Assembly (NCBI GenBank): GCA_016458225.1
Contig: JAEMGR010000010.1
Coordinates: 371,969-435,968, forward strand
Origin: Myxococcaceae bacterium JPH2
Lineage (GTDB): Bacteria; Myxococcota; Myxococcia; Myxococcales; Myxococcaceae
Reading direction: 5' to 3'
Length of the DNA: 64,000 nucleotides
Shown here one piece after another: positions 1-64,000 of the stretch. Numbering within the stretch: the first letter of the stretch is position 1; each line of letters opens with the position of its first letter. The notes below the pieces were generated by a model that worked only from the letters and a program-made list of their open reading frames with translations, was not told the origin of the DNA and did no database searches. Both the position numbers and the translations under genes were made by a program.

Positions 1-329
1 GCGTCCCGCGCGGGCACGGCCCCAAAGCCCTGCGTCGCGTTCGGCACGGGCGTCGCGCCCGACTGGAGCGCCGAGCCAAAAATCTGCGTGGACCGCACAC
101 CGGACGCCGGAGTCCCGAACGCCAGCGTCGAGTCCCCGACGCGCTCAACAGAACCCGGAACCGGCGTGGTCGCGCCCGCCATCGGCATCACGCCGACGAG
201 CTGAGCCCCCGGAGGCGCCGCCACGAAGACATGGCGACACTCCGTGCACTGGACCGACGTGCCCCCTGGCGGAAGGAGTCGAGGGTCCAGGACATACTGC
301 ATCGAGCACTGGGGGCAGGCGATCTCCAC
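1..329 (-). CDS. Zinc-ribbon (MJ0042-type) protein, N-terminal part, cut by left edge
   Basis: About 109 residues are visible and the C-terminus lies outside the window. The N-terminus carries CPQC at residues 5-8 and CTEC about 25 residues later. This four-cysteine ribbon matches the zinc_ribbon_4/5 (MJ0042) family, which often opens myxobacterial regulatory or motility proteins. After the ribbon the sequence is low-complexity (Pro/Ala/Thr/Ser), probably a linker to an unseen domain. The GTG start at 329 was chosen because it lies 9 bases after the stop of the upstream comEA-like gene and precedes the ribbon directly. It seems to be the third gene of an aspartokinase-led run. The ribbon is clear; the function cannot be told from this part. 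Confidence 0.7.
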   Translation of the reverse strand, partial: MEIACPQCSMQYVLDPRLLPPGGTSVQCTECRHVFVAAPPGAQLVGVMPMAGATTPVPGSVERVGDSTLAFGTPASGVRSTQIFGSALQSGATPVPNATQGFGAVPARD

Positions 330-338
330 GATGTGTGC

Positions 339-755
339 TTACCACACGGCCTCATCGACCGCCGACGGCCCCAGGTCCGTGACCGCACGCAGGGTCTCCA
401 ACCGAGCCGGACCCACGCCCGCCACCGCGTCCACCTGCGTCCAGTCCGTGAACCCACCCCGCGCGGCTCGTGCCTCCACGAGACTCCGAGCCAGCCGCGA
501 CCCCACGCCTGGGAGTCGCGCCAGCTCCGACTCCAGCGCGCGGTTGAGATCCAACTTCCGCCCGAGCGCGAGCGCCTGACCTCCCGTGGGCACCTCGCCC
601 GGGCCGCACGTCGCCACGCCGTCGGACGTCAGCCGCACGTCCGCTGACGCACACTCCAACGACGTGGCCTGTGACGGCCACGTCCAGCGAGCCACCCACC
701 CCACTCCCACCAACCCCGATGCGACGACCGCGAGCGCGGCGGTGCGGCTCGCCAC
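339..755 (-). CDS. ComEA-like helix-hairpin-helix DNA-binding protein, membrane-anchored
   Basis: 138 residues. A hydrophobic stretch at about residues 5-22 looks like a signal anchor. The C-terminal half carries two helix-hairpin-helix hairpins, LPGVG at 81-85 and VAGVG at 111-115, in the arrangement of ComEA. ComEA binds double-stranded DNA without sequence specificity during natural transformation, and the same fold occurs in small proteins of unknown role. The region between anchor and hairpins (about 23-60) has two cysteines (C35, C50) and may be a short extracytoplasmic linker. The start is GTG, three bases after the aspartokinase stop, so translation is probably coupled. No other competence gene is nearby, so a role in DNA uptake is only a possibility. 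Confidence 0.75.
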   Translation of the reverse strand: MASRTAALAVVASGLVGVGWVARWTWPSQATSLECASADVRLTSDGVATCGPGEVPTGGQALALGRKLDLNRALESELARLPGVGSRLARSLVEARAARGGFTDWTQVDAVAGVGPARLETLRAVTDLGPSAVDEAVW

Positions 756-758
756 CCG

Positions 759-2030
759 TCAGGCCTTCTCGCCCTTCAGGGCCGTGGCCTCGGAGACCGT
801 CGACTCCGAACCCGAGACCGCGTCCAACCCGAAGGCCGTGTGCAGCGCACGCACCGCCAGCTCCGTGTACTTGGCGTGCACCACGCACGAGACCTTGATC
901 TCCGACGTGGAGATCATCTGGATGTTGATGCCCTCCTTCGAGAGGATCTGGAACATCCGCGCCGCCACGCCGGAGTGGTTGCGCATCCCCACGCCCACGA
1001 TGGACACCTTGGCGATCTGGTCGTCCACCGCGACGCCCTCCGCCTTGATGCTCTTGGCGACCTTCTTCACCAGCTCCGACGCCTTGACGAAGTCCGCCTT
1101 GCCCACCGTGAAGCTCAGGTCGGTGCGGCCATCCTTCGACGCGTTCTGGACGATGAGGTCCACCACGATGGTCTTGTCATCGAGCGCGCCAAAGAGCTTC
1201 GCCGCCACCCCCGGCGTATCCGGCACGCCCCAGACGGTGATCTTCGCCTCGTTCTTGTCATAGGCGATGCCGCTGACCAGCACCTCCTCCATGGACTTGT
1301 CCTCCTCGCACACGAGCGTGCCCGGGTCCTGGGTGAAGGACGACTTCACCCAGAGCGGGACCTTGTACTTCATCGCGAATTCCACCGAACGGATCTGCAA
1401 CACCTTCGCGCCCACGCTCGCCAGCTCCAACATCTCCTCGTAGGAGATGCGATCCAGCTTGCGCGCGGCGGGCACCACGTTGGGGTCCGTGGTGTAGACG
1501 CCATCGACGTCCGTATAGATTTCACACGCGTCGGCCTTGAGCGCGGCCGCCAGCGCCACCGCCGTCGTGTCCGAGCCACCGCGCCCCAGCGTGGTGATGT
1601 TCCCCGCCTCGTCCACGCCCTGGAAGCCCGCCACCACCACGATCTGTTTCTTCTTCAGCGCCGCGTGGATGCGCTCGCCGTCGATGCTCTTGATGCGGGC
1701 CTTCGCGTGCGTGCTGTCCGTGAGGATGCGCACCTGGTGGCCCATGAAGCTCATGGCCTTGCCGCGCTGCGCATGGATGGCCATCGCCACGAGGCCGATG
1801 GACACCTGCTCGCCCGTGGCCACCACCACGTCCTGCTCGCGCTCACTCGGACGGTCGGTGATCTGCGCCACGAGTTTGAGCAGGCGGTTCGTCTCTCCGG
1901 ACATCGCGGACACGACCACCACCACGTCATGACCGGCTTTCTGCGCCGCGATGCAGCGACGCGCCACGTTCTTCATCCGCTCGGTGTCACCGACCGAGGT
2001 GCCGCCATACTTTTGGACGATGAGGGCCAC
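759..2030 (-). CDS. lysC: Aspartate kinase
   Basis: 423 residues. It phosphorylates aspartate, the first step toward lysine, methionine, threonine and diaminopimelate. The N-terminus has the family signature KYGGTSVG near residues 7-14, followed by an amino-acid kinase domain to about residue 240. Two ACT-type regulatory repeats follow (about 265-420), the usual architecture for feedback-controlled monofunctional aspartokinases. The open frame runs further upstream, but GTG at 2030 is preferred: GGAGG lies a suitable distance upstream and the protein then begins right before the kinase motif. Threonine synthase at 11998 belongs to the same pathway. The gene is divergent from hutH across a 139-bp region that must hold both promoters. 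Confidence 0.95.
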
Positions 2031-2169
2031 GGTGCCTCTTTCCTCCCTGGACAGACCGGCGGGACGGTAGAAGGGGTTGGCTTCGGGTGTAAAGCGCCCG
2101 CTGCCCTCCCCGCGCGTTTGAGCTAGCGTTCGCGCCCTTTCGCACACTGCAATCCTGGAGCACCCCGAT

Positions 2170-3696
2170 ATGTCCCGCCCCCGCGTCCTTGTCGATGGCG
2201 ACACCCTGAAGCTGGAAGAGATCCTCCAGGTGGCCCGCAACGAAGCGACGGTCGAGCTGGCCCCCGAGGCCGCCGCCCGCGTGGCCGCCTCCCGTGCCCT
2301 CGTGGACCGCGTCGCCGCCGGCGACACCCCGTCCTACGGCATCAACACCGGCTTTGGCACCCTCGCCGAGGTCCGCATCGACAAGAAGGATCTGCGCGAC
2401 CTTCAGCGCAACCTCATCCTGTCGCACGCGTGCGGCGTGGGCACCCCGCTGCCCATCCCCGAGGCCCGCGCCCTGTTGCTGCTTCGTTGCAATGTGCTCG
2501 CGAAGGGCTACTCGGGCATCCGCCCCGAGACGCTCGGGCTGGCGCTGGAGATGCTCAACCGCGACGTGGTGCCGGTGGTGCCCGAGCGCGGCAGCGTGGG
2601 CGCGTCCGGAGACCTCGCGCCCCTGGCGCACCTGGCGCTCGTCTTCATCGGCGAGGGCGAGGCGTACTTCCAGGGCCAGCGGCTGCCCGCGACCCAGGCG
2701 CTGAGCCGCGCGGGCCTCAAGCCCGTCATCCTGGAGGCGAAGGAAGGCCTCGCGCTCGTCAACGGCACCCAGGCCATGTGCGCGGTGGGCACGCTGCTCC
2801 AGCTCCGCGCCGAGAGCCTCTCGCAGCTCGCGGACGTGGCCGGCGCCATGACGCTGGAGGCGCTGCTGGGCAGCCACAAGCCCTTCATCCCCGAGATCCA
2901 TCTGGTGCGCGCGCACCCGGGCCAGCAGGCCTGCGCCGCGCACCTGCGCCGCATCCTCCAGGGCAGCGAGCTGGTAGAGACGCACGTCAACTGCAGCAAG
3001 GTGCAGGACCCCTACTCGCTGCGCTGCATGCCCCAGGTGCACGGCGCCGCGCGCGATGGCCTGTCCTTCTCCCGCCGCGTGCTGGAGGTGGAGGTCAACA
3101 GCGCCACCGACAACCCGCTCGTGTTCACCGAGTCGGAGAAGATCGTCTCCGGCGGCAACTTCCACGGCCAGCCCATCTCGCTCGCGCTGGACGTGGTGGC
3201 CATGGCGCTCACCCAGCTCTCCTCCATCAGCGAGCGGCGCGTGGAGCAGCTGGTGAACCCGTCGCTGTCGGGCCTGCCCGCGTTCCTCGCGAAGAACTCC
3301 GGCCTCAACTCGGGCTTCATGATCGCCCAGGTGACGAGCGCGGCGCTGGTGGCCGAGTCGCGCGTGCTCAGCCATCCCGCCTCGGTGGACTCCATCCCGT
3401 CGTCCGCGGGCCGCGAGGACCACGTGTCCATGGGCATGACGGCGGCGCTCAAGGGACGTCAGGTCTCCGAGTTCACGCGTTCGTGCATTGCCATCGAGAC
3501 GCTGGTGGCGGCGCAGGCGCTGGACTTCCGCCTGCCGGTGAAGCCGGGCAAGGGCGCGCTCGCCGCGTACGAGCTGGTGCGCAGCAAGGTGCCGCACATG
3601 GACCGCGACCGCGAGCTGCACAAGGACATCGAGGCCGTCACCGCCCTGATCGACTCGGGCGAGCTGCTGGCCGCCGTCCGCTCCGCCACGGCGTGA
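2170..3696 (+). CDS. hutH: Histidine ammonia-lyase
   Basis: 508 residues, normal family length. It removes ammonia from histidine to give urocanate, the first step of histidine degradation. The Ala-Ser-Gly triad that cyclises to the MIO electrophile is at 145-147 within [14 protein letters not shown]. Other conserved stretches include YGINTGFG near 56-63 and the NFHGQP region near 330. ATG at 2170 has GGAG about nine bases upstream. None of the other hut genes (hutU, hutI, hutG) is in this window. A hairpin at 3702-3738 follows the stop. Aromatic amino acid ammonia-lyases share the motif, but the full-length similarity fits HutH best. Confidence 0.95.
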
Positions 3697-3701
3697 GCCC
3701 A

Positions 3702-3738
3702 AGGGTGCCCGCGCGCCTCCTGGGCGGGCAGGCACCCT
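3702..3738 (+). terminator. Hairpin downstream of hutH, possible terminator
   Basis: AGGGTGCC at 3702-3709 pairs perfectly with GGCACCCT at 3731-3738, 6 bases after the hutH stop. An inner CCCGC/GCGGG could extend the structure in an alternative fold. There is no run of T after it, so intrinsic termination would be weak. The hairpin lies about 100 bases before the TPR gene. Confidence 0.4.
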
Positions 3739-3841
3739 GAATCCCCAAGGAAGTCGGGAAGTTGAGAGACCGGCCGAGCGCGTGTTACGACCCTCGGCCA
3801 GTCCCCCTCAAGCTTTCTTCCGTCTCTGGAGCCCGCTTCCC

Positions 3842-6800
3842 ATGAGCGAGAACAACGACGTCACGCGGCCCGCCCCTGCCGCGCCGCAGCGGCCCGAGTC
3901 TGTCCGGCCCGCCAGCGCGACCGAGGCGCTCGCCCAGGCGGTGACGACCCTTCCCGCGGCCACGCCCGCCAGCGTCGAGGACGACGCCCGGGAGCGCATC
4001 GCGTCGCTGGAGCGCGAGGCCAAGGCGGTCGCCTCGACGGATCCGCAGACCGCGTCGCTCCTCTTCCACGAGGTGGGCCTGCTCTGGGAAGAGCCGCTGA
4101 AGAACCCGCGCAACGCGGCGGTGGCCTTCCAGAACGCCTACAAGATGGCGCCCCGGTTCCTGGCCAACATCCGGGCCGCGCGCCGCCTCTTCGCGGACGT
4201 GGGCAACTGGCAGATGGTGGTGCAGCTCCTCGACGCGGAACTCATCGCCAGCGATGACGCCCGCCATCAAGCCGCGCTCCTCTACGAGAAGGGCGTCATC
4301 CAGGAGGAGCGCCTGTCGCGCGAGGCCGACGCGGCCGAGTCGCTGCGCCAGTGCCTGGAGCGCCGGCCCACGGACCTGGGCATCCTCACGCAGCTCGAGT
4401 CCGTCTATGCGTCGCGCAACGACGCCGCCGCGCTGGTGGAGGTGTACCGGCTGCTGGCCTCGGCCGTGGTGCCGCCGTCGCTGCGCGCGCACTACCTGAC
4501 GGCCGCGGGCCTGGTGATGGAGGAGCGCCTCAAGCAGCGCGAGGGCGCGGCCGCCCTCTTCCGCGAGGCGTTCGCGTTGGACCGCTCGGACGCGCTGCTG
4601 CTCGCCGCCGTCAAGCGTCTGGCCGAGCGCGAGGGGCGCACCGACGAGCTGCTCGCCGCGCTCGTGGCCGAGGCCGAGTCGCTGGGCACGCAGGCGGCTC
4701 CCGCGTACCTGCAGATCGCCAAGGTGTATGACCGCCTGGACCGCAAGGATGACGCCCTGGCGGCGCTCCTGGCCGCGCGGCGCGTGGGGCCCAACGAGCC
4801 GCTGGTGCTCAGCGCCCTGGCCGGCATCTACGAGACGCAGGGCCGCTTCGAGGAGCTGTCCGACGTGCTGCTCGCGTGGGTCGGATCCATCAGCGACGAG
4901 AGCGAGCTGGTCGCCATCAACCTGCGGCTCGCCGCGCTCTACGAGGACGACCTCAAGCGCGAGCAGGACGCGGCGGCGCGCTATCAGGCCATCGTCGCGC
5001 GCATCCCCGGCCACGCCGCGGCGCTCGCGGGCCTGGGCAAGCTGTACTACCGCATGCAGAACTGGGAGGGCCTCGTCGGCGTGTTCGACGCCGAGGTCAC
5101 CGCCGCCGAGGACGCCAAAGGCAAGGCCGCGCGCATGTACAAGGCCGCGGAGATCCTCGAGGAGCGCCTGGGCCGGCAGGAGGACGCCATCGCCCGCTAC
5201 AACGCGTGCCTCCAGTTGCAGCCCGGCTACCTCCCCGCGCAGAAGGCCCTCACCCGCCTCTACGAGCGCCAGGGTCGCTTCGCCGAGCTGGTCTCGATGT
5301 ACGAGCAGGACCTGCTCCAGACGAGCGATCGGGATCAGCTCATCACCACGCTCAACAAGATGGCGGTCATCTATGAGGACCGCCTGGGCGACCTGGACCA
5401 CGCCATCGAGTGCATGAAGCGCATCCTCGATCTCGCGTCGGATCACCTGCCCACCATCCGCAACCTCGCGCGCCTGCATGAGCGGGCGGGGCGCTACCGC
5501 GAGCTGCTGGAGACGCACGACCTGGAGGCGTCGCTGGCGGGCGACACCAAGCAGGTGCTGTCGCTGCTGCACCGCAACGCGGAGATCCTCGACGAGAACC
5601 TGAAGGACCGCGGCGGCGCCATCGTCGCGTACGAGCGCGTGCTCGCGCTGTCCCCCTCGTACCTGCCCGCGCTCAAGGCCCTGGGCCGGCTGTACGCGCA
5701 GGACACCCGGTGGGAGAAGCTCATCGACATGTACCGGGCGGAGTCGGAGATCTCTCCGTCCACCGAGCAGGCCGCCGCGCTCATCTACAAGATTGGTGAG
5801 CTGTACGAGCACCGGCTGAAGCAGGAGAACGAGGCCATCGCCTCGTACCAGGAGGCGCTGATGCTGGCGCCGAGCTACTTCCCGGCCCTGCGTGCGCTCG
5901 CGCGCATCTACCGGACGCATGGCGCCTGGGAGAGCCTGGTGGAAGTGCTGCGCGCCGAGGCCGCCAACCGCACGGATCCGTCCGAGCGCGCCAACGCCCT
6001 CTTCCAGGCCGCCGCCATCTGGGAGGATCAGCTCGCGCGGCCGGAGCTGGCCATCGAGGGCTACCAGGAAGTGCTGCGCCTGACGCCCGGACACGCAGCC
6101 ACGCTGCGCGCGCTGGAGCGCTTGTATGTGGCCCAGGACAACACCAAGGAGCTGGTCGCCGTGTTGGATCGCGCGACCCAGGTGGGCCAGACGCCGGCGG
6201 CCAAGGTGACGGCCTACCTGAAGCTGGCGCGGCTCTACCTGGATCGCTTCCAGGAGCCCGCACGCGCCGCGCAGTGCTGCGAGGCTGTGCTGAACCTGGA
6301 TCCGGGCAACCTGACGGGCCTGACGATGTTGGAGCGCATTCGCGCCTCGGACCGTCCGCGCCGCGCCGAGCTGCGGGGCCGCATCGCCGAGCGCGTCACC
6401 GACCCGCGCCTGTCCCACGCGCTGCGCCTCCTGGCCGCCGCGGACACCGACAAGGGCCCCACCGAGCGCACCGCCGAGGTGTATCAGCGCGCCTTCGACG
6501 CGGACCCCACGGACGCGCGCCTCGCCTTCGCGCTGGAGCGCGCCCTGCGACAAGCCGGCGACGCGGCGGGCCTGTCGCGCCTGTTCGCCATGCGGCTCGC
6601 CGTCACCACCGAGCCCACCGAGGCGCTGGAGCTGCTGCTGCGCGCCGCGGAGCTGGCGGAGGGCAAGCTCAACGACATCGCCCAGGCCTCCGCGCTCTAC
6701 CGTCAGGCCCTGGAGCTGCAGCCGCAGTGTCTGCCCGCGCTGCAGGGTGCACGGCGCGCGGCCCTGCGTCGCAATGACTTCGCGACCGCCCGCGCGGCCC

Positions 6801-8905
6801 TGGAGGCCGAGGCTCGCGCCAGCCGCGACCCCAAGAGCGCCATCGAGGCGTTCGTCGCCGCGGCGAAGCTGTCCGCCACCAAGCTGAATGACACCGACAC
6901 CGCCGCGGCGCTGTACCGGCAGGCCCTGGAGCGCGATGCCCTGCACCCGGGTGCGGCGGCGGGCCTGGAGGAGCTGCTCGCGCAGCGCGGCGGCTCGTCC
7001 GACCTGGCGGCCCTGCATGAGCGGCGCGCCGAGGCACGGCTGGCCCAGCGCGACAACGAGGCGGCCGCGGCGGCCTTCGTCACGGCGGCGCGGCTGCACA
7101 ACGTGGCGCTGGGAGATCGCTCGCGCTCGCTGGCGCTGCTGGAGCGCGCGCTGATCGCCAAGCCGGGCTACCCCGACGCGCTCGAGACGCGCGGGACCTT
7201 GCTGCTCGAGGCGCACCAGTACGCCGAGGCGGCGGTGATGCTCAGCCAGCGCGTGCAGCAGGGCGGGGATCCGCGCCTGCTCGCGCAGCACCACCTCACG
7301 CTGGGCGCGCTGTACCAGACGCACCTGGGGGATCCAGGCCGCGCGGCGGCGCACCTGCAGACGGCGCTGGGCACCCTGCCCCGTCACCCGGAGGCGCTGG
7401 AGCGACTCGCGACGGTCTACGCGCAGGGCCGCAACTACTCGGGCGCGGTGGACTGCCTGCGCAAGCTCCTGGAGCAGGACCTGCCGGCGGACGGACGCGC
7501 GCGCTTCACCATCGAGCTGGCGCGCATCCATGACGAAGGGCTGGGCGACGCGACGACGGCCACGCTCCTGTACCGCAAGGCGCTGGAGCTGACCCCGGGC
7601 GACGCGTCCCTGGTGGACAAGCTCGCCGTCCTCTACGAGCGGGCCCGCAACCTGCCGGAGCTGGCGCAGGTCCTCGAGGCGCAGGCGCAGCTCGCGGCGT
7701 CCACGGACCTCAAGCGGGCGCTCGTGTTGCGCGCTCGGGTGGCGGACCTGTACGCCGGGCCGCTGCAAGAGCCCGCGCGGGCCACGACGCTGTACCGGCA
7801 GGTGGTGGAGCTGGAGCCCACCAACCTCGCGGCGCGCACGGCCCTCGCGGACCTGTACGCCCGCGACACCACCAGCATCCCGCTGGCCATCGAGGAGCAC
7901 CGGCAGATCCTCCGGCAGGACCCCGTCCGGCTGGACAGCCTGCACGCGCTCTTCCGACTGTGGGAGGGCCTCAAGCAGCACGACAAGGCCTTCTGCGTCT
8001 CCGCCGTCCTGCAGTTCCTGCGCGGGGCCAACGAAGTGGAGATGGCCTTCTATGCCGAGGGCCGCAGCCGCCTGCCGCAAGAGGCGCGCGACCAGCTCAC
8101 CGAGTCGGACGTGGACACCGGCCTCATGCACCCCGCCGCGCGCGGTCCGCTGGTGGAGGTGCTCCGCGCGATGGGCGACCAGCTCAGCAAGGTGTATCCG
8201 CCGCAGTTCGAGATGCTCGGGGTCAACCCCAAGACGGACAAGCTGAAGGCGGACTCCGCGGTGGTGAAGGCCATCCGCGCGGTGGCGCAGGTGTTCGGCG
8301 TGGAGGAGTTCGAGGTGTACCAGGCCCGGCGCGGACTCATGCAGCCGGAGACGACCGAGCCCCTGTCCATCTGCGTGGGCCAGGACGTGGTGCGCCGCTT
8401 CAACGCGCGCGAGCAGAAGTTCCTCATCGGCAAGGCCGTGCTGGGCCTGATGAACAAGACCGCGGTGCTCACCAAGCTGTCCCAGGGCGAGACGGCGGAC
8501 CTGTTCGGCAGCGCCATCCGCGTGCACGCGCCGCAGTTCAGCGCGCTCGGTCGCAAGAACGACGAACTGGTGAAGCAGCTGCGCAAGGCCTTCTCGCGCA
8601 AGGCGATCAAGGCGCTGGAGGGACCCGCGCAGTCACTGGGTGATGCCCCGCGCGTCGACCTGCGCCCCGTGGTGGACGCGCTCGGATTCTCCGCGGACCG
8701 CGCGGGACTCCTGATGTGCGGCGATGCCTCGGTCGCGCTCACGCTGGTGCTGCGCGAGGACCCCAACTTCGCCGGAACGCGCCAGGACTCCACCGAGCCG
8801 CTGATCCAGGCCGTGCGCGAGCGCGAGGACCTGCGCACGCTGCTTGGCTGGGTGCTGACCGATGACTTCTTCCGGCTGCGCCAGCGGCTGGGCCTGGGCC
8901 TGTAG
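3842..8905 (+). CDS. Giant tetratricopeptide-repeat protein
   Basis: About 1687 residues from ATG 3842, which has GGAG about 12 bases upstream. The frame also opens at GTG 3782, so a start 20 residues earlier is possible. The N-terminal 60 residues are Pro/Ala/Thr-rich without a signal peptide. From about residue 60 to 1390 the protein is a solenoid of TPR-like helices. Its clearest unit is about 72 residues (two TPRs), with recurring P-x-Y-x-P-A-L-x-A-L-x-R-L-Y and W-E-x-L elements. The last 300 residues or so are not TPR. They form a separate domain with no HExxH, although the stretch around REQKFLIGKA loosely recalls degenerate peptidase-like domains. It is probably a cytoplasmic scaffold. 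No partner can be named. Confidence 0.85.
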   Translation: MSENNDVTRPAPAAPQRPESVRPASATEALAQAVTTLPAATPASVEDDARERIASLEREAKAVASTDPQTASLLFHEVGLLWEEPLKNPRNAAVAFQNAYKMAPRFLANIRAARRLFADVGNWQMVVQLLDAELIASDDARHQAALLYEKGVIQEERLSREADAAESLRQCLERRPTDLGILTQLESVYASRNDAAALVEVYRLLASAVVPPSLRAHYLTAAGLVMEERLKQREGAAALFREAFALDRSDALLLAAVKRLAEREGRTDELLAALVAEAESLGTQAAPAYLQIAKVYDRLDRKDDALAALLAARRVGPNEPLVLSALAGIYETQGRFEELSDVLLAWVGSISDESELVAINLRLAALYEDDLKREQDAAARYQAIVARIPGHAAALAGLGKLYYRMQNWEGLVGVFDAEVTAAEDAKGKAARMYKAAEILEERLGRQEDAIARYNACLQLQPGYLPAQKALTRLYERQGRFAELVSMYEQDLLQTSDRDQLITTLNKMAVIYEDRLGDLDHAIECMKRILDLASDHLPTIRNLARLHERAGRYRELLETHDLEASLAGDTKQVLSLLHRNAEILDENLKDRGGAIVAYERVLALSPSYLPALKALGRLYAQDTRWEKLIDMYRAESEISPSTEQAAALIYKIGELYEHRLKQENEAIASYQEALMLAPSYFPALRALARIYRTHGAWESLVEVLRAEAANRTDPSERANALFQAAAIWEDQLARPELAIEGYQEVLRLTPGHAATLRALERLYVAQDNTKELVAVLDRATQVGQTPAAKVTAYLKLARLYLDRFQEPARAAQCCEAVLNLDPGNLTGLTMLERIRASDRPRRAELRGRIAERVTDPRLSHALRLLAAADTDKGPTERTAEVYQRAFDADPTDARLAFALERALRQAGDAAGLSRLFAMRLAVTTEPTEALELLLRAAELAEGKLNDIAQASALYRQALELQPQCLPALQGARRAALRRNDFATARAALEAEARASRDPKSAIEAFVAAAKLSATKLNDTDTAAALYRQALERDALHPGAAAGLEELLAQRGGSSDLAALHERRAEARLAQRDNEAAAAAFVTAARLHNVALGDRSRSLALLERALIAKPGYPDALETRGTLLLEAHQYAEAAVMLSQRVQQGGDPRLLAQHHLTLGALYQTHLGDPGRAAAHLQTALGTLPRHPEALERLATVYAQGRNYSGAVDCLRKLLEQDLPADGRARFTIELARIHDEGLGDATTATLLYRKALELTPGDASLVDKLAVLYERARNLPELAQVLEAQAQLAASTDLKRALVLRARVADLYAGPLQEPARATTLYRQVVELEPTNLAARTALADLYARDTTSIPLAIEEHRQILRQDPVRLDSLHALFRLWEGLKQHDKAFCVSAVLQFLRGANEVEMAFYAEGRSRLPQEARDQLTESDVDTGLMHPAARGPLVEVLRAMGDQLSKVYPPQFEMLGVNPKTDKLKADSAVVKAIRAVAQVFGVEEFEVYQARRGLMQPETTEPLSICVGQDVVRRFNAREQKFLIGKAVLGLMNKTAVLTKLSQGETADLFGSAIRVHAPQFSALGRKNDELVKQLRKAFSRKAIKALEGPAQSLGDAPRVDLRPVVDALGFSADRAGLLMCGDASVALTLVLREDPNFAGTRQDSTEPLIQAVREREDLRTLLGWVLTDDFFRLRQRLGLGL

Positions 8906-8908
8906 GCC

Positions 8909-9646
8909 CTACTCCCGCCGCACCACGGCGTGGGCCGGAAGGCCCCGCACCAACCGCCCCACGGCATCCTCGACGTGGGCGCGGTCGGTGGCCTCCACGG
9001 TGATCTTCACCCGGTAGTCCAGCCCCTGGTCGAACACCGGATACGAGCCCAGCGCCACGTGCGGCATGTCGAGCGCCACGCGGTCCAGCACCCCCGCCAG
9101 CTCGCTCTCGCCCAGGCGCAGGAAGAGGTTCACCAGGTGCACGGGCGTGCCGCGCAGGCGCGACAGCACCGTCTCCACCTGCATCTTGAAGAGCTGCGGC
9201 ACCCCGGGCAGCAGGTACACGTCATCCACGGACATGACGGGGAACCACGTGCCCTCTTGCGGCAGGAGCACCGTGCCCTCGGGCGCATCCGCGAGCCGCA
9301 TGCCCTCGGGCGTCACCTTCCCGTTGGGCGCCCACTGGTGAAGCAGCTCCACCATCTCCGGCAGGCGCACGACGGGGCGGCCCATGGCGAGCGCCACCGC
9401 GCGCACCGTCACGTCATCGTGCGTGGGGCCGATGCCGCCGCTGGTGAAGACGTAGCGGGAGCGCAGGCGCGCGCGAGACACGGCGTCGACGATGGCGTCC
9501 ACCTCGTCGAGGACGATCTCCACCGAGCGCAACGGAATCCCCACCTCCCGCAGCCTGCGGATGAGGAGGGGCCCGTTCTCGTCCTTCACCTTCGCGGTGA
9601 GGACCTCGTTGCCGATGATGACCGCTGATGCGCCGGTGCGCTCCAT
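8909..9646 (-). CDS. CinA/MoeA-like molybdopterin-binding domain protein
   Basis: 245 residues. It matches the N-terminal domain shared by CinA, MogA and MoeA (MoCF_biosynth). The nucleotide/pterin-binding loop TSGGIGPTHDD is at 68-78 and the opening motif IIGNEVL at 10-16. The C-terminal nicotinamide mononucleotide deamidase domain of full CinA is absent, so this is the short COG1058-type version, for which pyrophosphatase activity on nucleotide sugars or FAD has been reported in relatives. It lies 13 bases after thymidylate kinase in the same direction, so it is probably cotranscribed. It ends 3 bases from the stop of the convergent TPR gene. The substrate is not evident. Confidence 0.85.
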   Translation of the reverse strand: MERTGASAVIIGNEVLTAKVKDENGPLLIRRLREVGIPLRSVEIVLDEVDAIVDAVSRARLRSRYVFTSGGIGPTHDDVTVRAVALAMGRPVVRLPEMVELLHQWAPNGKVTPEGMRLADAPEGTVLLPQEGTWFPVMSVDDVYLLPGVPQLFKMQVETVLSRLRGTPVHLVNLFLRLGESELAGVLDRVALDMPHVALGSYPVFDQGLDYRVKITVEATDRAHVEDAVGRLVRGLPAHAVVRRE

Positions 9647-9659
9647 GAGGCCCCGGACT

Positions 9660-10325
9660 CTAGCGCACGCGCTTGCGGCCCAGCACCTTGCGAATCTCCA
9701 CCAGCGACGCCTCCGTCACGGCTTCCACTGACAGCTCGCCGTCGATACGCACGATGCGCTCACGCTTCTGCCGCCGACGAATCGCCGCGAGGTACTGACG
9801 CGCGATGCGCCGCTGCGCCTCGTCCGCTTCGAAGAGTTCGGCCGGGCCACCACGCGAGGCCCTGCGCCGCGCCGCGACTTCGGGCGCCACGCCGACGAAG
9901 AGCGTCAGGTCCGGCGGCACCGCGAACGCGTTGATCGTCTCGACCCAGGCCATGGGCAGGCTCGCGCCCTGATAGGCCAGCGACGACAGGACGTAGCGGT
10001 CGCACAGGACGACCTTGCCCTCGTCCAGCGCGGGCAGCACGCGCGCCTTCAGGTGGTCCGTGCGGTCCGCGGCGAAGAGGAGCGCCAGCGTCTCGGGCGC
10101 CAGCGGCCCAGCGCCGTGCGGCAGGCCCAGCCGCCCCGTCAGCGCCTGACGGATCAGCGTGCCCAGCGGGCCGTCGGAGGGCTCGCGCGTCGTCACCACC
10201 GCGTGCCCATCCGCCCGCAGCGCGGACGCCAGGCGCTCTGTCTGGGTGGTGGTGCCCGCGCCATCCAGGCCCTCCAGGACGATGAACGTCCCGCGCCGGG
10301 CCGCCGTCTTCCGCGCGCCGCTCAT
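9660..10325 (-). CDS. tmk: Thymidylate kinase-family protein with altered P-loop
   Basis: 221 residues. dTMP kinases convert dTMP to dTDP. Family marks are visible: TREPSDGPLG (the REP substrate motif), CDRYVLSSLAYQG (DRY motif) and an Arg-rich lid near 155-165. The P-loop reads GLDGAGTTTQ at residues 19-28, so the Walker A lysine that contacts ATP phosphates is replaced by threonine (T25). The codons are clear, so this is not a frameshift artefact. Either the family branch uses another residue or this copy has changed activity; a second tmk elsewhere is possible. Its ATG overlaps the stop of the upstream membrane-protein gene as ATGA, which suggests coupling. Confidence 0.85.
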   Translation of the reverse strand: MSGARKTAARRGTFIVLEGLDGAGTTTQTERLASALRADGHAVVTTREPSDGPLGTLIRQALTGRLGLPHGAGPLAPETLALLFAADRTDHLKARVLPALDEGKVVLCDRYVLSSLAYQGASLPMAWVETINAFAVPPDLTLFVGVAPEVAARRRASRGGPAELFEADEAQRRIARQYLAAIRRRQKRERIVRIDGELSVEAVTEASLVEIRKVLGRKRVR

Positions 10326-10660
10326 CGCGGGAGCAGCGCCGCGGGGTTGTCCAGGCTCAGCCGGCTGCGCAGCTCCAGCAGCGCCTCGAAGCGCTTGAGC
10401 TCATCCGCCAGCGCCGCCCGCCCCTTCCAGTAGTTGCGCAGGCCGTACACCACCAGCGCCAGCGCGAGCACCGCGGCGCCGTAGGCCAGCAGCGGCGTTC
10501 GCAGCGAGTCATGGAAGAGCTTCGCGGAGGCGCCGCCAATCAACAGCGCGGCGATGGTGGACACGCCCGTGTGGGCGAAATGGGTGGTGCTCTGGCGGGT
10601 CGCCAGGCTCTCCTGAAGCAGGTCGAGCCGGGCCCGCAGGTCCTGAGTGTCAGCGTTCAC
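10322..10660 (-). CDS. Small membrane protein of unknown function
   Basis: About 112 residues. It has two hydrophobic segments, roughly residues 30-48 and 55-77, joined by a short loop. A charged helical tail rich in Arg, Glu and Leu (about 80-110) is probably coiled-coil and cytoplasmic. The N-terminal 25 residues are also helical and charged. The start is uncertain: GTG 10660 and GTG 10672 are both in frame and neither has a clear Shine-Dalgarno sequence. The stop overlaps the tmk start by four bases. I recognise no family. The position suggests cotranscription with tmk, not necessarily a shared function. Confidence 0.6.
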   Translation of the reverse strand: MNADTQDLRARLDLLQESLATRQSTTHFAHTGVSTIAALLIGGASAKLFHDSLRTPLLAYGAAVLALALVVYGLRNYWKGRAALADELKRFEALLELRSRLSLDNPAALLPR

Positions 10661-10880
10661 GGGACCGGGCACCCTAGCCCACCCCCGGGACGACGTCGAG
10701 TCAGCTCGCCCGGCCCACGGCCTGGCAGGGCGGCCAAGCAGCCGAGCCGCACCCTGGCTCATCCCTCCCATTTCCCCAGCAGGGCAGGCCTCCATGACGC
10801 GGCTTGCCAGCGTGGATCGCAAACGCTACATGCCACGCGATTCTCGCAGCACACCCCTGACTCCCTGGCTAACCATCCGC

Positions 10881-11997
10881 ATGAGCCACGATACCGAGCT
10901 GTCCACCATCGAGGACGCCATCCGAGACATCCGGGACGGCAAGTTCGTCGTCGTCGCGGACGATGAGGACCGCGAGAACGAGGGCGACCTCATCATGGCG
11001 GCCGAGAAGGTCACCCCCGAGCACATCGCCTTCATGGTCCGCCACACCAGCGGCATCATCTGCATGCCCATGCTCGCCGAGCGGCTGGACGCCCTGCGGC
11101 TGCCGCAGATGGTGGCGGAGAACACCGAGTCGCACCGCACCGCCTTCACCGTGTCCGTGGACTACCGGCACGGCACCACCACGGGCGTCTCCGCCGTGGA
11201 CCGCGCCGCGACCATCCGCGCCCTCGTCAATCCGGCCAGCCAGGCGGACGACTTCCTGCGCCCCGGCCACATCTTCCCGCTGCGCTACCGCGAGGGCGGC
11301 GTGCTGCGCCGCGCGGGCCACACCGAGGCCACCGTGGACCTGTCGCGGCTGGCGGGCTTCGAGCCCTCGGGCATCCTCTGCGAGCTGGTCAAGGACGACG
11401 GCACCATGCAGCGCATGCCGGACCTGAAGGCCTTCGCGCGCGAGCACCGCCTGTCCGTCATCACCATCGCGGACCTCATCGAGTACCGCCGCCGCAAGGA
11501 CAAGCTGGTCCGCCGCGAGCCGGGACAGCACACCGTCACCACGCGCCACGGCGAGTTCACCGCCCTCACCTACTCGTGGATGCCCGATGGCGTGAAGTCG
11601 CTCGTCCTGGTGAAGGGCGACCCGAGCCGCCAGCCGCACCCGCTCGTGCGCCTGCACGCCGCCTGCGCGCTGGGTGACGTGTTCGGCTCGCCGACCTGCC
11701 AGTGCCACCAGCTGCTCGATCAATCGCTCGCCACCATCGCGCGCGAGGGCACGGGCGTGCTCGTGTACCTGCCGGGCATGCACGGCGACGACTTCGGCAT
11801 CCACCACAAGCGCAACACCGACGGCAGCAGCCCGCACTCCGGTCGGGGCCCGCACGAGTCGCGTGACCTGGGCATGGGCTGCCAGATCCTCACGGACCTG
11901 GGCGTGCGCTCCATGCGCCTGATGAGCAACACGGACATGACCTATCGAGGGCTGGCCGGGTTCGGCCTCACCATCGACTCGCGCGTCCCGCTCCAGG

Positions 11998-12005
<8 letters not shown>
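10881..12005 (+). CDS. ribB: RibBA-type DHBP synthase with degenerate GTP cyclohydrolase II domain
   Basis: 374 residues. The N-terminal half (1-200) is 3,4-dihydroxy-2-butanone-4-phosphate synthase, which makes the four-carbon precursor of riboflavin from ribulose 5-phosphate. The acidic loop DDEDRENEGDL, the STTTGVSAVDRAxT-like loop and GHTEA are all present. The C-terminal half aligns with GTP cyclohydrolase II and keeps the three zinc cysteines (C, then C-x-C eleven residues on). However, the RQEGRGIGL catalytic signature is replaced by LPGMHGDDFGI, and the E before the first cysteine is alanine. The second activity is therefore probably lost or changed. ATG 10881 has no clear Shine-Dalgarno sequence but gives the usual N-terminus. 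No FMN riboswitch was recognised in the 220 bases upstream. Confidence 0.9.
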
Positions 12006-13314
<1,309 letters not shown>

Positions 13315-13322
13315 GGCCGTGC

Positions 13323-13883
13323 TCACGCCTCCGCCTGCACGCGCGCGCCACACTCGGTGCAGGTGCGCCCCGGTCGCGTCGGCGTGTGGCACACGGGACA
13401 AGCCAGCCAGTCGCCTTCCGCCGCTCGGGTCGGCGCCGCAGTCGCCGCGATGCGCGCCCTCGGCAGGCGCATGCCACAGCGGTCGCACAATAGGCCCTCC
13501 GACTGCACGTGCTTGCAATAGCGGCACACCACCGCGCCCACCGGCGCCGCCGTCCTCACGCCGTCATCCTCGGCGCGGCCGGTGTCCAGGTCTGTCATCG
13601 GCGCGACCGGAACCGCGCCCGTGTCGCCGGTCCGCGTCAGCTCCAGGTCCGGCACCACCATCGCGGGGAGGTCCGGCCCCGAGCGCAGCCGCGTCAGATC
13701 CAACTCGGGCAGCGGGGCCGTCTCCACCGTGACGCGCCCGTTGGCGTGGTGCGTCAGCTCCAGCTCCGGCAGCGTCTGCACGGGGGGCGCCTCGGTCAGG
13801 TTGACGACGGGAAACCGCTTGCCGCAGGTTTCACACTCGTCGCCTTGAGGCTGAACGTGGTCGCAGACCGGGCAGATGATCAT
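13323..13883 (-). CDS. Small protein with three zinc ribbons
   Basis: About 186 residues from ATG 13883. Three four-cysteine ribbons are visible: CPVC...CETCG near residues 4-21, CRYC...CDRCG near 120-136, and CPVC...CTECG near 160-180. Between the first two, a Leu/Thr/Asp-rich spacer holds a recurring P-x-L-E/D-L-T motif (ELELTH, ELDLTR, DLELTR). No catalytic domain or membrane segment is seen. Such proteins may bind nucleic acid or protein. The stop overlaps a possible GTG start of thrC. There is no strong Shine-Dalgarno sequence. Function unknown. Confidence 0.75.
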   Translation of the reverse strand: MIICPVCDHVQPQGDECETCGKRFPVVNLTEAPPVQTLPELELTHHANGRVTVETAPLPELDLTRLRSGPDLPAMVVPDLELTRTGDTGAVPVAPMTDLDTGRAEDDGVRTAAPVGAVVCRYCKHVQSEGLLCDRCGMRLPRARIAATAAPTRAAEGDWLACPVCHTPTRPGRTCTECGARVQAEA

Positions 13884-13977
13884 GGCATGGCACGTTATCG
13901 GCGGCCTTGCCCTGGGGCAACGCACCCCAGGGTGCCCTCGGGGGGCATGCGAGGGGGCTCGCGCCGGCCCGAGGCCC

Positions 13978-14400
13978 TCAGGTGGGAGGGGTCAGCCCCA
14001 GCGCCACGAGGTGGAAGCCGCCGCCCACGTGGCCGAACCCGAGGCGCTTCGCGCGCTCCACCACCACATCCAGCACCGTGTAGCCCAGGAGTGTCTTGAA
14101 GCCGAGCTTGCGCGACTCCTCGCACACGGCCACGACGATGGCGTCCACCACCCCGAGGCGCTCGGCCTTGCTCAGCGAGGGTGAGGCCACGAGCCCCTCA
14201 ATCCACGCCACCGAGCTGTCCGTCTGGTAGAGGAACCCGGCCGCCTTGCCCGGGACGATGAAGCCCACGCGCGGCAGCGCATCCGGGGTGAGCACCTCGT
14301 TGCGGTGGGCGTACCAGCTCTGGACCTGCTCGAAGTGCTGCGCGGGGTCGTACCGGACGGGCACCACCTCGGCGGGCGACTTGTCGGTGAGTGGGGTCAT
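13978..14400 (-). CDS. GNAT-like acetyltransferase-fold protein
   Basis: About 140 residues from ATG 14400; a TTG at 14436 overlapping the pcm stop is an alternative start. The order GFLYQTDSSVAWIEGLVASP, a helix, then KTLLGYTVLDVVVERAKRLGF looks like the core of a GNAT acetyltransferase: strand, beta-bulge region, CoA-binding helix and final strand. The classic R/Q-x-x-G-x-G/A CoA loop is not clear. Similar short proteins occur in phages and myxobacteria. The gene lies between pcm and the zinc-ribbon gene, in the same direction. The substrate is unknown and the fold assignment is tentative. Confidence 0.6.
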   Translation of the reverse strand: MTPLTDKSPAEVVPVRYDPAQHFEQVQSWYAHRNEVLTPDALPRVGFIVPGKAAGFLYQTDSSVAWIEGLVASPSLSKAERLGVVDAIVVAVCEESRKLGFKTLLGYTVLDVVVERAKRLGFGHVGGGFHLVALGLTPPT

Positions 14401-14432
14401 GAAGCGATCTCGCCGCCCATTCCCCTCCGTTG

Positions 14433-15062
14433 TCAAAGTGGGGTCGTTTCCACCATGGGGACGAAGCGCACTGGCAGCAGGTGCTCCACGTGGGGCAGCG
14501 TGCCCGGCGCGCCTCGGTGGATGCGCAGCAGCTCCTGTGCGCCGTGCACGGGGCCGACCGGGATGACCATGCGCCCGCCTCGCGTGAGTTGGGCCAAGAG
14601 GGCGGACGGCACCTCTTCCGGCGCGGCGGTGGCCAGGATGGCGTCGAAGGGCGCCTCCTCGGGCCAGCCTCGCGTGCCATCGCCCACGCGGTACGCGATG
14701 TTCTGGAAGCCCAGCCGGGTGAGCAGCCCCTGAGCCGAGCGCGACAAGTCCGGCAACAGCTCCACCGTGAAGACCTCGCGACAGAGCTGCGCGAGCACCG
14801 CCGTCTGGTAGCCAGAGCCGGTGCCGATCTCCAGGACGCGCTCGTGCCCCTCGAGGCGCAGGGCCTGGGTCATCAGCGCGACGATGTACGGCTGACTGAT
14901 GGTCTGTCCGTGACCGATGGACAGCGGCGCGTCCGCGTCGGCACGGGCTCGCTCGTATTCCGGAACGAACTCCGCGCGGCGCAGGTGGGCGATGGCCTCC
15001 AACACCCGGCGATCCTGAATGCCCTGTCGCGCCAGATACTCGGCGCGCTCCTGGTCTCCCAT
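14433..15062 (-). CDS. pcm: Protein-L-isoaspartate O-methyltransferase
   Basis: 209 residues, normal length. It uses S-adenosylmethionine to methylate isoaspartyl residues in aged proteins and so start their repair. The SAM-binding motif I VLEIGTGSGYQTAVLA lies near 75-91. The preceding QTISQPYIVALM substrate-loop motif is typical of PCMT, and the post-motif VGDGTRGWPEEAPFDAI is near 128-145. It lies 43 bases after recG in the same direction. The ATG at 15062 fits family N-termini. Confidence 0.93.
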   Translation of the reverse strand: MGDQERAEYLARQGIQDRRVLEAIAHLRRAEFVPEYERARADADAPLSIGHGQTISQPYIVALMTQALRLEGHERVLEIGTGSGYQTAVLAQLCREVFTVELLPDLSRSAQGLLTRLGFQNIAYRVGDGTRGWPEEAPFDAILATAAPEEVPSALLAQLTRGGRMVIPVGPVHGAQELLRIHRGAPGTLPHVEHLLPVRFVPMVETTPL

Positions 15063-15105
15063 ACCCCTAGGTTAACCACGCCCTCTGCTCAGTGTGGGCG
15101 GGCCG

Positions 15106-18177
<3,072 letters not shown>

Positions 18178-18204
18178 CCTACGGAGCGGGGGTGACGTCT
18201 CACA

Positions 18205-18246
18205 GCAAACGAAACCGGGGGAGCGAGCCTGGGCCCACTCCCCCGG
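18205..18246 (-). terminator. Rho-independent terminator of greA
   Basis: On the minus strand, right after the greA stop, CCGGGGGAG and CTCCCCCGG form a perfect 9-bp stem (18238-18246 with 18215-18223) around a 14-base loop. It is followed by a T-rich tail reading TTTCGTTTGC. This would separate greA transcription from recG downstream, at least in part. Confidence 0.75.
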
Positions 18247-18268
18247 CAAAAGCCCTGCGAACCGAGCA

Positions 18269-18787
18269 TCAGCCCTCGCTGGGCGCCGCGTCGTCCTGCG
18301 GTTCCTCGAAGCGGATCTCCTGGACCTCCAACTCGCGGACCCCGCCCGGGCTCTGTACCGTGGCGACGTCGCCCACCCGCTTGCTGATGATGGCGCGGGC
18401 CACGGGGGACGTCACCGCGATCCACCGCTTCTTGAGGTCGGCCTCCAGCTCGCCCACCAGGCGGTACGTCACGGTCTTCTCCGTCTCCGTGTCCATCAAG
18501 ACGACCGTGGCGCCGAAGACGACCTTGTCGCCCCCGAGCTTGCTGGGGTCGATGACCTCGGCCCGGGCAATCCAGTCATTGAGGTCCAGGATGCGGCCCT
18601 CGATGTGCGACTGCTTCTCCTTCGCCGCGTGGTACTCCGCGTTCTCGCGGAGGTCCCCATGCGCGCGGGCGACCTCGATCTCCTTGGAGATCTTTCCCCG
18701 CTCCACGGACTGGAGGTGCTTCAGCTCCTCCTTGAGCTTGCGGAGACCGTGGGGGGTCATCGGGATGTTGTCGCTCCCGCTGCTCAT
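18269..18787 (-). CDS. greA: Transcription elongation factor GreA
   Basis: 172 residues, slightly longer than E. coli GreA. It binds the RNA polymerase secondary channel and stimulates cleavage of backtracked RNA. The N-terminal coiled coil carries the conserved acidic tip DLRENAEYHAAKE (about 51-63). The C-terminal FKBP-like domain includes SPVARAIISKRVGD near 133-146. ATG 18787 is chosen: GGAG lies about nine bases upstream, and it removes seven residues that the open frame would add. The acidic C-terminal tail EEPQDDAAPSEG is extra. A hairpin at 18828-18855 lies in its leader and a clear terminator follows. Confidence 0.95.
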   Translation of the reverse strand: MSSGSDNIPMTPHGLRKLKEELKHLQSVERGKISKEIEVARAHGDLRENAEYHAAKEKQSHIEGRILDLNDWIARAEVIDPSKLGGDKVVFGATVVLMDTETEKTVTYRLVGELEADLKKRWIAVTSPVARAIISKRVGDVATVQSPGGVRELEVQEIRFEEPQDDAAPSEG

Positions 18788-18827
18788 CGACACCGCTCCT
18801 TCCACCACATGCGTTCAATGCATGGAG

Positions 18828-18855
18828 GGCCGGAACCTCCCGGAGAGGTCCGGCC
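18828..18855 (-). promoter_or_regulatory. Leader hairpin upstream of greA
   Basis: GGCCGGAACCTC at 18828-18839 pairs with GAGGTCCGGCC at 18845-18855, leaving one bulged A and a five-base loop. It lies about 40 bases upstream of the greA start. There is no T-run on either side, so it is more likely a leader or operator element than a terminator. Role unproven. Confidence 0.4.
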
Positions 18856-18972
18856 CCCCAACGACCAGAAAGGCCGAATGTAGGGAACGACTCCCAAGTC
18901 GGTCAATCAAAGCCGTACGTGCCGCGCTCCGTCGCGCTGTGCGCCCGCCCGGCGACCCGCTAGGCTCCCGCC

Positions 18973-19503
18973 GTGCTGTCCGTCCAGGAACTCCGCGCAC
19001 TCGGCGCCTCTCTCCCCGTGGGCACGTTCCAGCGGCAACTGGGGCCCTTCGCACTCATCCAGCGCCCGCCCGGCGAGCCCTCCTCCGCCGTCCTCGCCCC
19101 CACCTCCATGGCCGCGCCCGCGCAAATCGAGCAGGGCATGATGGCCCTCATCTTCGAGTTCGAGGACCTGCGCGTCGTCACCCTGCCGCCCCTGCATCCC
19201 ACCGACGTGCTGCGCATCGGCCGGCGCCCGGACTGCGATCTCATCCTGGATGATGCGTCCGTGTCCAAGCTGCACGCGGAGCTGCGCTGGAGCGAAGACA
19301 CCCAGCGCTGCACCGTGAGGGACCTCGGCTCCACCAACGGAACCTTCCTCAACGCCAGCACCCTGAACACACGCGAGGTGACGCTGCGAGACGGCGACAT
19401 CCTCAGCTTCGGAAATGTCCAGTTCTGGTTCCTCCTCACGCAGACGCTCCATGAGCGCCTGCGCGCGGGGGCCGCCGCCGGCATGCGCTCGCACAGCGGC
19501 TAG
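18973..19503 (+). CDS. FHA-domain protein
   Basis: 176 residues. The forkhead-associated domain occupies about residues 65-155 and recognises phosphothreonine peptides. Key residues are present: R in RIGRRPDCD, S-K-L-H in SVSKLHAEL, and the N of GSTNGT. The first 60 residues are Pro/Ala-rich with no catalytic motif. There is no membrane segment. The start is GTG 18973. FHA proteins usually act with Hanks-type kinases; one is encoded about 9 kb away at 27953, but linkage is not shown. The gene is divergent from greA and convergent with pbpC. Confidence 0.9.
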   Translation: MLSVQELRALGASLPVGTFQRQLGPFALIQRPPGEPSSAVLAPTSMAAPAQIEQGMMALIFEFEDLRVVTLPPLHPTDVLRIGRRPDCDLILDDASVSKLHAELRWSEDTQRCTVRDLGSTNGTFLNASTLNTREVTLRDGDILSFGNVQFWFLLTQTLHERLRAGAAAGMRSHSG

Positions 19504-19538
19504 CCGGGACTGTCCACCCGCCAACATCTGCCGCGACG

Positions 19539-21851
19539 TCAGGGCACCAGGCGCACCCGCAGTGCGCGCGCGTCCGAGCGCCCTCGGTCATCCACGGCCC
19601 GGACGACATAGGTCCCCGGCTTGGCAACCCAGTGCAGGGGCTCACCGCGCGGCGCGGTTCCCACGAGCTGCTCGTCCACGAACCAGAACACCTGCCGCAC
19701 GTCCGCGTCCGTCACCGCGGCCAGCGGCACCGTCTGCGGCGCGGTGGCGGAGGCGCGCACGTCATAGTCCACGCCTTGCTCGGGCGTGGTGATCTGCGGC
19801 GCCACGCCTTCGGCCGAGGCGTGCGCCATGCCGCAGGACTCGGACTCGGGCGGGGGCACGCGGCGAGGGATGCCCGCGCGCTGGAAGAGCCGCAGGAGAT
19901 CCGACGACCAGAACTCATACACCTCCGCGCGGGCCGAGGGCCCCGGACCACACGCGCGCTTTCCCGTGCGCGAGTCCACCCAGATCTCCCGATGCACGTC
20001 GCACGCTTGAATGGGCGAAGTGCCGGGGATGAACCACGTGCTCACCTGCCGCTGACAGTGCGGCCCGGGGATGCCACCGGACAGCGCGCACACCGACACG
20101 CGGCTGACTCCCGCGGGCGGAGTCCAGCGCACACGGTGCATGTCGGGGTCCTTCGCGCGCAGCGAGTCCACCATCTCGAACAGGAGCGGCGCCGCGGCCC
20201 ACTGACCGACGAAGGCGGGATTGGGGCGCCCGTTGAAGTTGCCCACCCAGACCGCGATGACGTACGGCCCCGCCACGCCCACCGACCACGCGTCGCGGTA
20301 GCCCATCGATGTGCCCGTCTTCCAGGCCACGGGGACGGCATCGCGAGCCCACTCGGACTGGTACGTCTGCGCGGGCCGCTTCGCGCCCTTGAGCGCCTCC
20401 AGCACCAGGAAGCTGGCCTCGGCGCTGAGCATCCGCACGCCTTCGGGTCGCGGGCTGTCCGCCTCCAGGCGCAGCGGTCGCAGCACGCCACCGTTCGCGA
20501 GCATGGCGTACAGCTCCACCAGCTCCGTCATCGTCACCTCGGCCGAGCCCAGCGCGAGGGACAGGCCATAGAACTCCTCGCTGCGCAGCCCCGTGATGCC
20601 CGCCTGCCGCAAGAAGCCGTACAGCGAGGGGGCTCGCAGGCGCGAAGCGAGCGCGACCGCCGGCACGTTGCGGCTGCGCGTCAGCGCCTCCTCCGCGGGC
20701 AGCGGCCCCGCGAAGCTGCCGTCGAAGTTCTCCGGGCCGTAGCCCGCGAAGCCCGTGGGCGTGTCCTTCAACATCGTGCGCGGGTGGATGAGGCCCTGAT
20801 CAAACGCGAGCCCGTAGATGAACGGCTTGAGCGCCGAGCCCGGAGAGCGCTTGGCCTCCGTGCCGTTCACCTGTCCCTCGATGTCCTTGTCGAAGAAGTC
20901 CCCCGAGCCCACCGCGGCGCGGACCTCCAGCGTGCGCCAGTCCACCAGCATCGCCGCGGCGTTGCGGATGCCCACCGCCTTGCGCCGCTCGATGTACTGG
21001 CGCACGTGCCGCTCGAGCTGACGCTGGAGGGACAAGTCCAACGTCGTCATCACGCCCGAGCCCACCGGCAACGTGCGCAGCGTGGCCTGCACGAAGTGCG
21101 GCGCGAGGAAGGGCAGCTCCCCGGGCGCGCGCACGCTCAGCGGCGCGGACAACGCGGTCCGGCGCTCCGAGTCCCCCGGGTGTGTCTCCAGCCACCGGTC
21201 GAACAGCCGGAGCCGCGCGGCCGTGAGCGCGCCCTCGTCTCGCGTGGGGTCTCTGCGCGCGGGACTCTGCGGGATGACCGAGAGCGTGAGCGACTCCGCG
21301 AGGGACAGCTTCTCCACGCCCTTGCCGAAGTACACGAGGCTCGCCGCGCCCACGCCCTCCACGTTGCGGCCGTAGGGCGCGAGGTTGAGATACGCCTCCA
21401 GGATGTCGTCCTTGGACCAGGTGCACTCGAGCTGCAGCGCCCGAACCATCTGCCAGACCTTCCCTCGGGGCGTGCGCGAGTCGATGCCGTAGCGGATGCG
21501 CGCCAACTGCATCGTGAGCGTGGAGCCACCCACGCGCCGCCCGCGAAGAATCCACGTGCGCCAGATGGCCCGCCCCACCGCGACGGGGTTCACGCCGAGG
21601 TGCTGTCGGAAGTGCTGATCCTCGTGGAGCAGCGTGGCCTCCACGAGGGCCGGCGGGATGCTCGCCAGGGGCACCCACAGCCGGTACTTCTCATCCGGTG
21701 ACAGCGTGAGGCGAAGGAGCCGGCCCTGACGGTCCATGACCGCCTGGGAGAATCCCAGCCCCTCCCGCAGAGGAGGCCGAGGCATGACGGCCCACAGCAC
21801 CGCCAGCCCCACCACCCCCCCTGCAACCCCACGCCACCACCGCTTCTTCAC
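19539..21851 (-). CDS. pbpC: Penicillin-binding protein 1C (bifunctional transglycosylase/transpeptidase)
   Basis: 770 residues. An N-terminal signal anchor (about 7-22) is followed by a glycosyltransferase 51 domain with HEDQHFRQHLG and GGSTLTMQLAR. The transpeptidase domain has SALK (active serine near 338), SRN and KTGTS (near 510). The C-terminal PBP1C-specific domain (about 680-770) contains a strand-rich module. It should polymerise and crosslink peptidoglycan in the periplasm. The GTG start overlaps the stop of the alpha-2-macroglobulin gene as GTGA. This pairing is conserved in many bacteria and is thought to link protease trapping to wall repair after envelope damage. Confidence 0.95.
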   Translation of the reverse strand: MKKRWWRGVAGGVVGLAVLWAVMPRPPLREGLGFSQAVMDRQGRLLRLTLSPDEKYRLWVPLASIPPALVEATLLHEDQHFRQHLGVNPVAVGRAIWRTWILRGRRVGGSTLTMQLARIRYGIDSRTPRGKVWQMVRALQLECTWSKDDILEAYLNLAPYGRNVEGVGAASLVYFGKGVEKLSLAESLTLSVIPQSPARRDPTRDEGALTAARLRLFDRWLETHPGDSERRTALSAPLSVRAPGELPFLAPHFVQATLRTLPVGSGVMTTLDLSLQRQLERHVRQYIERRKAVGIRNAAAMLVDWRTLEVRAAVGSGDFFDKDIEGQVNGTEAKRSPGSALKPFIYGLAFDQGLIHPRTMLKDTPTGFAGYGPENFDGSFAGPLPAEEALTRSRNVPAVALASRLRAPSLYGFLRQAGITGLRSEEFYGLSLALGSAEVTMTELVELYAMLANGGVLRPLRLEADSPRPEGVRMLSAEASFLVLEALKGAKRPAQTYQSEWARDAVPVAWKTGTSMGYRDAWSVGVAGPYVIAVWVGNFNGRPNPAFVGQWAAAPLLFEMVDSLRAKDPDMHRVRWTPPAGVSRVSVCALSGGIPGPHCQRQVSTWFIPGTSPIQACDVHREIWVDSRTGKRACGPGPSARAEVYEFWSSDLLRLFQRAGIPRRVPPPESESCGMAHASAEGVAPQITTPEQGVDYDVRASATAPQTVPLAAVTDADVRQVFWFVDEQLVGTAPRGEPLHWVAKPGTYVVRAVDDRGRSDARALRVRLVP

Positions 21852-24800
21852 GGCGCGACCACCGACACCTGTTCGCCCACCGAGCGCGCGCGAACCCCGC
21901 GGTCATACATGCCCTCGGCGAACGCCGGCGGCATGACGAACTTGCCGGAGTTCGTGGCCTTCACCCGGTACACGTACTCGCTCACCGTCGGGCCCACCGA
22001 GCCGTAGAGGACGACCCGGTCCTCGCGAACGTCCACGTACTCCGGACGCCAGCTCGACTTGTCGCTGCCCACCGGAGGGACGAAGCCCGTCGACGTCGGC
22101 GCCGGCTCGAAGGCCTCCGGCTCCTCGTTGGACTCCCCTTCCTCGGACGCTCCCTCTTGCTCGGACGAATCCGCGTCTCCCTCGCCTTCCGACGCGTGCG
22201 ACTCGGAATCTTCCGACGCGGACGCGACGGGGTTGCGCTCCAGCACCACCTCGAAGCCACCGGGCAGAAGGTCCGTGATGGCGACGTGAGAGACGTCCCC
22301 ATCGAGGGCCCGCAGCTTCACGTGGACCTCCAGCTCCTCACCCAGCTTCGCCTCGTGGGTGACCTTGCCATCCAGCGTCTGCAGCTCGCGCTGCACCTCC
22401 AGCCGCTGCTGGATGGCCTTCGTGGGCGTCTCCAGGTCGTAGCCCGCCTGCGTCACCTGGACGAACAGCGGCGTGCTCGCGGGGGACTCCACGCGGACCT
22501 GCGCGGCGTCCGACGAGAAGGCCACGCGGGGGAAGAGCCCCTCGGGCACCGTCAGCGGACGCAGTTTGCCGGCCACCTGCTCCAGCATCGCCACGCCGCT
22601 CGCGGACGGCGTGCCCTGCGCCCCCAGCGCGGTCGCGTATGCGTCCAGCCCCAGGATGGCGTACGAAGACGACAGCGTGTTGAAGCGCTCCTCGCTGATG
22701 GGGCGAGCCATCGCCGCGAGCTGCTCACCCGACACCTGAGAGATCCGCTCAGGGAAGTGACGCGACAGCAGGTAGAGGACCTGCGAGTCGTAGACGAGCC
22801 CGTCGTACAGCGCGGAGTAGTCCGCCGCCTGCACTTGCCCCAGCTTCACCGAGCCCAATGCCTGCTCGGCCTGCCGCTCCTGCTTCAGGAGCTTGTACGT
22901 CGCGGAGAGGTACGCGGCCGTGAGGTCCTTCGGCCACTCCTTCAGCTTCGAGTCCAGGCGCTCCCGCAGGGCATTCACCTGGGGGGTGGGCACCTTCCCG
23001 TTGCGAGCGAGGATGTACTGCGCATACGCCACGGCGCGCGCCTCCGCGAGCGTCGACGGCGTACGAGCCGCCACGTTGCCCAGCCACGTCATGCCGCGGT
23101 TGAAGAGGTCCGTGGGCACCGCGAAGCCGCGCTCCCGCGCGTCGGTGAGGAAGTGCATCGCGTACACGCTGGTCAGCGTGGGCGCGTACGAGTTGGCCGC
23201 CCAGAGGCCGAAGGCGCCCTCCTCGTTCTGCCGGCCACGCAGCGTGTGCAGCGCGGTGTCGAAGTTGGACGCGATGGTCTGCGGAGCCATCCCGAACTCA
23301 CGCCGACCCTTGAGCACCACCGCCGGGAAGGCGCGGCTGACGAGTTGCTCGGTGCAGCCATAGGGATACTTGTCCAGGTACGCCGTGAGGCCCCGAGCCA
23401 GGCCCAGCGGCAGCGGCGAGGCGCTCACCTCCAGCGTGCGGTAGGCGTCGTGGAGCTTGCGGCTCACCGCCAGGTCCTGCTTACCGCCTGAGAGCTGCGC
23501 GCTCGACACCGTGGTGAGGAAGGGCACCGCGGGCCGCACGCTCAGGTCCACCGCGCTGCGCACGCGCTCGCGTCCCAGCGACGCGGTGAACGCGAGCGTC
23601 GCGGAGCCCAGCGGCCCCTTCGCGCGCACTCGGAAGGTGGTGCTGGCCTCGCGTCCCTCGTCGATCTTCAGCGGACGTTTGGCCGCATCCACCACCTCCA
23701 GATGGTCGGACGGCTTGAGCTCCAGCGTCACCTCCGCGCCCTTGCCCGAGCCCTCCACGCTGTTAGCCACCGCCACGCCCACGGAGAACTCATCCCCGGG
23801 CGCGACGAAGGTGGGCACGTTGGGCGTGATGACGAAGGGCCCGCGAATCGTGGCGCGCTTGGACATGGCGCCCACGGCCTCGGGGGCCACGGCCACCGCC
23901 ATCACCCGCAGCTCTCCGTTGAAGGAGTCCGGCACCGCGTAGACGAGCTCGCGCTCCGTCGAGTCGATGTCCACCACGCCGGACCAATAGGCCACGGGCT
24001 TGTCCCGCTTGCGCTTGAACGGGTTCAGGTTCTTGCCGATGGCGTCCATGCCCTCCGCGTCACCGCCCATCGCGGAGACCGCCTTCGCCACGGAGAACTC
24101 GGGCAGCAACAGGTCGAGGATCTGCGAGGTGCGCACCTCCAGCGCCCGCTTCTTGAAGAAGTGCGCGAGCGGATCCGGCGTCCCATAGTTCGCGACCTGG
24201 AGGATGCCCTCGTCCACCGCGTAGAGGACCGCCTTGCCCTTGTGATTGCCGCGGTACTTGATGCGATACGGCTCGCCGGGCCGCGCCTTGTCCGGGCTCT
24301 CCACCTGGATGTCGAACACGCGGTTCGCGCGGCTCACGGAGAACGCCGCCACGCCGTAGCTCAACGGGCTCATGAAGATCTCCTGCGAGTCCATGGCGCG
24401 CACGAACGCGACGTTCACGTACGCGTTGCCCTCGATGCCGGCCGGGAGCTGGATGGTCTGCACGGAGCTGGTCGCGTCCGTCTTGAACCACTTCCAGGCG
24501 TAGACGCGGTCGCGCTCGATGGTGATGAGGCCCGCACCGGTGTACGGGGCCTTGATGTTGAGCTGGATCTCCTCGCCCGCCGCGTAGTCCGGGCGGTTGA
24601 GCTTCACCTCCAGCTCGGCGTTCTTCTCCAGCGCGCGCGTGAGGTTGCCGTGGCCGGCGACGCTGTACTCCACGCGGCTCAGCTCCAGGTCCTCCGTGTT
24701 CTTCACCACCACCACGAAGTCACCCGGCTGATCGGTGGGCAGCGAGAACTTGAGCCCCGCCTCGCTCAGGTGCAGGTCCGTGGTGCGCACCACCGAGTCG

Positions 24801-27766
24801 CGGCGCGCGGACTGGTACTGGTACGTGCCATTGGACTGCTGCGTGAGCACCGAGACCCAGCGCTGCTCGACGAGCTGCGCCTTGAGGCCCTTCACCGCCA
24901 GCTTCTTCAGCGAGGGGTCCACCGCGATGAAGTCCACCGTCCGGTCCGAGCCCTGGCTCAGGAAGCGCAGGTTCCCATCCGGCTTGAAGCCCACCAGGTA
25001 CGGCAGCGGCGACACGAGCACCGACGCCTCGGACGACACGCCCCGCCCGCCCTCCGCCTCGTAGCCCTCGGCCAGGAACGACAGGCGCCACGTCGCCTTG
25101 GCGTACTTCTCCAGCCCCAGGTCCACCTCCGCCTCGCCCTCGTCGTTGGTGGTGGTGTCCGCCAGGCGCTCGTTGAACTGCTCCTTCGCCTGGAGCGGAT
25201 CCCGGAACTGGTAGCCGGGAAACGCGCGGAAGCTGGGGTACGTGGGGCTCAGCACCAGCTCCGAGGCGACGCGACGGCCCGCGGCCGCGATGCCGAAGAG
25301 GTTCTTCAGCGTCACGCGGCCCTTGAGGTCCTTGGGCGACACCCAGCCCTCGGCGCGCTCGGCGCTGAAGCGCGTGGTGATGCGCATGCGGTCCGGGAGG
25401 AACTCCTCCACGCGCACGTACGTGCTCCCCAGCAGGCTGCCACGGTGGTGATCCTTCACCACGTAGAGGTTCACCTGGTAGTTGCCCGTGGGCGACGTCT
25501 CCTCGGTCGAGTAGTCGAGCGTGTCGAGGCCCGCGGCGGACACCACGACCTTCTGCTTGTGCACCTCCAGGCCGCGCGGATCGAGCACCTCCACCTCGAG
25601 CGGCACGCCCACCGGAGGGCTGTTCCAGTCCGAGGACTTCACCATCATCCCGACGTGGAACGTGTCACCCGGGCGATACAGCCCTCGGTCCGAGAACATG
25701 AACGCGGTGAGGCGATCCGGCGTGCCATTGCTCACGAGCCCGCCGATGTCGAAGCGGCTGAAGTTGAGCTGTCGGTCCCCACGGTCATAGGGCAGGAAGG
25801 CGAAGTCATCCCCCTTGCGCGCCAGGTACACCGTGGGCTGCTGCTCGCGCACGAAGTCATTCAAGGAAGGCAGCGCGGCGTGGCCTTGCGCGTCCGTGGT
25901 GCCGTTCGCCACGGCGATGCCGTTGCGGCCCAGCACGCTGACCGTGACCCCCTCCACAGGAGCGCCCGCGTCCAGGCCCTGCACGAACACGTCATGCGAG
26001 CCATCCGCGTTGTCCTTCACCACCAGGCCCAGGTTCGTCACCAGCACCAGACGGTTGTCCTGCTTGCCCATGGCGCGCTTCGCCTCGGGGTCCCAGCTCT
26101 CCACGCGGAAGAAGAAGAGGCCACGGCGCGAGGACGAATCGTTCGCCACGCTCAGGTAGGGCGCCAGGTCGAACGCCGCGTACTGCGCCTTGCCTCGGCC
26201 CACGCCCTCCAGCGGACGCACCTCCGAGAAGCGCTCGGTCACGTTGTCCTCGCCAAAGGCATAGTTCGAGAACATCGGGTGGGCGAACTGGCCGTAGGAC
26301 TGGCTCACCAGGTGGTTGATCTGCCCGGGCAGCACGCGGCCGACCTCGAAGCGCAGGGCCGGCACGTCGCGCGCGAGCACCGTCAGCTTCTTCTCCCCCG
26401 CGAGGCTGAGCAGCGCGCCCTCGTGCAGGATGCTCACCTCCTGCGGGAACACCGGGACGCGAATCACCGTGTTGAAGTCCTCGGCCAGCACGTAGCCGCC
26501 CGCGGACCGGGTCCCCTTCTTCACGCGCACGTACAGGTAGCGCCCCACGTCCGCCTGCACGCGGAAGCTGTGCAGCGTGGCCTGCTCCCGGTCCGTGGGC
26601 ACCGGATCCAACTTGAGCAGCGCGTCGGGCGTCAGCCACTCCTGCCCGATGAGGCTGGGGCTGCTCCACGCGTAGTTGCGCACGGCCTTCTGCCCGTCCT
26701 TGGCTGGGAGGTCCTTCGGCAGCACCCACACGGAGAGGCTCTTGCGCAGCTCCGGCTCGGTGACGCCCGTGGTGAGGTTGAGCACCATCACCTGCTCGGG
26801 CTCGAAGCGCTCGTTGCGCACCAGCGCCACGCTGGCGTCGTTCACGTGGAAGTACGTGAACATGCCGGGGACGGACACATCCTGTGTCTGCACCTCGGTC
26901 ATCGCGGGTCCACCGCGGGCCGCGCGCACGCCCACGTCCATCGTCAGCGCCAGGACGGTGGTGTTCTCAGGGATGGGCATGGGCTCCGAGTGCACGTAGG
27001 CCTGCCCCTTCAGCTTGTCGTACGTCACCTGGAAGGGAACACCGGAGCTGCCCCAGCCGAGGAGCCCGCGCTTCTGGTCCTTCGGACGCAGCGACAGGTT
27101 GCGCACCAGCGTGGCCGGATCCACCGGATGGCTGAACGTGAGCGTCGCCACCACGTGCTTGTCGGCCGGGTTGCGCGGGTCCTCATAGAAGCGCAGCTCG
27201 GAGATGGACGCGGTGAACGGCGCGGACGCGAAGCCCGTCTCGTAGGTCTCCAGCCGCACGTGCTCGGGGAAGAGCGTCTTGTCGAGCACGACCTTGTAGG
27301 CCTGTCCGACGGCCCAATCCGACGAGGGCGTGAAGGTGAGGATTTGATCGTTCGCCCAGCGCCACTCACCGGGCATCTCGGGCGTCATGCGGATGCCCGC
27401 CGTGACGACCTTGCCCACCTGCTCCAGCCGCGCGACCGAGCCGCCGAACTGGATGGAGATGGCGGCCGGCTGCGCGCGCTCCTCGATGGGCGTGGGCGAC
27501 GGGCTGGTGCACGACACCGAGTAGGTCACCGGCTTGGGCCGGTTCTGGTACCACGTGTAGCCCGCGTTGCCCGCGACGAGCAGCGCCACCAGCACCCCGA
27601 GCCCGAGCACCAGGCGCTTGGGATTGCGCCGCAACCACCCCGCGCCCGCCACCACGCGGCGGCCCAGGCCCGCGGCCCAAGGAGGTGGGTTCCAGCTCAG
27701 CTCGCCCACCAGGCGGGCGAGACGTCGTGGCCGGCGAGGCGCGGGTTCTGATTCGTTCGAGGACAT
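21848..27766 (-). CDS. Bacterial alpha-2-macroglobulin (protease inhibitor)
   Basis: 1972 residues. A membrane anchor at about 50-70 follows a basic cytoplasmic stretch. Repeated macroglobulin (MG) domains come next, then the thioester motif YGCTEQ with Cys near 1471 in an alpha-alpha toroid, and a C-terminal receptor-like region. The thioester would covalently trap proteases in the periplasm. E. coli YfhM is a lipoprotein; here I see a transmembrane anchor and no lipobox. An acidic Ser/Glu-rich insertion lies near 1850-1890, unlike the rest of the protein. The start at ATG 27766 removes 25 doubtful residues. It is translationally coupled to pbpC. Confidence 0.93.
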   Translation of the reverse strand: MSSNESEPAPRRPRRLARLVGELSWNPPPWAAGLGRRVVAGAGWLRRNPKRLVLGLGVLVALLVAGNAGYTWYQNRPKPVTYSVSCTSPSPTPIEERAQPAAISIQFGGSVARLEQVGKVVTAGIRMTPEMPGEWRWANDQILTFTPSSDWAVGQAYKVVLDKTLFPEHVRLETYETGFASAPFTASISELRFYEDPRNPADKHVVATLTFSHPVDPATLVRNLSLRPKDQKRGLLGWGSSGVPFQVTYDKLKGQAYVHSEPMPIPENTTVLALTMDVGVRAARGGPAMTEVQTQDVSVPGMFTYFHVNDASVALVRNERFEPEQVMVLNLTTGVTEPELRKSLSVWVLPKDLPAKDGQKAVRNYAWSSPSLIGQEWLTPDALLKLDPVPTDREQATLHSFRVQADVGRYLYVRVKKGTRSAGGYVLAEDFNTVIRVPVFPQEVSILHEGALLSLAGEKKLTVLARDVPALRFEVGRVLPGQINHLVSQSYGQFAHPMFSNYAFGEDNVTERFSEVRPLEGVGRGKAQYAAFDLAPYLSVANDSSSRRGLFFFRVESWDPEAKRAMGKQDNRLVLVTNLGLVVKDNADGSHDVFVQGLDAGAPVEGVTVSVLGRNGIAVANGTTDAQGHAALPSLNDFVREQQPTVYLARKGDDFAFLPYDRGDRQLNFSRFDIGGLVSNGTPDRLTAFMFSDRGLYRPGDTFHVGMMVKSSDWNSPPVGVPLEVEVLDPRGLEVHKQKVVVSAAGLDTLDYSTEETSPTGNYQVNLYVVKDHHRGSLLGSTYVRVEEFLPDRMRITTRFSAERAEGWVSPKDLKGRVTLKNLFGIAAAGRRVASELVLSPTYPSFRAFPGYQFRDPLQAKEQFNERLADTTTNDEGEAEVDLGLEKYAKATWRLSFLAEGYEAEGGRGVSSEASVLVSPLPYLVGFKPDGNLRFLSQGSDRTVDFIAVDPSLKKLAVKGLKAQLVEQRWVSVLTQQSNGTYQYQSARRDSVVRTTDLHLSEAGLKFSLPTDQPGDFVVVVKNTEDLELSRVEYSVAGHGNLTRALEKNAELEVKLNRPDYAAGEEIQLNIKAPYTGAGLITIERDRVYAWKWFKTDATSSVQTIQLPAGIEGNAYVNVAFVRAMDSQEIFMSPLSYGVAAFSVSRANRVFDIQVESPDKARPGEPYRIKYRGNHKGKAVLYAVDEGILQVANYGTPDPLAHFFKKRALEVRTSQILDLLLPEFSVAKAVSAMGGDAEGMDAIGKNLNPFKRKRDKPVAYWSGVVDIDSTERELVYAVPDSFNGELRVMAVAVAPEAVGAMSKRATIRGPFVITPNVPTFVAPGDEFSVGVAVANSVEGSGKGAEVTLELKPSDHLEVVDAAKRPLKIDEGREASTTFRVRAKGPLGSATLAFTASLGRERVRSAVDLSVRPAVPFLTTVSSAQLSGGKQDLAVSRKLHDAYRTLEVSASPLPLGLARGLTAYLDKYPYGCTEQLVSRAFPAVVLKGRREFGMAPQTIASNFDTALHTLRGRQNEEGAFGLWAANSYAPTLTSVYAMHFLTDARERGFAVPTDLFNRGMTWLGNVAARTPSTLAEARAVAYAQYILARNGKVPTPQVNALRERLDSKLKEWPKDLTAAYLSATYKLLKQERQAEQALGSVKLGQVQAADYSALYDGLVYDSQVLYLLSRHFPERISQVSGEQLAAMARPISEERFNTLSSSYAILGLDAYATALGAQGTPSASGVAMLEQVAGKLRPLTVPEGLFPRVAFSSDAAQVRVESPASTPLFVQVTQAGYDLETPTKAIQQRLEVQRELQTLDGKVTHEAKLGEELEVHVKLRALDGDVSHVAITDLLPGGFEVVLERNPVASASEDSESHASEGEGDADSSEQEGASEEGESNEEPEAFEPAPTSTGFVPPVGSDKSSWRPEYVDVREDRVVLYGSVGPTVSEYVYRVKATNSGKFVMPPAFAEGMYDRGVRARSVGEQVSVVAP

Positions 27767-27952
27767 GGGGTGGGATCCAACGCGGGGGTACGGGTCCGCG
27801 AGAAGAGCAAGCGAGAGGCCAGCCTCACGGTCAGGGTCCAAGGCTCGGGAGGCCGCCCGATGCCGGAGGGATGTGGCCAGTCAGCCACGGGCGCGTGCGC
27901 TCCGGGCCGCGAGTTCCCCCCTCCTCGCGTGGTCTTCCAGCCGCTCGCGAGC

Positions 27953-29281
27953 CTACCGCGAGCCCGAGCCGGGCTGCCAGGGCGTGCGGAAGTGGCGATG
28001 CCCGCCCGCCTCGTCCGCGGGGATGGGCGCTACGGGCCGGCCCCCATGCGGGGGCGCGACCACGGGAGGCGGAGGGGGAGGCGGATCCGCGCGAAGCGTG
28101 AGCACGAGGTAGCCCGTCGCCGCCACGCCCACGCCCACCGCCATGGCGGCCCCGAGGAGGATCCACCGCAGCGCACTCCGCCGAAGAGCAGGCGCAGCCT
28201 CCAGGGTCGCCACGGCCGGCGCGGCATGGAGCACCACGACAGGCTCGGTGGCGAGGGGCGCGATCGGCTCGACCGGGAGCACCACGGCTTGCGCGGTGAG
28301 GGGTGGCGCGACGGGCGCGGGGTGAAGCGCGACGACCGGCTCAGTAGGGGTGACCGGCGCGGGGTGAAGCGCGACGACCGACTCGGCGGGGAACGTCACG
28401 GGCGGCGGAGCGCGCAGCGAGCGCAGGCGGTCCAGCGCGGTGGCGGCCGAGCCGAAGCGCTCCGAGCGGCGCGGCGCGACCAACGTGTGAAGGAACGACC
28501 GCAGCGCCGGTGACACCCGGACGTCGGCGTCGAACGCGAGCGTCAGGCGATCATCGAGGAGGTCCGCTGGCGAGCGTCCGCTCAGCGCATGGATGAGCGT
28601 AGCCCCCAGCGCGTAGAGGTCGCTGGACGGCTCCACGGTGCCCCCCAGCTGCTCGGGTGGCATGTACCCGAAGGTGCCCACCAACGTGGAGCCATGGGTC
28701 ACCTCGCGGGCGAGGTGCCGCGCCGAGCCGAAGTCCACCAGCGCCACGCGGCCCCCGGGCCGCAGGATGAGGTTGGCGGGCTTCACGTCACGGTGCAGCA
28801 GCGCGGGCCTGCGCTGGTGCAGCGAGTCGAGCGTCTCCAGCACCTGCTCCGCGAGACTCCAGGCCTCGTCCTCGCGCAACGGCTCGCGTTCGAGGCGCTG
28901 AAGCAGCGACTCTCCCTCCAGGTACTCCTGCGCCAGATAGAGCCGCGTCCCCACCCCGCTCCCCTCCTGGAAGCTGGCGAGGAACCGAGGGATGTCCGGG
29001 TGCGACAGCGAGCGCAGCACGGCCGCTTCCCGCTCGAAGGCGTCCAGTTGCTCGGGGCCAGGGACCAGCGCGAACAGCAGCTCCTTGAGGGCAACGCGCC
29101 GGCCCGAGGCATCCACCGCCAGGTACACGCGGCCATGCGGCGACTGCGAGAGGACGCGCTCGACACAATAGCCCCCCGGGGCATCGGCCGCGCCGCAGTG
29201 CCCGCACCGAGGCGTCTCGCGCACCGCGCCGCAGGCCACGCAGGGCCGCGCCGCCTCCTGCTCCACCGCAGGTCCCCCCAT
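27953..29281 (-). CDS. Hanks-type Ser/Thr protein kinase with zinc ribbon and membrane anchor
   Basis: 442 residues from ATG 29281. A short ribbon (CVACG, CGHCG) at about 13-31 precedes the kinase domain (about 40-300). Catalytic residues are intact: ALKEL lysine, helix C glutamate, HRDVKPANL, VDFG, and GTFGYMPPEQ. The Gly-rich loop is weak (LSQSPHGRVYLA), with two glycines replaced. A Pro/Val-rich linker with a VVALHPAPV repeat leads to one transmembrane segment near 390-412, then a poly-Pro tail of about 40 residues outside. It probably signals from the inner membrane. It lies 186 bases upstream of the alpha-2-macroglobulin gene on the same strand, so cotranscription is possible. Confidence 0.9.
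   Translation of the reverse strand: MGGPAVEQEAARPCVACGAVRETPRCGHCGAADAPGGYCVERVLSQSPHGRVYLAVDASGRRVALKELLFALVPGPEQLDAFEREAAVLRSLSHPDIPRFLASFQEGSGVGTRLYLAQEYLEGESLLQRLEREPLREDEAWSLAEQVLETLDSLHQRRPALLHRDVKPANLILRPGGRVALVDFGSARHLAREVTHGSTLVGTFGYMPPEQLGGTVEPSSDLYALGATLIHALSGRSPADLLDDRLTLAFDADVRVSPALRSFLHTLVAPRRSERFGSAATALDRLRSLRAPPPVTFPAESVVALHPAPVTPTEPVVALHPAPVAPPLTAQAVVLPVEPIAPLATEPVVVLHAAPAVATLEAAPALRRSALRWILLGAAMAVGVGVAATGYLVLTLRADPPPPPPPVVAPPHGGRPVAPIPADEAGGHRHFRTPWQPGSGSR
28314..28380. repeat. Perfect 25-bp direct repeat inside the kinase gene
   Basis: Identical 25-base copies lie at 28314-28338 and 28356-28380, exactly 42 bases apart. They therefore keep the reading frame and encode the VVALHPAPV repeat in the linker of the kinase. 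This looks like a recent tandem duplication that could vary linker length by slippage. Confidence 0.8.
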
Positions 29282-29506
29282 GCTTCGCTGGCGCTCCACG
29301 CATGCCTCCACTCGAAGAATCCACTGTAACGAGTCTTCGCGCGGGGATGCGAACGCCAGGCCAGGGCGCGCCCAGGACGTGAGCGCAGGACCTCCGCTGG
29401 GCACAGAACACGGGACAGGCGCTCGGGTCGCGTGGAACGCGCGGGCCGCGCCACGGGATCCTCCCCCACCCTCGCGCGTCAGCGCCCTTCCCCCGGAGTC
29501 CCATCG

Positions 29507-29935
29507 ATGAACCCCCGTCCCCTCGCCGTCGTCGTCGCGGTGTCGTCGCTCGCGCTGCTGCAATCCCACGCCACCAGCACGGAGTCGACGAGCCGCTCCC
29601 CCGCGCAGAAGGCAGACTATGAGATGACCGTGGACGCGCGTCAGACACCGCGGAGCATCAGCGGCACGCTCACCGGCGCGGCGCTGCGCTACGACGGCTG
29701 GCCCAGCGTGAACGGCACGGTGAACTTCGGCTTCAACTGGGGCGCCATCCACGCGGGCTCGCACGTCTATGTGTCCGCCAGCGAGGTCGACAACGCAGGC
29801 AACCGCTTCAATGGCGCCGCGACCTACACGGTGCAGAACATCGTGGTGAAGGAAGGGCGCGTGGAGTTCCGGGTGAAGATCGACTGGGGCTCGCCCATCC
29901 GCATCTCCACCGACATCCTCACCGTGGACCCCTGA
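29507..29935 (+). CDS. Small exported protein of unknown function
   Basis: 142 residues from ATG 29507, with GGAG nine bases upstream. A signal peptide is likely at 1-23 (hydrophobic LAVVVAVSSLALL followed by Ala-rich residues). The mature part is rich in beta-prone residues (Thr, Val, Asn, Gly, Trp), with several short strands, and has no cysteine. It resembles a small secreted beta-sandwich. I recognise no family. It lies between the divergent kinase gene and the convergent SUKH-like gene, so it is probably transcribed alone. Confidence 0.7.
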   Translation: MNPRPLAVVVAVSSLALLQSHATSTESTSRSPAQKADYEMTVDARQTPRSISGTLTGAALRYDGWPSVNGTVNFGFNWGAIHAGSHVYVSASEVDNAGNRFNGAATYTVQNIVVKEGRVEFRVKIDWGSPIRISTDILTVDP

Positions 29936-29950
29936 GTCGCCGCGAGGCCC

Positions 29951-31171
29951 TCAGTCCTGCACGCGCGCGCGCTCCACCAGCGCCTCCAACGTCTCCACGC
30001 ACGGCTCCTCGCGGACCAGCCCCTCGTCGGCCACGAAGGAGATGACCTCGCCGTCCTGGACCTCCAGGTACGCGAGCACCCCGTCCGCCTTCGACTCGGC
30101 CCAGAAGAGTCGCGGGCCCTCGGGCGGCGGGAGCTGCTCCGCGGCGCGCATCGCGAGCGCGCGCTGCGGGGCCTCCGCCAACAACTCGGCGCTGCTCAGG
30201 AAGTGGTAGCGCCCCAGCCGCAGTCCATCCACGCCCGCCAGGAAGCGCCGCAACGCGGATGGCAGCGCCCAGCCCCAGCGAGCCTCGATGCTGGCGAGGT
30301 TCGCCTCGCTCGCGCCCTTGAAGGGCGTCCGCGTGCCCGAGGGGCGCAGCTTCGCGAGCATCTGCGTCCAGTCCTCGCGAGCCAGTGAGAACACCTGCAC
30401 GGGGATGCCGGTGAACGGATTGATGACGTCCGTCACTTCAGCGCGCGGCGGCGCGAGCACCTCCGCGGGCCACTCCACCTCGCGGCGTCCGGCCAGCGCC
30501 ACCCGCTCGTGGTGACGGAAGCGCGAGCGGAAGCGGCGATCCTCTCGCACCGTGTTGAAGTCCACGCCCTCCGGCTTCAGCAGCCCCGCGGTCTCCGCCA
30601 GATAGAGATCCAGCCCCGGGTACAGCACGGCCAGGAGCGGCTGATCATCGATGTCCGTGTAGAGCACCGGGTAGTCCCCGGCCGCGTCGGGCTCGGAGGT
30701 GAGCACGTAGACCCGCCGCGTGTCGGAGCCTCCCGGCAACAGGAACGCGTGCGACATCGTGGGCACCGCGAAGTACGGCGACCACGCCACGTCACGCGGG
30801 CCGGAGGACTCCGAGTCATCCAGCTCCGGAGGCGGTTGGCCGTCCATCTCGGGTGAGGGCTCGCCGTCATATTCGGCGCGGGCGATCTCCTGGAGCGAGC
30901 GCGGCGTCCAACGAAAGGTGGGCTCCAGCTCGAACCAACCCCAGTGCGCCAGGAAGCCCGCGTCGAAGGCGAGCCACGTCCGGAGCGAGGGCGGCAGGGG
31001 CGCGCCCTGGGGCAAGGTGAGCGACGCGAGCACGTCGGCAGGGAGCGGGCGGAACAGCGGAGCTTCGGGCCGGTAGCGGTCGAAGGTGTCGAGCGCCTTC
31101 CAGCCTCGGGCGCGAACGACCTCGATGACCTTTTCGACCCACTTCACGCTCTCCGTGCGCGGCTCGGCCAT
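29951..31171 (-). CDS. SMI1/KNR4 (SUKH)-like protein
   Basis: 406 residues from ATG 31171. The segment around IEARWGWALPSALRRFLAGVDGLRLG (positions about 290-320) matches the SMI1/KNR4 pattern, in which an acidic or aromatic helix is followed by LP-x-x-L-R-x-F-L. An earlier stretch near 50-80 (PPSLRTWLAFDAGFLAHWGWFE) may be a second degenerate copy. No signal peptide or membrane segment. SUKH domains occur as immunity proteins of polymorphic toxins and in other cellular roles. No toxin gene is adjacent, so immunity cannot be claimed. The family assignment is fair and the role is open. Confidence 0.6.
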   Translation of the reverse strand: MAEPRTESVKWVEKVIEVVRARGWKALDTFDRYRPEAPLFRPLPADVLASLTLPQGAPLPPSLRTWLAFDAGFLAHWGWFELEPTFRWTPRSLQEIARAEYDGEPSPEMDGQPPPELDDSESSGPRDVAWSPYFAVPTMSHAFLLPGGSDTRRVYVLTSEPDAAGDYPVLYTDIDDQPLLAVLYPGLDLYLAETAGLLKPEGVDFNTVREDRRFRSRFRHHERVALAGRREVEWPAEVLAPPRAEVTDVINPFTGIPVQVFSLAREDWTQMLAKLRPSGTRTPFKGASEANLASIEARWGWALPSALRRFLAGVDGLRLGRYHFLSSAELLAEAPQRALAMRAAEQLPPPEGPRLFWAESKADGVLAYLEVQDGEVISFVADEGLVREEPCVETLEALVERARVQD

Positions 31172-31295
31172 GGGCGGAAACCTACAACACGGCGCTTCGC
31201 CACCTCCAATGGAGACAGGCAAAGGAGCGCTGCTCCGCCGCTGTCGGTCCCAACACATCCGTCACGCGCGAACGCGGCATGCGCGCACACCTTGC

Positions 31296-31325
31296 TTGAC
31301 TCACCCCGACCGAGCAGCCAATTAG
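31296..31325 (+). promoter_or_regulatory. Possible sigma-70-type promoter of the alkyltransferase-like gene
   Basis: TTGACT at 31296-31301 matches a -35 box. After 18 bases the sequence AATTAG could be a poor -10 box. It lies about 20 bases before the start codon of the gene at 31347, in an AT-richer patch than its surroundings. Unproven. Confidence 0.3.
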
Positions 31326-31346
31326 GCGCCCCGCCACGGAGGCACC

Positions 31347-31757
31347 ATGAGCACCCCGACCGCGCGCGACGAGCGCGACTATTACGAGCGCATCTACACG
31401 GTCTGCGAGCAGGTCCCTCGCGGGCAGGTGTCCACCTACGGCGACATCGCGACCATCGTCGGTGACGGCTGCGATGCGCGCATCGTGGGGCACGCCATGG
31501 CCGCGCTGGGTGCTCGCGCGGCGACCTGTCCCTGGCAGCGGATCATCAACCGCACGGGTGGCATCAGCACCTCGGGCTACGGCCAGAAAGAGCGACTCGA
31601 GGAAGAAGGCGTGGGCTTCGATGAGAAGGGCCACGTGCTCATGAGCGCGCACCAGTGGGCCGGCCCCACCGAGGAGTGGACCCGCGCGCGCGGCTTCCAA
31701 CCGCTGCCGCCCAAGACGCCACAGGGCGGGCCGAGCACTCAGCTGTCGCTGTTCTGA
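31347..31757 (+). CDS. atl: Alkyltransferase-like protein (ATL), MGMT family without the acceptor cysteine
   Basis: 136 residues. It resembles the DNA-binding domain of O6-alkylguanine-DNA alkyltransferase: GQVSTYGDIA near 31-40, ARIVGHAMAAL and then CPWQRIINRTGG. In MGMT the active site is PCHR; here the acceptor position is Trp (PWQR), as in the Atl proteins. ATLs bind alkylated guanines and flag them for nucleotide excision repair, without repairing them directly. GGAGG lies five bases before the ATG. A 26-residue C-terminal tail beyond the domain is Pro/Gln-rich. It is a single gene with its own likely promoter. Confidence 0.88.
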   Translation: MSTPTARDERDYYERIYTVCEQVPRGQVSTYGDIATIVGDGCDARIVGHAMAALGARAATCPWQRIINRTGGISTSGYGQKERLEEEGVGFDEKGHVLMSAHQWAGPTEEWTRARGFQPLPPKTPQGGPSTQLSLF

Positions 31758-31850
31758 CCCACCCCTCCCCCTTCCGCGAACCGCCGAGGAGATGGCCTGT
31801 GTCGGGGCTCCTCGGATAGCGTGTCGTCGTCTTCGCGACGAGGGGGCTCG

Positions 31851-34079
31851 ATGCCAGTTGTTCCGTCCGTCCTGGATGCGGTCACCGTTCACGCGGAGGG
31901 AGCGCTGTGCACCCGCCTCCTCTCCGTCCCCAGCGAGGGAGGCCAGTTCCCCGCGGAGGTGAGGGTCGAAGGACTGCCCCTGTCGCTGCGTGTCGGCTCG
32001 CTCCGAGCCCGCGTGGTGGAGGGCCCCCCGGGTCTCGTCGTGCGTGGCATCCAGCCGCTCTTCGACGTGCGGCTCCCCACCGAAGCGGATCTCCCCGCCG
32101 AGCGCCACGCACTGGAGCGCGCCGAGCGTGCGCGGACCGACGTGGGCGCCCGCCTGGAGCAGACGCGGCGCGACATCCAGGTGCTGATGGAGCTGAAGCC
32201 CACCGCGCTCCCGAACCGCAAGGGCGAGCCACCGCGCCAGACGCCCCTGACGGCGACGCTCGCGCTCGCGGAGTTCGTGGACACGGAGCTGACCGCGCTG
32301 AATCAGCGGCGGCTGGAGCTGGAGCGCGAGGAGCGCGACGCCCTGGCCGAGCTGGAGCTTCGCCGCGCGCGGATCCGCGAGCAGTCCGGCGCCGCGCGAG
32401 GCCAGCGCGCCCAGCTCTACCGCGCGGCGGTGCTGTCACTGGCGGGCCCGCTGACCTCGGAGGGCCCGGCCCGGATCGCGCTGGAGTACGCCGTCACGGG
32501 CGCGCGCTGGGTGCCCACGTATGACCTGCGGCTGCCGCGCTCGTTGCAGGACGGCACGCTGCGCATGCGCGCCTCGGTGCTCCAGCTCACGGGCGAGGAC
32601 TGGAGCGGCGTGCGCCTGTCGGTCTCCACCGCGGACCTGGAGCGACGCGCGGAGGTGCCCGAGCTGAAGGCGCTGCGCATCGGCCGCAGCCAGCCGCCTC
32701 CGCCTCGCTCGGGGTGGCGCGAGCCGGCCGCGGGATTGGACGAGCTGTTCGCTGGCTATGACAGCGCCCCCCCACCCGTGAGCCCGCGAAAGCCGATGTC
32801 GCCTCCCGCGGCGCCCAGGAACATGCCGGACCTTCGGGTCGGCGGAAACGCGGCGCCGCGCGACGAGCCTTCAATGGCCTCCTCCTCCGGAGCCGTGGAC
32901 GGCGCGATGCCCGTTCCACCGCCGCCCCCGCGTGCCCCGGCGCCCGCGGGAGCCAGGCCCTCCGCGGCGCGTCCCTCGGTTCCCGCAGCGTCCATTGCGC
33001 CGGCATCCGCACGCGGCGGTGGACTGATGCGCTCCCAGGAGAAGAGCAAGAAGCGCAGCGCCGAGCCCGCGCCCAAAGAGCTGCTCATGGATGAGGACGA
33101 GCCGAGCTTTGGCGGAGCGCCCGAGATGGCCTTCGACGAGGAGGGCGGCGCGCCCGCCCCGAGCCAGGACCTCGCGGAGCCTCGGGTGGAGGTCTCCGAG
33201 TCGCTGCTCGACTATCAGCAGCTCACGCTGATGTCGGCCGAGGTCCCGGGTGCACGCGGCCGCCTGCGCCCGCGCCCCGCGGACGCCTCGCGCGAGTTGC
33301 TCGCGCTCACGGCGGTCCGTGTCCAGGTCGACGTCGTCACCCTGCTCGCCACGCAGGAGCAGCGGGCACGCGGCATCCACAGCGTGCCGGCGCCCACGTG
33401 GACCGTCCCCCCGCGCGAGTCCGCGCAGCAGTTCGACGCGCGCTTCGACGTGGAGGCACGCGCGGAGGTGCCGTCGGACGGCGCGTGGCACACGGTGCCC
33501 CTGCTCGCGGTCCCCGTGGGGCTCGTGGCCGAGTACCTCTGCGTGCCCTCGGTGGAGCCCCGCGCGTTCCGCACCGTGCGCATCGAGAACCGGACCACCT
33601 ACCCGCTCCTCGCCGGCCCGGTGGACGTGACGCTCGGCGAGGAGTTCCTGATGACGTCTCCCCTGCCCACCCTGGCGCCGGGCGCGACGCAGCGACTGGG
33701 CCTGGGCGTCGAAGAGGCCATCAAGGTCGCGCGCAACACCCGCTTCGACGAGGCCTCGGGCGGCATGTTCGGCGGCAACACGCTGCTCACGCATCAAGTC
33801 CTCGTCGACGTGGCCAATCGGCTCGGCCATCGGGTGACGCTGGAGGTGCAGGAGCGGCTGCCCGTCGTTCCTCCCTCGGAGAAGGACATCAAGGTCGAGG
33901 AGGCCGAGGTGGCGCCCGGCTGGCAGAAGCGCGCGTTGCTGCCCGGCGAGACGGTGGTGGAAGGAGAGCGGGCGTGGCGCGTGGCGCTCCAGCCCGGTGA
34001 GTCGCAGACGCTGAAGGCCACATGGACCATCAAGATTCCCGCCGCGAAGATGCTCGACGGCGGCAACCGGAGGACCTGA
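31851..34079 (+). CDS. DUF4139 (MuiA-like) protein, first of a tandem pair
   Basis: 742 residues from ATG 31851, preceded by GAGGGGG. The N-terminus (about 1-90) fits DUF4140 and the rest fits DUF4139, as in 'mucoidy inhibitor A' homologues. A coiled coil at about 85-195 (Arg/Glu/Leu-rich) separates them. A long Pro/Ala/Ser-rich insert lies at about 285-430, with a basic patch near 400, inside the beta-rich domain. There is no signal peptide, so it seems cytoplasmic. It overlaps the second DUF4139 gene by one base (TGATG), which implies translational coupling. No biochemical function is established for the family. Confidence 0.85.
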   Translation: MPVVPSVLDAVTVHAEGALCTRLLSVPSEGGQFPAEVRVEGLPLSLRVGSLRARVVEGPPGLVVRGIQPLFDVRLPTEADLPAERHALERAERARTDVGARLEQTRRDIQVLMELKPTALPNRKGEPPRQTPLTATLALAEFVDTELTALNQRRLELEREERDALAELELRRARIREQSGAARGQRAQLYRAAVLSLAGPLTSEGPARIALEYAVTGARWVPTYDLRLPRSLQDGTLRMRASVLQLTGEDWSGVRLSVSTADLERRAEVPELKALRIGRSQPPPPRSGWREPAAGLDELFAGYDSAPPPVSPRKPMSPPAAPRNMPDLRVGGNAAPRDEPSMASSSGAVDGAMPVPPPPPRAPAPAGARPSAARPSVPAASIAPASARGGGLMRSQEKSKKRSAEPAPKELLMDEDEPSFGGAPEMAFDEEGGAPAPSQDLAEPRVEVSESLLDYQQLTLMSAEVPGARGRLRPRPADASRELLALTAVRVQVDVVTLLATQEQRARGIHSVPAPTWTVPPRESAQQFDARFDVEARAEVPSDGAWHTVPLLAVPVGLVAEYLCVPSVEPRAFRTVRIENRTTYPLLAGPVDVTLGEEFLMTSPLPTLAPGATQRLGLGVEEAIKVARNTRFDEASGGMFGGNTLLTHQVLVDVANRLGHRVTLEVQERLPVVPPSEKDIKVEEAEVAPGWQKRALLPGETVVEGERAWRVALQPGESQTLKATWTIKIPAAKMLDGGNRRT

Positions 34080-35635
34080 TGCACGCGCCCCGCTCCCTGC
34101 CCGTGAGCAAGGTGACCTTGCTGGAGGACCGCGCGCTCGTGGAGCGCCGTGGCGAGGTCACCCTCTCTCCAGGCGCCCAGAAGCTCGTCATCGAGGGACT
34201 TCCTCGCGTGGCGGTGGACCGCTCGATTCAAGCCAGGCTGTCCGGTGGAGTCGTCGCCCAGGCCCGACTGCGACGGGTGACGCGGCCTCAACCTCCCGAG
34301 GCTGAACGGGTGCTGCGCACCGAGCTGGAGCGGCGCGTGGCCTCGCTGCGCGAGGAGCAGGCACGGCGCGCGGCGGACGTGCAGCGGCTCATCGTCAAGC
34401 AGGGCCTGCTACAGACCGCGCGCGCGGATGTGTACCGCGCCATCTCGGAGCAGACCGGCGTGGGCGATGCCCATCCCGTCACGTGGCGCGAGCAGCTGGG
34501 ACTGGCCCGCGAGCAGCTCGACGCGGTGGAGGCGCAGCTCCGCGAGGCGCGGCGACGCGAAGAGGCCGCGACCCACGAACTCAGCGAGGCCCAGCGCGCG
34601 GCGGCGCAGGCGCTCCAGCCCGAGCCGAAGCTGGACACGCTGGCCGAGCTGGAGGTCAACCACCCCTCCGGTGGAGCCGCCACGTTGACACTCACCTATC
34701 TGGTGCCCTGCGCGGCCTGGCGCCCGGCCTACCGCGCCACGCTGCGCGCCACGGAGACCGGCGAGCAGGTGACGCTGGAGTGCGAGGCCGTGGTGTGGCA
34801 GCACACCGGAGAGGATTGGAAGGACGTGGCCCTCACGTTCTCCACCGCCCGCCCCACGCTCGGCGCGACGCCGCCTCGACTCACCGAGGATTGGATCTGG
34901 CTGCGCGACAAGTCCGAGCGCGAGAAGCGCGTCGTGGACGTGTCGGTCCGCGAGGAGGTCATCCAGACAACCGGCGAGGCGGGCCGCTCGCGACAGCCGG
35001 ACTCACTGCCTGGCATGGACGACGGCGGCGAGGCGCTCACCCTGGCCGCGCCGCACCCGGCCCAGGTGCTCTCGAATGGCGAGCCGCACCGAGTCCCGCT
35101 GCTGCAGTTCACGGCGCCGGCCCGCTCGGAGCTGGTGGCCTGCCCGGAGCAGTCGCCCCTGGTGCACCGCGTGGCGCGCTTCGAGAACGTGGGACCCGCG
35201 GTCCTGCTCGCGGGCCCGGTGGACCTGGTGCGCTCCAGCGGCTACGTGGGGCGCGCGCAGCTGAAGTTCACCGGACGCAACGAGCACGTGAAGCTGGGCT
35301 TCGGCAGCGAGGACGCGCTGCGCATCGCCCGACGGGTGGAGGAGTCCGAGGAGACGCGGATGCTCACGAGTCGCCGCACGCGCACCCACAAGGTGAAGCT
35401 CTTTGTCTCCAACATGGGCTCGCGTCCGGAGTCCCTGGCCCTGGAGGAGCGCATCCCTGTGTCCGAGGTGGCCGCCGTGGAGGTCGCGCTGGTGAAGGAC
35501 TCAGCGCAAACCCCGCCCACACGCGTGAGCGAGGAAGGCATCGTGCGCTTCGAGTTGAAGGCAGACCCTCGCTCGCAACAGACCCTGTCGTTCAGCTACA
35601 CCGTGGCCAGCTCGGCCAAGGTCGCTGGACTCTAG
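34079..35635 (+). CDS. DUF4139 (MuiA-like) protein, second of a tandem pair
   Basis: 518 residues. The layout mirrors the upstream paralogue: an N-terminal DUF4140-like domain opening with VSKVTLLEDRALVERRGEV, a coiled coil at about 75-185, then DUF4139 with the conserved Y-x-V-P-C/A-A-W-R-P-x-Y segment near 215-225 and WKDVALTFSTARP. It lacks the long Pro-rich insert. The two proteins are clearly related but distinct, suggesting an old duplication and perhaps a heteromer. The start overlaps the stop of its neighbour by one base. A beta-barrel-like gene follows after 18 bases. Confidence 0.85.
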   Translation: MHAPRSLPVSKVTLLEDRALVERRGEVTLSPGAQKLVIEGLPRVAVDRSIQARLSGGVVAQARLRRVTRPQPPEAERVLRTELERRVASLREEQARRAADVQRLIVKQGLLQTARADVYRAISEQTGVGDAHPVTWREQLGLAREQLDAVEAQLREARRREEAATHELSEAQRAAAQALQPEPKLDTLAELEVNHPSGGAATLTLTYLVPCAAWRPAYRATLRATETGEQVTLECEAVVWQHTGEDWKDVALTFSTARPTLGATPPRLTEDWIWLRDKSEREKRVVDVSVREEVIQTTGEAGRSRQPDSLPGMDDGGEALTLAAPHPAQVLSNGEPHRVPLLQFTAPARSELVACPEQSPLVHRVARFENVGPAVLLAGPVDLVRSSGYVGRAQLKFTGRNEHVKLGFGSEDALRIARRVEESEETRMLTSRRTRTHKVKLFVSNMGSRPESLALEERIPVSEVAAVEVALVKDSAQTPPTRVSEEGIVRFELKADPRSQQTLSFSYTVASSAKVAGL

Positions 35636-35653
35636 ACTCGCTTCGGAGAAGAC

Positions 35654-36265
35654 ATGCTGCTGTTCCCCTTGATGATGGTGCTCGCGCAGGCCCCCGTGAT
35701 GGAGGACCTGCCTCGCGCGGGCCTGTTTGGCGCGGGATTCAACATGGAGCCCGTGTCCATCGGCCCCATGCAGGCCTTCACGCGGTACGGCAGCGTGCAG
35801 GGCGCCAGCCTGTCCACGGGCGTCCAGATTGACCTCGGCACGCGCTGGGCTCTGCGCATCCACCTGGAGGGCGCGGGCGCGGCGAGCACGGACGTGAACT
35901 TCGCGGAGTTCGGCCTGGCGCCGGGCATCCTGTACCGCTGGCGAGACACCGCGGATCAGCGCTGGGTGCCCTACGGGGGCGCGGGCCTCAAGTTCGGCGG
36001 CGTGGGCGCCAGCCGAGGCATCCTGGGCCTCGAGTCGGCGGCCGTCAGCGCGATGGACTTCGACTGGGACGACTTCGACGACAACAACTCGAACCCGGAT
36101 GAGGAGACGCGGTTCGGCACGTTCCCCGAAGTCTTTGCAGGCGTGGAGTGGCACCCCAATCGCTGGTTCGCGCTCACCATTCACGGCTCGTACACGTACG
36201 CCCGGCTCGTCCACACCAACGTGCACATGTTCCAGGAGCGCGTGGGCGTCCGCTTCTCGCTGTAG
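35654..36265 (+). CDS. Outer-membrane beta-barrel-like protein
   Basis: 203 residues. A short signal-like stretch (MLLFPLMMVLAQA) is followed by alternating aromatic/Gly strands. Features typical of small outer-membrane barrels are visible: YRWRDTADQRWVPYGGAGLKFGG, the strand FALTIHGSYTYAR, and a C-terminal strand ending in VRFSL. An acidic loop DFDWDDFDDNNSN near 136-148 may bind divalent metal. GGAG lies upstream of ATG 35654. It follows the DUF4139 pair by 18 bases and is probably in the same transcript. It ends six bases from a convergent gene. The specific function is unknown. Confidence 0.7.
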   Translation: MLLFPLMMVLAQAPVMEDLPRAGLFGAGFNMEPVSIGPMQAFTRYGSVQGASLSTGVQIDLGTRWALRIHLEGAGAASTDVNFAEFGLAPGILYRWRDTADQRWVPYGGAGLKFGGVGASRGILGLESAAVSAMDFDWDDFDDNNSNPDEETRFGTFPEVFAGVEWHPNRWFALTIHGSYTYARLVHTNVHMFQERVGVRFSL

Positions 36266-36271
36266 CCTGAC

Positions 36272-36667
36272 CTACGGCTTCGGAGCCGCGCTCTCTGGGG
36301 CGCGGCAATGGGGACAGCCGGTGTTGCCCTGCGGGCACTGCATCGTCTGACCGGTGTTCCCCCCGGTCGCCTCCTTCCCGGTAGGCTTCATCCCCTCACA
36401 GGCGGGGCGCTTGGCGGGTGGACCCGCGGGCGCGCAGAGCCCCACGCAGTCCGCGCCGCCGTGAGCGGGATCGCAGCTGTCGCTGGGATCATCCGCGCAC
36501 TGATAGCCTTGAGGACACGGCGCGCCGGCGAATCCACCGCAGGTCTGCCCGCTCGACGAGGGCCGAGGCGCATCGGACGCCGCGAACCCTGACACCGGGA
36601 AGGCGAGCAGGCCCCACAGCAACAGGCCCGCGGTGAGGCCCTGATTGCGCCGTTTCGATGAGGACAT
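36272..36667 (-). CDS. Cys-rich exported protein
   Basis: 131 residues. The signal peptide is at 1-30 (LTAGLLLWGLLAFPVSGFAA). The mature protein has a CGG-x5-CPQGYQC-x-DDPSDSCDP-x-xGGADC-x-G-x-C cluster at about 43-78. This pattern recurs in secreted proteins of myxobacteria and resembles a small disulfide-rich, Kazal-like module. Three more cysteines, two of them in GCPHC, follow near the C-terminus. With an odd number or pairs of free thiols it may bind metal. It lies downstream of the namA-def genes across a 149-bp gap. Function unknown. Confidence 0.75.
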   Translation of the reverse strand: MSSSKRRNQGLTAGLLLWGLLAFPVSGFAASDAPRPSSSGQTCGGFAGAPCPQGYQCADDPSDSCDPAHGGADCVGLCAPAGPPAKRPACEGMKPTGKEATGGNTGQTMQCPQGNTGCPHCRAPESAAPKP

Positions 36668-36816
36668 GGAGCGCTCCCTCGAGGCCCGAGGCCCGGGCCA
36701 TCAGTCGACACGTCAGGATGGAGCCCGGCGCCAGCGACGCGGAAGCTTCCCGGCCCACTCGGACAGCCAGAACGACCGGCGAGAGGCCAAGGCACGGAGC
36801 GAGCCCCGGCCTCGCC

Positions 36817-37884
<1,068 letters not shown>

Positions 37885-37893
37885 GCGGTTCTC

Positions 37894-38505
37894 CTAGCGC
37901 GCGGAGGGAGGCCGCTCGCCCAAGCGCAGCGCCGCGCGAACTTCAGCGGTCGTGCGGCCCGCCCAGTGCCGGCGGTGGTTCTCCTGCGTGGTGAGGCTGC
38001 GTGACTCCATCCGGTCCACGTAGAGCGTTCCGTCCAGGTGATCCAACTCGTGCTGGAGGATGCGGGCATACCAGCCCCGCGCCCACACCGTCACCGGCTC
38101 CCCCAGCTCGTTGAGCGCCTCCACCCGCACCCCTCGCGCCCGAGGAACCAGCGCCGCGAGGCCCGACACGCTCAGGCACCCCTCGTGGAACTCGACCGGC
38201 GAGGCATCCTCCACGAACAGTCGGGGGTTGGCGAGCACGTGGAAGCCCACGGGCGTGCGCTCGCGCGCGGACAGTTCAGCGGGGGACAGGCCTGCCTGGT
38301 ACTCGGCCCGGTCCTCCACGACCACCAGCCGCACGCCCACGCCCACCTGAGGCGCGGCCAACCCCACGCCGGGCGCGTCGCGCATCGTGTCCCGCATCAG
38401 CGCGATGAGCCGCTGGACGTCCGGCCCGCGAATCTCCTCCACCGTCAGGTCGCGCGCCGGCTGCCGCAGCACCGGCTCCCCTGCCTGCACAATCTTGAGC
38501 ACCAT
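37894..38505 (-). CDS. def: Peptide deformylase
   Basis: 203 residues. It removes the formyl group from the N-terminal methionine of new proteins. All three motifs are present: GVGLAAPQVG near 46-55, EGCLSV near 108-113 and HELDHLDG near 151-158; the Cys and two His bind the catalytic metal. The C-terminal tail of about 45 residues is longer than in E. coli. The gene is not next to fmt, its usual partner, but to an old yellow enzyme gene. Other def copies may exist elsewhere in the genome. Confidence 0.95.
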   Translation of the reverse strand: MVLKIVQAGEPVLRQPARDLTVEEIRGPDVQRLIALMRDTMRDAPGVGLAAPQVGVGVRLVVVEDRAEYQAGLSPAELSARERTPVGFHVLANPRLFVEDASPVEFHEGCLSVSGLAALVPRARGVRVEALNELGEPVTVWARGWYARILQHELDHLDGTLYVDRMESRSLTTQENHRRHWAGRTTAEVRAALRLGERPPSAR

Positions 38506-38543
38506 GGCGCCGAACCGTAGCAGGCGCGGTAGGCTGCGCGTCC

Positions 38544-39047
38544 ATGGCTCGCCGCCGGAAGGCCGATGAGATGACCGCGCGCGTGCGCAACCTGCTCGCC
38601 ATGGATGCCGCTGGCATCATGCGGCGGCTGGACGCGCGTCGCGATGAGATGTTCCTCCTCTTCTCGCGCTTGCGCAGCCGAGAGCCGCTTTTGGGCACCA
38701 TCGCCTCGCGCTACGCGGACGGAGCATTTACCCAACTCGTCCACCTCACCGAGCAGGAGTCGGCGGTGGTGGATCACTTCTACTCGCGCCTGGACGAGCT
38801 GCGCTGGTACTTCACGTACACCGAGGACATGCCGGGCACCGCCCAGCTCACCTTCAACGCGCTCCACCGGCGGCTGGAGGAGAGCTACCGCGTGCTGCGG
38901 GCGACCCTGGGACCTCCGGCCCGTCCAGATGGCGTGCAGGTGGTGGACGGTCAGGCGGTGCGCCACGACGAGGACGCCGCGACGCCACCGCCCGCGGCCC
39001 TCGCGCGCGCAGCGCCGGCTCGCAAGCGCGGCGCCGCGGCGACCTGA
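38544..39047 (+). CDS. Conserved helical protein of unknown function
   Basis: 167 residues. It is mostly helical and charged, with no signal peptide or membrane segment. The central part (about 30-125) has aromatic-rich helices (DHFYSRLDELRWYFTYTEDMP). The last 40 residues are Ala/Pro-rich with a basic end (ARKRGAAAT). I recognise no family or catalytic motif. It sits divergently from def with only 38 bases between them, and convergently with the desaturase gene with seven bases between stops, so the promoter must be short or overlap def. Confidence 0.65.
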   Translation: MARRRKADEMTARVRNLLAMDAAGIMRRLDARRDEMFLLFSRLRSREPLLGTIASRYADGAFTQLVHLTEQESAVVDHFYSRLDELRWYFTYTEDMPGTAQLTFNALHRRLEESYRVLRATLGPPARPDGVQVVDGQAVRHDEDAATPPPAALARAAPARKRGAAAT

Positions 39048-39054
39048 GCGGACG

Positions 39055-40182
39055 TCATGCCGCCGTGATGTCCGCTCGCGCCAGGGGCGGCGCCATGCGA
39101 CGCATGGAGCGCTGCCCCACGACCACCGCGACCATCTTCTTCGCGCGGGTCCAGACGCTCTCCTGCACATAGGGAATGCCGTACTTCTCGCAGAGGGCGC
39201 GCACCTTGGGCTGCACCTCGCGGTACTTGAGCATGGGCATGTCCGGCCAGAGGTGGTGCTCGATCTGGTAGTTCAGCCACAGGTGAGCGAAGTCGTTCAG
39301 GTCCCCGCCCGTCCGGTAGTTGGCGCTGCCGACCACCTGCTGCACGAAGCGCTCGCCCTTGTTCGCCGGAGACGAGTCGAAGCGGTACAGGTCCTCGCCC
39401 GTGTGATTCGGCCCCACCACCAGGAAGGTGTGCAGGTTGGTGAAGACGTCCGCGAGCACGGAGTTGCACAGCACGCTGAACGCGGCCCAAGGGCTCACCA
39501 GCAGGAACAGCGCCGGCAACAGCACGAAGTTCACGGCGGCATAGGGCAGATAGCAGCGCATGAACAACTCACGCAGCTCCGCGCCCGTGAGCGCGCCGCC
39601 TTCCCGCCGGCCCTTGCGGCGCAGCGAGCCCAGCGTCTCGGGAGCGTAGTAGCTGGCGCGCCACGTCAGGGCGAGCAGCGCGAGCTGCGTGTAGCGAAGC
39701 CACAGCGGTCGCTCCGCGTCGCGCAGCGTGCCCTCGGCGTTGCGCTCCAGCAGGTCCGGGTCGGCCTCTTCGCCCGTGAAGGAGTGGTGCAGGACGTTGT
39801 GCTCGTAGATCCACGCGTCCGGCAGCATCCAGTCGAGCCAGTCGACGTACCGCCGCAGTCCCCGCGCGAACCCCTTGCTCGTACGGGACGTGCCCACGCC
39901 GGGCACGCGGTCATAGCCTCGGTGCCCCACGTGGTGCATGAGCAGCCATCGCGTGGAGCGGCCCAATCCGAGCGCGAAGGCGCTGAGCGGATTGGGCATC
40001 ACCCAGCAAGTGGCCAGCCCCACGAGCGTCGCCGCGCGACCCCAGCGCTCAATCTTCCGCAGGTGCGCCGCGTCCGGCTCGCCCAGGTTCGCCTCCATCT
40101 CCGCGCGCAGCGCCTTCACCTCACGGTGAAAGCCCTCCACGTCCACGGAGGTGAGATCGAAGGCGGGTGCGGCGCGAGACAT
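39055..40182 (-). CDS. Membrane fatty acid desaturase
   Basis: 375 residues. It belongs to the membrane di-iron desaturase family, which inserts double bonds into acyl chains. The three His boxes are visible: HHVGHRG near 81-87, HNVLHH near 128-133 and QIEHHLWP near 306-313. Hydrophobic helices lie near 50-70, 178-190 and 212-245. ATG 40182 has GAGGAG upstream. The QIEHH form of the third box is typical of acyl-lipid front-end desaturases, and no cytochrome b5 domain is fused. Regiospecificity cannot be read from sequence. It may act on myxobacterial membrane lipids. Confidence 0.9.
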   Translation of the reverse strand: MSRAAPAFDLTSVDVEGFHREVKALRAEMEANLGEPDAAHLRKIERWGRAATLVGLATCWVMPNPLSAFALGLGRSTRWLLMHHVGHRGYDRVPGVGTSRTSKGFARGLRRYVDWLDWMLPDAWIYEHNVLHHSFTGEEADPDLLERNAEGTLRDAERPLWLRYTQLALLALTWRASYYAPETLGSLRRKGRREGGALTGAELRELFMRCYLPYAAVNFVLLPALFLLVSPWAAFSVLCNSVLADVFTNLHTFLVVGPNHTGEDLYRFDSSPANKGERFVQQVVGSANYRTGGDLNDFAHLWLNYQIEHHLWPDMPMLKYREVQPKVRALCEKYGIPYVQESVWTRAKKMVAVVVGQRSMRRMAPPLARADITAA

Positions 40183-40305
40183 GCGGGGACTCCTCGAGGC
40201 TGTGGGACGCGGGTGGCACGAGCCGCGCCCCACCTCCACCGGACGCGCTCGGTGCGCGCACGGTAGCCTCCCGTCGGGTGGGACGGGAAGCCTCGCTCGC
40301 ATGCC

Positions 40306-41271
40306 TCAGGCGACCGAGCGAACCGCCGCCGTGCTCGGGGGCGCCCAGTCCTTGTTGAGGACCTGGATGGTGCTGGTCGGAATGCCCAGAAGGCTCATGT
40401 AGTAGAGGGCGCTGTGCTGAGCGAGGATCTCGTCCTCGAAGGCGAGGATGCCGCTTTCGCTGTAGAGCGACCCCGTCAGGCTCGTGCTGGCGCTCGGCTG
40501 CACGTACGTCACCCCGCCCTTCTGCAGCGTGTTGAGCGCGGCGTTGACCGCGGCCGAGCACGTGGGGCCGCACTGGGGGCCGCCCGAGTAGAGCGTGAGG
40601 ATGGTGTCCAGCCCCGCCACGGTCCAGAGCATCGGCACCACGTCGAGCGTGTTGTAGAGCCGCTGCGCGCTCGACGCGAAGACCGTGTCGTAGGCGGAGG
40701 CGAAGGCCGCATCGCCCGCCGTGGGCGCGGCCACGGTGATGGGGACGATGGTCGCGCCGCTCAAGGTGCTCGCGAACCAGGCCGCGAGCACCGAGGCCGT
40801 CTGCCCGCCCAGGCTGTGGCCGGTGACGAGGATGGTGGGCGATCCCGAGAGCCCCTGGAGGAACGAGAGCAACCCACCCGAACCCGAGCCCGGCACCGAC
40901 GAGACCATGCTGTTGATGTTCGTCCAGACCTCGGAGGCGCCCTGGGAGATCTGCGCATTGGGGAACGAGGACGCGGTGAAGGGCAGCGCCACCTGGGTCC
41001 CGATGCCCTTGTCCTGGAGGAGGTCCTCCGCGCGCGTGACGAGCGTGCCGCGCACCACCACCGCGTAGGTGCTGTCACCGTCATACGCGACATAGGCGAG
41101 GTCCTGGCCGGCGGTGGCGGGGCCCCAGGCGATGCTCCACGAGCCCCCAATCGTCCCCGACATCGCCTTGTTCATGGTGCTGAAGCGCCAGGAGTTGAAT
41201 TCGTACTGCCCGAGATACGCGATGGCCGAGAGCGTGGCGGCGATCTGCGACTGCGAGAACGTGGAGGCCAT
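40306..41271 (-). CDS. Class 3 lipase-like alpha/beta hydrolase
   Basis: 321 residues. The nucleophile elbow VTGHSLGGQTASVLAA at about 148-163 and the preceding YAVVVRGT (oxyanion strand, near 69-76) match the lipase class 3 family, which hydrolyses triacylglycerols and related esters. An Asp in NTLDVVPMLWTV near 214 and a later His (AQHSALYY near 292) are plausible catalytic partners. No signal peptide is evident from ATG 41271, which has GGAAGGA upstream. Two cysteines in GPQCGPTC may form a disulfide. It is divergent from an acyltransferase gene. Confidence 0.82.
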   Translation of the reverse strand: MASTFSQSQIAATLSAIAYLGQYEFNSWRFSTMNKAMSGTIGGSWSIAWGPATAGQDLAYVAYDGDSTYAVVVRGTLVTRAEDLLQDKGIGTQVALPFTASSFPNAQISQGASEVWTNINSMVSSVPGSGSGGLLSFLQGLSGSPTILVTGHSLGGQTASVLAAWFASTLSGATIVPITVAAPTAGDAAFASAYDTVFASSAQRLYNTLDVVPMLWTVAGLDTILTLYSGGPQCGPTCSAAVNAALNTLQKGGVTYVQPSASTSLTGSLYSESGILAFEDEILAQHSALYYMSLLGIPTSTIQVLNKDWAPPSTAAVRSVA

Positions 41272-41395
41272 GGGTGCATCCTTCCCTTGAGGGTTCGCCG
41301 GGAGGAATTGCACCCCGCGTGCCCAGCCCCTCGCGGGGCCGTCTCCCTCGGGCGAGGGCTCGAACCGCGCGACACGCTGGGGTTTCGACGCATTT

Positions 41396-41419
41396 TCGAC
41401 GTGTCGGTCGACATGTCGC
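41396..41419. repeat. Tandem 12-bp repeat at the lipase/acyltransferase divergent region
   Basis: TCGACGTGTCGG at 41396-41407 is followed directly by TCGACATGTCGC at 41408-41419. The second copy holds the perfect palindrome CGACATGTCG, and its ATG is the assigned start of plsC. This may be an operator for the divergent genes; if so, the true start of plsC is probably GTG 41455. Confidence 0.5.
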
Positions 41420-42210
41420 GGGTTCACGGCCGGGGCTCACCGAGCTGTGACACAGTGCGCGACACTATCGGACTCCCCTTCTCCATCGTCTTCTGGGCCT
41501 TCTTCGGGCTCACCAGCGCCGTGCTCTTCGTGGGCGCCGTGCTGGTGTGGCTCATCACGCTCCCGTTCGACCCGAACGGCAGGGTGCTCCACCTGTACTC
41601 ATGCCTCTGGGCGCAGCTCTACGTGTATGTGAACCCGCTCTGGCGCCTGCGCATCGAGGGCCGCGAGCACCTGCCCTGGCGCGGCGCCGCGGTGCTGGTG
41701 GCCAACCACGAGTCGCTCGGGGACGTGCTGGTCCTCTTCGGCCTCTATCGCCCCTTCAAGTGGGTCTCCAAGGCGGAGAACTTCAAGCTGCCGTTCATCG
41801 GCTGGAACATGCGGCTCAACCGCTACGTGCCGCTCGTGCGCGGCGACAAGGAGAGCATCGGGCGCATGATGGCGCAGTGCGAGGCGTGGCTCTCGCGTGG
41901 CGTCCCCATCCTCATGTTCCCGGAGGGGACCCGCTCGGCGGACGGAAACGTGAAGGCATTCAAGGATGGGGCCTTCACGCTGGCGGTGCACCATGGCTGT
42001 CCTGTCATCCCCATCGTCGTGACCGGCACCGCGCGCACGCTGCCGAAGCATGGGCTGGTGATGCGAAACCAGGCCCGTTGCCACGTGCGCGTCCTGCCCC
42101 CGATGGATCCCGCTGCCTTCAATGGGGACGTGCACGCCCTGCGGGACGCGGTCCGAGAACGCATCATCACGGAGAAGGCTCGGATGCAGGAGCCCGAGCC
42201 TCCCCCCTGA
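41413..42210 (+). CDS. plsC: 1-acyl-sn-glycerol-3-phosphate acyltransferase (PlsC family)
   Basis: About 265 residues from ATG 41413; GTG 41455, also without a clear ribosome site, is an alternative 14 residues shorter. It should acylate lysophosphatidate or a similar acceptor in phospholipid synthesis. After a hydrophobic helix (about 20-45), the catalytic H-x4-D motif is NHESLGD near 97-103, and FPEGTRS near 175 binds the acceptor phosphate. An Omp85-like gene follows after 61 bases on the same strand. PlsC-type enzymes are common in myxobacteria, and acyl specificity is unknown. Confidence 0.88.
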   Translation: MSRVHGRGSPSCDTVRDTIGLPFSIVFWAFFGLTSAVLFVGAVLVWLITLPFDPNGRVLHLYSCLWAQLYVYVNPLWRLRIEGREHLPWRGAAVLVANHESLGDVLVLFGLYRPFKWVSKAENFKLPFIGWNMRLNRYVPLVRGDKESIGRMMAQCEAWLSRGVPILMFPEGTRSADGNVKAFKDGAFTLAVHHGCPVIPIVVTGTARTLPKHGLVMRNQARCHVRVLPPMDPAAFNGDVHALRDAVRERIITEKARMQEPEPPP

Positions 42211-42271
42211 GTCCCGTCCCGATCGCGCTCAGCCTGGATTGCGCTATGACTGCGCGCTCGTGCGAGGTGTG

Positions 42272-43651
42272 ATGAGTCGAAGCGTCGTGGCAGCCGTGTT
42301 CGTCGGAGCCGTGGCCCTGCTGTGGGCACGCGGCGCGCGAGCACAAGAGGTCGACCCCGGGCCCACCCAGGTGGTGGGCGAGGTCGTCGTGAACGAGACG
42401 GGCCGCACGACGGCCGCGACCATCCAAGGCTATGCGCGCGTGGACGAGGGCGACGCGCTCACGCAGGCGGACCTGCTCAAGGTCGAGCGGAGACTCACCG
42501 CCACGGGCCTGTTCCAGGACGTGCACGTGGGCACCGAGCCCATGGCCGATGGCCGCGTGCGGCTCGTGTTGGAGGTGGAGGACAAGGCCTCGTGGGTGGT
42601 CGCGCCCACCTTCGCGTTGTCATCCTCCAACGTGGGCGGAGGCCTGCTCTACGCGGAGAACAACCTCTGGGGCCGAAGCAAGAAGTTCGCGGTGGCCGCG
42701 CAGGTGAGCACGGCCGAGAGCGGCCTGTTCATGGGCTATCTGGATCCCAACCTGTTCGGCCTGCCGCAGCTCAAGCTGAGCCTGGAGGGACAGCTTCGCA
42801 GCGACCGCGTGGAGGAGTATCGCCCCGGCGCGACGCAAGAGTCGCCGGAGGTGGTGCGCCGCACGCGACTCAACTCGGCCTCCATCGCGGGCGAGCTGGG
42901 GGTCATGCTGTTCGAGCGCGTGCGCGCGGCGGCGAAGTACCGGCTGATGTTGATCGACGCGCGACCGCCGAGCCAGGACACGCCCGTGACCGAGCCCGCC
43001 TTCGAGCCCGGCCCTTCGCAGCGCGACACCTCGCTGCGCCTGATGGTGGGAATCGACACGCGGCAGACGCTGCACGCGGTGATGGAGGGCCTGAACCTGG
43101 AGGCCTCCTATGAGCTGTCGAGCCCTGGCGTGTGGAGCGAGTTCCAGTATCGGAAGTTCGGCCTGCTCTACCGACACGGCCTGCGGTTCTTCGAGGAGCA
43201 CAACCTCGTGCTGCGCGCGGAGGCGGCGCTGGGAACGGACCTGCCCTTCCAGCAGGAGCTGGTGCTCGGAGGCAACTCGCTGCGGGGCTTCCTCCACCGA
43301 CAGTTCCGAGGCGACACCCGCCTGTCCTTCACCGCCGAGTATCACTTCCCGCTCTTCACCATCCGCTCGCTGGCCTTCCGCGGCGTGGGGTTCTCGGACA
43401 CGGGCTTGATGCTCTGGCGCTCGATTCCCGAGGACCGCCAGCTGCGCGACGTCACGGGGCGCGTGGTGCGCGGCTACCTCCCGGACGCGAAGGCGGGCCT
43501 CGACGGAGCCACGCTCGCGCAGGGCGTGGGCGCCGGCCTGCGCCTGTATTTGCGCAACGTGGTGCTGCCCCTCGTCGGCGTGGATGTGGCCTATGGCGTC
43601 AACTCCGGCGAGCTGCGCTTCTACCTGGTCGCGGGTGTCACCTCTTCCTGA
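42272..43651 (+). CDS. Omp85-family outer-membrane protein with a single POTRA domain
   Basis: 459 residues. A signal peptide at 1-25 is followed by one POTRA-like domain at about 33-112 (GEVVVNETGRTTAATIQGYARVDEG...LLKVERRLTATGLFQDVHV). A 16-strand type surface-antigen barrel then ends in strands near VAGVTSS. GGNSLRGF near 333-340 is the conserved Omp85 strand-loop motif. BamA has five POTRAs; one suggests a TamA-like or lipid-related transporter. Pairing with plsC hints at an envelope lipid role, but this is inference. GAGGT lies upstream of ATG 42272. Confidence 0.82.
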   Translation: MSRSVVAAVFVGAVALLWARGARAQEVDPGPTQVVGEVVVNETGRTTAATIQGYARVDEGDALTQADLLKVERRLTATGLFQDVHVGTEPMADGRVRLVLEVEDKASWVVAPTFALSSSNVGGGLLYAENNLWGRSKKFAVAAQVSTAESGLFMGYLDPNLFGLPQLKLSLEGQLRSDRVEEYRPGATQESPEVVRRTRLNSASIAGELGVMLFERVRAAAKYRLMLIDARPPSQDTPVTEPAFEPGPSQRDTSLRLMVGIDTRQTLHAVMEGLNLEASYELSSPGVWSEFQYRKFGLLYRHGLRFFEEHNLVLRAEAALGTDLPFQQELVLGGNSLRGFLHRQFRGDTRLSFTAEYHFPLFTIRSLAFRGVGFSDTGLMLWRSIPEDRQLRDVTGRVVRGYLPDAKAGLDGATLAQGVGAGLRLYLRNVVLPLVGVDVAYGVNSGELRFYLVAGVTSS

Positions 43652-43671
43652 TCCACTCCTCTGCCCCTCCC

Positions 43672-44078
43672 ATGCCCAAGTCCATCCAAGGCGTCGCGGC
43701 GCGCATCTCGTTCTATGACTCCCCCGCAGCGGCCTGGCGTGCCTGGATGCGCGAGGCGGGAACTACCCCTCGGAGGACACGGCGCCGCGACATGCCGGCA
43801 AGCGCCTGAATCGCGCGCGCTACGCCGCGTTCCTCGAGCAGGAAGGGCTCACCCAAGGTGGTGCCCCCTGCCCCACCCCCGTGCAGGTCGGCGGTTGGCC
43901 CGAGGGGCTCGGAGACGACTGGGAGACGGGCGTCGCGTGTGGACACCGCACGGTGCTCATCCGCGTCCAGCCCTCGCGCATCGGCTTGAGCGCCATCAAC
44001 AGGCTCCTCGGCGTCGAGGTGTGCGTGAAGCCCGGCTGCAAGCGACCGCGCTGCTCCGACGAGCCCGCGGTCGGCTGA
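43672..44078 (+). pseudogene. Unknown protein gene broken by a single-base frameshift
   Basis: The first 29 codons read in one frame from ATG 43672 (MPKSIQGVAARISFY...WMREAG). From about 43755 the coding pattern (G/C in third positions) moves to another frame, which runs to a stop at 44078 and reads NYPSEDTAPRHAGKRLNRARYAAFLEQ and onward to CKRPRCSDEPAVG. Adding one G to the GGG run at 43758-43760 joins the two into a 135-residue protein. The tail has four cysteines (CGH, C-x3-GC, C). Either a sequencing error, a real mutation or a phase change. I recognise no family. Confidence 0.6.
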
Positions 44079-44081
44079 CGC

Positions 44082-45941
44082 TCACGGCCGACGCGAAGGG
44101 AAGGACCCACGGGTGCGCTTCGACAGCTCGCTCTGGAGGCTGCGCTGGAGCCGACGGCGACGCCGCAGCAGCGCCCAGACGAGCCCCGCGCCACAGGCCG
44201 TCAGCGCGGTGCCAGGCGACGTCTCGCCACAGCCACAGCCCGTGGTCTCCGAGAAGCCTCGGTCCGTGGACCAGATGGACTCCTGCCTCGGTCCTCCGGG
44301 CCCCAGCTCGAGGGAGCGCGCGATGAGGCGCTCCCGTGCGCGCTCGAACGCGTCGCCGTCCAAGGTGATCTGATCCGCGGCCGGCACCAGCTCGCGCGCC
44401 ACCTGCGCCGCGAAGTCCGGGTCGCCCGCCTCCGCCACGCGCATCAGCCACTCGTAGTCCTGCACGCCCGCGCGCAGGAGCTTGAGGCGGAGGCTCGGCA
44501 AGGGCACGTGCGTGGTGCCGCCGATGCGCTCGGGCGTCCCGGGATAGAACAGCGTCCCGTCACCATTCCCGCCATAGAAGCTCTGGTCGGTCCACGCGGT
44601 GGGCAGGCGCGCGGTCGTCTCGTAGTACGACTCCCCCGAGGCATGCTGGAGGAACACCACCCACGGCATGGCGCGGTTGAGCGCCGCCGCGTGGTCCACC
44701 ATGTACGAGGGCCAGTGCTTCTCCGCTGACATGCCGCCCACGCAGCCGTGGCTGGAGCAGCTCTGGTACAGCCACAGGGACGTGCCGGGCCGCGTGAGGA
44801 ACGTGTCATAGGCCGGCCGCTCGACGCCCGCATCGGCGGGGGCGTTCGAGGACATGAGCTGGATCAGCACCGAGATGCGGCCAATCAAGTCCTCGACCCC
44901 GTTCGCCTGGGCCTTCGGCAGGCTGGTGGTGACCATGCGCACCAGCCCCGGCGCGGAACGCTGGAGCACGGTCGCGCGAGCCCGCAGCGCATCGTAGGTG
45001 CTGAACAGCGGCGGCTCGTCCGCGGTGTAGTCGTACGCGCGATCAATCCATCCCCGCGCGGTGAAGTGCTCCACGAACGAGGCCAGCGCGCCGTCCTCCA
45101 GGGGCCCCATGTACTGGGCGCTCGTCATCCGCGCCCCCTTCAAGCGCGTGGCCGCGGTGCCATCCAGCAGCGGCCCATAGACCGCGTCGAAGCGATCCCA
45201 CCACCCGCCCGATGGCTGGATGACGAACACGTCCGACAGCGTGATGCGATGGTCCAACGCCAGCCGCGCGTAGAGCCCCACCAGGCTGGCGCGCGCGTCA
45301 TCGCTGCCGCAGTCCTTGCGGCCCGTGTGCGCCTCGCAGACGAGGTCCGGCTCCAGCCCGAAGGCCGTGGCATACAGGGGCGTGCTGGGCAGCACCACAT
45401 CCACCACGGTCAGCGCCACGGAGACCGAGCCCAGCGCCCGCTCCGCGTCCCGCACCTCCACGGTGCCCTGGTAGCTCCCGGGTGGAGCGTCCTCTGGCAC
45501 GAGCAGATCCACCCAGATGCCCCGAGACTCCCCTCGGGGCACGTCGAACGGGAACGCCCGCCGAGGTTCGCCGAAGACTTCGTCCACGTCGGGCGTCAGC
45601 GCATCCGGCCAGGAGCCCACCTCGCCCGGTCCCCCCGACGGCACCGTCACGTCCAGGTAACCCTCACGGTAGAGCGTGAGCTGACGACCTCCCAGGTGTA
45701 CCGGGCCGTCCAGTCCCGCGCAGCGGGCCGTGACAGCGCTCGCCCCGGTGTCCCCGCCGTGCACGATGACCTGGAAGCTCACGGCCTCGTTGCGCGCCGC
45801 CGTGAGCCGCACCGCATTCCCCGCGTGGGGCGCGGTGTCGGGACGGACCTTCACCATCAAGCTCTCGGCATAGACCTGGGGGTCCGCGCGCGCGACCATT
45901 CCCACCAGCAGTACGACCACGCCCAGCACCGTTGCGCGCAT
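44082..45941 (-). CDS. DUF4091 surface protein with MYXO-CTERM-like tail
   Basis: 619 residues from ATG 45941. A signal peptide at 1-20 is followed by a beta-sandwich domain (about 20-190), a TIM-barrel-like region and DUF4091 near 480-545 (GTLFYPGTPERIGG, LRLKLLRAGVQDYEWL). Proteins of this type resemble glycoside hydrolases. The C-terminus has GCGCG followed by a hydrophobic helix and RRRRR at about 575-605. That is the MYXO-CTERM sorting pattern, which leads to surface anchoring after processing. About 20 further residues trail it. It probably acts on a glycan outside the cell; the substrate is unknown. Confidence 0.85.
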   Translation of the reverse strand: MRATVLGVVVLLVGMVARADPQVYAESLMVKVRPDTAPHAGNAVRLTAARNEAVSFQVIVHGGDTGASAVTARCAGLDGPVHLGGRQLTLYREGYLDVTVPSGGPGEVGSWPDALTPDVDEVFGEPRRAFPFDVPRGESRGIWVDLLVPEDAPPGSYQGTVEVRDAERALGSVSVALTVVDVVLPSTPLYATAFGLEPDLVCEAHTGRKDCGSDDARASLVGLYARLALDHRITLSDVFVIQPSGGWWDRFDAVYGPLLDGTAATRLKGARMTSAQYMGPLEDGALASFVEHFTARGWIDRAYDYTADEPPLFSTYDALRARATVLQRSAPGLVRMVTTSLPKAQANGVEDLIGRISVLIQLMSSNAPADAGVERPAYDTFLTRPGTSLWLYQSCSSHGCVGGMSAEKHWPSYMVDHAAALNRAMPWVVFLQHASGESYYETTARLPTAWTDQSFYGGNGDGTLFYPGTPERIGGTTHVPLPSLRLKLLRAGVQDYEWLMRVAEAGDPDFAAQVARELVPAADQITLDGDAFERARERLIARSLELGPGGPRQESIWSTDRGFSETTGCGCGETSPGTALTACGAGLVWALLRRRRRLQRSLQSELSKRTRGSFPSRRP

Positions 45942-46434
45942 CCCCCGCCCCGCTCGTCCGCAGGGAAGACATGCGGAGCCCCATCGGCCGACCCCAGGGG
46001 TCCCCCACGGCATCGGCCCCAGGCTGTTCGCTCCGCGACGCGATGGCGCCCTCCCCACGTCCGAGAACCCACACCGCCTCCCATGCGGCGTGGGTGCCCC
46101 GGTCTCCCGTGTCCCCTGGAAGACAGGGCCTGGCGCTCGGACGCCACCCCACACGGGGTGTCTGCTCGCCCGGTGGTTCCGTGGCGAGAACCAGACGACT
46201 GCATTACTTTCCGACGCACGGTTCCCCCACGAACCGAAGTCGGTGGTATGCCCCTCGTCCCGCTAGGTGAGCGAGCGGGGCATTCGAGTCCACTCGAAAC
46301 GGCGACGGCGTCCTGCCAGGCGGAGCGGCTGACGGGAGGGTCGCCCCACTTTCACGACGGACTCCCTGTCGTAGCGCGTGGGCCTGTCACACCTTTGAAG
46401 CGCAGGCCCGAAACCCATTTCGGAGGATGGTCAC
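45942..46434. other. Gene-free region and infC leader (493 bp)
   Basis: No convincing gene is seen. The left part (to about 46150) is the upstream region of the divergent DUF4091 gene, GC-rich and featureless. The right part is the infC leader. It holds a hairpin at 46259-46279, an alternative pairing of TGCCCC (46249-46254) with GGGGCA (46277-46282), and a 7-bp inverted repeat at 46283-46298. GGAGG at 46422-46426 serves infC. No tRNA was recognised. Confidence 0.6.
46249..46298 (+). promoter_or_regulatory. Structured leader or operator upstream of infC
   Basis: Three pairings are visible: CCCGCT/AGCGGG (46259-46264 with 46274-46279), TGCCCC/GGGGCA (46249-46254 with 46277-46282), and the inverted repeat TTCGAGT-CC-ACTCGAA at 46283-46298. 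The first two share bases and so exclude each other, as in a switch. The third is a near-palindrome suited to a dimeric regulator. About 135 bases separate it from the start codon. Confidence 0.45.
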
Positions 46435-47133
<699 letters not shown>

Positions 47134-47146
47134 CCGGAGCCGAAGC

Positions 47147-47202
47147 GCGGCGGGGAGGCTCCGAAGAGGAGCCAGAAGACAGGGCACGCCCCTCCCCGCC
47201 GC
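47147..47202 (+). terminator. Hairpin downstream of infC
   Basis: GCGGCGGGGAGG at 47147-47158 pairs perfectly over 12 bp with CCTCCCCGCCGC at 47191-47202. Inside the loop GGCTCC/GGAGCC forms a second small stem. It starts 14 bases after the infC stop. No strong T-run follows, so its efficiency is uncertain, but it could serve both infC and the convergent carB. Confidence 0.5.
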
Positions 47203-47319
47203 CGCAGCAGTCTCTCCCCCATCAGGCCTCCCCGGAGCAGCACCCCACGCCCCGGCGGCGACCGCCTGCGGACGAAGGAGGCCGGAGTGACCGGCCCCCA
47301 CGTCCGCGCGGAGTGAGGC

Positions 47320-50300
47320 CTACCGCCGCGCCGGAAGCTGCGGCTTCACACCCAGGTACTCCTGGAGCGACTTCACCGACAGCTCGGAGCGCTTCAGCGA
47401 CTCGAGGGCGCCCACCGCCATGCGGGCGGCCTGCACCGTCGTGTAGTACGGCACCGAGTGCATCAGGGACTCGCGGCGCAGCGAGAAGCTGTCGGAGATC
47501 TCCTGCTTGCCGAAGGTGGTGTTGATGACCAGGACGATCTCCCCGTCGACAATCTTGTCGACGATGTTCGGCCGGCCCTCCTTCACCTTCTGCACCATCT
47601 GCGTCTCGATGCCCTTGGTCTTCAGGTACTCGTGCGTGCCGCGCGTGGTGGCCAGCGTGAAGCCCATGGCGCGCAGACGGCGGCCCAGGTCCACCACCGC
47701 CGGCTTGTCATCGTCCTTCACGGAGATGAACACGCGGCCGGACTTGGGCAGCTTCACGCCCGCGGCCAGCTGGCTCTTGGCGAACGCGGTGGGGTAGTCC
47801 TCCGCGAGCCCCATCACCTCGCCCGTGGACTTCATCTCCGGGCCCAGGATGACGTCCACGCCCGCGAAGCGCGCGAACGGGAACACGCTCTCCTTCACCG
47901 CGACGTGGCGGAACTCGGGCTCGGACGTGTGGCCGAGCTCCTTGAGCGTCTTGCCCACCATGCAGAGCGCGGCGATCTTCGCCATCGGCACGCCCGTGGC
48001 CTTGGAGATGAAGGGCACCGTGCGGCTCGCGCGCGGGTTCACTTCCAGGATGTAGATGGTCTTCCCCTGGATGGCGAACTGCACGTTCATCAGGCCCACC
48101 ACGCCCAGCTCGCGAGCCAGCGCGTTGGCCTGATCCTTCATGCGCTCCACCAGGTCCGGGGAAAGCGAGTGCGGCGGCAGCGTGGCGGCCGCGTCACCCG
48201 AGTGCACGCCGGCCTCCTGGATGTGCTCCAGCACGCCACCGATGAGCGTCGCGCCCGTGCGGTCCGCCACCAGGTCCAGGTCCACCTCGATGGCGTCCTT
48301 GAGGAAGCGATCGATGAGCACCGGGTGCTCCGGCGACGCGCTCACGGCCTCGCGCATGTACCGCTCCAGGCTGGCCGCGTCGTACACGGTCTCCATCGCC
48401 CGGCCGCCCAGCACGTACGAGGGGCGCACCATCACCGGATAGCCGATGCGCTCGGCGACCTTGAAGGCCTCGGCGTGGCTGCGCGCGACGCCGTTCTCCG
48501 GCTGCGTGAGCCCGAGCTTCTCGATGAGGGCGGAGAACTTCTCGCGGTCCTCGGCCCGGTCGATGGCGTCCGGCGACGTGCCCAGGATCGGCAGGCCCGC
48601 CTTCTCCAAGGGAACGCTGAGCCGCAGCGGCGTCTGGCCACCGAACTGCACGATGGCGCCCACCGGCTTCTCGCGCTGGGACACCTCCAGCACGTCCTCG
48701 ATGGTCAGCGGCTCGAAGTAGAGGCGGTCCGACGTGTCGTAGTCGGTGGACACCGTCTCCGGGTTGCAGTTGACCATCACGGTCTCGTACCCGGCCTCGC
48801 GCAGCGCGAAGGCCGCGTGCACGCACGCGTAATCGAACTCGATGCCCTGGCCGATGCGGATGGGACCGCTGCCCAGGATGAGCACCTTCTGCCTGTCCGT
48901 GGGAGGCGACTCGTCCTCCTCCTCGTAGGTCGAGTACAGGTAGGGCGTGTACGCCTCGAACTCGGCGGCGCAGGTGTCCACCCGCTTGTACACGGGACGG
49001 ATGCCGCGGGCCTGCCGGTGTGAACGGACCTCGGCCTCGGGATAGCCGAGCAGCCGGCCCAGGTACTTGTCCGAGAACCCGTGCGACTTCGCCATCCGCA
49101 GCACGTCGTCCGGGAGCTGATCCAACCGGCCGTAGTCCGCCAGCGTCTGCGCCTCGCGGACCAGCGCCTCGATGTGCCGCAGGAACCACGGGTCGATGGC
49201 GGACAGGGCATGCACCTGCTCCACCGTCATGCCCTCGCGGAACGCCTGGGCCACGAACCAGGGCCGCTCGGGGCGAGGCACGCGCAGCGACTCGTGCAGC
49301 ACCTTCTCGCGCTCCTCCTTCTCCGCGGGCAGCTCGGGGGACTCCAGGCCCACGCGGCCCAGCTCCATGGAGCGCAGGGCCTTCATGTACGCCTCGGGGA
49401 AGGTGCGGCCAATGGCCATCACCTCGCCCACCGAGCGCATGCTGGTGGTGAGCGTGCGGTCCGCGTGCGGGAACTTCTCGAAGTTGAAGCGGGGGACCTT
49501 CACCACCACGTAGTCGATGGTCGGCTCGAACGAGGCCGGCGTCTCGCGGGTGATGTCGTTGCGCAGCTCGTCCAGCGTGTAGCCCAGCGCCAGCTTCGCG
49601 GCGATCTTCGCGATGGGGTAGCCCGTGGCCTTCGAGGCGAGCGCGCTGGAGCGGGACACGCGCGGGTTCATCTCGATGACGACCATGCGGCCGTCGCGCG
49701 GGTGGATGCCGAACTGGATGTTCGAGCCGCCCGTGTCGACGCCAATCTCGCGGATGATGGCCAGCGAGGCCTGGCGCATGCGCTGGTACTCGCGGTCCGT
49801 CAGCGTCTGCGCGGGCGCCACGGTGATGGAGTCACCGGTGTGGACGCCCATGGGGTCCAGGTTCTCGATGGAGCAGACGATGATGACGTTGTCCGCCGAG
49901 TCACGCACCACCTCCAGCTCGTACTCCTTCCAGCCGAGCACGCTCTCCTCCACGAGGATGGTGGAGGTGGGGCTCGCCTTGAGGCCGGAGCGGCAGATGG
50001 TCTCGAACTCCTCGCGGTTGTACGCGATGCCACCGCCCGTGCCGCCCAGCGTGAAGGACGGACGGATGATGGCCGGGAAGCCAATCTCGTCCGTCAGCGC
50101 CAGCGCGTCAGCGAGCGTGGTGGCGTAGCCGCTCTTGGGGAGCGACACGCCAATCTTCTGCATCGCGGCCTTGAAGAGCTGGCGGTCCTCCGCCTTGTTG
50201 ATGGCCTCCAGCGATGCGCCGATGAGGCGCACGCCGTACTTCTCCAGGATTCCCTGCTCGGCCAGGGCCTTGGCGAGATTCAGGGCCGTCTGGCCACCCA

Positions 50301-50568
50301 TGGTGGGCAAGAGGGAGTCGGGGCGCTCAGCGGCCAGGATTCGCTCGGCCGCCTCCACGGTGATGGGCTCGATGTACGTTCGGTGGGCGAACTCGGGGTC
50401 CGTCATCACGGTGGCTGGGTTGCTGTTGAGCAACACCACCTCGACGCCTTCGTCCCTCAGTGCCTTGATGGCCTGGGTACCGGAATAGTCGAACTCGACG
50501 GCCTGCCCGATGACGATCGGGCCCGAGCCAATCACAAGAACCTTGCGGATATCGGTACGCTTTGGCAT
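47320..50568 (-). CDS. carB: Carbamoyl-phosphate synthase, large subunit
   Basis: 1082 residues, about normal length. It makes carbamoyl phosphate from bicarbonate, ATP and ammonia (from glutamine via CarA) for arginine and pyrimidines. Two homologous halves, each an ATP-grasp unit, are clear: the first begins [20 protein letters not shown], the second near residue 555 has [19 protein letters not shown]. The C-terminal 130 residues form the MGS-like allosteric domain. ATG 50568 matches the family start. carA is not in the window, so the two subunits are encoded apart. The gene runs convergent with infC. Confidence 0.97.
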
Positions 50569-50703
50569 CGGGCGCCCCCCATACCAACGTCCGCCGCCAC
50601 ATGCACGCGGCGCGTGCAACGGCGCGTCAGAACCGGTCGTCCGCCCGCTCGGGGACCGGAGCACGGCGGGCTCTGGTACGCTCCCGCGCCTCTCGGAGGT
50701 CCC

Positions 50704-51405
50704 ATGCGTCGCTGGTCCCTGGCCCTGCTCGTCTCCCTCGCTTCCCCCGCCTTCGCGCAGGCGCCCGAGGCCGCGCCCACCGCGCCCACGCCTGTGGCCG
50801 CCGAGCCCGCGCCTGCGCCCAGCCCCGCCGCCGCTGAATCCGCCGCGCCGCCGCGCCCCGCGCCGGCACCGCGCAAGGCCCCCGCTGCGCCGAAGGAATC
50901 CGCGCCAAAGGAGGCCACTCCCAAAGAGGCCGCGCCTCGCGCCGCGCCCACCGCCGCGGCGAAGGAGCCGCCGCCCCCGCCGCCTGTCCCCACCCCTCCC
51001 GCGGGTGAAGCGCCGGAGCCGGACGACGCCCAGACAGAGATTCGTCAGGAAGCGCGCTTTCTCTTCCAGAGCCTCTTGAGCGGAGATGTCCGCAACGCCG
51101 CCGCCGAGCTGACGTACCCGTTCCAGCTCGAGGACAAGCACATCGGCACGCCCGAGGAGCTGGTGCAGGCGTGGGTGAAGCAGATCCGCCTGAAGCGCAC
51201 GGACCTCGTCACCCTCTATGACATCGAGGTGATGACCCTGGCCGACATGGAGAAGAAGCACGGCAAGGCCCCTGCCCGGCTGGGGCTGGACCTGCGCAAC
51301 ACCAAGGACGTCTGGGTGGCGGTGGGCAACCTCTCCGGCCACGCCGCCATCTTCCTCTTCCGGGACGGCGGCGATCAGTGGCGAGCGTTCGCCTATACCG
51401 ACTGA
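50704..51405 (+). CDS. Exported Pro/Ala-rich protein of unknown function
   Basis: 233 residues from ATG 50704; GGAGG is five bases upstream. The signal peptide is at 1-19 ([15 protein letters not shown]). Residues 20-105 are a Pro/Ala/Lys-rich linker. Residues 110-233 form a folded domain beginning [34 protein letters not shown], with the strand-helix look of an NTF2-like domain ([36 protein letters not shown]). It is probably periplasmic, with the linker spanning toward the outer membrane. The gene is divergent from carB and convergent with the aminotransferase. Confidence 0.75.
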
Positions 51406-51420
51406 GCAAGCCGTTCCGAG

Positions 51421-51480
51421 CGTGAGCGCTCAGCGCTACTCGTGAGCGCTCGGCTCTACTCGTGAGCGCTCAGCTCAACG
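51421..51480. repeat. Three tandem 20-bp repeats with palindromic core
   Basis: Copies lie at 51421-51440, 51441-51460 and 51461-51480. Copies 1 and 3 contain the perfect palindrome TGAGCGCTCA and copy 2 has TGAGCGCTCG. The 20-base period equals about two DNA turns, so the palindromes share one face of the helix. The array lies between the stops of two convergent genes, and the last copy reaches into the final codons of the aminotransferase gene. Confidence 0.85.
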
Positions 51481-52660
51481 CAGCGACGAACTCGCCCAGC
51501 CGCGCGAGCCCCTTGCGCAGCACCTCGCGCGAGGTGACGAAGCTCATCCGCACGTAGCCCGGCGCGCCGAACGGATCTCCCGGCACGGCCGCCACGCGGA
51601 AGTCGTCCAAGAGGATCTCCGAGATGCGCATCGAGTCGCCCACCGGCGCGCCCTTGTAGCGACGCTGAGCCAGGCCGCGCACGTCCGCCAGGGCGTAGAA
51701 GGCGCCCTCGGGCATCCGGCAGCGCACGCCATCGAGCGCGTTGAGCCCCTGGACGAACAGGTCTCGCCGGGCCTTGTACTCGGCCACCATGGCGGAGATG
51801 GTGTCCGAAGGCCCCTGGAGCGCGGCCACCGCCGCCTTCTGCGCGATGGACGAGGCGTTGGAGGTGGACTGGTCCTGCACCATCGTCATGGCGGCGATGA
51901 GCGGCTTGGGCCCCGCCACGTAGCCGATGCGCCAGCCCGTCATCGCGTACGACTTGCTCAGGCCGTTGGACACCACCAGCCGCGGAATGAGGTCCGGCGC
52001 CACGTTGCCCAGGTTGAGGAACTGGCCCTCGTACAAGAGCTTCTCGTACATGTCGTCGCTGACGATGAGGCAGTCATGGCCGCGCACGGCGTCCGCGATG
52101 CGCTCCAGCGTGGCGCGCGAGTAGACGGCGCCCGTGGGGTTCGCCGGGCTATTGAGGATGATGGCGCGCGTGCGCGGCGTGAGCGCGCGGCGGATGGCCT
52201 CGGGGTCCGGCGCGAAGCCGTCTTCCTCTCGCGTGGGGATGATGACGGGGCGCCCGCCCGCCAGGTGCACCATGTCCGGGTAGCTCACCCAGTAGGGGGC
52301 GAAGACGATGACCTCGTCGCCCTCGTCCAGCAGCGCCTGGAAGGTGTTGTAGAGGCCCTGCTTGCCGCCCGCGGTCACCAGGATCTGATCCGCCGCGAAC
52401 TTCAGCGCGTTGTCCTTCTCCAGCTTCTGGCGGATGGCCTCGCGCAGCTCGGGGATGCCGGACGTGGCGGTGTACTTGGTGAAGCCGCCCTTCAACGCGT
52501 CGATGGCGGCCTGCTTCACGAAGTCCGGCGTGTCGAAGTCCGGCTCGCCCGCCGCCAGCACGACCACGTCCACGCCTTGGGCCGCCAGGGCCTTGGCACG
52601 GGCATTCAGCGCGAGGGTGGCGGACGGCTTGATGGCCTGGAGCCGGCGAGCGAGTTTCAT
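51470..52660 (-). CDS. aspC: Class I aminotransferase, aspartate aminotransferase type
   Basis: 396 residues. A PLP enzyme that transfers amino groups between aspartate and 2-oxoglutarate, and often other pairs. The N-terminus LAAGEPDFDTPDFV near 35-48 and the PLP-lysine segment NGLSKSYAMTGWRIGY (Lys near 234) belong to the Ib-type family, as do NSPANPTG near 168 and the C-terminal RMSF. It follows coaD by 49 bases on the same strand and is probably the end of the operon. The broad family also includes prephenate aminotransferases, so the exact substrate is not certain. Its stop codon overlaps a repeat array. Confidence 0.92.
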   Translation of the reverse strand: MKLARRLQAIKPSATLALNARAKALAAQGVDVVVLAAGEPDFDTPDFVKQAAIDALKGGFTKYTATSGIPELREAIRQKLEKDNALKFAADQILVTAGGKQGLYNTFQALLDEGDEVIVFAPYWVSYPDMVHLAGGRPVIIPTREEDGFAPDPEAIRRALTPRTRAIILNSPANPTGAVYSRATLERIADAVRGHDCLIVSDDMYEKLLYEGQFLNLGNVAPDLIPRLVVSNGLSKSYAMTGWRIGYVAGPKPLIAAMTMVQDQSTSNASSIAQKAAVAALQGPSDTISAMVAEYKARRDLFVQGLNALDGVRCRMPEGAFYALADVRGLAQRRYKGAPVGDSMRISEILLDDFRVAAVPGDPFGAPGYVRMSFVTSREVLRKGLARLGEFVAALS

Positions 52661-52709
52661 GCCCCGTGCCTAGCGCGGAGCGATGGGCCGGACAAGCGTT
52701 CGTGGTGCG

Positions 52710-53192
52710 TTACGTCTTGCCGGCAAACTTCGCCTTCAGGCGCGCATTCACGTTGTCGGGAACCAGTCCGGACACGTCACCGCCGAAGGACGCCACTTCG
52801 CGCACCAGCTGCGAGGAGATGTAGAAGTAGTCCTCGCCCGTCATCATGAAGACGGTCTCCACGTTGGGCGCCAGCTTGCGGTTCATGTTCGCGAGCTGAA
52901 ACTCGTATTCGAAGTCCGACACCGCCCGCAGCCCGCGAACGATGACGCCCACGTTGCGGCTGCGCACGTAGTCCACGAGCAGCCCGTGGAACGAGTCCAC
53001 TTCCACCCGGCTGTCCTTGACCGCATCGAGGATCAGCTCGCGCCGCTCCTCCTGCGAGAACAGCGGCGTCTTCTTCGGGTTCACCGCGATGGCCACGATG
53101 AGCCGATCGAACATCTTCAGGCTGCGCTGAATGAGGCTCAGGTGCCCGTTGGTGAGCGGATCGAACGAACCAGGATAGATGGCGACCGGCAT
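52710..53192 (-). CDS. coaD: Phosphopantetheine adenylyltransferase
   Basis: 160 residues, normal length. It joins ATP to 4'-phosphopantetheine in coenzyme A synthesis. [19 protein letters not shown] near 5-23 has the (T/H)xGH nucleotidyltransferase motif. Other family segments are [17 protein letters not shown] and [23 protein letters not shown] 53192 is chosen over an upstream in-frame codon because it gives the usual [10 protein letters not shown] start. It follows rsmD by 34 bases; the rsmD-coaD pair is widely conserved. Confidence 0.96.
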
Positions 53193-53226
53193 GTGGCCCG
53201 GAGTCTCGGACGCCCCCGGAAGTCGG

Positions 53227-53802
53227 TCAAGCAATGGTCGACGGGGACTCGGCCGGCGCCCGGTAGAAGGTCACCAGCGTGTCCCCGAACCGCCGTTGAT
53301 CTTCCTGCGTGAGCCCCGCGTGGGACTCGGGCGCCGCCTCGCGCTTGTCGTGCTCCACCACGACCGTGCCGCCGGGCGCCACCACCTTCGCCACGCTCTC
53401 CAGCACGGACTCCACCACCCGCGCCGCATAGGGCGGGTCCGCGAAGACGATGTCGAAGCGCTCGCCCTGTCGCGCCAACGTCTCCAGCGCCCGATTCACC
53501 GGCTGCGCCAGCAGCGTCGTCTGGGCGGTGAAGCCCAGGTGCTCCGCGTTCTGCCGGCACAGCGCCTGGGCCTCGCGGTCCTGATCCACCATCACCAGGT
53601 GGCCCGCGCCCCGAGAGAGCGCCTCCAGCCCGAGCGCGCCCGTCCCCGCGTACAGGTCCAGCACGCGCTGGCCGTCCAGGAACTGGCCCAGCATGTTGAA
53701 GAGGGTCTCCCGGACCCGGTCCGCCGTGGGGCGGATGTGCTGCGATGTCGCCTTGGGGCCCGCCAACGAGCGTCCCCGGGCCGTGCCCGCCACGATGCGC
53801 AT
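53227..53802 (-). CDS. rsmD: 16S rRNA (guanine966-N2)-methyltransferase
   Basis: 191 residues. It methylates G966 of 16S rRNA with S-adenosylmethionine. [11 protein letters not shown] at the start, [15 protein letters not shown], the SAM site [20 protein letters not shown] near 46-65 and the catalytic FADPPYA near 120 all match RsmD. It lies 14 bases after the upstream unknown gene and before coaD on the same strand, so it sits within a run of four genes ending in the aminotransferase. Confidence 0.95.
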
Positions 53803-53816
53803 GGCGCCCTTCTAGC

Positions 53817-54848
53817 TCAGTCGCCGCGGTCGTTCGCCAGGAACGTCATGGACAGCCCACCGCTGCGCGTCGCGCCGAGCGCGGCCATCGCCTCGGTCGC
53901 CTCGGCGAAGGACAGCGCCTCCAGCTTCTCGCGGGCCGCGGGCTCCAGGGCGGGCAGTTGCTCCTCCAGCACGCTGAGCAGCTCGCCCGCCGGCAGTCCG
54001 GCCGCGAGGGCCTTCGCCTCCACGCCGTCACGGACCTCCGGAGGCCACGCGCCGAGCGCCAGCCGTTGGAAGGGCCCCACGCAGTCCACCTTGGCCACCC
54101 CGGCCGCGACATACGTCGGCAGAGCCCGAGGAATGCCTGCGGAGACGTCGCCCACCGTCACACGCGAGTCGTGGCTGGCGGCCAGCTCCACCAGGCGCCG
54201 CACCATCGCGACATCCGGCTCGGCGCCCCCCAGCGCGGACTCAGAGAGCCGCACGAAGCGCACCGGGACCTTCCACTGCCGCAGGCCCTCCAGCAGCGTC
54301 TGGCAGCTCTCCAGGGCGTCCGCGCCGGCCGGCGGCGTCAGCTCCAGGGACAGCTCCCGCTCCAACAGCGGGCCCGCCAGCGCGTTCACCGCCTCGATGG
54401 CCACGTAGGAGTCGAGCCGCGACAGGTCCAACGACACGAGCGCGAAGCCCGCATCCACGACGCGGAAGAGGCCCTCTTGGAGGCTCGACAGGGCCGCGGC
54501 GTCGGTCGCCGTCACGCGGATGGGGCCCGCCTGGAGGAAGAGAGGCCGGGCATGCCCTGCCTCGGAGGCGGTCTCGTGCACCGCCGCCACGAAGCGGTCG
54601 GCCGCGCCTCGATCCGCGAGCGGGTGCGGACACGCCAGCCCCAGCACGGAGTCCTCGGCCCGAGCCGCGGCCAGCAGGCCCGGCAACGCGCCCTTGGCCT
54701 GCACCGGGAGGCACGGCAGCGCGACGGGGACGGACGCCAACGCCCGGATCAACTCGCGCGGGTTGAGCAGGGGCACGCGTGAGCCGGAGCCCACCCGTGC
54801 CACCGCGTTTCCCGGACGCAACGACAGCACCTTGTCCAGCACGCTCAT
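53817..54848 (-). CDS. Unknown TIM-barrel-like protein (weak class II aldolase/GatZ resemblance)
   Basis: 343 residues from ATG 54848. Alternating hydrophobic strands and helices suggest a TIM barrel. LLNPRELIRALASVPVALPCLPVQAKGALPGLLAAARAEDSVLGLACPHP recalls the start of tagatose-bisphosphate aldolase subunit GatZ or class II aldolases (residue selection, then L-x-A-A). Later, LDLSRLDSYVAIEAVNALAGPL and VTVGDVSAGIPRALPTYVAAGVAKVDCVGPFQR are compatible with such barrels. I cannot see the zinc-binding His set of true class II aldolases, so activity is doubtful. No good Shine-Dalgarno sequence. Adjacent to rsmD by 14 bases; probably cotranscribed. Confidence 0.5.
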   Translation of the reverse strand: MSVLDKVLSLRPGNAVARVGSGSRVPLLNPRELIRALASVPVALPCLPVQAKGALPGLLAAARAEDSVLGLACPHPLADRGAADRFVAAVHETASEAGHARPLFLQAGPIRVTATDAAALSSLQEGLFRVVDAGFALVSLDLSRLDSYVAIEAVNALAGPLLERELSLELTPPAGADALESCQTLLEGLRQWKVPVRFVRLSESALGGAEPDVAMVRRLVELAASHDSRVTVGDVSAGIPRALPTYVAAGVAKVDCVGPFQRLALGAWPPEVRDGVEAKALAAGLPAGELLSVLEEQLPALEPAAREKLEALSFAEATEAMAALGATRSGGLSMTFLANDRGD

Positions 54849-54984
54849 GAGGCGCCGAGAATCATCCGCCCGCAGCGCATTGTGCAAGGCGAAGCGTCCG
54901 CGAGCGTCACCTCCCCCACTCCATTCCTGGCCGGAAGGGCATCCCCCTCCAGCGCCAGTCGGAGGAGGCCATGAGGCGGATCCG

Positions 54985-56019
54985 TCAGTGGACCTCACCC
55001 AGGTGAGCGTACGTCTCGCTCTCGATCTGGATGGTGGTGTGGTCGATGCCGAAGCGATCGAACAGGTCGTGCTTCACCGCGGAGAGGATCTCATCGTTGT
55101 TGCAGACCATGGGGTCCAGCACGACCAGGTGCGCGGACAGCGCGTACATCCCGCTGGAGATGGTCCACACGTGGAGGTCATGCACCGCCTGCACGCCGTT
55201 GACCTTGAGCATCAACTCGCGAATCTGGGACAGGTCCACGTGCGACGGCACGGCCTCCAGCAGCACGTCCACCGCGTCCTTCACCAGCCGCACCGCGCCC
55301 ACGACGATGACGAGCGAGATGACGACGGAGATGAGCGGATCCACCGCGTACCAGCCGGTGAGCGCCATGATGCCGGCGCCAATCAACACGCCCACCGAGG
55401 ACAGCGTGTCCCCAAGCACGTGAAGGAATGCGCCGCGCACGTTCATCGAGTGCGTCTGATGCAGGAAGCCGAGCGCCGCGAGGTTGGCCACCAGGCCCAC
55501 CGCCGCCACCACGGCCATGGGCCCGAGCGTCACGGGCGTGGGCGTGTTGAAGCGCTCCCAGGCCTCCTTGAGGATGACCACCGTGATGCCCAGGAGCAGC
55601 ACGCCGTTGAGCAGCGCGCTGAGGATCTCCATCCGGTAGTAGCCGTAGGTCTTCTTCACGTCCGCCGGACGGCCCGCGAACCACAGCGCCAGCAGGCTCA
55701 GCACCAGCGCGGACACGTCCGTCAGCATGTGGCCGGCATCGGACATCAGCGCCAGCGAGTGCGTCAGGTAACCACCCACCGCCTCGGCCACCATGATGGT
55801 CGCCGTCAGCACCAGCGCGAACACGAGCCGGCGCCGATCCTTGCGCCGCTCCTCCGCCAGGCCCCCGCGGCGCGGCCCGCCACCATGCCCATGCGCATGG
55901 CTGTGCCCGTGCGAATGGTCATGCCCGTGATGGGAATGCGAGTGGCTGTGCTCGTGCCCGGAGCCCGACGCCTCCGGAGACTTCCCTGCATTGCCGGGAA
56001 TGTGGGGTGGTGTGCTCAA
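54985..56019 (-). CDS. Cation diffusion facilitator (zinc/cadmium exporter)
   Basis: 344 residues. A CDF-family antiporter that exports divalent metals in exchange for protons. A His-rich cytoplasmic N-terminus (about 22-46: HEHSHSHSHHGHDHSHGH) precedes six transmembrane helices. The metal-site motifs are present: HSLALMSDAGHMLTD in helix II and HVLGDTLSS in helix V. The C-terminal cytoplasmic domain (from about 265) includes HDLHVWTISSGMYALSAHL. The only start near the family N-terminus is TTG 56019, with no Shine-Dalgarno sequence; a downstream start would lose the His tract. The gene is divergent from the sigma-54 activator, with about 50 bases between starts. Confidence 0.9.
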   Translation of the reverse strand: MSTPPHIPGNAGKSPEASGSGHEHSHSHSHHGHDHSHGHSHAHGHGGGPRRGGLAEERRKDRRRLVFALVLTATIMVAEAVGGYLTHSLALMSDAGHMLTDVSALVLSLLALWFAGRPADVKKTYGYYRMEILSALLNGVLLLGITVVILKEAWERFNTPTPVTLGPMAVVAAVGLVANLAALGFLHQTHSMNVRGAFLHVLGDTLSSVGVLIGAGIMALTGWYAVDPLISVVISLVIVVGAVRLVKDAVDVLLEAVPSHVDLSQIRELMLKVNGVQAVHDLHVWTISSGMYALSAHLVVLDPMVCNNDEILSAVKHDLFDRFGIDHTTIQIESETYAHLGEVH

Positions 56020-56069
56020 GGGGCAGAGGGGTGCGGACAGCGCGCGGTCGTGGGATACGTGCGGCCCGA

Positions 56070-57616
<1,547 letters not shown>

Positions 57617-57620
<4 letters not shown>

Positions 57621-58555
57621 GCGCCACGCCGCCCTACTTCCATCAGGACTTCCTCCGCGTACCCGATGGCGCGGACCTGTACTTCCAGGTGATGGGCGAG
57701 GGCGAGCCGGGGATGGTGCTCTGCGACGGCCTGGGCTGTGACGGCTTCGCGTGGAAGTACCTGCTGCCGTACCTGGCGCGCAGACACCGCGTGGTCCGCT
57801 GGCACTACCGGGGCCACGGCCGCTCCGGCCTCCCCGCTGACCGTGGCCGCATCGGCATGCTGTACACGTGCGACGACCTCGCCCGGGTGATGGACGCGGC
57901 GGGCCTGGAGCGCGCCGTCGTCTTCGGCCACTCCATGGGGGTCCAGGTGGCGCTGGAGTTCCACCGGCGCCACGCCGACCGCGTGCGGGGACTCGCCCTC
58001 TTGTGCGGCAGCTACGGCAACCCGCTGGATACCTTCCACGACTCCACCCTGCTCAAGCGCGCCTTCCCCACCTTGCGGCGCGTGGTGGAGCGATTCCCTC
58101 GGCGCGCCGCCCAGCTCGTGCGCGGGGTGCTCAGCACCGAGGTGGCCGTGCAGGTCGCCATCCAGCTGGAGATGAACCGCGACCTCATCTCACGCAATGA
58201 CCTGTCGCCCTACTTCGCCCACCTGGCGAACATGGATCCGGTCGTCTTCGTGCGGACGCTGGACTCGCTGGCCGCCCACAGCGCGTGGGACCACCTGCCC
58301 CACGTGGACGTCCCCACCCTGGTCATCGCCGGGGAGCGGGACCGCTTCACCCCCGGGTGGCTGTCCCGGCGGCTGGCCGCCCGGGTGCCGGATGCCGAGC
58401 TGATGCTCGTCCCCGAGGGCACCCACACCACCCCCCTGGAGGCTCCGGGGAGGGTCGAGCAGCGCATCGAGCGCTTCCTCCGCGAGCGCCTGTCCCTCGG
58501 GACGGCCTGTCCGCCCGTCGACGGCCGGGCCACGGGGACTGTACCGGGACGGTAA
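57617..58555 (+). CDS. Alpha/beta-fold hydrolase
   Basis: 312 residues. Core alpha/beta hydrolase with nucleophile elbow [13 protein letters not shown] near 100-112, oxyanion region [14 protein letters not shown] near 36-49, Asp in [10 protein letters not shown] near 241-250 and a likely His in GTHTTPLEA near 267-275. No signal peptide, so it is cytoplasmic. The last 20 residues are Pro/Gly-rich. Its ATG overlaps the stop of the PocR activator gene by four bases. A hydrolase and a sensor-type regulator in one unit suggest that it may act on, or respond to, the same small molecule; this is inference. Confidence 0.82.
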
Positions 58556-58787
58556 CGAGGCCCATCCTTCCGGGAGGTGGGTCCTCGGGCGGGGAACATC
58601 GGGCCTCCCCGTGCCGTTCTCACTGGAATGCCCACCTTCGGCCCGGTCGGTTGCGGGGCAAGCACCCGCGTTCATTGCAGGGGAGTCCCTCGCGGCATAT
58701 AAGCGCCGGCCTTCCGGGTTCCGGTGAGGTTCGGGAGCACCCGTCCTGGGTGGCCCCATCGCACCTCCATCTTCCAGTTCGGTTCGT
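58556..58787. other. Leader region of typA (232 bp)
   Basis: GC-rich, without an open gene or tRNA. An AT-richer spot CATATAAG at about 58697-58704 might belong to a promoter. No clear -35 partner was found. Confidence 0.3.
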
Positions 58788-60632
58788 ATGATTCCTCGCG
58801 AAAACATCCGCAATGTCGCCATCGTCGCCCACGTCGACCATGGCAAGACCACGCTCGTCGACCACCTGCTCCGCCAGGCGGGCACCTTCCGTAGCAACGA
58901 GGTCGTCGCCGAACGGGTGATGGACTCGAACGACCTCGAGCGCGAGAAGGGCATCACCATTCTCGCGAAGAACACCGCGGTCTCCTACAAGGGGATGCAG
59001 ATCAACATCATCGACACCCCGGGCCACGCCGACTTCGGTGGCGAGGTGGAGCGCGGTCTGCGCCTGGTCGATGGCGTCATCCTGCTGGTGGACGCGGCCG
59101 AAGGTCCCCTGCCCCAGACGCGCTTCGTGCTGAGCAAGGCCCTGGCCATGGGCCTCAAGACGGTGCTGGTCATCAACAAGATCGACCGCCAGGACGCTCG
59201 CGCCAAGGACGTGCTCGACCTCGTCTACTCGCTCTACATCGACCTGGGCGCGGACGAGCAGCAGCTCGAGATGCCCGTCCTCTACACCGTCGCGCGCCAG
59301 GGTCAGGCGTCCACGGAGCTCGAGGTCCCCGGCAAGACGCTGGAGCCGCTGTACGACGCCATCATCCGGCACATCCCGCCCCCGCCGATGTCCACCGAGC
59401 CGTCGCTGCAGCTGCTCGTGGCCAACCTGGACTACGACGACTACGTGGGCCGCCTCGCGGTGGGCCGCGTCCAGGCCGGCCGGCTCGCGGCCAACATGCC
59501 CGTCTCCGTCATGCGCGAGGGCGGCAAGGTCGAGCAGGGGAAGATCGTCAAGCTGTACGGCTTCTCCGGCCTGAAGCGCGTGGAGATTCCGGACGCGGGT
59601 CCGGGTGAAATCGTCTCCATCGCCGGCATCGAGGCGGTGTCCATTGGCGACACCATCGCGGACGCCGAGAAGCCGGTGGCCCTGCCCCGCATCACCGTGG
59701 ATGAGCCCACGATGATGATGATCTTCAAGGTCAACGACGGACCCCTGGCCGGCAAGGAAGGCAAGTTCGTCACCTCGCGCAACCTGCGTGAGCGCCTCTA
59801 CCGCGAGGCCTACCGCAACGTGGCCGTGCGCGTGGAGGACACCGCGACGCCGGACGCGTTCAAGGTCGTGGGCCGTGGTGAACTCGCGCTCGCCGTCATC
59901 ATCGAGAACATGCGCCGCGAGGGATATGAGCTCACGGCGTCCAACCCCGAGCCCATCACCAAGACCATCGACGGCGTGCTCCACGAGCCGATGGAGCTGC
60001 TCTTCTGCGACGTGCCGGAGAACAGCGTCGGCTCCGTGACGGAGCGCCTGGGGCCCCGCAAGGGCCGCATGACGGACATGGCGCAGCTGGGCTCGGGCCG
60101 CACCCGCCTCCAGTTCCGCATCCCCGCGCGCGGCCTCATCGGGTTCCGCTCGGAGTTCCTCACCATCACCCGAGGTGAGGGCATCATGAGCAGCCAGTTC
60201 GACGGCTTCGAGCCGTGGTTCGGCCACATCCCCAAGCGCGCCAACGGCGCCATCGTCTCGGACCGCCTGGGCGACACCGTGCCCTACGCGCTGTTCAGCA
60301 TCCAGGAGCGCGGCCAGCTCTTCGTCGCCGAAGGCACCACGGTCTACGAGGGCATGATCATCGGCGAGCACTCGCACCCGTCCGAGCTGAACGTCAACGC
60401 GTGCCGCGAGAAGAAGCTCACCAACATCCGCGCCGCTGGCCGCGACGAGAACGTCATCCTCGTCCCGCCCCGCGAGATGGGCCTGGAGAAGGCCCTGGAG
60501 TGGATCGCCGACGACGAGCTCGTCGAGGTGACGCCCAAGTCCGTGCGCATGCGCAAGAAGGCACTCGCCAATGGTGAGCGCTACCGCGCCGAGCGCGACC
60601 GCAAGCGCGAGGAGCGCAACGAGAACGGGTAG
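58788..60632 (+). CDS. typA: Ribosome-associated GTPase TypA/BipA
   Basis: 614 residues, normal length. It binds the 70S ribosome and affects growth at low temperature and 50S assembly. Domain I has G1 AHVDHGKTT near 14-22, switch [18 protein letters not shown]3 DTPGHADF, and NKID near 129-132. The following domains II and III, V and the C-terminal TypA-specific domain continue to the end without interruption. ATG 58788 has no strong Shine-Dalgarno sequence. A 232-bp leader precedes it, and a clear terminator at 60659-60686 follows. Confidence 0.96.
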
Positions 60633-60658
60633 TCACCCGCCTTCGTTGTGACCTCCCG

Positions 60659-60686
60659 GGGCCGCTCCTTTCACAGGGGGCGGCCC
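60659..60686 (+). terminator. Rho-independent terminator after typA
   Basis: GGGCCGCTCC at 60659-60668 pairs with GGGGCGGCCC at 60677-60686 (one G-T wobble) around an eight-base loop, followed by TTCGTGTTT. It lies 27 bases after the typA stop and just before the stop of the convergent AraC-type gene, so it probably serves both. Confidence 0.8.
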
Positions 60687-60697
60687 TTCGTGTTTCC

Positions 60698-61708
60698 TCA
60701 GGCGTGCGAGGCGTCCTGCCGCCGCCGGAAGCTCACCGGGGTCTCCCCGGTCCATCGCTTGAAGGCGCGGTGGAAGGCGCTCGGCTCGCTGAAGCCCAGC
60801 AGGAAGGCCACCTCGCCCACGGACAGGCGCGCCTCGCCCAGGTAGCGGCGCGCCAGTGCCTCGCGGACCTCTTCCACGAGCTGCTGGAATTGGGTGCCCT
60901 CGTCCTGGAGCCTCCGGCGCAGCGTGCGCTCCGAGAGGGCCAGGCGCGTCGCCACGCTGCCCAGGCTCGGCAGGCCGCCCCGGAAGTCCTCCACCAGCAG
61001 GCGCCGCACGTGCGCCCCCGTCGACTCGGGACGAGGAGCCTTCGCGAGCAGGGCCTCGGCCTGGCGCTCGAAGAAGGCCAGGAAGTATGGATCCGCCTGC
61101 GCGAGCTTCCACCGCGCCACCTCGGGGCGAACCAGCAGCGCGTTGCGCTCTCGACCGAAGCGCACCGGTGCGCCGAACGCGGCCGCGTGTGCCGTCGTGT
61201 CCGCGGGCCCGGCGTGCGTGAGGTGGACCTCCACGGGCCACCACGGCTGCCCCGCGATGAGCTGGCCCGTGTGCAGGCACTCCATGAGCAGGTGCTCCAC
61301 CGCCACCGAGTCTCCGCCCTGCGGCGCCGTGTGCCACGCGAGCTCCAACGCCACGAGGTCGTCCACCTGCCCTCGCTCCCACGTCCACGCGCTCGTGCAC
61401 AGGCGACAGAAGCGACCCAGGCGCGCGAAGGCCTCGTCCAGGTCCGGGCTCACCGCGCACGCGAAGCCCAGCACGCCAAAGTGCTCGCGACCGCCCATGC
61501 GGGCAACGTCCAGATGGAACAGCGGCCGAGGTGCCCGGCGCGCCACCTCCTCCCACAGCTCCAGGTAGCGCTCCACCGCCACGTGCACCGAGTCCGGCGA
61601 CTCCACGGGGGCACCGTCAAGCAGCGCGAGCTCAGCGGGAGCCATCCCCACGGCACGCGAGGCCTCCAACACAGGGCGCAGGACGCGGAGAGAGACGAGG
61701 TGACTCAC
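60698..61708 (-). CDS. AraC-family transcriptional regulator
   Basis: 336 residues from GTG 61708. The N-terminal domain (about 15-210) fits the Arabinose_bd type with an aromatic, cavity-forming fold. The C-terminal double helix-turn-helix (about 235-330) has LPSLGSVATRLALSERTLRRRLQDEGTQF and LSVGEVAFLLGFSEPSAFHRAFKRWTGETPVSFR, the classic AraC/XylS signature. It is divergent from an SDR-like oxidoreductase across 165 bases, and such neighbours are often targets. Codon use is like the neighbours, and the frame runs far upstream only by chance in GC-rich DNA. Confidence 0.92.
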   Translation of the reverse strand: MSHLVSLRVLRPVLEASRAVGMAPAELALLDGAPVESPDSVHVAVERYLELWEEVARRAPRPLFHLDVARMGGREHFGVLGFACAVSPDLDEAFARLGRFCRLCTSAWTWERGQVDDLVALELAWHTAPQGGDSVAVEHLLMECLHTGQLIAGQPWWPVEVHLTHAGPADTTAHAAAFGAPVRFGRERNALLVRPEVARWKLAQADPYFLAFFERQAEALLAKAPRPESTGAHVRRLLVEDFRGGLPSLGSVATRLALSERTLRRRLQDEGTQFQQLVEEVREALARRYLGEARLSVGEVAFLLGFSEPSAFHRAFKRWTGETPVSFRRRQDASHA

Positions 61709-61873
61709 GTCCCCGGTTATATCGCCCCGCGCCACCCTCGCGCGCGCAGGGAGCCCCTCGCCACGAGGGCCGTGGCCGCACGGGTCAATCCTTTGTCCGG
61801 AGCCATCACTGCCCCGAAGCCGCTCGCTTCGTAGGTTTCGGGCAGCGGACTTCCTCGCTCCTGGAGCCTCCCC

Positions 61874-62854
61874 ATGCCTGCCTCTGCCTTCACGCGTCCC
61901 ATCCTCGTCCTCGGAGCCACGGGAGGCTTTGGCCTCGCCGTGACGCGAGCCCTCATCGCCGCGGGAGCAAGGGTGCGAGCGCTCGTGCGCGACGAAGCGC
62001 GGGCCCGTCGAGCGCTGGGCGAGGACGCCCCCCGCGTGGAGCTGCGAGTCGGTGACGCGCTCCAGGCCGCGGATGTGTCGCGCGCCGCGGAGGGATGCAG
62101 CCACCTCGTCCATGCCATCAACGTGCCCTACCCCGAATGGGACACGGTCATGGAGCGCGTCACCACGAACGTCATCGCCGCCGCGCGAGCCCAGCGCGCG
62201 ACCATCGTCTTCGCGGGCAACGTGTACAACCTGGCCCCGCGCTACGACGTCCCACTCTCGGAGGCCCATCCCGAGGGCCCCATCACGCACAAGGGACAGC
62301 TGCGGATGCGCATGGAGCACGCACTGCGAGACGCCACGCAAACGGGCGACGTGCGCGTCCTCGTCGTCCGAGCCAATGACTACTTCGGCCCCACCGTGCG
62401 CAACGGCGGCGTGGATCCGATGTTCCTGAACGCGCTCGCGCGTAAGCCCTTGCTCACGCTCACGGACCCCTCTCGAGCGCACGAGATGGCCTATGTGCCC
62501 GATGTGGCCCGAGCCACCGTCGCGCTGATGGGCCTGACGGATGGCCCCGCGTTCGACGTCGTGCACGTGCGTGGCTTCGTCACGCCCACGTCCCGCGATT
62601 TCCTGGAAGCGGTTGCGCGTGTGGCCGGAGTCCCCGCGCGCGTGCGCCGGCTGCCGTGGTGGCTGATCCGATTGGGCGGGCTCTTCAACGGCATGGCTCG
62701 CGAGGTGGTGGAGATGCGCTACCTCTTCGAGAACACCCTGCTGCTCGATGACGCGACCTTGAAGCGGCGCGTCCCGGACTTCACGTACACGCCCCTGGAG
62801 CAGGCCCTCCGAGACACGCTGGAGAGCTACCGTCACCACGCCTCGCGCGCGTGA
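61874..62854 (+). CDS. NAD(P)-dependent oxidoreductase/epimerase, extended-SDR-like
   Basis: 326 residues. A Rossmann fold with GATGGFG near 14-20. The N-terminus ILVLGATGGFGLAVTRALIAAGARVRALVRD matches NmrA/epimerase family proteins, and later NVYNLAP and the segment HKGQLRMRME (a Y-x3-K-like region, here with H-K) follow. The classic YxxxK is altered, so catalysis or only NAD(P) binding is uncertain. ATG 61874 has GGAG upstream. It is divergent from the AraC-type gene and is a likely target. The substrate is unknown. Confidence 0.85.
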   Translation: MPASAFTRPILVLGATGGFGLAVTRALIAAGARVRALVRDEARARRALGEDAPRVELRVGDALQAADVSRAAEGCSHLVHAINVPYPEWDTVMERVTTNVIAAARAQRATIVFAGNVYNLAPRYDVPLSEAHPEGPITHKGQLRMRMEHALRDATQTGDVRVLVVRANDYFGPTVRNGGVDPMFLNALARKPLLTLTDPSRAHEMAYVPDVARATVALMGLTDGPAFDVVHVRGFVTPTSRDFLEAVARVAGVPARVRRLPWWLIRLGGLFNGMAREVVEMRYLFENTLLLDDATLKRRVPDFTYTPLEQALRDTLESYRHHASRA

Positions 62855-62866
62855 GCAGCGCGGACC

Positions 62867-63466
62867 TCAGAACGTGTACTTCACGCGAGGGAACACGGCG
62901 AACGTCATGATGTTCGGCCCGAAGATGTAGCGACCCATCAGGTCCGCGCCCACGGAGAAGTGGTCGAACGACGTCGCATACTCCAAGCCCACCCCCGCGC
63001 CCGCGTTGAAGGCATTGGTGGCGCGGCCGGGATCTCCACCATCCGAGTCCACAGGAGATGGATCCAACCGCGTGTAGCCCGCGGCGATCTTCGGCGTCAG
63101 GTAGAAGCGATTGGCCAGCCGCAGATGGTACGCGGCGGTCAGGTCGCCAAACGTCACGGTGAAGTTGTCCGACAGCGAGCAGATGTCGGAGTTCGGCAAG
63201 AAGCCGGCGAAGCAGTTCGCGGCGGACGAGCCCAAGCCGAAGTGCGCGCCCAACGACAGGCGCTCGGTCAAGTCGTAGCCAATGCCGAGCTGCAGGTACG
63301 ACTGGGCGTTCGAATAGGAGTTCTCGCCGCCCACGGTGAAGAAGACGCCGACATCCGTCTCGGTGAAGAAGCCACGGCGCGGCTTGAACTCCACACCCTC
63401 GGGAGGCGTTTCCGCCAGGGCGGGGACGGACAGCGCGAGCGCGGCCAACAGCAAGGACTTCTTCAC
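62867..63466 (-). CDS. Outer-membrane beta-barrel protein
   Basis: 199 residues. A signal peptide MKKSLLLAALALSVPALAE is followed by alternating beta strands and a C-terminal aromatic residue (VKYTF), typical of outer-membrane barrels. Two cysteines (NCFAGFLPNSDIC) may form a disulfide in a loop. GTG 63466 has GGAGG upstream. It lies upstream of an AgmX/PglI-like gene in the same direction. Small barrels of this kind occur in the myxobacterial gliding machinery, for example the Cgl/Glt proteins, but I cannot assign it to a named one from sequence alone. Confidence 0.75.
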   Translation of the reverse strand: MKKSLLLAALALSVPALAETPPEGVEFKPRRGFFTETDVGVFFTVGGENSYSNAQSYLQLGIGYDLTERLSLGAHFGLGSSAANCFAGFLPNSDICSLSDNFTVTFGDLTAAYHLRLANRFYLTPKIAAGYTRLDPSPVDSDGGDPGRATNAFNAGAGVGLEYATSFDHFSVGADLMGRYIFGPNIMTFAVFPRVKYTF

Positions 63467-63611
63467 AGGGCCTCCCGTCTAACGAGCCCTCCCGAATCCT
63501 CCGGAAGCAGCGCGAGACGTTAGTGATGCCCCGGGCCACTCGGCAATGTCGGCCCAGGGCGAAACCGGCGAGGTGCGTTGCGTCCCCGCCACTCGCGACG
63601 AACGGAGGTGT

Positions 63612-64000
63612 TCAGCCCTCGCCCCCGCCACCGGCATCCGTGCCCGCGGGCGAGAACAGCCAGGGGTACGTCACCGACACCACGCCGCCGCCCTTGGGCT
63701 CGGGGAACTTCCAGCGACGGATGCGCGCCAGCATGCAGTTCTCCGCCGAGGTGCTGCCCAGCGTCGACTCGGAGACGGACGCATCCGCCACCGCGCCCGT
63801 CGGGTCGATGGTGAAGGCCACCGCCACCTTGCCCGCGAGGCTCGGGTTCTTGTTCAGCTCGGACTCGTAGCAGTACTTGATCTCCCCCTGGTGGCGCCGG
63901 ATGACCTTGGCGATGACGTCCTTGTCCAGGCCGCCCACCACCGTCGTCTTGCCAGGGATGACGCGGGTGACGCTCTTGCCGCGCCCGCCCAGGTCGATGC
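63612..64000 (-). CDS. AgmX/PglI-type C-terminal domain protein, C-terminal part, cut by right edge
   Basis: About 129 residues are visible and the N-terminus lies outside. The segment KVIRRHQGEIKYCYESELNKNPSLAGKVAVAFTIDPTGAV, followed by ENCMLARIRRWKFPEP and GGVVSVTYPWLF, matches the TonB-like C-terminal domain of myxobacterial AgmX/PglI proteins, with its two conserved Cys. AgmX is part of the gliding motility machinery, and many proteins with this tail have other or unknown roles. It ends in a Gly/Glu-rich tail. It lies upstream of a barrel protein in the same direction, 145 bases apart. Confidence 0.8.
   Translation of the reverse strand, partial: IDLGGRGKSVTRVIPGKTTVVGGLDKDVIAKVIRRHQGEIKYCYESELNKNPSLAGKVAVAFTIDPTGAVADASVSESTLGSTSAENCMLARIRRWKFPEPKGGGVVSVTYPWLFSPAGTDAGGGGEG

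What the first reader, a model, noticed from the sequence alone, without database searches (positions are those of the whole stretch)
31851..36265. Tandem DUF4139 paralogues followed by a beta-barrel protein
Two related DUF4140-DUF4139 proteins share a one-base stop-start overlap, and a barrel-like protein follows by 18 bases. The first has a long Pro-rich insert. No function is known for the family, and this set may form a heteromeric envelope-linked unit.
Basis: partly seen in the sequence, partly recalled or inferred. Interest (0 to 1): 0.5.

Follow-up and report, generated by a model that had tools for sequence, protein, structure and literature searches.

The report
Inseparable cytoplasmic DUF4139 protein pair
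Two sister proteins of unknown function, encoded head-to-tail in a soil myxobacterium, belong to an old pair that appears to be inherited, duplicated and moved between compartments together in very different bacteria, which points to one two-part machine inside the cell; the neighbouring barrel-protein gene looks like a bystander.

Summary
A (31851-34079) and B (34079-35635) are DUF4140-DUF4139 paralogues overlapping by one base (TGATG), A has a 147-residue Pro/Ala-rich insert, and a barrel-like gene C follows B by 18 bases.

The three-gene envelope unit is not supported. C has homologues in 11 of 92 family genomes and lies beside A-B in 2, both of this genus. C looks secreted; A and B show no signal peptide here or in orthologues.

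The two-gene part is supported, more strongly than proposed. A->B order recurs across Myxococcota, in 41 of 41 DUF4139-bearing genomes of Kitasatospora's order (147 searched), and in SZAS-1's order. A and B trees mirror each other, so whole pairs were duplicated. In 71 of 75 pairs both partners or neither have a signal peptide. No third gene stays with them. This genome holds three pairs, two secreted and one (the window's) cytoplasmic. Cytoplasmic pairs carry matched signatures (A GGNRR end, B PGxDDGG loop).

Best reading: an obligate, translationally coupled heteromeric cytoplasmic scaffold, an internalised, duplicated relative of secreted MuiA. The papers searched gave no description of the pair.

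The parts
31851..34079 (+). Gene A: long DUF4140-DUF4139 subunit, 742 aa, no signal peptide seen
32658..32762 (+). A: conserved segment PELKALRIGR..SGWREP..GLDELFAGYD (aa 270-304) at the left edge of the insert, also found in Streptomyces pairs
32763..33203 (+). A: Pro/Ala-rich low-complexity insert (aa 305-451, 147 residues) inside DUF4139
   Evidence: a CarboxypepD_reg domain lies at this position in the two secreted A paralogues of this genome
34059..34076 (+). A: C-terminal GGNRRT signature of the cytoplasmic pair
34077..34081 (+). TGATG stop-start overlap of A and B (probable translational coupling)
34079..35635 (+). Gene B: short DUF4140-DUF4139 subunit, 518 aa, no signal peptide seen (a longer in-frame ATG at 34022 adds no hydrophobic leader)
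34295..34615 (+). B: region of the predicted long antiparallel coiled-coil hairpin (helices aa 73-127 and 133-179)
   Evidence: AlphaFold2 model
34859..35038 (+). B: loop aa 261-320, more conserved than the protein average but mostly unconfident in the monomer model; holds PGMDDGGE (35009-35032)
35654..36265 (+). Gene C: outer-membrane-barrel-like protein, 203 aa; beside A-B only in this genus, judged not part of the unit

Best explanation
A and B are the two non-interchangeable subunits of one obligate heteromeric complex in the cytoplasm, made from a translationally coupled two-gene message. By the model of B, each subunit is a DUF4140 beta domain, a long antiparallel coiled-coil hairpin and a DUF4139 beta-rich part. 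The partners probably meet through the DUF4139 loops at the insert position (the conserved loop of B that the monomer model does not fold confidently, and the conserved IGR...GYD segment of A) and possibly through the hairpins. The Pro/Ala-rich arm of A then projects as a flexible tether that recruits other factors. The complex is probably a non-enzymatic scaffold, the internalised counterpart of secreted MuiA-type proteins that respond to envelope stress. Shown: gene order, co-inheritance of the pair, its split into secreted-type and cytoplasmic-type classes by sequence, the signatures, the predicted monomer of B. Inferred: physical heteromer, interface, tether role, scaffold and stress function. 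C is a bystander.
For: (1) Order. Among the rows listed (67 Myxococcota genomes, list truncated), 57 of 75 match clusters hold two or more adjacent same-strand DUF4139 matches and 18 are single; by eye one of the 57 (G125:C434) is only the two halves of one A, and four of the 18 are parts of two further pairs (G127, G135). In the order of Kitasatospora 41 of 147 genomes have the family and 41 of 41 have exactly one A->B pair. In the order of SZAS-1, 6 of 15 genomes have over-cut-off matches, read by eye as 8 A->B pairs. (2) Autonomy: the most widespread other neighbour cluster reaches 12 of 59 loci in the cytoplasmic set (A/B: 56), 4 of 22 in the Streptomyces set (A/B: 21) and 2 of 24 in the secreted set (A/B: 24). 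(3) Mirror trees: A and B are each one side of a branch over 37 pairs (support 60 and 94); 27 of 34 splits shared, path-length correlation 0.986. In a 12-pair tree both halves have support 97 and the same topology, and separate duplication in the two classes is rejected (AU p 0.0087). (4) Same compartment: of 75 pairs, 53 have no signal peptide on either partner and 18 on both by a crude rule; 4 are discordant. (5) Matched signatures: A GGNRR and B DDGG both present in 70 of 70 distinct cytoplasmic-type pairs, both absent in 20 of 21 secreted pairs, both present in 12 of 16 scored pairs of the 20 Streptomyces-order loci. (6) The B loop 259-320 is more conserved (0.69) than the protein mean (0.64) in 28 rows, while its 10-residue pLDDT blocks are 34-55, and 71 at its end. 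(7) Stop-start distances in the cytoplasmic pairs are -4 to +5 bases, one +8 (L018).
Against: With 8 single-copy relatives added, the AU test no longer rejects separate duplications (p 0.091), the A branch has weak support in the large tree (60), and the tested grouping was named after the larger tree had been seen. Mirror trees also arise from shared vertical inheritance without contact. A conserved but unconfident loop may bind something other than A, or only reflect a shallow alignment. Single DUF4139 genes exist: 14 of the 75 clusters by my reading (some of them fragments), two Opitutales loci (L027, L028) and the P. aeruginosa, Bosea and Ruegeria genes. The stress role is carried over from a secreted single-gene relative whose reported phenotypes conflict.
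Confidence: 0.7

Rival explanations
1. Three-gene envelope unit: A, B and the barrel C act together at the outer membrane.
For: C follows B by 18 bases on the same strand here and follows B in the one same-genus relative. In 4 loci of another genus (L030, L031, L033, L034) a different secreted, by eye barrel-looking protein also follows B.
Against: C is in 11 of 92 family genomes and adjacent in 2, against window-type B (45% identity or more) in 75 of 92 (hand count; two more by short partial matches). The other barrel-looking protein has no detectable similarity to C; the one copy scanned has no Pfam match. A and B show no signal peptide. The same pair exists in monoderm Streptomyces.
Confidence: 0.04
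2. A and B are functionally linked but do not bind each other: two homomeric proteins kept together for dosage or co-regulation.
For: P. aeruginosa MuiA and other relatives are single genes, so a subunit of this family can exist alone. No contact data exist.
Against: Exactly one A->B pair in 41 of 41 genomes of Kitasatospora's order, apart from A fragments on another contig in three; matched, class-specific signatures in both proteins; signal-peptide status agrees in 71 of 75 pairs; trees indicate that whole pairs, not single genes, were duplicated.
Confidence: 0.2
3. B (or A) is an enzyme or transport adaptor rather than a scaffold: the beta / coiled-coil hairpin / beta layout recalls membrane-fusion adaptors such as MacA and EmrA.
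For: Foldseek lists EmrA (8zar_D E 0.022, prob 0.97; 8zal_A E 0.026), a chain of a MacAB-TolC entry (9qgy_G E 0.0077) and MacA (3fpp_B E 0.045). VIA-align Z 9.2-11.5 in the 50 rows shown, covering the hairpin.
Against: No Foldseek match at E <= 0.001; the structural matches cover the coiled coil, a common arrangement (note). Invariant columns are mostly aromatic, Pro and Gly with single Q, N, R, T or E positions and no evident catalytic set (my reading). A cytoplasmic location does not fit a periplasmic adaptor.
Confidence: 0.06

Closest known systems
MuiA (mucoidy inhibitor A) of Pseudomonas aeruginosa, TIGR02231 family
   Same: Same DUF4140-DUF4139 family; A and B pass the TIGR02231 cut-off. 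Reported as overexpressed after osmotic shock and D-cycloserine and tied to swarming and biofilm (PMC10418997, PMC7603352, passages).
   Different: The muiA gene in record NZ_CP131792.1 stands alone, has a signal peptide by eye and lacks both signatures. The window proteins are a cytoplasmic-type pair and A has a long Pro-rich insert.
The two secreted-type A-B pairs of the same genome (contigs C3 and C23)
   Same: Same two-gene order, long A and short B, homologous partner by partner.
   Different: Signal peptides on both partners; a CarboxypepD_reg domain sits in A at the insert position; no GGNRR or PGxDDGG signature.
A-B pairs of Kitasatospora's order, e.g. the two adjacent 'DUF4139 domain-containing protein' genes on a Streptomyces sp. 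NBC_01001 linear plasmid (L171)
   Same: Cytoplasmic-type pairs with a Pro-rich insert and the IGR..GYD segment (found by one pattern in 14 of 21 A proteins) and both signatures in 12 of 16 scored pairs. L171 itself was read only from its annotation.
   Different: Monoderm host, exactly one pair per genome, no widely shared neighbours.

Membership tests
MuiA family protein (NCBIfam TIGR02231) | Score above the curated cut-off of 112.6 bits | tested here: met
   A 197.8, B 262.5
MuiA family protein (NCBIfam TIGR02231) | DUF4140 followed by DUF4139 | tested here: met
   A and B above Pfam gathering scores for both domains; 43 of 43 and 38 of 38 alignment members match both at E up to 5
MuiA sensu P. 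aeruginosa | Secreted, single gene | tested here: not met
   A and B show no signal peptide and are a tandem pair, unlike the gene in L170
MuiA sensu P. aeruginosa | Inhibits mucoidy or alters swarming and biofilm | not testable with these tools
   Needs mutants
Cytoplasmic A-B pair (defined here) | Adjacent A then B, no signal peptides, A ends in GGNRR, B holds PGxDDGG | tested here: met
   the class was defined on these same data, so this is description, not an independent test
Obligate heteromer | A binds B | not tested
Outer-membrane beta-barrel OMP_b-brl (gene C) | Pfam PF13505 gathering score 28.7 | tested here: not met
   25.0 bits, E 2.5e-5, below the cut-off; called 'barrel-like' only
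Membrane-fusion adaptor (MacA, EmrA) | Shared overall fold | tested here: inconclusive
   Only the coiled-coil hairpin aligns

The most novel reading that the evidence does not exclude
A conserved intracellular two-subunit assembly, unrecognised so far, shared by myxobacteria, streptomycetes and SZAS-1-like bacteria (large genomes; that several are multicellular is recalled). It arose when a secreted, duplicated MuiA-type pair lost both signal peptides together and gained matched interface signatures and a disordered recruiting arm.
Probability: 0.4. Interest if true: 0.65.

Novelty: new variant of a known kind. Interest (0 to 1): 0.45.

Why it matters
It turns a 'domain of unknown function' into a testable two-part system. 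Anyone studying one DUF4139 protein in these bacteria should delete or purify both partners, and should not expect envelope localisation for the cytoplasmic class. It also gives sequence signatures (A GGNRR, B PGxDDGG) that separate cytoplasmic-type from secreted-type pairs in annotation, and a clear candidate case of two paralogues changing compartment together.

Tried and rejected
Barrel as third member: rejected. The ATL-like gene upstream (31347-31757) as a member: it is a neighbour in only some myxobacterial loci (8 of 59 in the cluster count). The 17-9-7 gene string upstream in the 45-48% subgroup (DnaJ-like by eye, HEAT-repeat by Pfam, Cys-rich with no Pfam match): present in part of that subgroup only. 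Defence role: no PADLOC match at E up to 0.1 for A, B or C. Sequence relatives among solved structures: for B three weak matches (E 0.11-0.12) to chains named MakA, VCA0883 and an Nhe component, for its profile mainly coiled-coil matches, best E 0.008; not taken as kinship. Fold search of the B model: no match at E <= 0.001; the top row was a yeast oligosaccharyltransferase chain (8agb_E, E 0.005, prob 0.30) and many aminopeptidase chains followed at higher E; VIA-align rows cover the hairpin. This does not show a new fold, and the beta domains were not folded alone. Literature: full-text searches for DUF4139, MuiA/mucoidy inhibitor, SbrI/SbrR/PA1494, TIGR02231/DUF4140/PF13598/PF13600, MuiA+alginate, MuiA+Myxococcus, F37C4.5, PA1494/mucoidy/periplasm and CHP02231 gave no paper on the tandem pair in the listings and passages I saw; the largest of these listings were capped and only the open library was searched. 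PF13598 in PMC11166925 is named there as a histidine-kinase domain (passage), which looks like an accession slip; not used. C. elegans F37C4.5 passages (PMC4131143, PMC6470173) and a Leishmania table row (PMC11203134) gave no function; that F37C4.5 belongs to the family is recalled.

Full 79-row AU test: not finished in two runs; a 24-row version was used (p 0.0087) and a 32-row version with single genes gave p 0.091.
Full report
What is there. The window carries, on the + strand, A (31851-34079, 742 aa), B (34079-35635, 518 aa) and C (35654-36265, 203 aa). A and B overlap by one base in TGATG and C starts 18 bases after B. Both A and B hold DUF4140 and DUF4139 above the Pfam gathering scores and pass the MuiA-family cut-off; they are paralogues. 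C is a barrel-like protein, secreted by the look of its N-terminus, whose Pfam match is below the cut-off. The long insert of A (aa 305-451) is 46% Pro, Ala and Gly.

Three pairs in one genome. The window's own genome has six DUF4139 genes in three tandem pairs: the window pair, one on contig C3 and one on C23. The two others have signal peptides on both partners and a carboxypeptidase-regulatory-like domain in A where the window A has its Pro-rich insert. The insert site therefore looks like an exposed, tolerant loop.

Gene neighbourhood. In the loci that hold enough sequence upstream of B, A lies directly upstream of B, except in two Opitutales loci (L027, L028), which have a single gene. 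A search of 92 family genomes for C found it in 11: adjacent in 2, on the same contig about 1.6 Mb away in 2 (G017, G027), on another contig in 6, and in G001, which has no window-type B. Window-type B (45% identity or more) is in 75 of the 92 by hand count, with two more short partial matches. Clustering of neighbouring ORFs gave, as the most widespread neighbour other than A/B, 12 of 59 cytoplasmic-set loci, 4 of 22 Streptomyces-set loci and 2 of 24 secreted-set loci; the ORF calling was heuristic. In 4 loci of another genus a different barrel-looking gene follows B. The unit is two genes.

How far the pair extends. One search covered 67 Myxococcota genomes, 49 with matches, and its place list is truncated. 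Of 75 match clusters in that list, 57 hold adjacent same-strand matches and 18 are single. By eye, one of the 57 is only the two halves of one A, and four of the 18 are the parts of two more pairs; some singles are fragments. In the order of Kitasatospora 41 of 147 genomes have the family and 41 of 41 have exactly one A->B pair; three have an extra A fragment on another contig. In the order of SZAS-1, 7 of 15 genomes match at E <= 0.001 and 6 over the cut-off, read by eye as 8 pairs, with two further places below the cut-off. The relatives in P. aeruginosa, Bosea and Ruegeria records are single genes with signal peptides by eye.

History. In a tree of 37 pairs and 5 single genes, the A rows form one side of a branch (support 60) and the B rows another (94). 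The two halves mirror each other: 27 of 34 splits shared, path-length correlation 0.986; within cytoplasmic and secreted sets 0.981 each, against best values of 0.506 and 0.91 in 2000 permutations. In a 12-pair tree both halves have support 97 and the same topology, and independent duplication in the two classes is rejected (AU p 0.0087), with the caveat that the grouping was named after the larger tree was seen. With 8 single genes added the same test gives p 0.091, so the shared duplication is favoured, not proven. On this reading the later spread was by whole pairs.

Compartment. A crude N-terminal rule on 75 pairs gave 53 without and 18 with signal peptides on both partners, and 4 discordant ones (L103, L116, L121, L125), which on inspection I put down to start choice, the rule's length limit or a borderline score. 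The 75 include at least one genome twice. By this evidence the window-type pair is cytoplasmic, also in Streptomyces.

Signatures. Cytoplasmic-type A proteins end in GGNRR and B proteins hold DDGG, mostly as PGxDDGG: both in 70 of 70 distinct cytoplasmic-type pairs outside the 20 loci. Among secreted pairs 20 of 21 have neither; one (L135) has a DDGG match in another context. Of the 20 loci, 16 were scored and 12 have both, the others lacking one or both, some with close variants such as DGNRR; 4 were not scored because my ORF calling missed a partner. The segment IGR..Q....SGWREP..GL..LF.GY at the insert edge was found in 40 of 64 cytoplasmic-type A and 14 of 21 Streptomyces-set A by one pattern; the misses were not examined further.

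Structure. AlphaFold2 on B with 43 aligned sequences gave mean pLDDT 85.4, pTM 0.64: a beta domain, a coiled-coil hairpin (73-127, 133-179) and a beta-rich C-terminal part. Blocks from 261 to 310 have mean pLDDT 34-55, yet residues 259-320 are more conserved than average among 28 cytoplasmic-type rows (0.69 against 0.64). A segment that is conserved but does not fold confidently alone is what one expects of a partner-binding loop; this is inference. Foldseek found nothing at E <= 0.001 and VIA-align rows cover the hairpin.

Mechanism. I commit to an obligate A-B heteromer in the cytoplasm, translationally coupled, acting as a scaffold with the Pro-rich arm of A as a recruiting tether. Against enzymatic function: the invariant columns are mostly aromatic, Pro and Gly with no evident catalytic set. 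A role in stress or surface behaviour is borrowed from secreted MuiA. A review reports that the sigma factor SbrI promotes muiA transcription, that SbrI activation inhibits swarming and enhances biofilm, that SbrI and MuiA are overexpressed after osmotic shock and D-cycloserine, and that the original alginate-inhibitor role should be re-evaluated (PMC10418997, passages). A proteome study lists MuiA as more abundant in biofilm and cites knock-outs for its swarming and biofilm roles (PMC7603352, passages). The primary paper was not held.

Verdict. Observation confirmed. Interpretation half right: pair yes, barrel and envelope no. A new variant of a known kind, of moderate interest, readily testable.

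Noticed in passing
L171 2835-6542 (Streptomyces sp. NBC_01001 linear plasmid): The A-B pair sits on a 666-kb plasmid typed as mobilizable; with the Streptomyces pairs nested among cytoplasmic-class pairs in the tree this suggests horizontal spread.
   Followed up: partly
L042-L045, L098-L101: In one group of relatives A and B are in the same frame, separated only by a TAA stop directly followed by a GTG start; readthrough would give an A-B fusion.
   Followed up: partly
L030 3272-4015, L031, L033, L034: In another genus a different secreted, barrel-looking protein follows B on the same strand, without detectable similarity to C; the copy scanned (L030) has no Pfam match.
   Followed up: partly
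window 29951-31258 (-): 435-aa protein with a SUKH-1 (SMI1/KNR4) match in its C-terminal half, possibly an immunity-type protein.
   Followed up: no
window 31347-31757 (+): Alkyltransferase-like (MGMT DNA-binding domain only) protein upstream of A; a neighbour in some relatives.
   Followed up: partly
window 3782-8905 (+): 1707-aa protein with many TPR matches.
   Followed up: no
G149 and G150: Several frames of about 800 aa match only about positions 1-55 of DUF4139 weakly; possibly a further, divergent branch of A-like proteins.
   Followed up: no
L170 4411-6066: muiA lies among chromosome-type metabolic genes on an 847-kb P. aeruginosa record labelled as a conjugative plasmid.
   Followed up: no
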